Shown here: piece after piece, positions 1 to 64,000 of the stretch
Position numbering within the stretch: position 1 is the stretch's first letter
Layout: each line of letters begins with the position of its first letter
Source: Telopea speciosissima
Lineage: Eukaryota; Streptophyta; Magnoliopsida; Proteales; Proteaceae
Direction: 5' to 3'
DNA: 64,000 nucleotides
Assembly: GCF_018873765.1 (NCBI RefSeq)
Contig: NC_057919.1
Coordinates: forward strand, 67,326,984 to 67,390,983
The notes under the pieces: model-generated
The model's input: the letters and a program-made list of their open reading frames with translations, nothing else
The model's database searches: none
What the model was told of the DNA's origin: nothing
Position numbers and translations under genes: made by a program

Positions 1-1450
1 CTTATAAACTACAACATTTTGTATACCCTCTAACTAGTTGACCTAGCTTTAACATTATACGTAATATTTTCTTTTTAATTTCTCTCCCTCAATTATAATT
101 GAACTAAGAGAATAATATACACTTGTTGTAATGTATTACTTGTTCAACAATCTTATCTTGTATTATTTTAAATGTTTATTAGAGTAAGTTGATTTAAAGC
201 TTGCAATTAATAATAAAAATATGATAAAATAAAATATACTACTTGTCATTGTAAATATATTTTTTTAAATTTTTTCTCCTTAAGACATTGATGAAAAATC
301 CTTTTGTTTTTTGGGTAGTTTTGTCAAGTTTCAAATTGTTTAGGAGTTTCATAAATCTTCTTAAAATTTAAAGGGAAAGATGAGCACTACTTGAGAATTA
401 GGAAGAGTGAAAATGTTATTTTTCTATCAAAACTTGGGTGGCATATCTATCAAGTGGCAACTGGTAAGTATATAATATCCAAATTTTACTTATAAATTGA
501 TCGAGCCTTCTTACTCATGCGACAAGTTTAAATCCAAACATGTATCAGCCTCTATCAAAATAAATAAGTAAAAGTAGTTAAAAATGAGTGTCTTTAAAAG
601 ATTTTGGATTATTGAAATACAATGGAAAATACCCAAAATATTGCAAAACTAAAGTAGGGTTTCAAATTTGGCATATAATAATGTCTCTTATATTTATTCC
701 CCTCTAATAGTCTAAACCGGTCAATTAGGGGAAAATTTGTCTAAAAACAAATTTTTTATTGAATTTTAGGGCAAAAGCGTCTGATATGTCCTGATATGGC
801 CAATACATATCAGTTTCGATATCAGTATTAGGCGAGACCAATACAGATCCCAATACCAATACTAATAACCATGTTCACGACCTATATTGCCCTCTTTTGA
901 CATTTATTAATTGCTAAAACAATTACTATAATTAAGCAATGGATGGAACATTATATGATAAATAATTCATGGTTACTCATGATGATCAGATTAAATTGTA
1001 CTTCCATTATCTTGTTGAGGCTCCACTACTTTGATCAATGATCCAAATTATGAATGGTAGCAAATGACACATGGACCATATTCCCAGAATAGTATTTTAG
1101 TCCCAAAATGGCAAGTGTCAAGCAAATAAATTGGTTAAGGGGAAAGATTTCTTTCACCCAAGATGAAGAGAGAATCTTTTTATCCATGGTAAATTTTTTT
1201 TTAACCCCGAATTTTACCTGGACCTGGGACAACCCCTAAGATTTTATTAAAATGAATCCAAATTAATGATGAATATAGTGGGGGGGGGGCATTCTCGCCT
1301 AATCCCAAGCCCAATCGAGAACAAAATATAATAGGACAAAGCACTCGATCACTCAAAGAAAGAGCTCACTCATAGACCCAAACAAAAACAAAGTCACACT
1401 CTTAACACTGGAAGACCACTAGCATCCTCGCGAGAAATCCACTGAAGATC
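1..1450. other. AT-rich spacer, no gene seen
   Basis: I see no coding region here; the only open frames are short and unlike any protein family. Around 780-870 there is a stretch rich in GATAT/CAATAC words, similar in character to 53070-53330, which may be a worn dispersed repeat. A run of ten G lies near 1280. Confidence 0.6.
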
Positions 1451-3200
1451 TTGTGGTAAACTTAGTTTCTCCATGAAACAATGAATCAAACGTCGATTGA
1501 CAAGCCAAATTTGCCAGGTAATCCACTGCCCTATCGCCTTCACGGTATGTGAAAGAAATCATTGGTTTACGAGAGTCAATCAACTCCAAAACTTCCTGAA
1601 ACCAGTACCATCCTTTTCAAAAACCACATTTTCTTTTTATAATGCAAAGCATTGTAGCCACAGAATCAGAGTTGGCATTGAACTCCGTAAACCTCAAACT
1701 CGACCAAAGCTTTAGCCCATCTCCCAACGCCCTAAACTCAACAATGGAGTTAGTACACTCATTGGTACACACATCCTCCTTATTCCTAATGATACCCCCA
1801 TCCCCTTCTTCTCTAGGGTTACCTTTGCATGCACCATCCACGTTGAGTTTAATTGAGGAAAAGGAGGGATCAGAACACCGGAATAGGCACTTTATAGGCT
1901 CTGGGAGGGTGAAAAATACCAGAAATTTGTAGAACAAGATTTTTCCTGAAAGAAGGGGACTTCACAAACGAAGAATAAAAAGGAATCTCTTTAACCCAAT
2001 TTCTAATTCCCTCCACTAGGTAGCTGGCCGAACAAGCCTTCTCCTCGTGTCTACGATTATTCATTTCTTTTCATAATTCCCATATTATGAAAGAGGGACG
2101 TAATCTTAACCACTCCACACAAGCTATTAACCGGAGCATGACTATGCCAAAATAATATCCTACTCCGCACATCCTGCAACGAGACGATCTCCACTTCACA
2201 CAGCTCAAAGAAGAAATCCAAACTTTGGACGCCGTACCACCTTCCACTAGACAATGATTCGTCGATTCACTCCTGGGGGACCCACAACACTGATACTTCG
2301 AAGCTAATGACACCCCCATCTTCATGATCGTGTCATTCGTTGGAACTCCCTCACTCAAGATCTATCAAGAGAAGAACTCAATCTTGGTGGGGGTCATTCG
2401 ATTCCAAAACCATTTAGCAAATGGTATTTTTGCCGAGACAATTCTGATTTCGTTCCACAAGGATTTAGTAGAAAATTTACTATCTCTCGCCGGAGTCCAA
2501 ACAAGGGTATCCTCCTTGTCAGACAAAAAAAACTTACGATTCATTAGGCTGTCACGTACATTGACTGAATCAATCTTAAGCAACATCTCTTCATTCTAGA
2601 TCCCTTCCACACTTATAACATCTTTAACACAAACAGATAAGTCAAGTTGAAGAGCTCCATCTATATAATCCACCAAAGCCCCCCATTCCGACCAGTTGTC
2701 CAGGCAAAAATTAATTTTTCATTTTCCAATGAACCACCGAGTTTTTGAAAGCAAGAATTCCTTATGCAGTAAAGCTCTTTTCCAAGAGGCCGACCCACCT
2801 TCTTTCAATCCTGCCAAAATAATATGCTCATTTTTTCAGATATTTTGCCTTAAATAAGGAGCACCACAGTGACTTTATTGACAAAGGTCTCCACAGGCCC
2901 TTGAAGCTCAAGGCCAAGCTTATGTCTTCTAAGCGACGGATGCCTAAGCCACCTTCCTTGATCGGTGTACACACCTTATTCCAACCCGCCCAGTGGTGTC
3001 ATTTGCCCCAATCAAATTGGCCCCGCAAGAAGTCAACATAAATACTGTTAAATCTTCTAACAACAGTTTTAGAGATATCCAAAGTTGAAATATTATGAAT
3101 AGGCATGGAGGCAAGCACATGTTTGAGCAACACCATTTTTGCACCTGAAGACAATAATTTCCCTTTCCAGCTAGCAACCTTCCTTCGCATTTAGCTAAAA
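1450..3200 (-). mobile_element. 5'-truncated LINE remnant (RT C-terminus, zf-RVT, RNase H)
   Basis: Three pieces in the expected order on the minus strand show a plant L1-type LINE. At 3190-2999 the tail of the reverse transcriptase reads SWKGKLLSSGAKMVLLKHVL. At 2586-2071 a zinc-binding reverse transcriptase domain (zf-RVT) shows DTLVWTPARDSKFSTKSLW and, in another frame, LASKYQCCGSPRSESTNHCL. At 1937-1617 an RNase H start reads LNVDGACKGNPREEGDGGII. The endonuclease and most of the RT are missing, as in 5'-truncated LINE copies. The pieces lie in different frames and are interrupted by stops, so this is a dead copy. The 3' end and any target duplication are not clear; the boundaries given are approximate. 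Confidence 0.85.
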
Positions 3201-5420
3201 AATATCAAAGAAATTAATGCGAAGTCGCCCAACATATCCATGGTAATTTGATATTGGTAAAAAAAAAAAAAAACACATGAATTCTACCTACTAGCCTATG
3301 AATATACTCTCTCAGCCTGTGAAATAAAAAATCCCATTCATTGGCTCCGCTCTGGTGTAGGGACTACATGAAACATGAGTATCATCATGAACTCTCGACT
3401 TCTACTATCGAAAGTCGGAAATACCCTTCTTTGGTTCAATCAAAAGGTCAACTAATGAGATCTAGCTATATTGGTCCATCAATAAATTATTGATGGAAGA
3501 AGAGTTTCACTTTTATATAACAAGTGGCTTATTCAGTTATTCCATATTGTTTAAAATAGGAAACCCGGTCAGAGATTCTCTCCATTTACTTGAAACTCCA
3601 ATCTGTCCACGTTGGAAATTGAAAGGAATTCAAGTAACATATGACCATTCCATAATCCTAAAAGTCAGTTAACCTTTTGGGATTGGTGTGTGATTGGTGT
3701 TTGATTACACTTTCATCAGAAAAAAAAAGAGTAATGTAAGACCTAAAATCTGACTGGACATAAAAAGAAATTCAAATTTCATAGTAGAAAGCATGCTGTA
3801 ACTGCCACGTAGGAAACAATCAATCACTAGGCGCATTAATAACATGGTTTGAAGGTGAATTGGCATCCAGAACCAGACAGCAAAGCAAAACTCCAACGTG
3901 GAAACAGAGAGGCACATTGATGACATGGCATGAGATAGTGCCAGCTGGCTACTTACGAGATTGTCGGAAACTTCAACTTTTAAAAGCCTTCGGATCGTGA
4001 GGTTAGAGGGAGCCTTTAAGGCAACCCCATCTATTTGCATGTGCCTTAATTAATATAACTTAAATAAAATATTTTTTTTATTATTATTTTTTGTTTTAAT
4101 TTCAGAAGAAGAAAAGTGCGAAGGATGATTGGGTGAAGGTGAAGCTGGTTAAAAGAGAAAGGAAAAACAAAAAAGGCATGATTCTTGTGCCTTAAAAGAG
4201 ACGTTACTTTCCGGCTTCTTTATCCCCATAAATATACTAACTACCTCTCTTCCTTTAAAAATGAGAAAAAGACAGATTTCTCCTCCCTCTTTTGGTCAAA
4301 TGATCAGTTCGTCCTCTTCTTGTATTTCCACCTACATCTAGGGTATCCAATGCTGGCATGCACCGGTAAGCAACCCGGTTTTGGGTTTAGCCCGATTATT
4401 GATTGGGTGGTTATTGCCGACCGCGGGATTCGTAGAAGACCTCTGGACTGTGTAGAATGATCCAACAAATGTAAAAAAAAAAGATCAGTTCGGTCAAACA
4501 TTGGTTATAACATTGAAATTGGATTTCCCTTGCCGAATTCACGTGAGACTTAGAACTAGAAGGAGGAGAAGTTTGAACCCGTATATCACATTGGTGGGAT
4601 CCATAAAAATTGTGTCGAATGTGATATGATCGAGAGAGCCCCTCTTTTAATTATGAATGGGATCACATCACGATAGGAATATTCGAGACCAATCGTTTGT
4701 ATCTCGATTAGCTTGGAATGCCCATTTAGCCCGATTATGTTTATGGTATGATTGTACTTTTGATTAGTCTATAACTCATTTAAAGTACAATTATAAACTG
4801 ATTACTATGAATTCAATTATGAATCGATAACCAATCGACTGAATAGAAATGTATTTATGCGTTGGCCTACATACCTAATTACCTAAACGATCGATAACGG
4901 TACAATCACAATGAAAAACTAATCCGTGAGACCGATTGAAACCCCTAAGGCTACATCCACATTTCTGTTCTTTGATTAACTACCATGAAGGGTAACCCTT
5001 ATCAATAAGGTCATGTACTTTGCCTGAACGGCCTCAAAATCTTTTCTAGATTTAGTATGTACATTCAAATCATACATCTTCAATTGAAATTGGTTAGTGC
5101 AAATGTTAGATGGAGACAAACATCTACTTTTAAGTTTTTTAAGTATAATAGGATTTCTACCCAAAAAGGAAAAAGTATAATAGGATTGAAGAATTAAAGG
5201 TGGAAATAAAATAACAGCAAGTACAAGGACAAAACGGTAAATGAACTTTAATAGAGTCTTATACTTAATGAATTCTTATCACCGGAAGTTGAACCCGGGA
5301 ACCCGTGATGGGTCACTGGCTATAGGCAGTGGGTGCCAAGCTTTTACCGGGTGGAGCCAGTGAAGGGTGTAAGGTCTTCGTTCCCTTTTAATTCGAGGGG
5401 TTGAGTTGTAGTTGTAGAGT
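3200..5420. other. Spacer and upstream region of the TPR gene
   Basis: No gene is visible. The stretch is AT-rich with several A runs (near 3260, 3720, 4470). The segment 5280-5430, just before the TPR gene, is less AT-rich and ends in a short GA repeat (about 5439-5455), which is typical of a plant promoter or 5' leader, but I see no firm core promoter element. Confidence 0.5.
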
Positions 5421-5713
5421 AGTGAGAAGTGAGTGGGGAGAGAGAGAGAGAGAGATGCCTCTGCGTGTCCTCTCATCTGTGTTGCCAGCGAAGAAGTGGT
5501 AGGATCAAAGCTTTCTCTCCAAAAGCTGGCATTTCTTCTTCTGGGTTTTCCGCCTCACCACAAATTGGGCTTAAATCCATTGCTTCCCTCTGCTTCCTCT
5601 CCGCCTCTCCCTCGCTCTCTTCGAGTGTGTTAGGGGGTTGCCTTTATATTTTCTTTTTTCCAAATTTTCTCCTTTTAAGGAGAGCAAAATGTGGAGGATT
5701 TGAGAGATGTTTC

Positions 5714-7813
5714 ATGGTTGAAGGTTTTGGAACCACTGCAACTATGTCGACTTCTCCTTCTTTGGTTGGTGGGGAGAAGAGACATTGGTGGGTTAGCAAC
5801 AGAAAGGTGGGTTTCTGTGTTTCATGGATTCTGGTTTGGAATGGGTTGAATGTCTTCTCTTCCAATCTATCTGTACTGACCTGTACTCTTGTATGATTCG
5901 TTACAGGTTGTCGACAAGTATGTGAAAGAAGCTCGATCGCTAATCGCCACCCAAGAGCAGTCGGAGATCGCTTCGGCCCTGAACGTCCTCGATGCTGCCC
6001 TTGCGCTCTCTCCGCGGCTCGAATCGGCTCTTGAGCTTAAAGCTCGATCCCTCCTCTACCTCCGACGGTTCAAGGAGGTTGCTGACATGCTCCAAGAATA
6101 CATACCCAGCGTGAAGGTGGTGTCCGAAGAATCGTCACTCTCTTCCGACAACTCGTCCCAGCAGCTGTCGAGGGAACGGGTGAAGCTCCTCTCCTCCGAC
6201 CAGTTCCCGTCTGATACGACAGATAAAGAACCCACTTTCAAATGCTTCTCTGTTTCGGACCTGAAGAAGAAGGTCATGGCTGGTCTCCGTAAGAGCTGTG
6301 AGAACGAAGGGCAATGGAGGTACTTCCCTGTTTCTTCACTCATTTTCTGGTTTTGTAAGATAAAATTTTCCTGTTTTATGTTCCTTTTTTGTACAGAATA
6401 TTGTTATTCAAATAAAACCCTATTGAGAATGTGAAAATCATTGGAATGGTGTCGTTTTATGTTGCTCATCATCTCTTTCTGTTTTTTTTTTGGCAATGCA
6501 GGTACTTGGTTGTGGGTCAAGCTTGTTGCCATCTTGGGTTGATGGAAGACGCAATGGTTCTTTTTCAAACTGGAAAACGTCTAGCATCAGCAGCGTTCAG
6601 GAAGGAAAGCGTGTGCTGGTCTGACGACAGCTTTTCGTTTGCCAACGTTGCTGCCAGCAGTGATTTTAGCTACGGCAATCCACCGACGATGCAAACGCCG
6701 TCCGAGTCCGAGTGTGTTGCACAACTCCTTGTTCACATCAAACTCCTCCTCCGCCGCCGCACAGCGGCGCTTGCAGCCTTAGACGCAGGCCTCTACTCGG
6801 AGTCCATCAGGCTCTTTTCCAAGATAGTCGATAATCGCCGAGGAACCCCACAGGGTTTCCTTGCGGAATGCTACATGCACAGAGCTTCCGCCTACAGGGC
6901 CGCCGGCCGAATTGCAGAGTCCATTGCGGATTGCAATCGGACCCTTGCACTTGACCCAACCTGCATCCCGGCTCTGAGCACACGGGCCAGCCTACAGGAG
7001 ACTATCAGATGCCTTTCCGATTGCCTGCGTGATCTCGAACACTTGAAGCTCCTCTATGATTCCATCTTACGGGACCGAAAGTTACCGGGCCCTGCTTGGA
7101 AGAGGCACAACATCCGGTACCGGGACGTCCCAGGCAATCTGAAGGCCTTGACGTCGAAGATGCAGGAATTGAGGCAGAGAGTGGCGTCGGGGGAGACGGG
7201 TAATGTGGATTATTATGCGTTGATCGGATTGAGGAGGGGTTGCTCGCGATCGGAATTGGAGAGGGCCCATCTGTTGCTGAGCTTGCGGCACAGGCCTGAT
7301 AGGGCTATCAGTTTTATTGATCGATGTGAGTTTGTCGATGATCGTGACAGTGATTCGGTGAAGGATCAAGCAAGGATGTCGGCATTAGTGTTATATCGGC
7401 TTCTGCAGAAGGGGTATTCGACCGTGATGACCACGATCATGGACGAGGAGGCAGCTGAGAAGCAGAGGCAGAAGGCTGCGGCTGCCCTACAGGCAGCGGC
7501 TTCACTCCAAAACCAAGTAAAAGCCGTCCCAGTGCCAAAGTTGGAATGCGAGAAGAATAATGGTTTACCTTTACCAGCAGCGGTGGAGATTCAAGGGAAG
7601 AGTCGGAGGGGTTCATCGGATTACAATGCAGTGGATGAGGTTAAGGAGAGGAAGAACGCAATTGCGAATGCAAATGCGGCGGCCACAGCCACAGCCACAG
7701 CAGCAGTATTCCAAGGGGTTTTCTGTCGAGACATTGCCGCTGTTGGGAATTTGCTGTCGCAGGTTGGGTTCGACATTCCGATTCCGGTCAAGTATGAGGC
7801 CTTGAGTTGCTGA
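5714..7813 (+). CDS. TPR protein with degenerate J-like domain
   Basis: Three exons, 5714-5806, 5907-6319 and 6502-7813, join in phase to a 605-residue protein ending at TGA 7811-7813. All introns are GT-AG and short (100 and 182 bp). The start at 5714 (MVEGFGTTATMSTSPSL) precedes the conserved-looking HWWVSNRK/VVDKYVKEARSLIATQEQ junction; the same frame is open upstream to an ATG at 5429, but that part is Ser/Arg-rich with GA repeats and is more likely leader. Helical TPR-like repeats cover about residues 20-100 and 260-360 (for example GRIAESIADCNRTLALDPT). At about 404-450, DYYALIGLRRGCSRSELERA resembles a J domain, but the HPD triad is changed to RPD in RHRPDRA, so Hsp70 activation is doubtful. 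The C-terminus is Ala-rich. I recognise a plant TPR/DnaJ-like family without being able to name an Arabidopsis gene. A co-chaperone-like scaffold role is inference. Confidence 0.88.
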
Positions 7814-8170
7814 TGTAATAAGCAGGAAGAAGAAAAAGTTCAGTAATATGGGGATGCGAACGAGACCTCTCTTAATTCATGATCCTTGTCTCCAGACTCT
7901 CCCCCTCCCCTCTTCTGCTCTCTACAAGTTTCTCTGTACAAAACAAATTGTGGAAGAAAAAGAGACGGTACCACCATGCCCAACGGGAAATTTTGTCACC
8001 TTCGCTCCCATGTCTAGTTGTAGTTTCGATAGTTTAGGTTCCAGTATGGGTTCTCTTTTTCTCTTCTTTGGAATCGGTTATGTTTTGTTGTTTCGTTCAG
8101 ATTTGTACAGTATTGAATTGAATTGAAGCTTTAGCCTTTTAGCTTATATAGAAAGATATTTTAATTCCCG
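7814..8170 (+). other. Probable 3' UTR of the TPR gene
   Basis: The stretch after the stop codon is T-rich with short open frames that lack protein character (one of 92 codons at 7848-8126). I read it as 3' untranslated region, but no perfect AATAAA is present and the cleavage site is not determined. Confidence 0.5.
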
Positions 8171-9989
8171 TGTTCTTCTGCTGCATCTTCGTCAATTGCT
8201 TGTAAGAATTGAAGAGAGTTAAGAGAGGGGGTGGGTGAGGGGTTGATATATATCGTTTTGTAGTAAATGGGGGAAGAGGGAGTAGTGTTTGTTTCTTCCC
8301 TTATCCTATCTTTTATCTGCAAGTTTATCTCTTCTGCAATTCTGATGTCTAGTGTTTTAATGTTGAAGCAAGTAGTGGAGGTGATGATGATGGTGGTGGT
8401 TTAGCCATAAATTATGGTCCTCTCGGCTCTCTCTCCTCCTCCCTTGTGGGGTCTGGTCTCAGACTCTCTCAGGTTCTCAGCCCTTAATTCCTGCCGTGAG
8501 AGAGGGGTGAAGCTTGAGGTGGGTACTGGGTAGGGTAGAGATGACCAGATCGATCGATGAAGGAGAGGAGCTGTACACTTCTAGAGACTTAAGCTTTTAG
8601 CTAAACCCTTCACCCCTTGTCTCATGTTCATTATTCACTTTCATCTCTGTGTCATCTGTCCTCTACCTCCAAAATTACAAATTATAATCTTCAAAGAAAA
8701 AAAGGTTTCTGTGGCTTCTAAAGACCTTAAATTATTGGAAACTCAATCTTAATTTCTTCCCAAATGAAAGAAGAAAACAGAAGAGTACGAAAGGATAAAA
8801 GCACAGGGAGGTGAGGTGAGGGTGGTAGAGAGACTTAGAGATGTAAAAACTAGTAAATGCTAATAATGAGTGATGACCATCGCCATCATCAGATTGGCTG
8901 AGGAGAGGAGGGTGGTTCTTTACTTCTAACGAGAGTAAAAGAAGAGATTAAAAAGATCTAAAGAGAGAGAGAGAGAGAGAAGCAAAGGAAGAGGAACAGA
9001 AACCGAAAAGATATTCCAAAAAGGCAAACAAAGGAAGGAGCCTTCTAATTTGCTCACATGCCATGCTTTACCAATATATTGCCCTTGATGCCATTCCCTA
9101 TTATTTATTGCCAGGTGTAGTGAGACAAAGACAGAGAGAGAGAGAAGAAAGAGGGGCATTTTCTCGCTTAAATCTTGCCAACATGACAGGACAATGACAT
9201 GACCACAATCAATAAAAAAGCTTGAAGCCTCCTCCAAGGATGAATTTAGGGATCGGTTCCAAATTCCGATACGTATTGTTACCGGATCGGACCAGCCCAA
9301 CCCACAATCAGGCCGGGCCCTAGTCCCTAGTCCCTACTCCCTACTCCCTAGAAGGCTAGGTAGCACTAATTAGCATAGGGGTAGTTTCGTCAAATAAATC
9401 TTAACTTTGAAAGCTGTAACAGCTCAAACTTCAATAGAGGACAAAGTCAGGGCTTTATTATTAATTAAGACGGGAACTTCGATATTGTCTATCTCTTTCT
9501 TTTGGTTGGATAGGGTTTCCTTCTGATTACTACTGGGTGGATAGAGTACATCGTACGGTATTTACCCTGGAGATGAGAGCCTACGACCAGAGATAAGCAA
9601 TTAAAAGGCCAAAATAGCTAAGCTACCTCTAATAATAATACCACTACTACTCTACTCTAGGCCTCACTGATCCACTCTTGAGTGAGTGAGTGAGTGAGTT
9701 GGCTCTCCCACATGACGACCATGTCTTATCATTTATGTATAGGCTTTTGTTTTGATTAATAGGTTAATTATGGTTTAGGGAGAATTATTAACTATCTTAT
9801 GGCCAAAGTAAAGGGTGGGTGGGGAGTTTACGTTACACACCTCCCCACACCCAACTTAACTCCTCTCCCTCGCCAAAGGAACCTTACCTTACGACCCCCA
9901 AGAGTATCTCAACTCTCAGGCAATTATGCCTTAGGCCGGGGGTGAACAAGGAATCTCTTCGTCCATGATGATTAGGTTCCTTCCATCGC

Positions 9990-10155
9990 GTTGGATCCCC
10001 TATGGTACGATACAATGTGTAGTGCACATTCAACGACCTTGTGTGTTTGGACACGCAATCCAACATCCCGTCTGTGTGTTGGGCTGCATGTCTGAATACA
10101 CAAGGCCATCGGATGGTGTGCTACACAGTGTCCTGCACTATAGAGGGCCCGAATC
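9990..10155. repeat. Imperfect foldback repeat (MITE-like)
   Basis: The left arm (about 9990-10068) and the reverse complement of the right arm (about 10070-10150) line up over roughly 75 bp, sharing CTATxGTxCxxxACAxTGTGTAG and, further in, CCTTGTGTxTTxxGACA. No coding capacity is present. This is the form of a foldback MITE, but I did not find a convincing target duplication, so the superfamily is open. Confidence 0.6.
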
Positions 10156-10744
10156 CACCCCTCCCCGTCAAAAAAAACAAATAAAAGAAAAAAGAAAATG
10201 AGATCCTATTCGTTTATTTCTAATCGGGCGGGTTTGTTTACTTTTGAAAAGGAAAAGATTGATGCTTGAATCCGGGGAACAAAAAGAGAAGAGAAGAGGT
10301 GGGAGGAGATGATGAGGATGGATGATGTCAGATAAGGCATGTGAGGAGCTTCACCTATCATGTGTTCTCCATTTAAGACTATATTATTAGATTAAACACT
10401 TTATAAACAATATGGGGTTAGTAGTTAATTAAATACAGGAAAACTGTTTAGTGGGCGAAACGTGAAAAACCCTTGAAAACTTAATAGAAAGAAAGGGGGG
10501 ATGAATTGAATGCTGCGATGGCTGTATTTGAGTTGTCTTTTTACTGTTTTTAGTTATTAATTAACTCTGCATCTCTGCTGTGCTTCTCAATTTCACATGA
10601 TAGATGATGATATCATTAGATACGCTAATTACTAAAATTAATGATATGTGGAGACAAATGAAGGCTTAATTTGATAAACATTAAACCTATGCTCCCTCTA
10701 TCACCAATCAAGAAGGATTAATTAAGATTTTGGAAATTAAAGTG

Positions 10745-10745
<1 letters not shown>

Positions 10746-10786
<41 letters not shown>

Positions 10787-10787
10787 T
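10746..10787. repeat. (CT)n(AT)n microsatellite
   Basis: About 21 bases of CT repeat run directly into about 21 bases of AT repeat. The same CT-to-AT compound layout occurs at 47269-47306. Confidence 0.95.
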
Positions 10788-13738
10788 TCTAGATCTCTAA
10801 TTTGAAATCTGAAGTGATCTCCTCCTCCATCTCCATATATGTTTAGGGAAAGGGGGATATTCTAATCTAATTCTATGACTTACTTAAAGGGCAAGTTAGC
10901 AGATAACACTCTGTCAAAACTCATTAAAGATTGGCTTTACTGATTGCCTGTTGGTTTGACTCATGATGATGGCCTCAACCCTTTTCCCTGCTTTGCTTCT
11001 CTTTCTTTTTTTGTTTTTTCAACTCTTTCTAAACTGTCTCCTTCTATATGTTTATTGTATTAAGTGGTACCCATGAGTCCACCATGATCATGAGAGAGAG
11101 GGGCCCTGGCTGTCATTTTGATTTTATTATGTTCTAATTAAAATGGACTGTGTGTCTAGTCTGGTGTCATTGCCACAACCAGGGTTGACAGCCCCTGGTG
11201 GGACTGTGGAGTGGTGAATGTGCAAAAGCTTGCAAGTTTTTTTCTGGACAAACTCAAAGTAGTTCTCTCAAGTCTGAAACTGAAACTGAATTCCAGTTTT
11301 GACAAGAGGTGCATGGGCATTTGGCACACATCTCAATGCATATTCAGCAGCCCAACCGTTGGATGCTTCACTGATCCCTCGTTAGGTTCGTAGAAGAGTA
11401 GCTAGAATTAATCGGAGTTAGTTAGGAATCAACTTGAACCCTAGAAACCTTTCATGGATTGACCAGTTCAGATAGGCAAGAATCCGATTCAAACTCAGCT
11501 GGTTTAATTAATACGATTTCAATTTTTAAAACCATTGTATTGGTGGAGTCTTAGTGGGCTAAGTCCAAGTCCAAGAACCATCTAAACAAGTTAACCCCAA
11601 TCCACACATTTACTTTTGGAGAAAGTTTTCCTTCACCACCATTCGGGAAGGGTTCAGCCATCATCTTAAGGTCCTAAAATATCTCCTTATTTAAGAACGG
11701 TCAAACATGTTCCCATTGTTGTGTGATAGCCTCTTCCGTCCATTCGAAAGCCGCGATCAAGAAATTCCCCCTCACCGTGGTTTAAGGAAAACTGGATCCT
11801 TTACTTTTTCTATTTGGCAAAAGTTATGTCCATGAATAAAGTCATGTTGTCTCAACCAAATTGCTTCACCTCTATGGACTATGTGTGTATGAACAAAATA
11901 CTCCAATTGCTTGCTAATAAATCCGTTGGTTTTATCTTTTAAGACTATTCATATGGTAACTGCTCTCAATGCTCATCATTATGCACAGTTGGTTAGCAAT
12001 ATTAACTCTTCAAGATCTACTTGTCAGGCTCCTGCCATTGTGGGGTCAGGCGAGGGTCATATATTTATGCGGTCTTACCTTTGCATTAGCAAAGAGACTG
12101 TTTCCAAACTCGTTGGTTTGCGGATGCTGTTTTCAATGTCCAGATATGATCCAGTTCAACTATGGTTACAATTCTCTATGCGGTAAAGAAGTGCTTTTTT
12201 TTTGGGATAAAAAGGAGGTCTATTCATTCATGCATGTTCAATACCAAAAGAAATAAAACGAGAAACATAGAATGTGGGGTTACAGTCCCCTCACGTTGAG
12301 AACGGTTACGTTTCTCCAAGTGGCAATCAAAGTTCTCAATCGGTTATGACAGAAGCTGATCTCAACCATCAATCTGCGCCCTCTTTATTGCACATCTAGT
12401 CAATACTAATGCGGATACTTTACAGGAGTTAACAACCACTAATGCTGCACCAATTATGTGAGTGTCACTTCTTCACCATACCAAGGACAACCAGCTTCCC
12501 AATATGGGAGTAATCTCACCTCCCTCCTCTCCCTCCTTCCCAATTGATCTTCCTTCAATTTGATTGGGTCGGGTGCAGATTCACTCCATCTCTGATAAGT
12601 ATTCAACCATCTCTGATAAGTATTCAAGTATGATGGAGAGAAAATAAGGAATAAGATAAATTAAGAGTGGAGAGAAGAAATCGGAGAGGAAATAGAAAAG
12701 GTTTTGGCTTTACAGGTGAAGCCTGGGATGTCTTGGTTTGGATGAGTAAACCTACCTCATCTCTTTAGAGATATTTTAGAAAAGGGTGAATTTTCGTATA
12801 TAGTCGTGCACGGTTGATCGCACGTGTTTTGTACAAGATCATGCCCATCCAACAGTTGAAAGCACGACTTGTGCACCATACACAATTGTATACAAAATCT
12901 TTTTTCAATTGGTGATATCTTCATCATGTTGCAATGAGGAAAGTCAAACTTGACTAGCGTAGGGCAATCAACACTTCTCAAGTCTAAATCTCTCTCTCTC
13001 TCTATGTCTACTTCAAATTACCTACATCCCACCATGATAAACTTACCAAAGAGGCAGTTCGTTTCTAATGGGGGAAAACTCCGCTAAGTAATAAGATCCA
13101 CTGGATCTCTTGGAAAAGAATGTGTAAGTCAAAATTCAATGATAGATTAGAGTTTAGAAATCCAAAGTTACATAATCTAGCACTTCTCTCCAAAACTACA
13201 TGGCGATTATAGAAAAATTCAGACTCCACATGGGTCTGCTTTATGAAAGCAACCTATTTTTCCAGATGTGATTGTTTGCAAGCCACAATGGGACGGAATT
13301 TGTCATGGGTAGGGCGAAGTATTCTAACTGTCTGGGAAGTTCTTCTTATGAGTCTTTTATGGCTAGTTGAGAAAGGTGATCAAACCAAAATTTGGGATGA
13401 CCAATGAGTTCCAAGTCTTCCTAATTTAAGATACAACATTTTACGCCGGATACTGTTCATTGCATCTTGTATCAGATCTTATTGATCAGCAAAATCATTG
13501 TTGGAATTCTCAAGTCTTGGAGGCTTTCTTTCATCCTAGTGATTGTAAGGTGATTCTTGATATAGTCTATCTTTTTTTTTGTGAGGAATGATACCTTGAT
13601 CTGGGGATGGGTGCCTAATGGATTCTTTAGTGTAAAGTCCACTTACCGTGTAGTTTGTACTAAAAATATGTGGGATGCTTCATCTCTGGCATCAACATTT
13701 TCCCCAGGAAAAGAGGTCTCATCAGTTGTGTGGAAACA

Positions 13739-13756
13739 AATCTGGTCTACTCAAAC
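13739..13756. repeat. Target site duplication, left copy
   Basis: Eighteen bases that recur at 13988-14005 on the far side of the SINE. The length is in the usual range for LINE-mobilised SINEs. Confidence 0.88.
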
Positions 13757-13989
13757 CTCAAGGGGTTAGCGCAACTGGCTTGGAGGGGACATGAGACTCC
13801 GCCTCAGGAAGTGAGGTCTCCTGATCAAACCTTCGCCGCTATATAATTTCTTGGGGCCACCGGCCTGAGGCTCACTAGGGCCCAGAAGCTCCCGGTTCGT
13901 GCGTGGCGCGGGGGTCATGTACGAGCCCAGGGGGGATTTAATCGGCCTAAAGTCGGATACCCCTCCTGTCCCCCCCCAAAAAAAAAAAA
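13757..13989 (+). mobile_element. tRNA-derived SINE inserted in the LINE
   Basis: The insert begins near GGGGTTAGCGCAACTGGC, which resembles a Pol III A box, and carries GGTCTCCTGATCAAACC some 45 bases on, which resembles a B box. It is about 230 bp long and ends in C and A runs. It is flanked by an almost perfect direct repeat: AATCTGGTCTACTCAAAC at 13739-13756 and again at 13988-14005. Removing one repeat copy and the insert rejoins the LINE zf-RVT reading, so the SINE landed in the LINE. Family name not determined. Confidence 0.85.
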
Positions 13990-15011
13990 TCTGGTCTACT
14001 CAAACTTTACCAAAAATTGGATTTTTTTTTTCGGAAGTGTGTGTGTGTGGATTACCTAGAAATTGCGGTGGCATTATCTCATTGGAAGCTACCACTGAGG
14101 GTAGAATATACAGGGTTTGGAGAGATTGTGGAAACAATTGATCATATCCTATTAGCTGGGCCTTTTGCAAGAGCAGTGTGGTTCGGTAGCCCTCTATCAT
14201 ATATTGCCCCAACGTCAACCACCCGAATTTTACATATTTGGATACAAAATTGGGCAACCCTAGGAGTAGATGGGAAGAAAATCCATGCGATTATTACTCT
14301 TTGCAGCTTCATTGCATGGTATATCTAGCGGGCACATGATGATTTTGTTTTCAAAAGACACGTGGTCTTAGTTGATGTCATTCAACAAGCCCAGCTGGCT
14401 TTCATTGAATTTCAAGAAGCTCGTGGAGCAACTCATCCATTGGCCAATTCAAATGCTCACATGCCATTGCAGCAGCTATATAGCAATTGGCAACCACCAC
14501 AGAGAGGTTTGATTAAATTAAATTATGATGCATCCTTGACAACAGATAGCCCAAAAGGAGGACTTGGGTTTATTTTCCAAGACTGTGGGGGTAGACCTTT
14601 ACATGTGGCCTCTGAAACCATGTTCGTTTTCAACCATTCTCATTGGTGAAGCAATGGCGATTCGGTCTTCCTTCAGGCTATTGAAGATAGTTGGGGTCAT
14701 CTGATCATTGAATTTGACTACAAAGTACTGATATCTATCCTCATCGATGTGCGGTCTGATCCTCCAATTGCAAAAATTCTATTATCCAGGCCATTACACA
14801 CATGACATCATATTTAGAATCATGTACTTTTCCTATAATTCGAAGGAAAGGAAATAGTTTGACTGCTTCCTTCCTTGGCTGGCCCGGTCTTTGATGTGTA
14901 GGACTATTTGACTTAATTCCATTCCATGGCTTCTTGAAGCTTGTAATTCTGAATTCATGTGTACTACACGTAATTCTCAATAAAGCTTTGTTTACCCAAA
15001 AAAAAAAAAAC

Positions 15012-16050
15012 TAATTAAAGTTGTATCAATTGTCTTTGCAAGTCAAGCCTGAGGTGGGTCTTCTTTAGATTGTTAGTATTGTTTGAAAAAACTAAAATTT
15101 TAAGGAGGTTGTTAATGCATTAATCACCACTTAATTCAAACCCGTTTTCAAGTTTCACTTAGTAGAGGGAAGCAATTATGACAAGTGAATACAATAAATG
15201 TGTGGATGATTAAATTAGGGGACTACAGGGAATCCAACAAAACTTCATATCTTGGTTTTCAAACTGGATAAATATTTTGGGACTGAAAAATACTTAAATA
15301 AGATCATATCTTTATGGGATGGAACGATTAACAATCTCCTACAAGTTTGGTCTGCCTACACTTGTGTTCATTTGACAATAGCTTAGCAAAACCTGTTAGA
15401 GCTTCCTCATTGCTTTCCCTTCCTTTATCTCCACTTCCCAACTTAAATGCCAAGTTAATTTGAAAATACATTGTACATTAAGTAGACATTATCCCATAAA
15501 TACACAACTGAGACCTACTTATAATCCAATTTTCCTCCAATGCTCAAATTTAATAGCATCACGGTAAGGAGTTTGTACCAAATCCCACCATCAAGGTTGT
15601 TTGTGTCTGTATTTGTATTTAGTAGAAGTCGAAGCACAAAGAATTGGTGGCTAGTGAAAGAATGGAAAGTGATAAGGGTGGTGGTTGTCCTCATAATTGA
15701 GGGTTTATGAGGGAGTTAATGTGTACATGAAAATATCAGACAAGCAGAGTTGAGAAAATAGAAAAGAAGCCGCATCAACTCCATTCTGCTTTAAAATGGG
15801 TGTATAAGAAGGGCTCTTAACCCATCAATTAATTTAAAACACTTACTGCCATCATCTTTTGGACAAGATCCAGACCAACCTGATCAAATCTTTGTCCAAA
15901 TGTTAAAACTGAAGGAGATGGCTATACAATTACAGAGGTCAAACAAACTAGAATTTAATCCCATTGTCTTATTACTATTACAACCCAACGGGCAAGACTA
16001 AAATGGGAACAAAAACATTTCTACAGTTAGATTATCAGGATAAATTCAAA
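15012..16050. other. Spacer downstream of the BRCT/PHD gene
   Basis: No gene is visible. The part next to 16064 should contain the 3' UTR of the minus-strand BRCT/PHD gene; I cannot place its polyadenylation site. Confidence 0.5.
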
Positions 16051-16063
16051 ATTTGCCACTTAA

Positions 16064-19000
16064 TTACCTCGATCCAGAGGGCCTTTTTCTCTTGGTGCTC
16101 TTTGGAGTTCTGGTGCTGTCCTTCACACTACACTTTGAACAAAACCAGTCTTCCTCTGGAACATCTTCAAGTGGGGGATCACAGCAATCAATATGCATAC
16201 CAATCCCGCACCCCTTGGAACCACCCTCATCACCACAAATCATCATCACATCCCCTCTGTCTCGAGACCCACAGACTTGACAAGTGAGATCTTCAGTGCT
16301 ATCTGATGGTGTGGAGACCTCAATGATTTCCTCTAACCGGCTTTGCAGGTTTGCAAACGACTTCTCTGCCCAAGCATGAGTGTTGTAAAGCACATGTCTC
16401 TCCAGGGAATACCCTGGTCTGCACACATACTCCACCAGGTAGTCAGCCAAAACACAAGGGATTTCATGTCTTAAAAACTCTTGGACCCATAAATCAACTC
16501 GTGGCATGCCAGGGCTAACAATAGCAAAATCAACTCCAGATTTGAGGAAACGAGTGTATGGTGGGGACGTTGCTACAATGGTGCCATCTCCAGCCTTCAA
16601 GACACGTTTCAGAGTATCCTGGTTTTTGATGCAAGAATTATCAATAACAGATTAGAATCAAAAGAATAACAGGGAAAATAATAAATGTAAAACGTACTCT
16701 GATTTATTTGTACAGAGAAATAGAGAAATGTACAAGGAGCAGCAGAATGCTGTTAAACATAACAACAGTTCACAGAAACATACCAGAGGTGGTGCAATGC
16801 ATTCTCCATATATGATAATACGCATTCCATAAAAAGCTCCATGACCAGTCTTTTCCCTTAAGAGGCGCCACTTCCTTGGAGCCTCTAAATTGATTGCACC
16901 ATCTTCACTAAGGCCACTCCGGTACCATTCATAAGGTTCTTCTGGCAAGAACTTCCCTGCCTGATTACTAGCAGTTAAGTAATCAGTCTTGAGAATCCAC
17001 CTGCATTGTCAAAGGAACTATATCATCTCAGGTATTACAGAAACTGTATAGGTTCATGGAAAAAATAACATGAAGAAAAACCTCCGCCAGGTTTTGTTAA
17101 AAAAAGTGCTACATATATTTTATGTTAATGAGCCTGCATCAAATGGAGTACACATTGTTCAAGCCTAGAGGTAAAAGGAAACTACAAATCGCTGTCCAGC
17201 AAAAGTGTACTGGTAAAATACCTCCCAGATGCAGCAGCAGCAAAGAACTTTTCTGTTCGGCGAACTGGATCTGGAACAATGAAGTGTGTAGCCTGGTACG
17301 ACCAGTGGTGAGAATCCCTGCAAACTCTTCCCTTCAAATGCCTTATAACCTGCTGGAACTCTTTCCTCTGTAGATGATGACCACTCAGAATAAACCACAC
17401 TGGTTCAGTCATTACAATATTACAACTTCCACCAGCTTGCAATGTGTTTAGATCAGTTTTACCAACCATTTGATCACTTGAAATTGGGGCTCCACTGGCC
17501 CTCCCACGTTTCGACAAATTCCCACTTGGAACTCCATTTCTGATTGGCTTGTTCTCCTTTTCAGCATCCATAGACTTCTTCCTCTTACTTGCTAGAGTCT
17601 TAGTTTTACCTGTAAGACATGCTCTGCTTTTTCCCTTTGGCACCTCTGTTTTCAGAACAGCAATGTTGTTCTTGGCCTCTTCTCTGCTTTTCCCTTCATC
17701 AGATGTCTCAATAGTTGCAGTAGAGATGGCCATTCTGTTGATTTTACTTGAAGGTTGTTCCCCCTTGGCCATGTCTTTCTTTACCGCATCTGCTTCAAAT
17801 GTTGTGTTTTCCCTGTCAGTCATCTCCGCACTAAATGAATTCATGAGCTCAGATCCCTCCTGTACTTCCCCTAGCTCTTTGCTGTCTTTGCCTTTTCCTT
17901 TGACAGATGTCTCTGTCTCATTCATAGAGGACAGTGCCTTTCCCTTGGTTTTTTTCCATGAATGTTTTCCCTCTTTAGCCATCTCATCCCTCAACGCATC
18001 TGCTTTAAACATTGATCCATCCATCCCCGTCTTCTTGTCATCAATTGCCTTGTCAGGCTCAGCTCCAACTTTGCCTTCTCTTGGTTCATTCTCCCTTTCT
18101 CCTTTCTCAGATGTCTTGATCCCAGTCACAGTAGATACTGCTTTCTTGGTTTTCTTTGGAAGATGTTTCCCACGATTAGCTGTGTTTTCTTCCACTGCAT
18201 CTTCTATAAAAGTTGATTCATCCATGCCAGTCTTCTTTGCTTTTACAGCACTGTCATGCTTAGCTCCACCCTTGCTCTTTTCTGCAGCCATTGCATCAGT
18301 CTTTCTTCTATTTTTTGAAAGCTGTACTTGTTTTGGTTGCTTGTGGATGAATTTTCCTGCATTAGAAGTTGGTTTAACCATCTCAGCTTTCTCAGTAACA
18401 GGCTTCTCAAGCACATCTCCATCTTGGTCCTCTGGCACCTCAGTCTCATCATCGAGACTTACAGTCTTCTCCACCTCTGTCTCTTTCCCCATGATTACAT
18501 CTGCGGCTGAAGTTGGCCGACACATCTCATGTTTCTCAGAAATCTTTTGCTCATCTTCTGCTTCCTCTGCGCCCATCATTGGACAGATTGTAGCATCATT
18601 TGGGGTTACAGTTTTGTCAAAGCTAAATAAACCCTTTAGTGTATTACTTTCAGTACTTAGCCTAACCCTAGAGCCCAAACTTTTCTGGCCAACCATCTTC
18701 TTGGTACGTGATCTTGAAGATCCATCATCATTTGCACTCTTACGCATGCCAAAACTAATAGGACTTTTGGACATCTCACTCACTGAGGTTGTGACATTGG
18801 GAGATGAAACCTTGACATATTGGTGCTGCATCTGGGGCTCTGTTTTTTTATCAGGAGGAATGTCAGCTGTTCTGCAGATCTCAACATCCCCTATATCAGG
18901 CTCACTAGCTAAGTTGGAACATTTTAAAGCCCCTATAGATGTTTCAGATATCTTTTCCTGAGGAAGGCCAGCCACCTTCACATTAGGAGATTCAGAACTA

Positions 19001-22000
19001 TCGAAAGTCGAAGTTTCCAAAAGAGGCAGTCTAAATTTCAATGATTTCTGTTTGGAACTTGAGGAATTAGTCATTGATGGGCCATTTTGCTGAATCTCAA
19101 CAGAGTTTGCACCAGCAATTGCATCCAAATGATGTTGATTATCACTAGATGAAGGACCAGTTTTCATTAGGGGTGCACCAATCATCACCGATGCAAACTC
19201 CATGCCTTCACGAATAGCTCCTGATGGACTCATGATGGATTTCTGTTTGGAACTTGAGGAATTAGTCATTGATGGGCCATTTTGCTGAATCTCAACAGAG
19301 TTTGCACCAGCAATTGCATCCAAATGATGTTGATTATCACTAGATGAAGGACCAGTTTTCATTAGGGGTGCACCAATCATCACCGATGCAAACTCCAAGC
19401 CTTCACGAATAGCTCCTGATGGACTCATAGAAGCACGGGTTTTTGGATCATGACTTCCCTTATGTGGTGACCTAATGAGATAACTAGAAACAGCCAGCCT
19501 TCTCTGCTGAGGTAATGTTCCAGTTTGCCTTCCCTGACGATTTAAATCTCCGCAATCTGAATCAAGGTCAAGCCCCATGTTAACTTTCTTTCCATCTAAA
19601 CCTCCTTGTGGAGAGCCATGTGTATGAACTGAAGGTTCTGCAGAAGTATAAACCGGAGACCTACTTGGGGTTTTCCTGGAGTAACTATTTGAAATTAACT
19701 TTTCTGCATCAGAGTAAGGGGATCGTGTGACAGTTCTTGAGTTAAATGTTGATCCATTATATTCTTTGTTGAGGTTGGATATAGTGTCAAATGGAATGGA
19801 TGTCCCACCACTAACAGCATCCTCAAAAGAAGCTCTATTACCCTGACAGCCAAAGTCCTCAAGGCCCTTTTTGTTTACATCATGAAAGTATAAGGCTTTA
19901 TCAGATCTTGTATCTTTTACAGGGGTCAGTAGCCTACTGTTACCAATAATATCTTTGGCAACATTTGACAAAACTTTAGGCGAGACATTTTTCTGATGGA
20001 TCTCTAACACTTCCCCCCTAGGCATGGGCGACTTGGAGGCCCTCGGAGTTCCAGTTAGGAAGCCGAAAGGGCACCCTGTGACATCTCTCCCTTCAAATTG
20101 CTTATTATCGCAATCCTCCCCAGTTTCTTCTTCAGAGTCCTTGGCTTCTGCTTCCATCATCTCTAACTCGTAAGTACTGTTTTTGTGAAGGGGGAAAAAA
20201 AAATTATTAAGTGTAGGAAGGTACAAAAATAGTCAGTGTTTATTCACTCTAAGAGATTCGATCCAAATATAAGAACATGGATTAGTGTTGTAAACTTAAT
20301 TAATGGATCACTCAGAGAATTCTACTCAATTCAAATATAAGAACATGGATTATTGTGTTGTAAATTTAATTAGCTGTAGACATGGGTTAACTTTTATGCA
20401 ATGCTCAATGTTAGGACATGAAAGCAAGCAGTTTTATATGCTGAATTGTCAAGATGATTAAAGTAACGCATGTTTCGTAAATTATGTAAACACACAAAAG
20501 CATAGATATGCATGACATCACATTTTCTTTTCGTATTCTACATACAGAACCCTAAAAACTAAAACAGTATCGTAAATGTTCAGCCTACAAAACTTAAAAA
20601 GTACCTTTTTCTTGAATAATCAAATTTTGTTTAATTCCAACACCAGATTACCATATACTTGATCCATATGATCAACAGTGTACTTCAGGTGCTGGATAGA
20701 ATCTATTGGAGTAAACAATACATATATTTGAATACTATACAACAACAACAACAACTTAGCCTTATCCCAGCTAAATGGGATGAGCTCTGTTCATATCTTT
20801 GGATACTATCACAGCTAAAAATAAAAATAAAACAATAACTAATCATTCAAATTTTGTAACTGTTAAGATATGTGTCACGATTGGGGGTTTGTCCCAATGT
20901 GATATAGTTGGTTTATATCTTTAGTTTCCTTTTTATCTTCCTAGCTAGTCTAGTACTGAAGTTAGAGTTGGAGTTAGACTAGGATACTAGGATTTCTATT
21001 TCTATTGCTGTTATATTTCAGTTTGATTAATATAAATAAGGAGGCTGACAGTAGATTATTCTGAATCTGTTGCACAGTTCTCCCATTCTCTCCACTTCTT
21101 CAGATTCTGGTTGGCAGTTTGAGGTTTTGTTACATGGTATCAGAGCGATGAAGAAGAATAAAAATTCTCCTATTGAGAAAAGGGAAGGTCTCTGCTAGTC
21201 TGGGGACAAAAAAACAAAAGGAAGGTTAGGCAGATTTTCTTCTCTGATTGCTGGTGTCCTTCGATTGTTCAAGGCTGCTGCTGAAACTCCTATCGAGTTC
21301 TCTTCCCATCAATTGCTGGTACCAAGTTGAAGATTTCTGGTTTTCAATGCTGATGGCATCTGCTGAATCTCTTATCCACTGCTACTGCAAGGCTGTAAAA
21401 GTTACAGTAGTCGTCATCCTTACTGATTTGCTTCTATCAATTTGATTTTTCTGAACTAGGGTTTATATGCTGATCAAACTTGTCATTGTCGCTGCTACTG
21501 TGTGGCTCGATTGATGGAATCGAAGGTATCTTTCTAGGTATCATGGTGTTCTGTTGGAATCGTAATAGAATTATTCGCTGCTTCCTCTAATTCGATCGAG
21601 TCTTGAGGTTGAAGACATTTGGGATTTACAAATTTTTTGAAGATTGGCACTTCCGTGACAATTATTTGCTACTGTGAGGCGAGACTTGATTATTAGATTT
21701 TTTGTGATGCTCATCCTTTAAGGTGCTGATTATTGGTGTTCATTCTTTGTCTATTTGTACTGCTACATGTGAGGGGGGGGATTGAAGAGCATTATTCTCT
21801 TATTTGCTCAAGTCTCAGCTCAAGAATATTTTTATCTGAAGATTACTATTATTTATTTGTTATGTCCTCAGCAATAATTTTATCTGTGAAGATGGTATTC
21901 AGCAATAATTCATATTTATTTGGTCCACAACAACTTGATATTGTGTGGTCCACAATAACCTATACTGCCTATCTGGTTCACAGTAACCAATACTACCTGT

Positions 22001-25000
22001 CTGGTCCACAGTAACCTATACTACCTATCTGGTTATTTGGTCTAAAGCAACCTAATGCTATCTGGTCCGTAGTAACCTATACTGCCCTTGTATCTGAGAC
22101 CTATGTTTGGGGCTCAATATCTGCCTTTGTTTGAGTAGAATACTACTTACTACTTGCCTTCCTTGAGAAGGACTTTTGATGTAGTTGTTGGATGCTTCAC
22201 TTTGACCTTTCTTTGGGAAGATTACTACCTACTACCTGCCGCTTATGATATAGTTGTTGGATGCTGCACTTTTATCTTTCGTTGGAAAGATTACCACTTA
22301 AACTTGCCTTCTTTGAGGATTGCCTTTGATATTTCTGTTGCTACTATGATATTGTGGATTGCGATTAGTGTTCACTACCGTCTTTTTTGCTCGTTGCTGA
22401 TTGGATTTATTCGACACGAAGATTATTTACTAAAGTTGCTAATGATTTGCTACTTGAATCAAGTTCTCCCTGTGCTCACTAGCATCTACGAATATTGTTT
22501 ATGCTCAAGAGTGATGTGGCTTTTAATATTTGTTCTTATTGGTCCAAGCTGGAGCCTTCTTTTGATATATGTACACTCCAGCATGAAGGGGAGTGTTAAG
22601 ATATGTGTCACGATTGGGGGTTTGTACCAACGTGATATAGTTGGTTTATATCTTTAGTTTCCTTTTTATATTTCTAGTTAGTCTAGTACTGAAGTTAGAG
22701 TTAGAGTTAGACTAGGATACTAGGATTTCTATTCCTATTGCTGTTATATTTCAGTTTGATTTATATAAATAAGGAGGCTGGCGGTAGATCATTCTGAATC
22801 TATCGCACAGTTCTCCCAATCTCTTATCTTCTTCAGATTCTGGTTGGTAGTTTGAGGTTTTGTTATAGTAACAATTCCCATGACATTCTCTTTTATTCAT
22901 GCATGACGATATTTACTCACTAATAAAGTTGACACAAAGAAAAACACTTGTGCAGGGAATAAGTACAGACATGTACCCCAACAAGAAAGGAAGACAAAAC
23001 CCTATGAGTTTCTAATGCTAAGAAAAACACTAAAACCATGCCTTACAATATTGTTGCCACATAAAAAAATAAAAATAATAACACCACACCTCTTGTCATA
23101 ATTATCTTCCGGGAGAATCTGCCATGCTCTTAAACTGCAAGAGAGAAATTTTTAATGAAGAAAATCCTCAATCAAAGAATACAACGAAACGAATTGGAGC
23201 ACATGGGCAGCATAATAATGAAAAGAAAGCCTTGAAAATAGAATTTATTTCAAACAAAGGATAAATAAGTACAAATAGTACCAGTCTTCCAACCACCGAT
23301 GATTGACGAGTTTTATCTTCTTCATTTTCTTTGCAAGCTCATATTTCTCTCCTAGATCAGAATGACCAAACCACCATTCAAATTAGATTTCTACTAGTTA
23401 TAGGAAACAAAATACTTGATAGTGAATACACACACTCACCCACTTAACACTAACACTAACAGTAAATTAACAAAATGTCAAGGATAATACTTTGTTAAAC
23501 ACCTTAGGGAAACTCTTTGACATTCTATTTTATGGAATTTGGCCACGTAAGGCATTGTTTCATACCACTTTCAGACTTTCAATTATGAAACATCTCTAGA
23601 TAATAATTTATTTACGATAAAACGTATGTAATATTCAGGAGTTTCTGTTCATCAAGTGCAGTCCTTTCATGTGCACCCATGAGGATAAAATTATTAAAAA
23701 TAATGGTGAAACACCAAAACCCACCAATATCTGTGGATGCATTACAATTGCATAAGTTTATGTTTAGCATAATGGAACAATTGGAGATGTATGGTACTTC
23801 ACCCATCAATATAGACCAGAAGTTGAAAACTGGCAATGAGCCCTTCATACTCCAAAGAGATATTCAATGTTAGCCATAGATGGTAGGGTTCCAATAAGTG
23901 TGGATGGTTCTTGGATACAACCGTTAAACTTCATAGTAGCACAACAATGTCCACCTCAAGAATTGGATGTTAATATATGAAAAGCTATATGGATTAAAAG
24001 ATTACACAAGTATAACAAAAAGATGAGAAATGAAAGCAGAACCCGTTGACTAAATAGCTTCCTTAACTATTTTAAAATGTGACATGTTCACAGGAGTAAC
24101 GAAATCGCACCCTCAAATTTGTAACATATAAGATGGGTAACTTTATTCGCAATTAGTGGCTTGGAGAACTGTGCGCCCATCATGACTACCATTTTCTGAG
24201 AACCAAAACAAAAGCAAAAAATAATATCATTAACTCTTGTCACGGAAAGATCGCCAACTTATTCTCTGTAGCTTTTGGAATCATATGAAGAGGTGGCAGA
24301 TACATGAAGTAATAAGAATAGAAGTTGTGAAACATAAAGGAGAAAATGGTATACCATAATATCTTCTCGATCTTGCCTTTGATATCCTGTCAAGCACACA
24401 AATAGAGATTTGGCATCCGGTATTCCATTCAAATCTTTTAAAGGTCTGTACAAAATCTGAGGAAATGAAATTACAAAATTAGAAAAATAGAATACATACG
24501 AGCTCAAAGTAAACTGAGAAAAATAAACAGAGAAATAGGAAGAAGCAATCACTGAAGAGAAACAACTTAAAGGAAGGCATATGTGATGACATGTCCAGAG
24601 CAGGTAGACCATAAATCGAATAAGAAGCATCATTGCTGAAATGCTTCAGCTATGAACTAAGAGCTGCTTCAAATCTATTTGAACCCATAAAATCATGATA
24701 ACATATCTGAAACTAATTCCATTAAAAAAAAAAAGTAAATTGCTAGGTTCAATGAGCTCTAAATTGTAAACATCTGTCATTATAATATTCATAGGAAAGA
24801 CCGACCTATCGAATAAATTTAGTTACAATTTCAGCTTTGAAAATTGAAGTAGCTTGTAAAGAGTTATAACTAGCAACTTTCCCTCATAAAGTCTCAACCA
24901 TGTTGAGATATAGAAAAGGGTGCGTGAAGCTGAAAAACTGGATCATGACAGATATCAGTTAATCAACCCATTGGCAAGAACTCCAACATGATTGATGAAG

Positions 25001-26105
25001 AATTTCAGCAAGCCAAAGTTGGTCATAAATTCCCACCAATGCATAAGGGAGATCTAATCCTGAAAGAAGTACTCTTCAACCATATAGAATATGGCGTATC
25101 CAGTGCTCTTACTCTTCAACCATATAAGCATAATAAAGAAACAAAAGTTGAAATAAGATTTGATTCCTCGTCTCATGTTGTTGGGGTTTCACACGATAAC
25201 AATGATCCCACATTGGATGTGAATAAGCCAATGTGAAAGCTTGTAAGGACTTGAGGGTAAACTTGGGCACTCTCACCTTAATGGCTAGCTTTTAAAGATG
25301 AGTTTCTCCTGGAGTCCGAACAGATGCTTCCCACTTTTGCAGACAAGTCAAGACCTTACTTAAGACTAGAGTACTAAGACTATCCCAGTGTTACCGGGTG
25401 AATACATATAATGAGATAGAGCACACATGGATGAAAGAGCAAGAGAGAAGATACAAACCAAACTTGCATCCACAGCCATCCCGATATCAAAACTATGTTC
25501 AACCCATAAGCCTGTGACAAGTGTTTTGCCATCATTGCGAGCAGCGAGACATACAGAATCATCCTGCATAAGATAGATAAGAAAATGCAATGGGATCAAA
25601 TAACACAGAATAACAGAGTAATTCAGTATTATTAAAAATAAATTATTTGTATTAAGGAAAATCTGAAATTCAGGGTACAAATGTGTGATAGACGAAAGGA
25701 AAGCAGATTTGTAGAATGAACTAAGATAAAGGCACAGAATATGAACCGAAAAAGTTAATCATAGAAAAGAAAGAAACAGACTTACATAAACAATATTGTC
25801 CACGATAACGTGAGTGCAACTCGGACCATACTTCCCGACATCAACGCCGCCGCCAATAATAAGCTTAGAACGAATCTGCGAAAAGCAAAATGGAGTGTTG
25901 CAATTGGTCAGAAAATCACTCGAATCCAAACATTTCAACTGCAAAAAAATAAAATAAAATAAAAGTAAGAGAACTGAATCGAAGAGAACAAAGAAAGTAC
26001 CACCTCTGCCTGTAGAACGGGATCAAATCCCACAAGGACGAAACGGACACCGAGAAACATCTGGGCCATGTTATCATAAGCTGAATCTCCACCGTTTCTT
26101 GTCAT
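16064..26105 (-). CDS. BRCT/PHD-finger protein, At4g02110 type
   Basis: Ten exons join in phase: 26105-26001, 25875-25786, 25563-25459, 24456-24355, 24195-24111, 23351-23282, 23134-23090, 20176-17222, 17000-16784 and 16618-16064, giving 1442 residues. The start codon is directly preceded by an in-frame TAG. The end of exon 1 could also be 26004. N-terminal tandem BRCT domains occupy about residues 16-107 and 118-200 (GVRFVLVGFDP, GGGVDVGKYG, THLICYKFEGEKYELAKK, VNHRWLEDCLRAW). A long low-complexity Ser/Lys-rich middle follows, then two more BRCT-like units (about 1130-1215 and 1240-1330) and a PHD finger at about 1371-1421 with a Cys4-His-Cys3 pattern (CQVCG to WFCSKC). The order matches the plant protein annotated as BRCT domain-containing protein At4g02110. 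Phosphopeptide and histone-tail binding in DNA damage response is family-based inference. The middle carries a tandem duplication. Confidence 0.93.
19043..19432 (-). repeat. In-frame 195-bp tandem duplication in the BRCT/PHD gene
   Basis: Units 19043-19237 and 19238-19432 are nearly identical; within the repeat the clear difference is a T/A change that gives GMEFASV in one copy and GLEFASV in the other. The length is 65 codons, so the frame is kept. It adds 65 residues to the unstructured middle (about residues 449-579). Each unit begins MSPSGAIREG in the protein and contains NQHHLDAIAGANSVEIQQ. Confidence 0.96.
20740..20790 (+). repeat. Fragment of a dispersed repeat
   Basis: CAACAACAACAACAACTTAG followed by CCTTATCCCAGCTAAATGGG is a phrase I have seen in many plant introns and spacers as part of a dispersed repeat. 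The rest of the element is not recognisable. Confidence 0.35.
20861..22867 (+). mobile_element. Short non-autonomous LTR element in an intron
   Basis: Two direct LTRs of 274 bp (20861-21134 and 22594-22867) begin TGTTAAGATATGTGTCACGA and end TTACA or TTATA. The left LTR is followed directly by TGGTATCAGAGC, the usual primer site for initiator Met-tRNA, and the right LTR is preceded by the purine tract AAGGGGAG. A 5-bp target duplication GTAAC flanks the whole (20856-20860, 22868-22872). The 1.46-kb interior shows no gag or pol, so it is a small non-autonomous element (TRIM/LARD-like, probably Copia-mobilised). LTR identity, judged by eye, is about 92-93%, which suggests a few million years since insertion. 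It sits in the largest intron of the BRCT/PHD gene, on the opposite strand. Confidence 0.92.
21910..22090 (+). repeat. Degenerate repeats inside the short LTR element
   Basis: A phrase like TCTGGTCCACAGTAACCTAT recurs five or six times with changes over about 180 bp. It codes for nothing recognisable. Confidence 0.65.
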
Positions 26106-26488
26106 CTAAAGCATCCAACCGAGGATGGGAGATCAGGAGGGAAGACCGTTTTGGGGACGGACGGCGAAGCAAGATACGAGAAATAAACTGCAAGTAAAGG
26201 ATGTCTCGCTAGTTCTCTGGTTATCAGTTGCAGAAACAAAGCTTCTCAAGCAAGTTTGAAGGTAAAGCGGGAACTGTAGAGTGTGAATTTGCCTCTAGTA
26301 TGAACAGAGACATTTCCCAGAAGAGAACAAAAGGAGGGAGTTTTTTTCTATTCTTTCTGGATAAACCAAAGACCGTCTTTTTTTTGTTTTGTTTGGGGAC
26401 GTAAATAAATTTGATTTTTGGTGCAGTGGCGGGAGACGAAAATAGGTTACACGTTTCCTCCACGTGTCACGTTTTTTAAGGATTAGAG

Positions 26489-26764
26489 TAGGGCTGTAAA
26501 CGGATCGGATTCGGCTAGGACAGTGCTATATCTGCATCCGCATCCGCATCCGATTAGCTATCGGACTGATTCAAATAGTGCTAAACGGATACGAACACGG
26601 GTACGGATCGGATATTTTATCCGTTTGCATGTAAATATAGTTTTTCGGATAATTATAGTCTATCCATATCCGCATCCGTTTAGCATTCGAATGGATTCAG
26701 ATAGTGCTAAACGAATATGGACACGGATACGAAAACGGATTTTGACTATTCATTTACACCCCTA
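26489..26764. mobile_element. hAT-type MITE
   Basis: A 276-bp non-coding element starts TAGGGCTGTAAACGGATCGG and ends ATTTACACCCCTA, so the ends form short inverted repeats (TAGGGNTGTAAA). It is flanked by an 8-bp duplication, GATTAGAG at 26481-26488 and GATTAGAA at 26765-26772, with one mismatch. Eight-bp duplications and TAGGG ends fit the hAT superfamily. The interior is rich in CGGATCGGAT/CGCATCCG phrases. It lies about 380 bp upstream of the BRCT/PHD start codon, so it may sit in that gene's promoter region. Confidence 0.82.
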
Positions 26765-27472
26765 GATTAGAAGTGTAAAGTCAAAAAAGCTCTAAACAGT
26801 CATAATTTATTGACGACGTCTCATGTTCTCTACCGTTGGATGGATATTATGATCATTCGTTCTGCAGGCTATTGTTTGTACACGTGTCAGGATAAGAATC
26901 CGACGGTGAAGCCAACGTACAAATCTTAACAGGACCCACATGCCAGTGTGGATTTGTGAACGTCCGATTGCAATCAACGCAACCTGCTATGTCTCGCTTG
27001 TGAACCGGAGTCAAAGCGAACCGTTTTAAAGCGTAATCGAATTGAAATAACTTCCTTTGTTTAGCTTAGGCTACGTTTGGTAAATGTCTGAACAAAGAAC
27101 GGACTGAACAAAGAACGTCCGTTCTTGACTAAAAACGTTCTTTGGCGTTCTTCATCTAGAACGCGCTCGAGACCAAAAATGACTGTTTGGTAACGGTCTC
27201 AAGAACGCCGTTTAGAACGAAAATGATGTTTGGTAAAACCTGTTCTTCCTTATTTGATGTTAATTACAATACTGCCATTTCCTTCTAAATTACACCAAAA
27301 AATACTTGTAATTTTTTTTATCTCTTACCATCATTAGCATAAAATTAAAATATCTCATTAACATAACCAAAGTAATTATAAAATATGCCAAATTTATAAA
27401 ATGCCATTAAAATTGGGTTCTTGTGTGGATTAGTGTCATAACTGACAATGCTATGAACAGTTGAATAAAAAT

Positions 27473-27551
27473 TAGGTCTTGGTGGATTCGAACCACCAAC
27501 CCCTTGGAATGAGCATGTTCCAAGTGCTCTACCAATTTGAGCTAAAGACCC
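27473..27551 (-). tRNA. tRNA-like gene in element A, abnormal anticodon arm
   Basis: The minus strand begins GGGTCTTTAGCTCAAATTGG and ends GGTTCGAATCCACCAAGACC. Acceptor (GGGTCTT with AAGACCT, one G-U end pair), D arm (GCTC/GAGC) and T arm (GGTGG TTCGAAT CCACC) all form, and the A and B boxes are good. The anticodon arm is wrong: CTTGGAA CATGCTCA TTCCAAG has seven stem pairs and eight loop bases. No normal anticodon can be assigned. It is more likely a tRNA-derived module than a working tRNA. Confidence 0.6.
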
Positions 27552-28026
27552 ATCAAGTACTCATTGATTAGGGGACACAGGACAAAGTATTGTTAATTAA
27601 TTTACTATGTTCTTCCCAGTGGTACTTCCCAGCTAGGACCACCAGTCTATACATGCAAAAAGCATACAATCTGGTCAGCTTGTAAACAGAATGGATCCAT
27701 CACAACCCTATAATTCAGAAATCACTGATTATGGTGGCACTATTGTCTAACAGAATGGATCCATCACAGCCCTATAATTAAAAAATCATCTATTAGGCTT
27801 AGTAGGAGAAGAAAAGAACTATATGTATAAAAGAAACAGTAAAAGAAAGACAAAGGTTATGCTCTTCGCTTAACTAAATGAAAGTAGTTTCAATTTTGAT
27901 ACTTCAGGTCAAATAGCCATTGTATTCGCAGTAAAAAGAAAGACAAAAGGTTATGCCCTTCGCTTAAATAATTTGCAAAGAAATCATATGACATGCTTTG
28001 AATGCCCAGCAAGTAAATCTTTATGG

Positions 28027-28822
28027 TCATGTAGCTGTTTTACAAACGATTTTTCCATGACATTGAGGAAATAGGCTGTGCTTCTCATCTGTCCATTCTG
28101 TGAACATAGATCCCGCCATCTGAAAGCCCAACATAAGATTAACAATGGGAGACCAAGATGAAATTTTAAGGAAGCTGATAGGGAAATACATGGGAAAATA
28201 TTTACTATTTTCTGCTACACAAGGAGGTAAAATTTGGTAGAACAGTCCCAATAATTATTTTCAGTTCAAAGAACCAATGGATTTCTGACAATCTTTTGAC
28301 GAATCTACACTCACTAGATCCACTTGATTGAACTTCCTTATCTACTCTAAAAGCTATCCAAAAAAAAATAAAAGGAAAACAAATTTGGGGGTAGTTTAGT
28401 ATACATAGAAATTAGGAAAATTCAATATAACTGCATTCCCAATTTCTTATCTTAAAGCAAATAACAGAGATTATTCGTATTACATTGATTTCTCAAAGAA
28501 AGTGTAACTTCACAGTTTCACGTTCACAACCCTAACATGGAAAAGTAAGAAACACACAAATGAAAGAAAAAAAAAATTGATCAAACGACCAAAACCCATC
28601 CGATCCATACCCTAAGAAATCTCAAATGGGAAAGAGGAGAATAGAGTCAAGAAGGTTTACCAAGCCGTCCATTTCTTCTTCTTCTTCTTCAACAAGAGTT
28701 CTGAAATTGTCTCCGGTGAGCCCAGATGTCTCGGAGCCCATTGTTCTTCTGCAACTACCTTCCATGGTTGGATCCGATGAAGACGGTGGCATCTCTTGAT
28801 TGAGATTCCAATTCCCTTCCAT
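28027..28822 (-). pseudogene. COR27-like gene copy captured in element A
   Basis: Exon 1 (28822-28661, 54 codons, MEGNWNLNQEMPPSS to EEEMDGL) is followed by a GT donor. A second exon starts at 28119 after a CAG acceptor and reads FTEWTDEKHSLF. In the next frame it continues FLNVMEKSFVKQLHDHKDLL, ending at a TGA before 27995. The motif W-T-D-E-K-H-x-L followed by xxMExSFVxQL is the signature I know from cold-regulated COR27/COR28-like plant proteins, which act as night-time repressors in clock and cold control. The motif is split by a 1-nt frameshift near 28070, and the rest of the usual C-terminus is missing. The intron is kept, so the copy was made at DNA level. It lies wholly inside element A, in the reverse direction. 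Assignment rests on the short motif. Confidence 0.65.
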
Positions 28823-28858
28823 TATTATCTAAATAAAGCAAAGCTTCTTACGAAGAGA

Positions 28859-29130
28859 AAGAGAGAGAGAGAAGCAAGAATAGGGCGCAAGGGCTACGCT
28901 ACTATTTAAGCGAGAGTGAGAGATGGCGAGAGACAGAGACAGAGAGTCAGGGAGGAAGCGAGAGAAAGAGGGATAGAGAGCGAGAGAGAGAGAGAGAGAA
29001 GCAAGAATAGGGCGCAAGGGCTACGCTACTATTTAAGCGAGAGTGAGAGATGGCGAGAGAGAGAGACAGAGAGTCAGGGAGGAAGCGAGAGAGAGAGGGA
29101 TAGAGAGCGAGAGAGAGAGAGAGAGGAGAT
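28859..29130. repeat. Duplicated GA-rich block at the right arm of element A
   Basis: A unit of about 127 bp containing AAGCAAGAATAGGGCGCAAG and GCTACGCTACTATTTAAGCG occurs twice in tandem (about 28867-28993 and 28994-29120), each ending in GA repeats. TATTTAAG could be a TATA-like box for minus- or plus-strand transcription, but this is not demonstrable from sequence alone. Confidence 0.85.
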
Positions 29131-29827
29131 CGACCTGCAAGTTCGCCTCCTCCTCCTCTTCCTTTCCCCCCAGATCTGCCTTTGTGTTTTCTGCGTTTTT
29201 GGGTTTTTTTGGTTGTCTTCGAGGTTGCTCACAACTTTTGATCGTGAATCGCGATGACTTGCGTTCTTTGTTCTTTGCAGATCGTCCTTTTGTCAAAGAT
29301 TTTTTCCGGTTCATTCTTAAAGAACAAAAAAAGGAACCGTCAAGCCAAACAGAAAATGGCGTATTTTTGTTCTTAAAGAACGAAAAAACGAAAATACAGT
29401 TCTAAACACTGTTCAGACATTTATCAAACGTAGCTTTAGGCTGCGTTTGGTAACGGTCTGAACAAAGAATGTCCGTTTTTTACTAGAAACGTTCTTTTAC
29501 GTTCTTGGTCTAGAACGGCGTTCTGAGACCAAAAATGACCGTTTGGTAACGTTCTCAAGAACGCTGTTCAGAACGAAAATGGTGTTTGGTAAAATCTGTT
29601 CTTTCCTATTTGATATTAATTATAATAATGTCATTTCTTTGTCAATTATACCAAAAAAAGATTTGTAAAATCCTTTTCTCTTACCAACCTTAGCATAAAA
29701 TTAAAATATCCCATTAACATAACCAAAGTAAGTATAAAAAGATGCCAAATTTCAAAGATGCCATTAAAATTAGGTTCTTGAGTGGATTAGTGGCATAACT
29801 AACTATGCTATGAACAGTTGAATAAAG

Positions 29828-29908
29828 AGGGCCTTGGTGGACTCGAACCACCATCCTCTTGGAACATGCTCATGTTCCAAGTGCTCTACCAATTTGAGCT
29901 AAAGGCCC
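29828..29908 (-). tRNA. tRNA-like gene in element B, hairpin in place of anticodon loop
   Basis: This is the second copy of the same module. The acceptor stem GGGCCTT/AAGGCCC is perfect, the T arm GGTGG TTCGAGT CCACC is perfect, and the D arm is intact. In place of an anticodon arm there is a nearly closed hairpin CTTGGAACATG-AG-CATGTTCCAAG. A Pol III transcript is plausible from the A and B boxes; decoding is not. Confidence 0.6.
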
Positions 29909-31971
29909 ATCAAGTTGTCAATGAATTAACACAACAGATTAAACCAAATTATATTCTCCATTCTTTTGGATTCTAGAAAGCCAGGAGATTCCATAGACTG
30001 GATGATCTTAACTAACTGAAGCACTTGGCTATTTTGGACATGAGAAGTAAAGAAATTTTTTGTTTTTCAAAGAAAAGGCAATTAGTACAAACAAAAAAAC
30101 TTAGGCTCACAGTGCCTAGTTTATTAGATTCAACCACATTAGTTAGATACTTAACACAAGTTTGCTACCTTGTATTGTTCAATCCGTTTTTTCACAGCTA
30201 CCCTGTGCTAATCTCATCTTGTGAAAGCTAGCTTTTGGTTCAAATGTTCCATCCAACATATTTAGTTTTAAAAATTCTGCTCCTACCGTATATCACGAAG
30301 TATGATTTTTCAAACATTCTTCATTGATACTCCGGACTCAAACAAATTTTATTAAGCTAGAGACGATCATGAAAGTAAACAAAAAAAAGGGGAGGGGGAA
30401 GAAAGAAAGAAGGAACATATATAATGGTCAGCATGAAATCACAATTTCCTAGTTGTGGAATAATGCAGGAAACAATAGGAGACTGATTCTGGAAACATCT
30501 TGATTTGTCTACGATGATTCGTGTAGGCGATTTCACATGAAGATGACGATCGCAAAGAATCTATCTTAAAGCTACTATTCGGCTTTGTGTTTGCTTTGAT
30601 TACGAGATGACAAAACAATATCTGGCTTTGTGTTTGCTTTGATTTTATTGCTTTTCTTTTGGTTTATTTATTGAAAGAGAGCCGCAAAATTGAGCTACAG
30701 GCATGTAAATGGTTTTGGGAGAAGGTTAACAAGCGCCATATGAAAAAACGTATTACATTACAATGGAAGGCGGTAGGAAGATACTGAGACAATTGCTAGT
30801 TTATCCTATAGCAGAGATCGGGAAAACCTTTTCCCAATAGTTTTATGACCTTCAAGGGATGGTATATATATATTTGCAGTAAAAAGAACTGTCCTGGATA
30901 TGTTAAAAACATATTTCCGATTGAGAAGGTTTGGTTCATCTGTTGGGATTGAGTATGCCTTTCAAGATGAGGTGAGACCTGGGTCTTTTTCATGTGCAGT
31001 ACAACTATGTCCATACAGGTAGTTCAACCCAGTTCCTCTTCATGCTGACATAATATGCTCGTGTCATAGTCGAATTTCCCAAGATTCCATGAAAAAAAAC
31101 CAATTATTTCACATAACCACCATTACAATAGAGCTTCTTAAGCTGGAAGATGATTACTCATTCCTCTTATTTCCCTAGGATTAGTTTATTGAAGCAGGGA
31201 TAGAAAAAGATCCCAAATTATGCCTATGATTTGTAGGCCCAACATAATTAATGGCACAAACAACTAGACAACTAAGAGAAAAGAAGGGTTCTACCAAATA
31301 AAAAAAAGAGAGAAAAGAAGGGATCATGTCTGTAAATTGAATAACAACCCAAGACAGACCTTTGTGCATATGTAATAAAAGGGAAAAAAGAGAAACCAAG
31401 TGCAATGTGTTGATAAATCGGAAGAGATGGAGAAAAAAATGCATAACACAGAACGGAAATGGAGAAGAAGTACCTATAAAAAAAAAATGGAGAAGAAGTT
31501 TGGTAAGCGATCTGTGAGAGATGAAAATCTCACAACAATCGGCCTAAACTTCAAAACGTTACGATTTCGGAAAAAATCGGCCAGCAATCACAAATTTCAA
31601 ACATTACACCATAAATCATACATCAACGCATGAAAAACATTACAGAAAAAATCGGAAAGAAAAACGAAGAACAAAGACGAGATTTTCTAAAATCGAGCGG
31701 ATCAAAATCCCTCTTGGAAAACCTAATCTGAAAAACTAAATCGAAAACCCAATTGGGAACCACACGGACTTAAACGAAAGTCACAAGAATGATAACCTAA
31801 TTAGAGAGAGAGAGTCACCTTCTTGTTGTCAACTTGATTGCGAGAGGGGATCGTGCTAGAGAGGACCACTGTAGCAGAAACCTTCAAATGTTAGGGATGT
31901 TGCTCCAAATCCTGAGACACAAGGGAGAAAAATCGATAGAGCCCTAATCAGATCTTCGTCCCAACAAACGA

Positions 31972-32002
31972 CCGAGAGAGAGAGAAACAGAGAGAGCGAG
32001 AG

Positions 32003-32053
<51 letters not shown>

Positions 32054-32150
32054 GTGAGAGCTAGAGAGAGCAGAGAGAGGAAGCGAGAGAGCAGAGAGAG
32101 GAAGCGAGAGAGAGAGGGATAGAGAGCGAGAGAGAGAGAGAGAGAGAGAT
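31972..32150. repeat. GA microsatellite in the right arm of element B
   Basis: Almost pure GA repeats with short AGCGAGAGAGCAGAGAGAGG variants. The open frames reading Leu-Ser runs on the minus strand are products of the repeat. Confidence 0.9.
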
Positions 32151-32699
32151 CGACCTGCAAGTTTCGCCTCCTCCTCTTCCTTCCCCCAGATCTGCCTCTT
32201 TTTTTTCTTTTTGTTTTGGTTGTCTTCGAGGTTGCTCACGCTTCATGGATCGTGAATCGATGACTTGCGTTCTTTGTTCTTTGCAGACCGTTTTCAAGAT
32301 TTTTCCGTTCATTCTCTAAAGAACAAAAAATGAACCGTCAAAATCAAACACTTTTTTATATTTTTTTGTTCTTTTTAAACAAGAGAACTGTTCAGAACAC
32401 TGTTCTGAACGTTACCAAACGCACTCTTAGCATGAGAGAAGAGACCCGGCCGATACTACCCTAACGGTTGAAACGAAAATAATTTCGAAGTTCGCCAACA
32501 TAAACCATAAGGATCCTCGCGAATCATCTCAGCGCATCAGATCAAAGATCCGGATCCAGCGCGGGAAGCGTAAGGGCCGTTTCGATCGTTTTGGTTTTGG
32601 TCGCAAATATTGCATCCACGTCCACTTCCATGGACTGGTAGTATAGAAAAGAGAAACTATTCTCATGATTCGATTTCTTATCGAGCTAATTCCGGGGAT

Positions 32700-34859
32700 A
32701 TGAGAGGGTTTTCATCTGTTGCTTCCAGAGTATCTATTGTTAGCAGAGATATAAGCGAAGGAATCTGCAAAACGAGAAGCTCCAACGGCGACAAATCGGT
32801 TTATGGAAGAACAAAAATAGCCCCCATTCAAAAACCAACAAGTTCAGAAACTCCACTAACAGGCAAGTCTTCTTCTTTCAGTCCTTCCCAGATACCTGAT
32901 TCTCATTTCAACTTGCTTTCAACTGCAAGTAGCATTTCTGGTAATCGACACGAGATATCCACTATCTCGATTGATCATCAATACTTTTCTGCAATACTTG
33001 ATAGGAAGGATTGGTTTATCTTGCTAAATCACGAGTTCAATTACACAAAGACCAGTTTGACTCCACAGTTTGTTGTAAGAATACTGCAGCATCAGGAAAA
33101 CCCATTGCACTCACTCAAATTTTACATATGGGTTTCAAATGTCAAGGAGACGCTGGTGAATAATCAATTAGTACGGAGAGCTTTAGCTCATGCTCTGTAT
33201 CATAAGGGTCCCGTAGTGTTGTCTGTTAACTTGCTTCAAGAGATTAACAACTCTGGGTGTCGCATTTCTGAGGACCTGCTTTGCGCTTTAATTGGTAGTT
33301 GGGGAAGGTTAGGGCTTGCCAAGTATTGTGCTGAAGTTTTTGGGCAGATTTCACTCCTGGGTCTCACTCCAACTACTCGATTATACAATTCACTTATTGA
33401 TGCATTAGTGAAATCAAATTCCCTTGATTTAGCTTATCTCAAATTCCAGCAGATGCCCGTTGATAATTGCATCCCTGACAGATTCACGTACAACATTCTC
33501 ATCCATGGGGTCTGCAGGATTGGAGTTGTTGATGAAGCGCTTCGTCTGGTGAAGCAGATGGAAGGCTCAGGTTACTCCCCTAACGTGTTCACGTACACAA
33601 TCCTCATTGATGGGTTTTGTAACGCAAAGAGGGTGGATGAAGCCTTTCAGGTTTTGGAGATGATGAGGCAGAGGAATGTGAGCCCTACTGAAGCCACATT
33701 TAGGTCATTGGTTCACGGTGTCTTTCGATGTACAGACGTGCATAAAGCATATGAGTTGTTACTGAAATTTTTAGAAAGCAAGCCTATTTTGTGCAAACAA
33801 TCTTGTGATGCCGTACTTGATTGCCTTTCAAAGAATTTTATGCCAAATGAGTCCATGGAGTTCTTAAGAAAGATGGAACAAAAAGGTTATCTTCCAGACA
33901 GTTCAACATTTAACATTGTGATGTCTTGTTTGATGAAGGGTGTGGATCTGAATGAGGCTTGCAAGGTACTGGATGGTTTTATTGAGAGAGGTGGGAAGCC
34001 ATGTTTCAGCACTTATCTCATGTTTATTGAAGTTTTGTACAAGGCAGGAAGAACTAATGAAGGGGACAGATATTTAAATCAGATGGAGCAGGATGGACTT
34101 GTATCAACTGTATCTTCATATAACATGTTGATCGACTGTTTTGCCAAAGCCAAAATGATGGACAAAGCATCGCAGAAATTTGGAGATATGCTTCAAAGAG
34201 GTGTTGCTCATAATCTTGTTACTTTTAATACCCTTATTGATGGCCACTGCAAAGTTAGGGAGGTAGGTAAGGCTAGAAAACTGTTGAAGACGCTATTAGA
34301 CTATGGTTTCAAACCTGATGTCTTCACCTTTAGTTCAATAATGGATGGTCTTTGCCGGGTCCACCAGATGGAAGATGCTTTTGGTTGTTTTGATGAGATG
34401 GTTGAATGGGGTGTTTCTCCAAATGCTGTCACATATAATATCCTGATTCGGTCTCTCTGTTTTGTTGGGGATGTTGCTAAAGCGATTAAGTTATTGAGAA
34501 AGATGAAAGATGCTGGAATAAAGCCAGATGTGTTTTCTTTCAATGCTCTTATTCTAAGTCTTTGTAGGATGAAGAAAATTGACAATGCGCAAAAGCTTTT
34601 TGTTTCCATGTTGAGAGTGGGCGTTACACCAGACAAACTTACGTATGATGCTTTTATTAAGGCATCATGTGAATCAGGAAGAGTTGATGAGGCTAGACAG
34701 ATGCTTCTCACCATGGAATACAATGGATGTTCTCCAGATTCTTATTCGTACACACCAATTATAGAATCTCTAACCCATTTGGGTCGCTTGGAGGAGGCCC
34801 ATGATTTAATCAACAAAAATGAAAGAGGAACTCTTATGAACTCCATTCCTAATTCATAG
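32700..34859 (+). CDS. PPR40: Mitochondrial PPR protein, PPR40-like
   Basis: A single intronless frame gives 719 residues from the ATG at 32700; an in-frame ATG 30 codons upstream (32610) is possible, but the Arg/Ser-rich MRGFSSVASRVSIVSR makes a better mitochondrial presequence start. After about 100 residues comes LDRKDWFILLNHEFNYTKTS and SLKFYIWVSN, then SWGRLGLAKYCAEVFGQISL and NSLDLAYLKFQQMP, phrases I recall from Arabidopsis PPR40 (At3g16890). About a dozen 35-residue P-type PPR motifs follow (for example FTYNILIHGVCRIGVVDEAL, VTFNTLIDGHCKVREVGKAR). No E or DYW domain is present. PPR40 is known to associate with respiratory complex III and to affect stress and ABA responses. The gene starts about 270 bp from TIR element B. 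Confidence 0.88.
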   Translation: MRGFSSVASRVSIVSRDISEGICKTRSSNGDKSVYGRTKIAPIQKPTSSETPLTGKSSSFSPSQIPDSHFNLLSTASSISGNRHEISTISIDHQYFSAILDRKDWFILLNHEFNYTKTSLTPQFVVRILQHQENPLHSLKFYIWVSNVKETLVNNQLVRRALAHALYHKGPVVLSVNLLQEINNSGCRISEDLLCALIGSWGRLGLAKYCAEVFGQISLLGLTPTTRLYNSLIDALVKSNSLDLAYLKFQQMPVDNCIPDRFTYNILIHGVCRIGVVDEALRLVKQMEGSGYSPNVFTYTILIDGFCNAKRVDEAFQVLEMMRQRNVSPTEATFRSLVHGVFRCTDVHKAYELLLKFLESKPILCKQSCDAVLDCLSKNFMPNESMEFLRKMEQKGYLPDSSTFNIVMSCLMKGVDLNEACKVLDGFIERGGKPCFSTYLMFIEVLYKAGRTNEGDRYLNQMEQDGLVSTVSSYNMLIDCFAKAKMMDKASQKFGDMLQRGVAHNLVTFNTLIDGHCKVREVGKARKLLKTLLDYGFKPDVFTFSSIMDGLCRVHQMEDAFGCFDEMVEWGVSPNAVTYNILIRSLCFVGDVAKAIKLLRKMKDAGIKPDVFSFNALILSLCRMKKIDNAQKLFVSMLRVGVTPDKLTYDAFIKASCESGRVDEARQMLLTMEYNGCSPDSYSYTPIIESLTHLGRLEEAHDLINKNERGTLMNSIPNS

Positions 34860-34990
34860 GATGAAGTTCAAACAGTGCATGTGGTTGACTCATCCGTTCC
34901 TTCTGTTTCCTCTAATGAACTCTATTCCTAATTTATGGGATGAAGTTCATACAGTGCATGTGGTTGGCTCATCCATTCCTGCTGTTTTGA
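34836..34990 (+). repeat. 79-bp tandem duplication at the end of the PPR gene
   Basis: ATGAACTCCATTCCTAATTC at 34836 recurs as ATGAACTCTATTCCTAATTT at 34915, and the match continues through GATGAAGTTCAAACAGTGCA and beyond. The stop codon (TAG, 34857-34859) lies in the first copy; the second copy reads TGG there. The 79-bp period is not a multiple of three, so the second copy is out of frame with the first. Confidence 0.88.
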
Positions 34991-35558
34991 GGATTTGGCA
35001 CAGGGAGCACCAGGCTTACTTGCCGCCATTTTTTTTGAACGATGTCAGAAGGTATACATTGCAATGTGATTATTACTTTCATCGTCATATTTCTGCACAA
35101 AGATGTCTGGTACCCAAGAGATAACATGCCAACATACATTTCTTATTTTATGATAATTTTGTTGTTGTTTAAGTCCTTGAAATATTAGGGACAAAACTTG
35201 TGCTAATGGCAGGTCTTCCCCCCCCCCCCCCCCCCTCCTCTTTTGTTTAGCTTCCAGAGTGCAGCATAACATATGGTTGGAATAATGACTCTGGAAGCTA
35301 AGAGATGGTGAGACTACATTCTATTCTTGTAACTTGAATATTCAACGCTGAAAAAAAAAATGATTAAAAACAGCATTCCATGCTAAATACGTGTTTGATT
35401 ATATTGCAGCTTTGGTTAATGAGTTTTAAACATTATGTGGGAATTCTGTAGACTAAAAAATTTCCTTCCTAGTGGACTTATATAATAAATGAAGAATAAA
35501 AGAAAGGGGGCAGAGGGAGTGAAAGAATTTTTTTCTCAGGCATGTCATTGATGCTTTA

Positions 35559-35698
35559 GGCTATGTTTGGATGCCACGAAAGAAGAAACATAATAAGACA
35601 AAAATCATGATGAGACAATGATTCTTTTATGTGTCTAACTCTCTCCTCAAATTCAAAATCTTTTGAATTTTTTCTTTTCTTTTCTTGACATCCAAACT
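35559..35698. mobile_element. Small MITE, possible PIF/Harbinger type
   Basis: The 140-bp stretch begins GGCTATGTTTGGATGCCACG and ends TTGACATCCAAACT, so GTTTGGATG is inverted at the two ends, with TTA on each side (35556-35558 and 35699-35701). The interior has CAAATTCAAAATCTTTTGAA. A related copy lies at 48749-48960. The outermost bases of the two ends do not match well, so the superfamily call is tentative. Confidence 0.55.
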
Positions 35699-35829
35699 TT
35701 ATAAGTGGGTAATTTCCCCTGGGGAATTATGAAGCAATTAAAATTACAACAATATGAGACCTCAATGTTAAGGTCCTTCAATATGAGGGATTTTTCTGGT
35801 CCTATTGCTCTGCAGATTCAATTACCTCT

Positions 35830-37800
35830 GAGATGAAAGTGGTTATTCAGGGAGTGGGAATCGCCATTTGAAATGCAAGTTAGAACACCATCTTTGGATG
35901 TGACTTGCAGTTGGTGATTAGCTGGCTGCATGACAGATCTGGTGGTGGGCCTTGGAGATACAATGATATGATTAAAAGGGCAAGATCTCCGAGCTCAAAC
36001 TTGTTTGAAGGATGAAATCAGCTAACTCTTTAGTGGATTCTTTGGGCCAGAGAGGGGGGTGAACAGAAGTTTGTTGTACCTAGGTACTGTTCCCATGGTT
36101 TATTATCTTTTGGGTCTTTGCCTCGGCCAGCTTGTTTTTCTATACTACTACTTCCACCGAAAGGGAGGGCAGAGGAGGCAGAATCAAATAAATAAGTAAG
36201 AGAACCTGTCATTAAATTTTAAGAGCATGTGAGGGATTCAAATAATTGAAGAGAAGGTTTTTGAGTGGCAGATAACTTTAGATGCTAATTCATGGGACTT
36301 GGTCTTATGTGTGACTTGGTGCCCACCAATCCTAGCTTAGTTTCATTATTTTTGTACCGGATTCCGTTTAGGTTTAGCTCCCCCACCTTTTCGTGTGAAG
36401 ATTCCTGGCAAACGTAAATCTCCATCCATGCATTTTTTTCTCTTCCCTTGCATCTCCATAATCTCTCTTTCTCTCTCCTCCTCTCTCTAATAAATTATTT
36501 GTGATATAGTTATAATTTCATTTCCTGATATTCTTTGTTGACTGTCTCAATTGGAACATTGGTTTCATAACAATTCATTCTATTATTGGAAACTCAAGTC
36601 ATGTTAACTCAGACCCAGCATTCTTTGTAATGTGTTGGTAAGTTTAATTTTAATTTAGCATTATAGACACATTGAAGTATAATGGCATGGAAAACTTTCA
36701 TAAGATTTTCTTGAATTTTTTTGTGGAACATTGAATTTTCTTAATCATGTTCCATGTGAATGAGGACTTGGAGTCTTTGTATGTGGTTCTGTTCAACATT
36801 GCTATGGATAATGAAGCTGGAAGTTTTACAGGATCATTGTTGAGAGACTGGTTTGGGTGGCGAAGATCCACAGACATTTGAATGACCAGGAACTCCCTTT
36901 GACCAGCCTCTTTAGTGATCTTCAAGTTAGCCCTATGGAAGTTCACTCTCAATCAGATTCAGGTGTATGGAACTTGAACTCCCCTGGAAAAATTCTTTTT
37001 GAGTCAATCAGCTGACATGCATCTCCAATCAAGGAACCTTTCCTGACAAATATTTTTTGGAATCCATTGATCCCTATTGAGTTTTTTCATTTTGTAATAC
37101 GGGCTGTTTGAGAGGAGATTCTAGAAGTTGAGCACTCTATAATTGGAAAGTTCCAATCGACAAACCTGTACCATCTGTGTAAATGTAACAGAGAATCTTG
37201 CTCATCTGTTGATCCAATGTCTTCTGGTGTCTTGGCTTAAAAAATTTGGAGTTGCTTTGTTTTTAACCAATTGGGTGTTTCAGGCATCCGCTAGCAACCT
37301 AATAGTTTATTGGAAGTCCAAGGGCAGCCTCTGTTCCTGGAGAGTTTGAAGGCAATAAAGAATATTGTAGTCTTGGGTCCGGAATGGGGTCTCTGCTTCT
37401 GGAAGTCATTGTCACAGTGCTAAGCACTTCTTTGTTACTTTGATATGGATCATCATGGTTCTCCTGATTCAGCATCTTGTCATTAGAGTCCACCGTCTTC
37501 AAGTTGGTTGAAGGTTAATGTTGATGTTGCAGTACTAAATTGTGCTATTGCAACTGATCAAGTAGTTAGGGACCAAACTGATTGGAGGTTTTGTTGCATG
37601 ATATTGTCTGTGCTATTCAGCTTTTCCAATGGAAGAGGTTGAGGCATTGGCGTTCTGTGATGGTTTGAAGTTGGTCTTGGAGGAGGATTTCCTCCCTCTT
37701 ATTCAATCAGTCAAGGATATCACTCAAGACATCAATACCTTTGTGGCTGCGTCCTTTGAATTGGCTTCTCTTTCTGTTGGTTAGGGCTGGGAACACAATG
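35830..37800 (+). mobile_element. Scattered LINE remnants (zf-RVT and RNase H)
   Basis: At 37165-37349 the plus strand reads CTICVNVTENLAHLLIQCLL followed by SWLKKFGVALFLTNWVFQ, the C-terminal zf-RVT pattern of plant LINEs. RNase H-like pieces follow at 37505-37720 (WLKVNVDVAVLN, MEEVEALAFCDGLKLVLEED). Another RNase H end, CDLQLVISWLHDRSGGGPW, is at about 35897-35955. All are broken and may come from more than one insertion. Confidence 0.65.
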
Positions 37801-38375
37801 TCACTATCTAGTATCAACATCATCTTTCTAGAATGACATCATGTCTTGACCTTAACTGAGTGTGGTGGCTTCCACCACATCCTATTATTCTTCCTTATCT
37901 ATCTGCTGATATGTAACCATAGCTGTACTCTATTTTTTATCAGTTTAGCAATTAATTTATACCTGTTAAAAGAAATAAGAAAAAAGAAGAAATAAAACTC
38001 ACTGATAAGAACTTTTACCCTAAGCTCAGGGTGGACGAGCATTTTCAATGGTAAAAGCCCACCAGTAATTGCCGTGAGCACCAGAAGAAGCATACATATC
38101 CTTAATGCCTCTGATTAATTACTCAACTTTTTACATTTGGCCCCTTAATTTTTGAAGACAGTCTATTCACTTGCATCAATCTGCTTTTTTCAGTGGACCA
38201 TTTTCCCAAGTCCCATGCCATTTGAACTTTGTGCTCATTTTTTTGTTCAATTTTAGATTGTATTCTTATTTAGGTTAAGTTATGTGTGACTTGATGTATT
38301 TTATGATAGGTTCAAGTTGTAAATGTTCATTTACTTTTCAAACATCAGAGATGAAGGTCTTTATTTTTTTAAATA

Positions 38376-38530
38376 GGGCAAGAGATCTCTACTTGGTCGC
38401 ATGGTCTCTACACAAGCGTCTGGGCCAATGGGTGAGCGCACCTGGGTATCTACCTAGGGGGCAGAGGCGTCATCTCACGGTGCCCTGTGAGAGGGCGTAG
38501 GAAACACCACCTAGTAGAGATCTTTTTCCC
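38376..38530. mobile_element. Mutator-type MITE
   Basis: The 155-bp element starts GGGCAAGAGATCTCTACTTG; the reverse complement of its end is GGGAAAAAGATCTCTACTAG, an inverted repeat of about 20 bp. A perfect 9-bp duplication TTTTAAATA flanks it (38367-38375 and 38531-38539), which is the length made by Mutator-like transposases. It has no coding capacity. Confidence 0.85.
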
Positions 38531-39633
38531 TTTTAAATAATAAAATTTATATGTTATTCTCAGAGTTTTTCTTTGGGTCCTTATATTAAAGGGTCAAAAC
38601 TGCATTGTTCTACTTGATTTTGGTCTTATTTTATTTTTATAACTTCTAATGAAGCCAAAATCTTGTGAATTCAAGTTGATTTTGTAACCAGAGTATTGAC
38701 TAGATATCTACTGGGTATAGAAATGTGACAGGTTTTTAGCAATTCTAGCTTTTAATTTGACATCCAAATGTCTCTGTATACCTAAATGTTCTTTGACTTT
38801 TGATGATATGTGGGATGGAGAATCTAATGAGTTCAAGAAAAGGACTTAGCCTTGAGTTCATTTCTTATTGATTACAACTCCCCTGCCATATTTTACAATT
38901 GCTTTAGAGAATTATTTTCAATTTTAATTTTCCCCCTTCTTTTGGGGAGGGGTGGTGAAGGTGGGATTTGGTTCCAGGCGTTGAGAATGACAACCCAAAG
39001 GCTTTACCGATTCTAGAAACACTAGGTGTGCTTGCTTAGGTTCTGTCACTACATCCTCCTCTTTTTTCTATTTTTCTGTGACTACATTGCAATTCCCTTG
39101 CTATTTAACTGAAGTTCTAGCTTGAGCTTCGAATCAGGGGTGTTCTCTCTTCAAAATCCAAGCATTCGCTGAAACCCTAACTTCCCAGTCTCAACACACT
39201 AAGATTTTTCTGCTGAATTTCAAACCAGCAACTCATATGCCTAACTTTCCATCAATTGTGCAGCCTCCGAAGCTTTTTGCTTGTCTCGTCTAAACTCACG
39301 TCCTTTGACTTCAGTTAATTTTCCCTCAAGAACCACAGCCTAGTTTTTGAGTTCCAACATCAATTCAATGTATTTTAGTAGTGTTCTTTGGAACCATGGA
39401 ATCCTACATGTCATGCCACAAAATGTAATGTTGCATTTACTTTTTCTGTGCTAGACATTCTGATTCTAATGAGTTTGGAGTGCCTACAAATTTTAACAAA
39501 CCATGCATGACCTAAATGATAGCAATAAATTCAGAGCTATTTTAATAGTTGAGCTCTTTATTAGTTTTTAATTGTTAGAATTGGATTGTGTTGATAGATT
39601 TGCTCATCAAAACTCATTCTTGTGTGGGTTGGC

Positions 39634-39635
39634 TC

Positions 39636-39678
<43 letters not shown>
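39634..39678. repeat. (CT)n(AC)n microsatellite
   Basis: About 22 bases of CT repeat followed by about 24 bases of AC repeat. Confidence 0.95.
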
Positions 39679-41929
39679 CTATGCACCCCTACCAAGATCT
39701 TTACTCTTTGTTCTCTTCCCACTAAGGGACCTCTTTTTCATGAGGCTTTTTGCCTAATTGCTCTCTACTCAGCTCAACTAAGCTTTTAATACCTTGCTTT
39801 TTTCTTTTCTTTGGTTTTTTGATTCATCCAGTTGATGATGCTAGAGGTGCGTTTCCATCCATTAATCACTCCCCATGGTTCGATGTTACCCTTGCAGACT
39901 TTGTAGTGCCATTTTTCCTTTGGTGTTGGTGTTGGTGTTTCCATTAGTTTGGTAATCAAGGTACGTTGTAGATCTCTCACTTGAATGTAGAGGTAGATAT
40001 ATTTGTTTTAATTTCATGAACATTGCTGGTGAAGAACCTTTATGATACATGATGCACTGGGGCAAAACCCTATACAATCCTCTTTATTTGTGCTTACATT
40101 TACATTGAAGGAACATGCAACAATATTTTTCATTTGTATTATTGTATAAGATTCATCTAAAGTGTGGTTGATCTTTTAACTTTTTTTTTCTCACAGTAAT
40201 GAAAGTTTCTACTTTCTCACACTAATTGAGGTTTACTTTATTTGGGATACTAAAGAGGAGTTTAACTCATTCTCTGCTTCCTTAGGAATAAGAAATACAC
40301 TATAATGTGGGTCAATGAGGCATTTATGTTGTTGATTGTTTATACATATATATTAATTTGGCAGAAAGCAAAGTTGCATAAAGTGGGCTACTTCAGATAA
40401 TAGGATTTTTACCCCCTTCTGTTTAGTTCTTTTGGTCTTTAGTCAGTTATTTAGTTTCCTTTATAACATTGCATTTGTTTTTCAACTTGATCTTTTATTG
40501 TGCCTAAATTTATTGGTACATCTCTTGTATTCTGCATATGAAATGTAATAGATGATTGGATTGAACAGATTAGCTATGGTTTATTACTGTCATCCATCAA
40601 GGTTGATCTAGTGATTCTTTAATGCTTTCGGTTCTTTTTTTCACTCTTAAGGCCCAAACATAAGTTGCAACCAGGAGATGCTTTGATAGAGAGGAGTCTT
40701 CTCACAAGCACTGACATAACAAAATTCTTGTGTTTTTTTCCCCTTGTTGGGGACCAGTAGAAATTTTATAGTGCTAGGGAAATAATGGTAAACTTATCCT
40801 ATATTAAATACTCATTAATTCTTCTGAAATAAAAAAGGGTCCAAAACTCGTTGATTCTTGCACACTGCACTTTACAAGTCCAAAGAACAGGCCTTTATTA
40901 ATTAATCAATTGATTTCTCTTGGTTATACGATGCTATTTGTTTTAGTTCTCTCTCTTATTAAAGGTTTGGGCTGCCAAGGCAAATGCCAAAGGTTAGGAC
41001 CGACTCCAAACTCACCCACCCAGGACCCCGCATAGGCGAGACCAGCACTGGGTAATGGCCCTTTTTAGTCTAGATATTCTTATTTCCATGTGTATTTTGT
41101 GATAATGATAATATTGCTACAAGTAGAAATTACTCTATTTGCTCAGTATGGCAAATAGAAACTCACTGTTGTACATAGTTATTAGGGTGCCGAGGCGAGT
41201 CATGGCAGTGGCCAGGTGCCTTGGCACCTAGGTGATGCCAAGTTGAGCACCATATTTGGATAACATCATGACCAGTCCAGTAATACATGCCAGTTCATAG
41301 GTTCATTTTCTTCTCTTCTCGTTAACCTCACGTTGTCTGTTGGATCTTCAGAAAGAATATACTAACCAGGACTTGCATTCCTGATTTCGTTGATATTTCT
41401 GACTCAAATATCACCTCTCATAAGACTCATTACAAATTGAATTTAATAACTTCATATTCAACTGCTTGTTTACCATGAGCTTGGCACTGTTACTGCTACT
41501 AATGTGTTGGAATCTAGGTGGGTACTTCCATGGGAGTAACCATTTAAGTTATGGAGTTGACATAGAATATATAGTGGGTAGGTGTACTACAGGTAGTAGT
41601 TTTAAATAGACTATTAGTTTGAATCTTTTCCTCTGTTCCTCTGTTATTATTTGATTTCGTGGATAAGGACTTTTTACTCAGCTCATTTGAATTGTTTTCC
41701 ATATCAGGGTGTATCTTTATTTCTTTGTTGGTACTATGCTCCCGTCTTTGTGATGTTGTGATATTGACCTTATCGTTGATTGAATGTCCGTCCATGTTGC
41801 AATGCATTTCATAGGCTCAGACATTGGTGTTGTCATTCATCTGGTTGTAAATATGCTAATCACAAATAGAAACTTGTACTAGGATAATTGATTCATAGAA
41901 ATAGTTTAAATGGAACTCACATGATCCAC

Positions 41930-42320
41930 AACTTCTTTTTTTGGATGAATAAAAATCATATTACAAAGAAAAGAAGGGGTGAATATACAAACCCGAGGGC
42001 AAAAAAAGGGAAAAAAAATTAGGGAACAAAGAAGATGGCATTCCAAATCTGTTCTAAAGAACGAGAGTTGGAAGTCCATCTCCGAAGGTTACGTTCCATC
42101 CAAATATGAGAAATAATACCACAATTAGCTAGCTTGCCCACAGAGTCACAAATAGTCTTTCCTCCATATGTGATATCGATCCAGAGCCACTCTCTCTGAA
42201 GGGGAAGATGTCTTTTTCTGCCTGGCCAGCAATAACTCAAGACTCTTGTCCAAATGGAGGATGCTAAGGGGCAGGAGAAAAACAGGTAGTTTACAGTATA
42301 CCACTAAGCATACCCAGCCT
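41930..42320 (-). mobile_element. Short 5'-truncated LINE 3' end
   Basis: The minus strand reads KLPVFLLPLSILHLDK, then in another frame SYCWPGRKRHLPLQREWLWI, KTICDSVGKLANCGIISHIW and MERNLRRWTSNSRSLEQIWN, the end of a LINE zf-RVT region. After a stop, the strand ends in AT-rich DNA and AAAAAAAG at about 41935, matching a 3' tail. The copy is only about 390 bp, a typical heavily truncated insertion. It is distinct in sequence from the other LINE remnants here. Confidence 0.75.
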
Positions 42321-42556
42321 TTTCCCTTCAATCAAATACCCATAATGTGTATTAATGCAATTACCGCAAACTTTGATAGGGTTAAAACTTCACATGTGAT
42401 TAGGTAGCCTAATTTTTACCCCCCAAAAAAAAAATTTGGGAGCCTAATAGTTCTTTTCCACAAAATTAGGTCCTTCATTTTAATAACCACATGTTTCCTG
42501 TAGGCATTTAAAATAGAGGTACAGGAAAGAGTTCAGATCTGCTACCCACATGGGAC

Positions 42557-42629
42557 GGTGGGGATAGATCTGAACCCTCCATGGGGTGTGGGAGCCACAC
42601 CACATGGAGGGGTCAGATCTATCCCTACC
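42557..42629. repeat. Near-perfect short hairpin
   Basis: The left arm GGTGGGGATAGATCTGAACC (continuing CCTCCATGGGGTGTGG) pairs with the right arm CACACCACATGGAGGGGTCA (continuing GATCTATCCCTACC). About 31 of 34 positions pair, with a loop of five bases (42591-42595). It may be a decayed foldback MITE; a small-RNA precursor is possible but unsupported. Confidence 0.8.
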
Positions 42630-43112
42630 AAAAGGTTCCTACCACTGGGGCATGTAAGAACTTAGCTCCGAAACTCAAACAATCCAACCCTTCTTGCCTA
42701 AGTTGTGAAAAACCCCTCTTGGCGATGCCCTGCACGTCCTCTCATTGGCCCCGTGCTGGTGTAGTGGCCATCCTAACTTTTTTATGCATCGAACCAGTTG
42801 CATCTACCATTCATTAGTTGCTGGTTGTAGAAGGATTATCTTCTTGGGAAGAAAACAATCTGCATGTACAGCAGAGCTAAATTTCAAGGCCTTCTGATTT
42901 CATTCATATGCTCATATATCTGTTCTTTACATTACAGCTCTTCCCCTGCCTTTTTTAATCCTAAGAGGAGACATTTTTATTTTTTACTTTTTTGTCAAAA
43001 CCAACAAATAAAGAATCATCTTTCTTCCCATCCACTGGCCAAGTGCCTCCTACGGTCCTACCTATACAATTTGACAACCCTCGTAGATATGCAGCCGAGC
43101 TCATCCCCTAAT

Positions 43113-46100
43113 TCACCGGAAATTTATCAGAGCATACGTCCCCAACAGCAATAACCGCACAGGGAATAGAAGCACAACAATCACAGGCATGTGCTGTGAT
43201 GCAATCAACCTACTGAACCGCTTCAATGTCTGCCTCCCATTCCTGAAAATACCAGACAAGTTGGGTAGGTGCTGACCCATGTTGCCAGATGCGACCAGAT
43301 TGTTTATGATGAAACCGGTATGGATGCTGCGAGGAACGATGAGGGGCCACCACATGTGGCGGCGTTGTTCCCTTCTAGTCTTCCTGATGTGGTTGAGCTC
43401 CTGTCGGATCACATTACGTACAGACTTGAAGTAGGAGTTCATGTCGTGGTCCCTGTAAATGGTGCCATCAGAGCCATAAGCTGACCGGTCACTAAGAATC
43501 TCAAGTGGGTGAGGCGAGTTCAAGAACACTCTCTGTGCAGCCCGGAGTTGCTTCTCCGCATCACTGGAATCTGACACAGGGCCTTTTAGAAGGTATAAAC
43601 CACTACCAGATGGGAGGAGGTGGTGTCCTGGAGAGAAATTTTCTTCTGGCTGTAAGATCAAAAACTCCCCCATGGGCGCATACAACAGTTTCTGTCACAA
43701 ATACAAAGAAAAACACATATTAGTACACCTATCCAAACACTAACATTGTGCATTGAATGGTAAGTGAACTGTTGATATGTAATTAGAGAGAGTTTTTGCC
43801 TGAATAATACCAAGCCACAAACAACTAGACCAAAAATACATTTATATTTTCAAAACAGAGCCACAGGCTTTTCACTTTAAATTTCATATAAGTTCTAACC
43901 CCTCCAAGATCCAAATCATTAGCACTTCCGAGATGTCAAGTATAAATGGCAATGTAGATTAAATCTTGGGTTGTACACAGAGTGCATATTGTTCAAATTC
44001 ACCAAGAGTAAACAGACAATACCTGGTTCTTCAGACATGGGTGGTTACGGAAGTTGGCATTAACAGCCTTGAGAAGTTCAGCCACGTGATCAGGGTAATT
44101 GCAAGAGAAGGCTCGGGGTACAATGTCTCGATGCATGGTAATTGCTTTAACATGTTTCTGTGGCAAGCCCAACTTGTGCAGCAGCTGATCCCCGCCACAC
44201 ATGATAGATGGGGCACCAAATGTTATAACAGGAAGTAAGGAGGATTGTGGGACTTCACCCCGTATCAAAAGCATGAGATTTATAAGCAATGACAAGCTAC
44301 CCCCAAGAGAATGCCCAGTCAAGCGGAAGGTTGCCGAATCACCACGAGACTTTAGGTGGGCATGGACTTCAGGTAGCATCTGTTCATACATACCTTTGGC
44401 AGCTTCATAAATCCCCCGGTGCACAGGTACATCTAGTCCCTGAACCAAAAAAACAGATATAATTCAAATATGAGGCTAAGCTTTACTAGAGAAGATAGTC
44501 TTTTATTTATCATGTACCAATCTCACAAGTAACTGTAAACCACTCAAAAGAGATGGCATGATAGGAAGGCATCCTACTATCAAATCAGTCACTAATAACT
44601 CAAACTGGTAATTAACACTTTAGCGAACAATGAAAAGAACTGATCAAGTCAATTACAGTTCTACCTCAAACTGAATGGGCTCAAAGAGTAGATTTGTTTG
44701 CCAAGAAGCCAATGATTCTGAACCCTGCACATTAAGATATTGATAGTCATATTGAAAGACTCCAACCAAATGCATTATTAGAGCTCTAATGATAAGATGC
44801 ACCAAATTGACTGTCGCACTAGACTCTGATAACTTGCTTGATTTTCAATAATCAAACAGATATAGGGAAAGGAGCACAAAAAAACCAATAGTCTGGCTAC
44901 TCTCTGGATGTAGCTGACCATTTATTGATGTCCAAATTGATCACAGAAACTTCCATTTACAGTATAGTCACCAGGAATTATAGATATTCTCTATTTCTAT
45001 CACTCATTTAGCAATCTAATCCAAAATGAGAGTTAATAGTGTATTCAGAAAGAGCAATCCCTCAGTCTTTTGTAGGGCAATCATAAACTAATTAGCAGAG
45101 TATGAAATTGGTTGTAAGGTGATAGAACAATTTCCATATACCTGAATAACAAAAAATCTCGTCCCACTTTGGTCATCATCACATATGAACCACTCACAGG
45201 GGGGTGAATGTGCTAAATTCAAATCCTTTGCAGCAGCTTGCTTTGTTTCCTCTGTCGCAACCACTGCTGTCACTGAATTAGTAGTTGCCACAAAAGAAGC
45301 CACCACTGAGCTTGTTATTTCAATATTGTCAGTAGCCCCTCCATCTCCGGGAGAGTCGTCCTTTGTTTCAGCCTTTGAGGATTTAAAAGGAAGAATGCTC
45401 TTTGTTTGAGAATGCAAATAGGAAGCAGCCGATGCAGCAATCTGATAGGCAGCAGATGCACTTATTTGGTGTTCATTCTTCTTTATCTGCTCCTCACCTT
45501 CTGATGCTTCTTCTGGCCTTTCTGTTTCTTGAACTTGAGCTTCGGTCTCCTCTTTTTCACCATTTTCTGACTGTAATTTCTTCTCTAGTGAAGAAGTAAC
45601 AAATTGCAGTCCATGATATTTCAAGAGATTTCCTGGCTAAAAATAAAAGAAGGGGACCAAAAAAAAAGGAAACCTTCATCAAAATTTTTAATGAACGTGT
45701 ATTATGAAAACTAGAACTACACAAAATAAAGATTTATAAGAAAACTGGCAAATCTGCATATGAGGACGCTGATTAAGAAAAAATTAAATTTGCGCTTCAA
45801 AATGGTATCCATGCAAAGCACACCCGCCAACAATCCTCTCCAGAAACTTGAAGGCCAAAAAAGGGGCCAAGAAAATCAGGAACTAGCACCTACATTTCAT
45901 CATGGAATGAATGATGTTCCCTGGAGAGGGAAAAAGAAAAGAAAGAAACATAGACTTTCCAACAGATAACATCTACAAAGGGGGGAAAAAAAACCATCAC
46001 AAACTTTTCCAGATCTTCCTTTTAGGCACAAATGTATAGCATTCTCAGATAAGTTGCTTCATTTACAATTGCTTTTATCTAATTTGAGGAACCCAGAATC

Positions 46101-47210
46101 CACTACTACATCAAAATCCTCCCTAATAAAATAGTTAATGGCTTCAAGCCAAATCTTGACATACTGAAGCATCCATTTTAGACAGGTAGCAAGCATGTAA
46201 AATATGCATATGAATAAGTCGCACTGTCGCCTTAAGACACATCGATTCTAAAATGCAGACACATCATACCAGACAATGAAAGTAAAGTGTGTAAAAAAAA
46301 AAAAAAACAAAAGCTTAGCAGGGGTTCCTCGGTTTGTATCTTTTACAACACAAAATTATCATCTCCAAAAGCTCAATTCTCAGCAAATGAAACCGGTAAT
46401 GGAAAAAATTATGGGTCATAACAAAATCTATGAACAGGCAATTGAGCAGGAATGGATTTGCTAATAGGGGTGTACCTTGATTTGGGGTATGGAATAAGCC
46501 AAGTTCCCCAAGTAAGATATTTTAGCGTACATCTTGGCTTCTGACAAGGACACCCGACGGAGCAACTTGGAGAAAGAATTCCTATCAAATTTGATCTCCT
46601 GCTGCTCAGCCTGCTCTTCCTCCTTCTCCTCCTTACCTTCATCAACACTACAAACCCCAGAGTCACCGTCATGGCAACAAGAACATTCGCCGCTTCGACC
46701 ACTCACCGCATCGTCGTCGGTGTTCTCTTCCTCTCGCTTCCCCAATTCCTCAATGTCAGAGTTACCCTGTTCCGACCAGAGAGACTTGACAGGAAGAATT
46801 TTCAAAACCCAACTTTCCGGCTTATCGCCGGACGTCATGGGCTCGTTCTCGTTACCGTCGTCGTTACCGTTGTAAGCCCCATCACCAGCAATTACTTGTC
46901 CATCTTCTCCGTTCCCGACGACAACAACGGCATCGTCGAGGGCGATACCGTCATTGCTCTTCTCAATTCCGGCACTGGGCCAGAGGGATACAAAAGGGTA
47001 CGTGAAGGAAAACCTCGATGACGAAGAGGGTCTCTGAGAAGGCGCAGCTGTGGCGGTCGAATTCTCCAGAGAAACTCCATTAGAATTGGTGGAACGCCCC
47101 AGAGCGCAGAAATGCGCCGGGTGTGACCGGCCCTCGACAGCTCCAGCCACGGAAATGGGTGAAGAAAGCCCCGCGGCATGAATCCCTGCTTTGAAACACA
47201 GGCTGTCCAT
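43113..47210 (-). CDS. PLIP2: Plastid lipase, PLIP2/PLIP3 type
   Basis: Five exons (47210-46476, 45636-45142, 44724-44665, 44439-44023, 43691-43113), all phase 0, give 761 residues. An in-frame TGA lies two codons before the start. The N-terminus [20 protein letters not shown], exon phrases such as [40 protein letters not shown] and [16 protein letters not shown], and the end [20 protein letters not shown] match the Arabidopsis plastid lipases PLIP2 (At1g02660) and PLIP3 (At3g62590). The lipase class-3 triad is complete: Ser474 in GHSLGG, Asp535 in [10 protein letters not shown] and His651 in RDHDMNSYF. The first 60 residues fit a chloroplast transit peptide. Family members are phospholipase A1 enzymes on thylakoid or envelope lipids that feed jasmonate synthesis, and PLIP2/3 respond to ABA. 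I cannot tell PLIP2 from PLIP3, so the symbol is tentative. An acidic stretch (about residues 150-215) and the coding variable part of exon 2 make it somewhat longer than the Arabidopsis proteins. Confidence 0.92.
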
Positions 47211-47268
47211 TCTTCAATCTTTGCCTCCCTCCGTCTGTGTTTGTGCCTTACTATCTACAGTTCTACAC

Positions 47269-47306
<38 letters not shown>
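47269..47306. repeat. (CT)n(AT)n microsatellite upstream of the lipase gene
   Basis: About 22 bases of CT followed by about 16 of AT, beginning roughly 60 bp before the lipase start codon, so probably in its 5' leader, where GA repeats are common in plants. Confidence 0.9.
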
Positions 47307-47307
<1 letters not shown>

Positions 47308-48335
47308 CGGAAGGGAAGAAACGAAAATTTCGAATTAAAATGGAATTACAACGAGCAGCTCCGAAGTGTACGGTTGTAACTCGACCAAAATCGGTGACCA
47401 ACCGTACGTAACGTCTCTCTTCCCTCTTCTTCTTCTTCGTCGTCCCTGAAGAAACTCGTTATACTCCTCAAAATAACTAATCAAATTAATAAGTATTCGT
47501 TTATTTGGAAGAACAAAAAAACGAAACTTTTTTATTCCTGATTTGAATAACTCTTTTTGAAGCCAAGCGGCAAAAGCTCCTCTTGCGTTCTAAACTTTAA
47601 TCCAAACTCCTCTTTGTGAAATTCTGAATAGGTCAAGAGGGACAAGAATCAGTGCTGGCGTACGCCACACTGCACTGCCGGACAGAAAATTGTTTCTCTT
47701 AATTCAATTATTAAAGAGAGAAAATGGGAGTTTAATTGGTCCCAGGAGGGTGGGAGGGAGGGTTATAAAGTGGTGTCAGATTAAAGCTGTGGTTTTTGCG
47801 TGTGAACAGAGAGGTGTCGGGAGGCGGAGGAGGAGGAGATGGTGGGCCCACGACACCGTCAAAAGAGAGATTGCTTGAAATATCCAGGGATTGCCACGTC
47901 AGTAGATGCATATGACCTAAATATTAAACGGTGACGTGTCCCTTAAGCGCCATGTTTCTTCCCTTTAGAGTCTCTCTCTCTCTCTCTTTCTCTCTATCTT
48001 TCTTCTGTCTATAAAATAAGATTTTTTTTTTTTTTGGAGATTCTGGAGGACACGTAGTTGTAGACGTATCTATGAACTCGTTTTGGCATATTATTACCTT
48101 TTGTTCTTTAAGCCACCAGACCGTAAATACGGTATACAATACATCATTAGATATAAAACTCCATTCTTTCTTTATTAAGTGGATTGTACACCCTAAAACT
48201 TTAGATGGGACCACCTTCGGCCTTCACCGTCCAAAAAGGTTACCTTTGAGATTGGGTTTTTTTTTTTTTTGGTTCGTATGATTGATTGTACAAGGGGATT
48301 TTAGTTATTACAAATGACAATAATAATAATAATAT

Positions 48336-48675
48336 AAATTCAATTAATAATATAATCACATTTAAGTAAAGAAATCCAACATAATCTCATTAAAAGATGA
48401 AAGTTACTCTTGATATCTCTTCTTTAAAATATTTTTATAATTATACTATCAACCATTGGCATGGAAAACCCCTTGAGAAGATTTTGTCCATCATATAGGA
48501 TTGTCAGAATTCTTGCCAATGGTTACACATATCAATTTATCACCCTTCGCAAAAGCTAATCCTAGTAATAAATTCAATTGATAATATAATCACATTTAAG
48601 TAAAGAAATCCAACATAATCTTCATTAAAAGATGAAAGTCTACTTTGAATTTCTCTTCTTTAAAATATTTTCATA
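48336..48675. repeat. Direct repeat of about 105 bp
   Basis: The block 48336-48440 (containing AATATAATCACATTTAAGTA and AAGAAATCCAACATAATCTC) returns at 48569-48675 with a few changes and small indels. About 130 bp lies between. It has no coding content and may be the end pair of a small element or an old local duplication. Confidence 0.8.
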
Positions 48676-48748
48676 GGTTAGCTGTGATAGCTAGAGTACT
48701 AAGACTAAATTTAATATTTTGGGTGACGTATCATCTTTCTTGGTTTAA

Positions 48749-48960
48749 GGCTATGTTTGATTGACTAGAAATGGATAGAAAAAAAAAAAATTTATTTTTT
48801 TTTTAATTTGAGGAGAGAGATAGACATATACATCAATCATTGCATCGTCATGATTTTTTGTCATCATGACACAATGAATAATTTATGTGTCTATCTCTCT
48901 CTTCAAATTCAAAAAATTTGAATTTTTTCTTTTCTTTTCTTATTTACTTTTCTACTCAAC
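48749..48960. mobile_element. MITE-like copy related to 35559-35698
   Basis: It shares GGCTATGTTTG, a TCATGA-rich middle, GTGTCTATCTCTCTCTTCAA and AAATTCAAAAAATTTGAATT with the element at 35559. TTGACTAGAAA near its left end pairs with TTCTACTCAA at its right end. The target duplication is unclear. Confidence 0.5.
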
Positions 48961-50262
48961 AAAAATAATAATAATTGGCACTTTCACTTAGAATTTCTTT
49001 CCCTTGAATGTTTTAATTATAAAAAAAAAAATCACTAATGTCGAACATAATACAATGCCACCTATTTTCATTTTATGGAAGTCCCTGGTACTATTCATTG
49101 TCATTCTTTGAAAGAGGTGAACTTATGATAAAGAAGAGGGTTCTCTAAACAAGTGACATAAAAGATTGCGACAATAAGGTGTGGCAAAATGATATCCTAT
49201 ATTGGAAAGCAACGAAGTCATTTTGCATGAAAAGGAGAAGGATAGAGACAAATGAATGCTAGCGTAAGTATACCTTGGTTTGGGTCAAGATATATACATG
49301 TCCGCTTACAAAGTCCATCCATTAAATAAGAGGAAAGACCTAAATTAGTAGTTTTTTCTTACCCTCATTTTTGTTGTTTTGGAGACACCAATTCATTATT
49401 TTCTACCAAAAAAAAAAAAGACACCAATTCAATATTAGAAAAGGAAAGACAAGAAATAATACGCAAGGGAGAGGAAATTAATATAATTTTAAATTAATAA
49501 TTAGGTAACTCAACAAATAAACTAAAAAATTTGATGACCCATATAAGATATAACAGTGATTTCCCTTGAATGGTTTCATCAAAGAACAGAAAAAAAAAAA
49601 ACAAACAAACAAACAAAAAAGGATTAAAAAATATAATATAATTTTAAATTAAAAGTTCTGTACCACAACAAATAATTTAAAATTTTTTGGGTGCAAAACT
49701 AAAAATTTGTTAGACGGACGATACAATAATGGCTCAAGTGGCCCAACTAAAATAGTAAGACCTCATTTCATTTTAAGTATCAAAGTGAGAAACTTCTCAA
49801 ACATTGCTTTATGAGAAAATGTTGGGTATGCTAGTGGTATCCCGTATGTTAACACTCTACGTGTCTATCTTTCCCTTGCTCCTTTTGAAGAGTAAGGGAG
49901 TCTCTACTGTAGGGGGGGGGACTTTATTTACTTACTATCCTCGAAGAAAGGTCCTATAGCTCTAGTTATGTCAACCCATTAATGGAACTAATTAGCAAAT
50001 ATTATAGATTAACTGAAGCTTGTGAGCACCAAATCCATAACAATACATGGCTTAGAATGGTAAGGGTTCAAGAAAATGTGACTTAGTTCCATGGCCAAGG
50101 ATCACCAAACAAATTAAGCTCGATCACTATACGGAAAATGGCAGTTCCTGTTTGAGACCTAATTAGTAGCTAGGGTGCATTCCATTTCTACCCACTAATG
50201 AAAGTTTATGGTTAGTTATGTTAACCCCATTAATCCAAGACCTAAAAGCTATAATTAATATC

Positions 50263-50431
50263 GGATCCGAATCGTCTCTAGAGAGGCATGCACCCAAGGT
50301 GCTGTCATGGGGCATCCAGCAGTTGAGTTGTGTCGCACACATCTCGGTGCATGCCTAGGGATGTGTGCGGCACAGCTCAACAGCTGGTAGCACCCTAGGC
50401 GTGCTGGACTCCCTGGAGACGAGCTAAATTC
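50263..50431. mobile_element. Mutator-type foldback MITE
   Basis: The 169-bp element is flanked by a perfect 9-bp duplication ATTAATATC (50254-50262 and 50432-50440). The arms are long inverted repeats: CGTCTCTAGAGAGGCATGCA on the left against CGTCTCCAGGGAGTCCAGCA on the right complement, and further in GTTGAGTTGTGTCGCACACA against GTTGAGCTGTGCCGCACACA. A 9-bp duplication with long arms fits a Mutator-like foldback element. No coding content. Confidence 0.88.
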
Positions 50432-51119
50432 ATTAATATCACTTGGAACTTCCACAATCAAACCTCTTTATGTCATGATACATTGCATTCAATCAATTAA
50501 GAGATAGTATAACAAAATACAACCCTAAACATATCCTCCCATTATTAATGCAGCAGCATTGTTTTAAACATATTCTTAAATTTTGTGAAATTTCATTAAT
50601 TTTCAAGTTTACGAAGCTGAAGTAATTCCTATATAAAATGTTTAAATAATATATTTTTGTTAATAACAATGCATATAAATATTACTGAAAATGCCTGGTC
50701 ATGTGAAGCCTACACCCAAACATAGCCCCTAAAATGATCATCCCACCTCCTATAAAATAAAAAATCCCCCTGATCGATGCACCCCTCATCGGTCGTGCAT
50801 TAGTATAGGGGCTAACCATATGCATCCGCCCTAATGATATCACTTTTTTGTTAGCAAACCATCGTTTATCAATTTACCATTCCTTAATTATCAAAACTCA
50901 AAAGCATGTTTTAATGTTTAAAACATTTTAAGTTGACTCAGAACTACAATCACGGTTTCAAGAATTGAGATCTATTCTAATTAATCCAGATTGTTCAATC
51001 CTTAATTATAAAGTCTTAGATGCCAAGAATATACCAATTTTACGGTTGATCCCTTATTAAATTCATATTCATATTTTAATTAATAAAAATATTAGAAATT
51101 AGTATGACATCGTATAAGT

Positions 51120-51192
51120 GGGGATGTAGCTCAGATGGTAGAGCGCTCGCTTAGCATGCGAGAGGTACGGGGATCGATACCCCGCATCTCCA
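51120..51192 (+). tRNA. tRNA-Ala (AGC)
   Basis: A 73-base cloverleaf: acceptor GGGGATG/CATCTCC (one G-T pair) with discriminator A; D arm GCTC/GAGC; anticodon arm GCTCG CTTAGCATG CGAG-like with anticodon AGC in TTAGCAT; T stem CGGGG/CCCCG with loop ATCGATA. A box TAGCTCAGATGG and B box GGATCGATACC are present. No intron. It carries no CCA, as expected in nuclear DNA. Confidence 0.96.
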
Positions 51193-51324
51193 GAAATCAT
51201 TTTGGTACTCGTGCACGATGCACATGCTCGCGTCCTTATTCCTTACCCTACTCCCAATGCCCCACCTGGCTGTTGTCAGAGTAATCGACATGATTTGATG
51301 TGATGTTTGTCTAAGTAGAATTTA

Positions 51325-51412
51325 GCTCGTCTCTAAAGAGACATGCACCAAGTGCTGCCAAGGGGCATCAAGCAATTGAGCTATATCGCACATATCTTGG
51401 CGCACACCTACC
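51325..51412. mobile_element. Half copy of the same foldback MITE
   Basis: TTTAGCTCGTCTCTAAAGAG followed by ACATGCACCAAGTGCTGCCA and GGGGCATCAAGCAATTGAGC matches one arm of the element at 50263-50431 at about 80% by eye. The other arm is missing. Confidence 0.75.
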
Positions 51413-53650
51413 TTTTGACTAATGCTATGTAGGAGGTGCCAAATTTTCTTCTTTTATTTCTTATCTTTTACAAAATAGGAAAATAAAATCGCAGGATTTA
51501 TGGATGTGGCCGTGAGCTGAATTCCGAATTTTGCCTACTTTGGTCTTCATGGCCCAATGGTCCGGGCTATATTAAATTAACTTGGGTTTGGGAGTTGGGC
51601 CGAATTTTGGTTTTTTCTAACTTTGGCTCCTTGCATTTCAGTTTCACAAAGGCTTCTTTCCAACTCCTTAGCATTGTTCGTTCTTTTCATTTAAGAATAG
51701 ACTTAAGACCTGAAAACACAAAGAAATAACCCAAGTAGCACTGTTCCATAGACATAAAACATAATAATAAAGACCAAAAAAAGTGTTAATAAAATATACT
51801 AATCAAATTCCCCTCATACTTAAACTTTGCTAGTCCTCGAGCAAACAAAAAAGAAAACTAAACTAAAGCAAACGAAGGAAAACAAGAAAAACCTAATTCA
51901 TTTTTGTAGGAATCAATATTGCACTTAGCATGTGCAACAAGCCTTCAAACCTCTAGGTTATCCCTAGTGGACGAGTTGTATCTCGTGAATGTTTGCAGTG
52001 AATGTACACACAAAATTTAATTGTGAATCTATACTATGACCGACGTAAAAATTAAAACCGTTACAAGATGAAAATGATTTACTTTGAGATTTTTCAGATA
52101 TCCCCCACATTTGAACTTTTTTATTCGACTCTGAGTTGTGAAACTGTCATACATCTAAATTATAAAAACTCTTATATTTTGATTCGTCACGTTGCTTTTC
52201 AAAAAATCCACATTGCATTAGTCAAAAAGCTCTCGAGTAACCATAGCCTTTTGACTTATGCTATTTAGATTTTACCAAAAATAAATAAATAATGCTATGT
52301 AGAGGCTAGTGACCACTTTCCTTTTTGGTCGAATCTACATACTCGAAATGTTAAAAAAAAAGTAAAAAAAATTTGTTACAAAGCTCCATCAACTACGGGG
52401 TGAAATTCGATTACATCGCCGAACACGAAATAGACATGGCCTTTATAGTTTGGGTGTTTGCAACCAAGTTGTATTGCTTAGAAATAAAAGAAAAATTACA
52501 TACTAGAAAATATAGGTAGCTAAGTCACAAATGTTTGAGATGATGCCTTGAGAGAAGAGACGGACCGCCCTAGCTGGTTCCGGGATACAAAGAATAACTT
52601 CTCTGCTGTCCGGTTCAACGTCTAGGTAGTTCACACAGTAAGATAGAGCCTTTAATATATGTATGTATGTATGAATTAATTTCTTACGGTAATTAGATTG
52701 TAAAGGGAAAATTTACTCACCACTATTCATGGATTACAACCATATGAACCATAATACCCCTTTTTTTACATGGAAGAATGATGTGGTGAATCTCACCGTT
52801 GGATGTGCAAAAAATGATTTAGACTTTTTTTTGGTTGAAAACGATTTAGATTGATCAAGTGTTAAATTTCAACCACAAATTCATCACATTAGCTTTTCAT
52901 GTAATGTCATATTTGCATGTATATCGATCTACCCCCTTTTTAGTCTCGTGTATCCTCTTCATTCTTTTAATTTATTTTATGATTTGTTTAATCACATTGT
53001 TGATGATATTGTTTTAGTGGATAAGATGAAAGTATGGATTACATCAACTTGAAGCTATAGAGATCATGGTTTTAAGATATTGATAAATTAGATCGGAATC
53101 AGTCCCGGCTACTATCGATCCGATATCCATCTAGATAGCCTTAAATTTGTCTGGAGCAAACAAAATTGCCCCAACTTTTTAATAAAAAATAAATTTTATT
53201 ATTTTTTTACCCTTAGGCCGTACCAATGGATCGAGATGTCGATCAATATTCAGGATCAGTCTTGATCTCAATCGTTACCAATCCCGAGATTACAAACTAT
53301 GATGGAAATCAATATTGGAATCAAAAGGTTTTAAGATAAATATAACAAAAACGAAATATATGGTCTGTAACTTTAGTTACACTAGAACAGATAAATGATG
53401 TGATAAAAATTGACGAGATAGAGATTTGTAAAGAGATTATTTTAGGTATATGAGTTCAATTATAAATAAAAAAGATAATAAAATACTTGGACACCTTTTG
53501 TACCATAGCCATTTTACTTAGATTCCCCAAAATTTAAAACAATTACTTGAACACTCCTTGCACTTTACCATGTCTTTCAAGTAGCCCTGTCCGTTAATCA
53601 GTTACACCATGGGTTAAACATTTTATAAATACCTAAACTACCCTTAAAGG
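51412..53650. other. AT-rich spacer
   Basis: No gene is seen. GATCGATATC-like words at 53070-53330 recall 780-870 and could be a decayed dispersed repeat. Confidence 0.45.
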
Positions 53651-53794
53651 GTGCTGAAGTGACAGATTTACCCCTACCCCTTCTTCTTCTTCTTCTTCTT
53701 CCCGTGCAACAAACAAAAAAAAAAAAAAACCCCCTGCTGTTTCAAAAACCATTAGGGCATCTTCGAAGATTAAGCCCGAAAGGTCAAATCGGAA

Positions 53795-54076
53795 TCAAAG
53801 AGAAAAGCTTCGTTCGTGGTTCTTACAGCGGTCGTCCTCGCCGTCTTCTCCTTCATTGGAGATGCTATCGCTGCTGATGCTCCGGCTCCAAATCCTACTT
53901 CTGGTGCCGGACTTGGTGCCGTCTCCCTAGGGACTACGGAGTACCCCAAACAGAAACAGAGAGGAAACCGACTGAACCAGGAGCAACTCGATTTTAGGCC
54001 AAGAGAGCAGGTGTCGCAGATCAATTTCGGGCACTATTTCTGGCGTGGCAGCTCAATTTCAGGAACTCAATACTAA
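53795..54076 (+). pseudogene. Arabinogalactan-peptide-like fragment
   Basis: The plus strand reads KASFVVLTAVVLAVFSFIGD and then AIAADAPAPNPTSGA, which has the form of a secretion signal followed by the Ala-Pro-rich start of a small arabinogalactan peptide. There is no ATG before it in frame within the recognisable part, and after TSGA the frame runs on as unrelated sequence with no GPI-anchor tail. I read it as a broken copy of such a gene; identity rests on about 35 residues. Confidence 0.4.
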
Positions 54077-54304
54077 AGCAGGGAGAGAGAGGAATAACTG
54101 AGCACACTTAGTCTTTACAATCTCTGTCAACTGTAGTGATCCCCAAAATATAGATCCCATTAACGAGTCGATACACAATACTTGCTCTCAACACCGACAA
54201 TCACATGCCCATTAGATGCAGCTAGTGGATTCACCCAGAGACGAATCACCATCTTCGGCCGAGTAGGGTAAGGAGTAGAAAGAATGGCTGGAGAGCAAGA
54301 GTAA

Positions 54305-54790
54305 CCATCCCCAAATCCTTCCACGCTCCTCAGAGACATCTCCAATTTTAGCACCCCTAAACATTCATTCCAAAAACCTACTTCACACTCCCCATATCCT
54401 CATTTATTCACTGCACCTAAACAAACCCCATCTTTCCGTCGCCGCACTTCAATTGCTCCATCCTCTAGTTCAAAAGCTGCTCGTAAGCTCAAAGCCTTTG
54501 AGCTTGAACAATTTCAATCCTCTCGGAAGGCCCAAATCCGTAAAGAGAAATCTCTGAAATCTCTTGTCAAATCACGAACCGCATGGCTCAATTTCCTCTT
54601 TGAGAATCCTATAGCTTGTGGATGTGATATTACCGCCTTGAATGGAGCAGATCGATTGGAAATTGCAAGGACTGTGTTTGCTAACGGTAAGAGGGACAGT
54701 TGGCCAGGAGGAACCATTCGCGAATCTGGAGAAAGATATCAGATCCATTCGTTGGTTGAAGGGAGAGAGCTAAACAAGCCATTGCTTTAG
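54305..54790 (+). pseudogene. Fragment of an unrecognised, probably plastid-targeted protein
   Basis: A frame without an ATG is open for about 160 codons. Its first part (STPKHSFQKPTSHSPYPHLF, APKQTPSFRRRTSIAPSSSS) is rich in Ser, Thr and Arg like a chloroplast transit peptide. It continues KLKAFELEQFQSSRKAQIRK, SLVKSRTAWLNFLFENPIAC and GKRDSWPGGTIRESG. This has the character of real coding sequence, but I do not recognise the family. The frame stops at 54788-54790, five bases before the inferred LTR edge of the large Gypsy element, so it may have been cut by that insertion. Confidence 0.5.
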
Positions 54791-54795
54791 GGTTC

Positions 54796-55957
54796 TGTTG
54801 CGTCAAGAAATCGTCGAGCGGTCCTACGAGTGCCGTCACCTGCAAGTGGACCAAAGGGGTCAACAGAGAGAACCGGTGTGGTCCCGGCCTAGGGCTCTCC
54901 GATGCCAAAGTTAGATCTCCTGGCGCAAATAGATGAATAGTGATTATTCAGTATGAGTTTAGATGTCCCTTGATGGGGTTGTGTACCTTGCCTTTTATAG
55001 TAGCGTATGGCGGTGTGGAGAGTCCCAGTTTGATGGTGATTATGTCGTTGAGTGGATAGAGGTCCTGGGTGACGGGGCTCTATCCTGATTGATCATCTCT
55101 CCGCGGGAGGGAGTGTCCTAGTGGTATCAAGATCCTTGGTGGATAGATACCCGCGTGTGGTGATAACGTCCTTGGTGCTTGAATCCTTCCAGATGACATG
55201 ACTTCTAAGCAGTGGCCTAGAGTCCTGGTGGTGACATGAGTCTGTCGCGATACGATCGGGTCATAAGTGAGTGGCCCCCACCTCACGTTTGTGCCCACGA
55301 TGCTGTGCCTGGGTGCAGGCCGCGCCTGGGTGTGGCCACCCCTTGGTGAGGCCGCGCCTGGGTGAGGCCGCGCCTGGATGTGTGGTTGCGCCTAGGTGAG
55401 GCCGCGCCAAGTGGTGGCCGCGGGTGAGGCCGCGCCTAGGTGAGGTCGCGCCGAGTGGTGGCCACGCCTGGGTGAGGCAGCGCTGGGTGTGGTCGCGCTG
55501 GGTGAGAGGTCGCTCCTGGATGTGGCCGCGCCTGGGTGAGAGGCCGCTCCTGGGTGAGAGGCCGCGCCTAGGTGAGGTCGCGCTTGAGTGGTGGCCGCGC
55601 TGGGTGCAGCCGCGCTGGGTGAGCGCGCCGGGTGTGGCCGCACTGGGTGAGAGGCAGCGCTGGATGTGGCGCGCCTAGGTGAGGCTGCGCTGAGTGGTGG
55701 CCGCGCGGGTGTGGCCACGCCTTGGTGAGGCCGCGCTGAGTGGTGGCAGCGCCGGGTGGGGCAGCGCCGGGTGAGAGGCCTCCGGGTGTGGCCGCGCCGA
55801 GTGGAGGCCGCACCAGTGGAGGCCGCGCTGGGTGTGGCCGCTGGTGCGAGCCGCCCGGGTCTTTGGGACCATGGTTCATTCCCCTTGGTTCGGGAGCGGG
55901 TCGCCCTGTGACACGTGGCGGCGGACATTGATTGGCCGGTGAATATTGGATGTATCA
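54796..55957 (-). repeat. 3' LTR of the Tat-type element
   Basis: The right edge is well placed: on the minus strand the tract AAGAGAGTGGGGGCAAT is followed by TGATACATCC, the usual purine-tract-to-LTR junction of this group. The left edge at TGTTGCGTCAAG (54796) is inferred from the TG...CA rule and the change from coding-like sequence; GGTTC just outside could be the target duplication, which cannot be checked here. Length about 1.16 kb. Confidence 0.7.
55305..55865. repeat. GC-rich minisatellite within the LTR
   Basis: Variants of a phrase such as GAGGCCGCGCCTGGGTGA and GTGGCCGCGCCTAGGTGA repeat in tandem with changing unit length of about 15-20 bp. The long frames over it on both strands (Arg-Pro, Ala-Ser and Gly-rich) arise from the repeat and I do not call them genes. 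Confidence 0.92.
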
Positions 55958-56499
55958 ATTGCCCCCACTCTCTTGGGATAGGATGTCCAAGAGAGTAGAT
56001 GCCTTTACATAGTGAGGGGTCCGCTGCGAATAGACTTTCCTTGCAGGGCTTGCACAGTAAATCTAGTAATGAGGTAGGAGAGGTTGGGGGTTCAAACCTT
56101 TCTTCCTGCACTTTTCCTCTTTTGTTTTTGTAGACATATGTCCTTCTCCTTCACTTTTTCTTCTTTCACTTCTCATTCCTCTTTCTTGTTTTTTGTCCTC
56201 TTTTTGGTGCCCACCATGTGTTTGTCTTTGGGTCACCTACCCTAGCATCCATTTTTGCTTGATTTTGGGTCCTTGTGTTTGCTTTGTGCTCACTTGGTGT
56301 CTTGTTCTTTGGGAGGGCTTGGTGGTGCTTGGCTTGAGTGTCTTGCCTCGGTGGTCTCTGTCGATTGATCGTGCCGTGGTGTGGCCGCGTCGTCGTGTGT
56401 CCGCTCCCCGTGCGATCGCCTTCCCCTTGAGGTAAGTTCGACCCCTTCTCTTTCTTTTTCCTTTTTTTTTTATTTTTTATTTTTTTATTTTTTTTTTAA

Positions 56500-56810
56500 T
56501 GCAGGGTTGCGCCTAGGTGAGGCCGCGCCTAGGGTGGCTGCGCCTAGGTGAGGCCGCACCTAGGGTGGCTGCGCCTAGGTGAGGCCGCACCTAGGGTGGC
56601 TGCGCCTGTGGGGCGTGAGGCCGCGCCTGGGTCGCCTCCCTTGTGGGGCTTGAGGCCGCACCTGGGGTGGCCACCCTGCGGGCGTGAGGCCGCTGGGTCG
56701 CCGCGCCTGCGTGAGGCCGCACCTAGGTGGCCGCCGCTGTGGTGTGAGGTGCGCTGGGATGGGCGTGTACTGTGGGTGTGAGCCGCGCCTATGGTGGCCA
56801 CGGCGTGGGT
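56500..56810. repeat. Second GC-rich minisatellite, in the 3' untranslated region
   Basis: It uses the same core (TGAGGCCGCGCCTAGG, GTGGCTGCGCCTAGG) as the LTR minisatellite but lies outside the LTR, on the internal side of the purine tract. Confidence 0.9.
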
Positions 56811-56869
56811 GTGATGGACCCTCATGCTTGTCCACTCTCCTTCTTCTTGTCTGTGATGGATCAACTGTT

Positions 56870-57520
56870 TATACTTTGCAGGTGGTCTTCATTTCATTTT
56901 TCTTGCTAGCTTCTTGTCTGGGAGATCGTTGCTCTGAGCAAGTAGCTAGTCTGCTTCATTATTTATCCATGTCATCACCTAATGACTCTGATCCAACTGC
57001 GGTCATGGTTGGATCCCTTGAGGAGTCTTCTTCCCCTGAGATACTTTTTCTTCTTTACCTTCCCCTGTTGCTAGTGAAGGGGAGGAGGAGGTTTACGGAG
57101 ATTCCACCCCTAGTAGGGGTCGTAGGGCCTCCGAGAGCTTCTATTTCTCGTTGGTGACCTTAGGAGTAAGTTGACTTTCATTCCTAGTGTCTTGACTTCT
57201 TCGGACTTGGCGGTTCGCATTGCGGAGAAGACTCGTGATTATGACTTCTCAAGGTTCCCCGAGGTTACTACTGTTGCTACCCGAGGCTGCTATAGTGGCT
57301 CGTGTCTCTCCTGAGGATGATGTTGTGGTGGCGAGAGGAGGGTGCGGTCTTACCAGAGGAGAGTGTTGCTCGTCCGGTGGGCGATATGATGTCTCTTCTC
57401 GGATCGGAGGCTACTCCTCCACTAGATGCCCCCGATTTTATAAGATGTTCTTTCCGGATGTTGACTTTTTAGATGATAACTTTTGGATTGTGATGCTTGC
57501 TTTTGTATGTACTTGACTCT
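56870..57520 (+). other. Opposite-strand extra ORF remnant of the Tat-type element
   Basis: Between integrase and the 3' LTR, on the strand opposite to gag-pol, coding-like pieces appear: MSSPNDSDPTAVMVGSLEES, and in other frames SSDLAVRI-like and FSRFPEV-like segments. Tat-group elements are known to carry an additional ORF at this place, often in this opposite orientation. The copy is broken. Its function is not known to me. Confidence 0.5.
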
Positions 57521-57672
57521 TTCTTTGTGATCGCTTTTGCTTCTCTTTGACTGCATTGTCTCCTGGTGATTGTTTGCGCGTTGATACTCTCTGACCCTTG
57601 ATAGTCATGGGATTTTGGTAGTGGCGTCGTGCCTTGGTGATCCTCGGACCTTGGTTGGTTAACGCCTTAGCG

Positions 57673-58246
57673 TAGAGCCTCGGTGTTGGCATGACGCCTT
57701 AGGCACACGGCCTCAATGTTGGCGGTCGCCTTAGGCATACGGCCTCGGTGTTGGCATGTCGCCTTAGGCACTGAAGCCTCGGTGTTGGCATATCGCCTTA
57801 GGCATGAAGCCTCGGTGTTGGCATATCGCCTTAGGCATGAAGCCTCAATGTTGGCATATCGCCTTAGGCATAAAGCCTCAGTGTTGGCATGTCGCCTTAG
57901 GCATAAAGCCTCAGTGTTGGCATGTCGCCGTAGGCCTGAAGCCTCAGTGTTGGCATATCGCCTTAGGCATGAAGCCTCAGTATTGGCATGTCGCCTTAGG
58001 CATGAAACCTCAATGTTGGCATGTAGCCTTAGGCATGAAGCCTCAGTGTTGGCATATCGTCTTAGGCATGAAGCCTCAGTGTTGGCATGTCGCCTTAGGC
58101 ATGAAGCCTCAGTGTTGGCATGTCGCCTTAGGCATGAAGCCTCAGTGTTGACATGTAGCCTTAGGCATAAAGCCTCAATGTTAGCATGTCGCCTTAGGCA
58201 TGAAGCCTCAATGTTGGCATGTTGCCTTAGGCATAAAGCCTCAGTT
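57673..58246. repeat. 33-bp tandem array, about 17 copies
   Basis: The unit is TTGGCATATCGCCTTAGGCA plus TGAAGCCTCGGTG, 33 bp, with small substitutions and a few 31- or 34-bp units at the left end. GCCTTAGGC in each unit is nearly palindromic. Because 33 is a multiple of three, long frames are open on both strands (for example HANTEASCLRR repeats on the minus strand); these are repeat products. The array lies between integrase and the LTR, where Tat-group elements commonly carry tandem repeats. Confidence 0.93.
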
Positions 58247-61200
58247 GAGTAGTAGAAGAAGCCAAGTATTCCCGAATTTTTTTTTTTCAATTCATCCTTG
58301 AAAGCGTAATGCCATCTCACTCTTGTTGGTGGTGCCAAACTCATTGTTGTTACTTACTGCGATAGTACTTCTTCAAGTATAGTGAGTTCAGTGCGGTCTA
58401 CCTTCTTGCCCCTGAGTCTTCAAGCGATAAGTCCCTGAGCGTATCCGCTTGGAGACTATGTAGTGTCCTTCCCGGTTGGTGATGGCTTCTCTCGCCTTGG
58501 TGGCGTGATGCACTTGCCCTCCGTGGGACTAGATCTCCCTGGTGGAATAGCCTTTCCTTGACCCTGGCATTATAGTACCTGGCGATGACGTTCTTTGGTA
58601 GGCGACGTTCCTTAATAGTGCTCTCTCACGGACCTCATCTATAAAGTCTAGGTTCGCCCGTAGTCTGTCGACATAGGTACGTTCATTGAAGTGCGAGAAC
58701 CCTATGGGACATGGCGCAGACCTCTACCGGCCCCAATGCTTGATTGCCATATGCTAGGCGGAATGGGCTCTCTCTGTGGGCGTCATCTTTGTAGTTCGGT
58801 ATGCCCCACGGGACGCTTGGTAGCTCTTCTACCCACTTGCCTTTGGCTCCTTCTAGCCTTTTCTTGACTCCTTCGGTAGCGTTACTGTTGGTGACCTCCA
58901 CACGACCATTGGCCTGTGGGTATGCTACCGACACAGGCCGATAGTCGATGTTGTAGCGTGACAGAATGCTTGGAATTTAGGGTTATTGAATTGTTTTCCA
59001 TTATGCGAGACGAGGATCCGTACCCGAACACTGTAGATGACGTCGCCGCAGACGAACTTCTCCATCTCTGTCTCTGTTATCTTGGCCAAGGGTTTAGCTT
59101 CAATCCACTTGGTGAAGTAGTCGATTGCGGCGACCGGTACTTTCGTTTCCCGGTGCTGCGGTGAAGTTGCCTAAGATGTCTAGTCCCCACATGGCAAAAG
59201 GTATGGGGTTGAGGATTGATGTTAGCTTGGTGGCGAGTAGATGGGGTCTGGGCGAACAATTGACATTGCTCGCACTTCTTGGCATATTGGATGGCCTCCT
59301 CTTGCATTCGTGGGGATAGTCCCTGGCGAAGGATTTTGTAGGCTAGGGCTCGTCCCCCATGTGGCTTCCACATATCCCCTCATGGACTTCGGCTAGGGCG
59401 TACTCGCCCCCTTGGGTCCTAGGCACCGGAGTAGTGGTTTGTTGCCCCCGCTTGTACAGACCCGTCTAGGATGGTGTACTTTGCGGCTCTCATCCCGATC
59501 TTCCTTGCTTCGGCCTTGTCTTACGGTAAGACATCGTTCGGAGGTAGTTGAGTAGAGGGTCCATCCAGCCTAGGTCCCTCCATGATCTCGTTAACCTGGT
59601 TTTCCTTATACGTTGGCTCATGCGGGATCTCAACATAGCTAGCTGCTGGCCAAATTTGAGTTCCTCATTGGCTAGCCTGGATAGGGCGTCAGGGGCGCGT
59701 TCTCCTCCTGGGAACTCGAACCATCTCAAACTTCATGAAACCCTCGATCAATGCTTGAGCACGTGCTAGGTATGATGCCATCCTTTCATCTTTTGCCTCG
59801 TACTCTCTATTCACACGATTCACCACCAGTGGGAGTCACTCCGGGTGGATAGGTGTGTGACTTGGATGGCTTTGGCCACCCGTGAGTCCAGCTAGCAATG
59901 CCTCGTATCTGCCTCATTATTGGATGCTTGGAAGGTGAATCGGAGAGCATATTGGATACGAAATCCCTCAGGGCTGGTTAATATGAGACCCGCGCCGCTT
60001 CTGCCGCATTGCTCGACCCGTCCCACGAACATGTCCCACGATCCGTGATCCTTCTCTTCGGCTCCCTGTTTCGACTCGATCTCGGACAGGTACACTCTGC
60101 AATGAAATGCAAGAGCCTGGCCTTTGATGGTTGTCTTTGGTTGGAACTCGATGTCATGCTCACTTAGCTCCACCGCCCATGCTATCAATCTCCGGAGCGT
60201 CCGGCTTGTGCGATATCTTCTTGGGGTAGGTGCGTGAGGACTATGATGGTATGGGCTTGGAAGTATGGTCGTAGCTTCTGGCTGCCATTACCAATGCATA
60301 GGCTACCTTCTCGATCCTAGTGTACCTGGTCTCTGCATCGATCGGGACATGGCCGACGTAATAGATGGGCCTCTGGACTTTATCTTCTTCCTTCAGCGAT
60401 CTTGCTGCCCGCCGCGACGAGGGTGGCGGCCGGTAGAGCTGCAACTCTTCGTTAGGTTACGAGTCGCCCAAGCGGTGGTGGGCTCTCTAGGTACTCCTTC
60501 AATTCTTGAGCCTTCGGCACTCTTCCGTCCATGTGAAATCTTTAGGGCTTCGGAGGTTCTTCAATGTTTTGAAGAATGGTAAGCACTTATCACTGATCGT
60601 GACACGAACCTGGAAAGGGCGCGACCCTTCCATTCAACCTCTGCACTTCCACGACCGTTCGAGGAGGTGCCATTTCTTGGATGGCCTTGATCTTGGATGG
60701 GTTGGCTTCTATTCCATGGTGAGACCATGAACCCCAGGAATTTTCCCGACGTTACGTCGAAGGAGCACTTTGCGGGGTTTAGCTTCATCCGGTTCCTCCT
60801 CAGATCTTGCAAATGCCTCCTCTAGGTCGGTCGGTGTTGGCTGGCGTGGATGCTTTTAAGAGCATGTCATCCACATATACCTCCATGTTGCGCCCGATCT
60901 GCTCCTCGAACATCTTGTTGACCATCCTCTAATAGGTGGCCCCGCATTCTTTAACCCGAACGGCACGCATGACGTGGTAGCGAGAGTTTTCTTTGTCCGT
61001 CCGAAATGCGGTGTAAGACTCATCATCCTCACACATGAGGATGTGGTTGTATCCGGAGTAGGCGTCCATGAAACTCGGCATCTCATGGCGGTGGTGGCGT
61101 CGTCGAGGGTCGATCACGGGCGTGGGTACTCATCTTTTTGGGCATGTCTTGTTCAGGTCGGTATAGTCGACACACCTCCTCCACTTCCCATTTGGCTTTG

Positions 61201-64000
61201 GTACCATGACCCCGTTGGCAAGCCAGGTTGGGAACTTCTCCTTTCTGTTGAACCCTGATCGGCTTAACTTCTCGTCCTCCTCCTTGATTGCTGCTTGTCG
61301 ATCGAGGGTGAAGTTACGCCGCTTTTGTTGAACAGGCTTCCTAGTTGGGTCGATATGTAGTCGGTGTTTTGCTATGGAATGTGGTATTCCCGGCATGTCG
61401 GAGGTCGACCATGCGAAGACATCCATATTCGCTTGGAGGAGGTGTCCAAGCCCTTCTTTCTGTTCCTTGTTTAGCAGCGAGCCAACTTGAGCGACCTTGG
61501 AGGGGTCTTCTGGCGAGGGCCAGGTGATGAGGTCTTCCACGGCCTTCCCTTCTCTCTGTTAGTTCATCTCTCCAGTCATGACCATGCTCTCTAAGCGAGT
61601 GCCATTCCACAGGTGTTGCCATTATTCTTTTTCATAAAGGTGGCATAGCACTCCCTTGCTTTCTTCGATCTCCTCGGACTTTGTCTACCCCATTCTCGGT
61701 GGGGAACTTCATCTTCGAGGTGAAGTGGTGATATGACTCCTCTAAGGGTGTCGGTGATGGTCGCCCTAAGAGGCCGTTGAAGACACCACGGACTTGACTA
61801 CCATGAAATTCACCATAATGGTTACTTGTTGAGGTGTACCCGAAGGTGACGGGTAGCTCTATGGTACCTACGATGGAGGCGGTGGCACATGAGAATTCAT
61901 GGAGATAAGTGGGCTCGGTTTGAGCTGGTCGTCCCCGAACCCGACTGTCGATAGGCGTCTAAGGAGAGTCCGTCAACGAGATGCCCCTGTGTCTATCAGT
62001 ACCGTATGCAGTCGATTAGCTACCTCCACGTACTACCAGGGCATCTTCATGCGGGAAGTTTAGTCCTTCCAAGTCTTCATCCGAGAAGGAGATCACCGCC
62101 TCGATCCTGGCTATCTTCTTGGGCTTCTCTGCCACTCCCACGAACCTGGCATGAGCTTTAGCTTTCCGGTGGACTCTTGTCCCGGTCCTCCAAGTATGAT
62201 GAGGATAGGAGGTCCCTTGGTGCCACTAGGTTACCGTTGCATCTCGCTCTTACGGGCGGTCTCTCTCTTGATCTATTCTTCTTTCTTCTCGTCTCGGTTC
62301 CATTCGTCTCGCCGCAACCTCTATCTCCTTGGCCAGGCGAGTTGTCACGTCTCCCCTTCACATACTTGTTCGGGCTTCTGCTCTTACCGGTTGCTCTATC
62401 TCTCTCTTCAATTGATAGCACTCCTCTGTGTTGTGCCCATTCTCTTTATGGAAGAGGCGATTTGTTAGGGTTTCGCTTCTCGGTCCCGCTAGCATGGGTC
62501 GTGGCCAATGGAGTAAGTCACGGTCCTGGATCCGCATGAGTATCCGGGACCTGGTGGTGTTGATGGTGTGAACTCGGGGTGCTTGCCCTCTCACTTCTCT
62601 CGGCGGCGGTCTGTCCTCCTAGATGGGCGGTCGCCCTTCTCTTGTCGAGCTCTGTCCTTGACCTCTTACCCTCTTTACGGTCATCGGTGCTGACCTCTTG
62701 TTGTCTTGTGGCTTGGCCTCGATTATTTTCGTTCTAGCTTGTAGTACCTCGGCCATATTTGCAAACTCGTTGCACCGCTCCAAGAGCTCTTTCATAGTCC
62801 TGGTCTCATGACGTGTCGGGTCCTTGATCGAGTCCGGTCCCTAATACCTCCTACTAGGACTGCATCTTGTGTCACGGTCATCCAAGTCTCGAACCTCCGG
62901 GGACTCTTTGGTGAACCTGGTAACGTATTCCCGAGAGATTCCCGGGATTCGTACCACGTTGATGGATTGGTGGTCTTCTTACGCTGTGTGCTTTGGAAGC
63001 GGGTGACGAAGCTGTTCGCATAGCTCTACGACGAGCCTATAGATCTCGATCGTAGCACGGAGAACCATGATGTAGTTGCTCCCTTGAGGGATGCTGGGAA
63101 TGCCCGATAGGAGACCACGTCCGACCCCCCATACAGTGTCATCATGCCATTAAAGTAGTTGATGTGGTCATTGGGGTCGAGTGGTACCTTGTAGAGTTCA
63201 AAGGTGGGTAGTCGAAACCTGGAAGGTAGTGTGGCGACATGATTTCTGCCGAGAAGGGGTGTTGCCGGGTATGGAATGCGTCTCGCCTTTGGTCCGCTTC
63301 TTCAACCCTTCCACTTCTCATCCGGTCGCGGAGTCTTTGATCGAGCTCCTCGTCCGTGTCCGCCCCCACGCTGGCCGGACGTTCGCTGCGACCCCGTTCA
63401 CGCTCTCTCTCTGGATGTCCCCTCCCGCCTGAGTGTTGGTGGGATGGGGAATGGTTACGCCGTGATGAATCTGCCGTGAAGGTGAGGGGCTTTCTTCAAT
63501 ATAGGTCCGACCGTCGTGGTATGTGACTTTCTTCCGGTCGTCCGTCAAACACGAGACCTCGGACCGATCTCTGCGGGCTAGACACCCTCGCCCTTGGTGT
63601 TGGCGTCCTCCCACATTCCGACCGTGGCGAGAGGTCCCTTGTTCTCTGGGATGGGAAGGCTCCCCTGCGGAGTGGGGGTCGCTCGTCGCGCTAGTCTCTT
63701 TGATCTCACGCCCCCGGGAGATGATCTCCTAGGGTTCGGTTGTTGTCGAGTACGGACTCCACCCTGCGATGGTGAAGTCCTTCGACGATGAGGCGTCGCC
63801 GCGCTACGTCAAGTATTCTTGAAAGAGTCGTTGTTCATCGAGGATGCTGTCATTGCGGTCGTTGATCGACCCACGATGGGCTGGAGCATTGGGGTCGGTG
63901 TCACCTCCACCACCACATCGTCGGCCTCGTCATTGTTAGGCTCGGCGATCACGAACTGTCATTAAGGGGGATCTCTTCCTCCGGAGGGACATGGTCTGGT

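Follow-up and report, generated by a model that had tools for sequence, protein, structure and literature searches.

Two flush elements with terminal inverted repeats (TIRs), A and B, lie in the order TTA-A-TTA-B-TTA in the window analysed here, a 64,000-nucleotide stretch of the waratah (Telopea speciosissima) genome, and the DNA between them is TTA alone (Table 1). The TIR arms of A (27065-27094 and 29410-29439) and of B (29442-29464 and 32401-32423) are 90% and 91% complementary, respectively, and TTA stands at all three predicted sites, so that the side-by-side TTA-flanked TIR elements proposed by the first-pass annotation are borne out. That annotation had given the common ends as about 480 and 330 bp; the left arm agrees (476 bp, 86% identity, E 5e-156; A 30-499 aligns with B 14-486, the offset coming from 16 extra bp near the left end of A), whereas the right arm is longer, 420 bp at 78% identity (E 4e-87), and extends into a GA-rich tract. 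The central interiors, described as unrelated, gave no alignment passing E 1e-3. A head-to-tail pair of this kind would arise if one element inserted into the TTA flanking the other.

Table 1. Features of the pair of elements, in window positions
Feature	Position	Strand	Remark
TTA, left target-site copy of A	27066..27068	.
Element A, 2367 bp	27069..29435	+
Left TIR of A	27069..27094	+	inverted-repeat comparison
tRNA-like gene without normal anticodon loop, A left arm	27473..27551	-	RF00005, 53.8 bits
Presumed captured peroxidase: intron 2 end and exon 3 start	27610..27686	-	A 542-618, 97% to C7 locus
Presumed captured peroxidase: second copy of exon 2 start	27685..27724	-	A 617-656, 98%
Presumed captured peroxidase: intron 1 end and exon 2 start	27722..27845	-	A 654-777, 94%
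Presumed COR27-like capture: exons 1 and 2 (the latter in part), the intron and some of the 5'UTR	27992..28885	-	94% to C5 locus
COR27-like exon 2, part	27996..28119	-	A has a frameshift that donor and three sister copies lack
COR27-like exon 1, ATG retained	28661..28822	-
GA-rich tract with 127-bp tandem duplication, right-arm start of A	28855..29128	.
Right arm and right TIR of A	29136..29435	+
TTA common to A and B	29436..29438	.
Element B, 2988 bp	29439..32426	+
tRNA-like gene, B	29828..29908	-	RF00005, 55.2 bits
B interior, without Pfam domain, repeated whole or in modules elsewhere	29940..31900	-
Degraded snoR109 H/ACA snoRNA in B	31495..31552	-	18.4 bits, cut-off 34 bits (RF01206)
GA-rich tract, right-arm start of B (limits approximate)	31976..32155	.
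Right TIR of B	32401..32426	-
TTA, right target-site copy of B	32427..32429	.

The elements had also been said to lack a transposase, and our scans agree: the six-frame Pfam scan of the B interior was empty, and of the three A peptides that were searched, the COR27 piece being among the searches, two had no match and one gave an MH1 match below the cut-off (14.8 against 25 bits). Six-frame scans of two related copies, L042 and L032 (the latter of the same type as A), returned zero domains each, and that of L036 returned two matches, both under the cut-off and neither a transposase. Judged from target duplications and TIRs only, placement in a PIF/Harbinger-like Pack-TYPE family is supported; the TIRs presumably resemble known PIF/Tourist ends.

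The family across the genome

All 40 scored matches of the left arm, A included, were positive (40 scored of 1426 candidates); they lie on contigs C1-C11 and C981, and the family is thus present on all 11 large contigs. A right end is recognisable in 17 of the 20 loci fetched, and 16 of these 17 copies have identical 3-bp flanks: TTA or TAA on both sides in 15, CAA/CAA in one, and unequal flanks in the remaining copy (L046). No right end was found in the fetched stretches of the other three loci (L038, L048 and L050). These three stretches contain retrotransposon-like reading frames.

The paired ends were expected to recur elsewhere around varied interiors, and this is what we find; the ends are constant, the interiors differ between loci, and element length ranges from 2.1 to 4.1 kb. 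Since 16 of the 17 copies combine paired ends with equal 3-bp flanks, chance is ruled out. Some types are nested, the L033 type resembling the L042 type minus about 1.26 kb and L036 being collinear in segments with L042. One copy, L047, bordered by the CAA repeat, interrupts the right TIR of another family member; its flanks, once joined, align over the junction to the termini of L039 (83%) and L031 (81%), thus restoring a family terminus and providing an empty site. Neighbours of the same family in the same orientation were seen twice, as A-B and as X-L047 (one of 29 left flanks surveyed).

Most left arms examined carry a tRNA-like gene, which exceeds the RF00005 cut-off in A, B and 24 of 29 further loci. 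No anticodon could be assigned to the genes of A and B, where the standard anticodon arm is absent. We rejected a role for the gene as a conserved functional part because some of 29 copies compared have deletions in the anticodon or T arms; widespread yet decaying, it looks like a passenger.

Host sequence in element A

The outer cargo of A is a rearranged fragment of a peroxidase-72-like gene with a likely donor on contig C7, where exon 2, intron 2 and exon 3 are continuous (641 bp read). Another candidate donor, C1:7674200, was set aside as a paralogue, its DNA identity being 75-76% and the C7 locus closer. Peroxidase pieces occur in A and in 17 of the 20 loci, and no match was found in B, X, L036, L048 or L049. 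About 180 bp of donor sequence is missing from the piece in A and all 17 of these loci, and the start of exon 2 is repeated in A and 15 of the 17. At the jumps within the A piece, read by eye, 2-3 bases are common to both sides; microhomology of this length is near chance expectation, and the rearrangement could instead be a later duplication plus deletion. In the COR27-type and exon-1-type copies the peroxidase pieces are 91-99% identical to C7.

Further inside lies the COR27-like fragment, carried by A and by three of the 20 loci (L031, L032 and L039). Its likely donor, on contig C5, is annotated as cold-regulated protein 27-like of Telopea, and comparison of 3.2 kb at this locus against seven elements found no element arm. 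The four copies are 93-95% identical to C5; 24 substitutions set all four apart from it, and each copy has 9-15 of its own. The piece thus entered once and then multiplied, although some of the 24 common differences may be changes that the C5 gene underwent after capture. That the peroxidase piece came first is suggested by its wider distribution, not by age, since its divergence is not clearly above that of the COR27-like copies. Retention of introns in the A inserts shows that DNA, not mRNA, was copied. A short truncated COR27-like reading frame, with splicing inferred, is open in three of the four copies, and such frames are a possible source of new regulators. We also considered a TIR remnant beside the COR27 junction; the match is only 7 bp (GGCTACG), lacks TTA/TAA, and was judged to be chance.

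The interior of element B and related loci

The B interior, or parts of it, recurs in at least 63 match rows genome-wide (40 of 149 candidates scored). It includes a degraded snoR109, which we take from its Rfam description to be a small nucleolar RNA; no host donor of this segment was found among the genomic matches scored, C10:46149329 being the leading candidate for one. An intact snoR109 (56.7 bits) is present in element X, whose interior is partly common to B. At least 13 genomic matches exceed the snoR109 cut-off (53 of 39,262 candidates scored); eight of these 13 lie inside B-interior matches, of which the arms were not read, and two more in X and in a related locus, L055. In L055, snoR109 is joined to an acyl-CoA-binding-protein (ACBP) exon, and the ACBP part begins within the exon at C5:2995527, the likely donor gene of that insert. 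The same gene was rejected as the source of snoR109, since the 186 bases read upstream contain no match to it. Along with the cargo, a gene for a small RNA has been spread, whole or for the most part.

The first-pass claim of a gene-capturing, non-autonomous PIF/Harbinger type with host-gene cargo is thus supported for A, with its likely donors on C5 and C7, and for the related locus with the ACBP exon; for B no donor was found, and the element displays a degraded snoR109 only.

Discussion

We consider it about 90% probable that A and B belong to a single large Pack-TYPE family that is non-autonomous and PIF/Harbinger-like, in which host sequence was captured and then spread by transposition. 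Whatever DNA the arms enclose would be mobilised by a transposase supplied from elsewhere. Where a break occurs or a fork stalls within an element, repair might copy an unlinked gene through template switching, so that the new cargo would sit innermost, with the left arm to one side of it and the GA-rich right arm to the other; the resulting chimera could then transpose and multiply.

The capture route, by fusion of neighbours or by template switching within TIR elements, is the point at issue. In the fusion model (Catoni; Gisby and Catoni), two neighbouring insertions enclosing host DNA merge, and a pair such as A-B would be the precursor. Same-family neighbours in one orientation were seen twice here, and the main text of the report that proposed the model (PMC8903248) gives one orientation for 12 of 13 local PIF pairs in maize. 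A-B, however, encloses only TTA, the peroxidase piece is rearranged internally, the 3.2 kb at the C5 locus holds no arm sequence, and, apart from one 3-mismatch match in the B left arm, neither A nor B has a recognisable internal TIR. We therefore regard fusion as a possible source of the cargo, though a rather unlikely one.

For B in particular, the interior might be an unrelated mobile element that inserted into the copy, in place of captured host DNA, as its wide recurrence and the lack of an identified host donor would allow. Against this, it encodes no mobile-element protein in Pfam, and most of the above-cut-off snoR109 matches fall within B-interior matches, in X or in L055; such an origin seems unlikely to us. 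Still less can be said for the notion that the copies descend by different deletions from a single long ancestor, with interiors that are leftovers, not captures. The nesting of the L033 and L042 types and the collinear segments of L036 and L042 fit it, but the A interior matches intron-bearing host genes on other contigs, the 3.2 kb read at the C5 locus lacks an element arm, and the peroxidase piece is unmatched in B, X, L036, L048 and L049. Overall it is very improbable, and for A simple deletion is contradicted by the donor genes. Segmental duplication of a gene-rich segment would explain the several hundred bp common to multiple copies, but the ends are flush, 16 of 17 copies have 3-bp duplications and an empty site exists, which leaves it a negligible probability.

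Among known systems, Tourist-like MITEs share with the Telopea family TTA duplications, TIRs starting with GG and self-nested insertions, but are much shorter and not known to carry host-gene cargo. Pack-MULEs, of the Mutator superfamily, make 9-bp target duplications, against 3 bp here. As mentioned in PMC8277862 and PMC8903248, Pack-MULEs likewise capture and amplify gene fragments in plants. Closest are perhaps the Pack-PIF elements that Gisby and Catoni (2022, PMC8903248) describe in maize and rice, in the only report of the searched literature to contain the term Pack-PIF, in line with the rarity that the first-pass annotation had ascribed to PIF/Harbinger elements with cargo. Like the Telopea family, the elements described in the main text of that report are non-autonomous, make TTA/TAA duplications, keep constant ends around fragments of host genes and have same-orientation neighbours; successive internal insertions are also described, as in cluster 18 of maize, where a gene fragment of 163 bp is accompanied by a further one of 58 bp. 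Unlike them, the Telopea elements are 2.1-4.1 kb long, enclose fragments that measure about 200 to 900 bp, introns included, and have snoRNA cargo and a left-arm tRNA-like gene, the word 'tRNA' being absent from that main text. The part of the literature covered by our search yielded no description that we recognised as matching, either of tRNA inside MITEs or Harbinger elements or of snoRNA with Pack-MULEs.

Animal Pack-TIRs resemble the Telopea family in having host DNA captured inside TIR elements and short microhomology (PMC8277862); unlike it they are mostly single-copy, and 'Harbinger' is absent from the main text of that report. The FoSTeST model given there derives multicopy animal Pack-TIRs from fork stalling and template switching, followed by transposition (PMC8277862). 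What is unusual in the Telopea family is that captures are layered, that snoRNA is among the cargo and that a tRNA-like module is present. This one family combines near-identical cargo and its likely donors with mutations both common and private, with captures in layers and with an empty site, and the capture route is thus directly testable in it. The waratah genome illustrates how host sequence is acquired and spread by TIR elements.

A bolder extension, which we think quite doubtful, is that the family acts as a capture machine with a hot spot, a cargo slot between the tRNA-like gene and the GA-rich tract at which fork stalling would feed template switching. If so, one element family would repeatedly acquire protein-gene fragments and small-RNA genes. 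Features of both kinds are known to stall replication forks. In several lineages the cargo changes start beside the tRNA-like gene, about 7-16 bp beyond it in the B and L036 types; the peroxidase junction lies about 60 bp beyond it.

Results

The two adjacent elements of the window, A and B, lie flush and in one orientation, with TTA to the left of A, between the two and to the right of B. Their TIR arms are 90% complementary over 30 bp in A and 91% over 23 bp in B; the left arms of the two elements share 86% identity across 476 bp, their right arms 78% across 420 bp, whereas the interiors have no match at E 1e-3. The first-pass annotation had described just such a side-by-side TTA-flanked pair with common ends and dissimilar interiors, and the three TTA copies and these alignments bear it out. 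No further family copies were found across the 64-kb window. A PPR-like (pentatricopeptide-repeat-like) open frame of 719 aa, named from its look, begins ~270 bp right of B, placing the pair within its upstream region.

Coordinates of the elements, their cargo and neighbouring features (window positions unless a contig or locus is named)
Feature	Position	Strand	Remark
Element A	27069-29435		2367 bp, TTA-flanked
Element B	29439-32426		2988 bp, TTA-flanked
Class III peroxidase pieces (cargo)	~540-777, A-internal	minus	
COR27-like cargo in A	27992-28885	minus	part of 5'UTR, exon 1, intron, part of exon 2
COR27-like gene	C5:56462968-56463800		
More distant COR27-like place	C4:18865022-18865990		
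Insert in COR27-like intron	L032 element 1500-3350		~1.85 kb
Related locus L055	C1:35002900-35004000		right-arm sequence, then snoR109 segment, then ACBP piece
Tandem tRNA-like genes	L010, 1866-1946 and 1985-2065		
PPR-like frame	32700-34859	plus	
tRNA-Ala gene	51120-51192	plus	
272-bp direct repeat	20861-21132 and 22594-22865		93% identical, 1.7 kb apart
Tandem array	57660-58245		

The expected recurrence of the ends elsewhere also held. In the genome (822,943,500 bases, 1287 contigs; the window is C4:67326984-67390983) the 482-bp left arm drew 1426 candidates, and all 40 that were scored matched, A included, spread over contigs C1-C11 and C981. The best-matching half of the loci outside A (20 of 39) was examined, each as an 8-9.4-kb stretch; the right end was recognised at 17, and none was found inside the stretches of L038, L048 and L050. 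Identical 3-bp flanks border 16 of these 17 copies (8 TTA, 7 TAA, 1 CAA), the sole exception being L046 with CTA and TTA. Among the 29 loci L002-L030, the left terminus was recognised by pattern in 27 and is preceded by TTA or TAA in 25. Beyond the left arms of L038 and L050 are frames resembling LTR-retrotransposon reverse transcriptase, and beyond that of L048 a retro- or pararetrovirus-like one, all judged by appearance. L048 and L050 also contain direct repeats in tandem, of 660 and 560 bp respectively. L044, a 3.8-kb member on the small unplaced contig C981 (7982 bp), has almost the match pattern of L045.

One member, L047 (3739 bp, CAA on both sides), interrupts the right TIR of a second one, called X, whose orientation it shares. 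L047 is an insertion, because its flanks, joined with a single CAA, rebuild a complete family terminus and so form an empty site; the joined sequence aligns across the junction to L039 (183/221 identical) and to the L031 terminus (187/231). Same-orientation neighbours thus occur at least twice, as A-B and X-L047, the latter being the one such case when 1.5 kb was surveyed at each of 29 left flanks.

The left arm holds a tRNA-like gene, scoring 53.8 bits in A and 55.2 in B, with no anticodon assignable in either and an anticodon stem lengthened into a near-palindrome. It is above cut-off in 24 of 29 further loci, with deletions in several, a count biased upward because the loci were recruited with the very arm that holds the gene. 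We read it as a passenger from the founder element. L010 carries it duplicated in tandem; an ordinary tRNA-Ala gene lies elsewhere in the window.

Peroxidase pieces are present in A and in 17 of the 20 loci; none were found in L036, L048, L049, B or X. Exon 1 is kept additionally in L038 and L050 (PF00141, cut-off 27 bits: L038 passes with 29.1, L050 falls short with 19.8). The best-named relatives, among proteins of up to 297 residues, are peroxidase 72-like. A 75-residue search (92/92 candidates scored) gave eight places at 93-100% identity. Three of these coincide with left arms already known or adjoin them: those on C1 (L038) and C5 (L050) and, by its position, the one on C11. At another of the eight, on C7, exon 2, intron 2 and exon 3 run uninterrupted across the 641 bases read, matching the pieces at 94-99% in A, L031, L032, L038 and L050 and at 83-99% in the remaining loci. 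Judged from these 641 bases, the C7 locus is probably the donor or its nearest kin; C1:7674200 was rejected as a paralogue at 75-76%. Some 180 bp of C7 sequence is absent from A and all 17 loci. In A and 15 of the 17 the start of exon 2 is repeated, by a jump back of ~66 bp and then forward of ~207 bp; L046 and L047 have no separate repeat. By reading of the sequence, the jumps in A have 2-3 bases in common.

The COR27-like peptide was found at six places in the whole genome (15/15 candidates scored): A, L031, L032, L039, a gene on C5 and a more distant place on C4. The 221-residue protein read from C5 matches, at 100% identity, a part of the 293-aa Telopea speciosissima protein named 'cold-regulated protein 27-like', and the C5 locus runs on through the remaining exon 2 and exon 3. 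Among matches above 40 bp, the cargo is all that 3.2 kb of this locus has in common with seven elements. The C5 locus is the donor or the donor's nearest kin. The introns of cargo and gene match; therefore DNA was copied. Within an 895-column block, 24 substitutions set all four copies apart from the C5 gene, and each copy has 9-15 private ones (K2P 0.042-0.050 to C5, 0.025-0.034 among copies). Some of the 24 may be later changes in the C5 gene itself; the pattern is nevertheless the one left by a single capture and later spread. The spliced reading (splicing inferred) is open in L031, L032 and L039 until a stop three codons beyond the junction, and frameshifted in A. The insert within the L032 intron is without Pfam matches. 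A therefore records two captures, a widespread peroxidase outside and a restricted COR27-like fragment inside.

A six-frame scan of B's interior found no Pfam domain, but the interior is repeated in the genome. With 40 of 149 candidates scored, there are at least 63 match rows and, besides B, at least 9 nearly complete matches, at least 3 that are interrupted by gaps yet otherwise complete, and several that cover it in part. X has it partly in common (74% over 663 bp) and carries the H/ACA snoRNA snoR109 at 56.7 bits; B's copy is degraded (18.4 bits, cut-off 34). With 53 out of 39,262 candidates scored, at least 13 genomic matches exceed the cut-off, and none of 14 control genomes matched. Eight of the 13 lie within B-interior matches, identified by their interiors, one is X and one L055; the other three, at C10:46149329, C8:22334331 and C1:1254397, are unassigned. 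It thus seems that a gene for a small RNA, whole or nearly so, has been spread by the family. L055 is tied to the family through right-arm sequence internal to the terminus. Its snoR109 is full-length (70.5 bits), and its ACBP piece starts inside an exon, with 42 residues identical to the acyl-CoA-binding protein gene at C5:2995527 (388-residue open frame; PF00887 31.9 bits, cut-off 28.3; 6/6 candidates scored). Genomic searches with B's interior and snoR109 found no host donor of this segment. The earlier proposal of a gene-capturing family holds for A, with likely donors on C5 and C7, and lacks a donor for B's interior.

Discussion

Insertion with target duplication, constant arms and captured host DNA in A are demonstrated, as is, for the COR27-like cargo, a single capture with later amplification. 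Transposase from elsewhere would mobilise the elements, and host DNA would be captured via template switching in repair or replication, similar to the FoSTeST model proposed for animal Pack-TIRs (PMC8277862). We give this capture route a probability of roughly 0.55. Cargo might instead be gained by fusion of neighbouring insertions (PMC8903248), a route the same-orientation tandem pairs A-B and X-L047 would suit; however, the C5 locus gives it no support and the peroxidase piece order is scrambled, and we consider it rather unlikely. A 2026 review restates fusion for Pack-CACTA and allows that unlinked fragments might have arrived by an undiscovered route (PMC13317346). More speculatively, and as our boldest reading, the stretch from the tRNA-like gene to the GA tract might be a hot spot for capture.

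Since Pack-PIF elements, which have TTA/TAA duplications and gene fragments gained internally step by step, are already described in maize and rice (PMC8903248, the one source using that name in the literature searched), the Telopea family is best taken as a member of this known kind. Unusual in it are the layered cargo, the snoRNA cargo and the tRNA-like module.

Elsewhere in the window, the 272-bp direct repeats are possibly the ends of another element, and the tandem array has long open frames on both strands.
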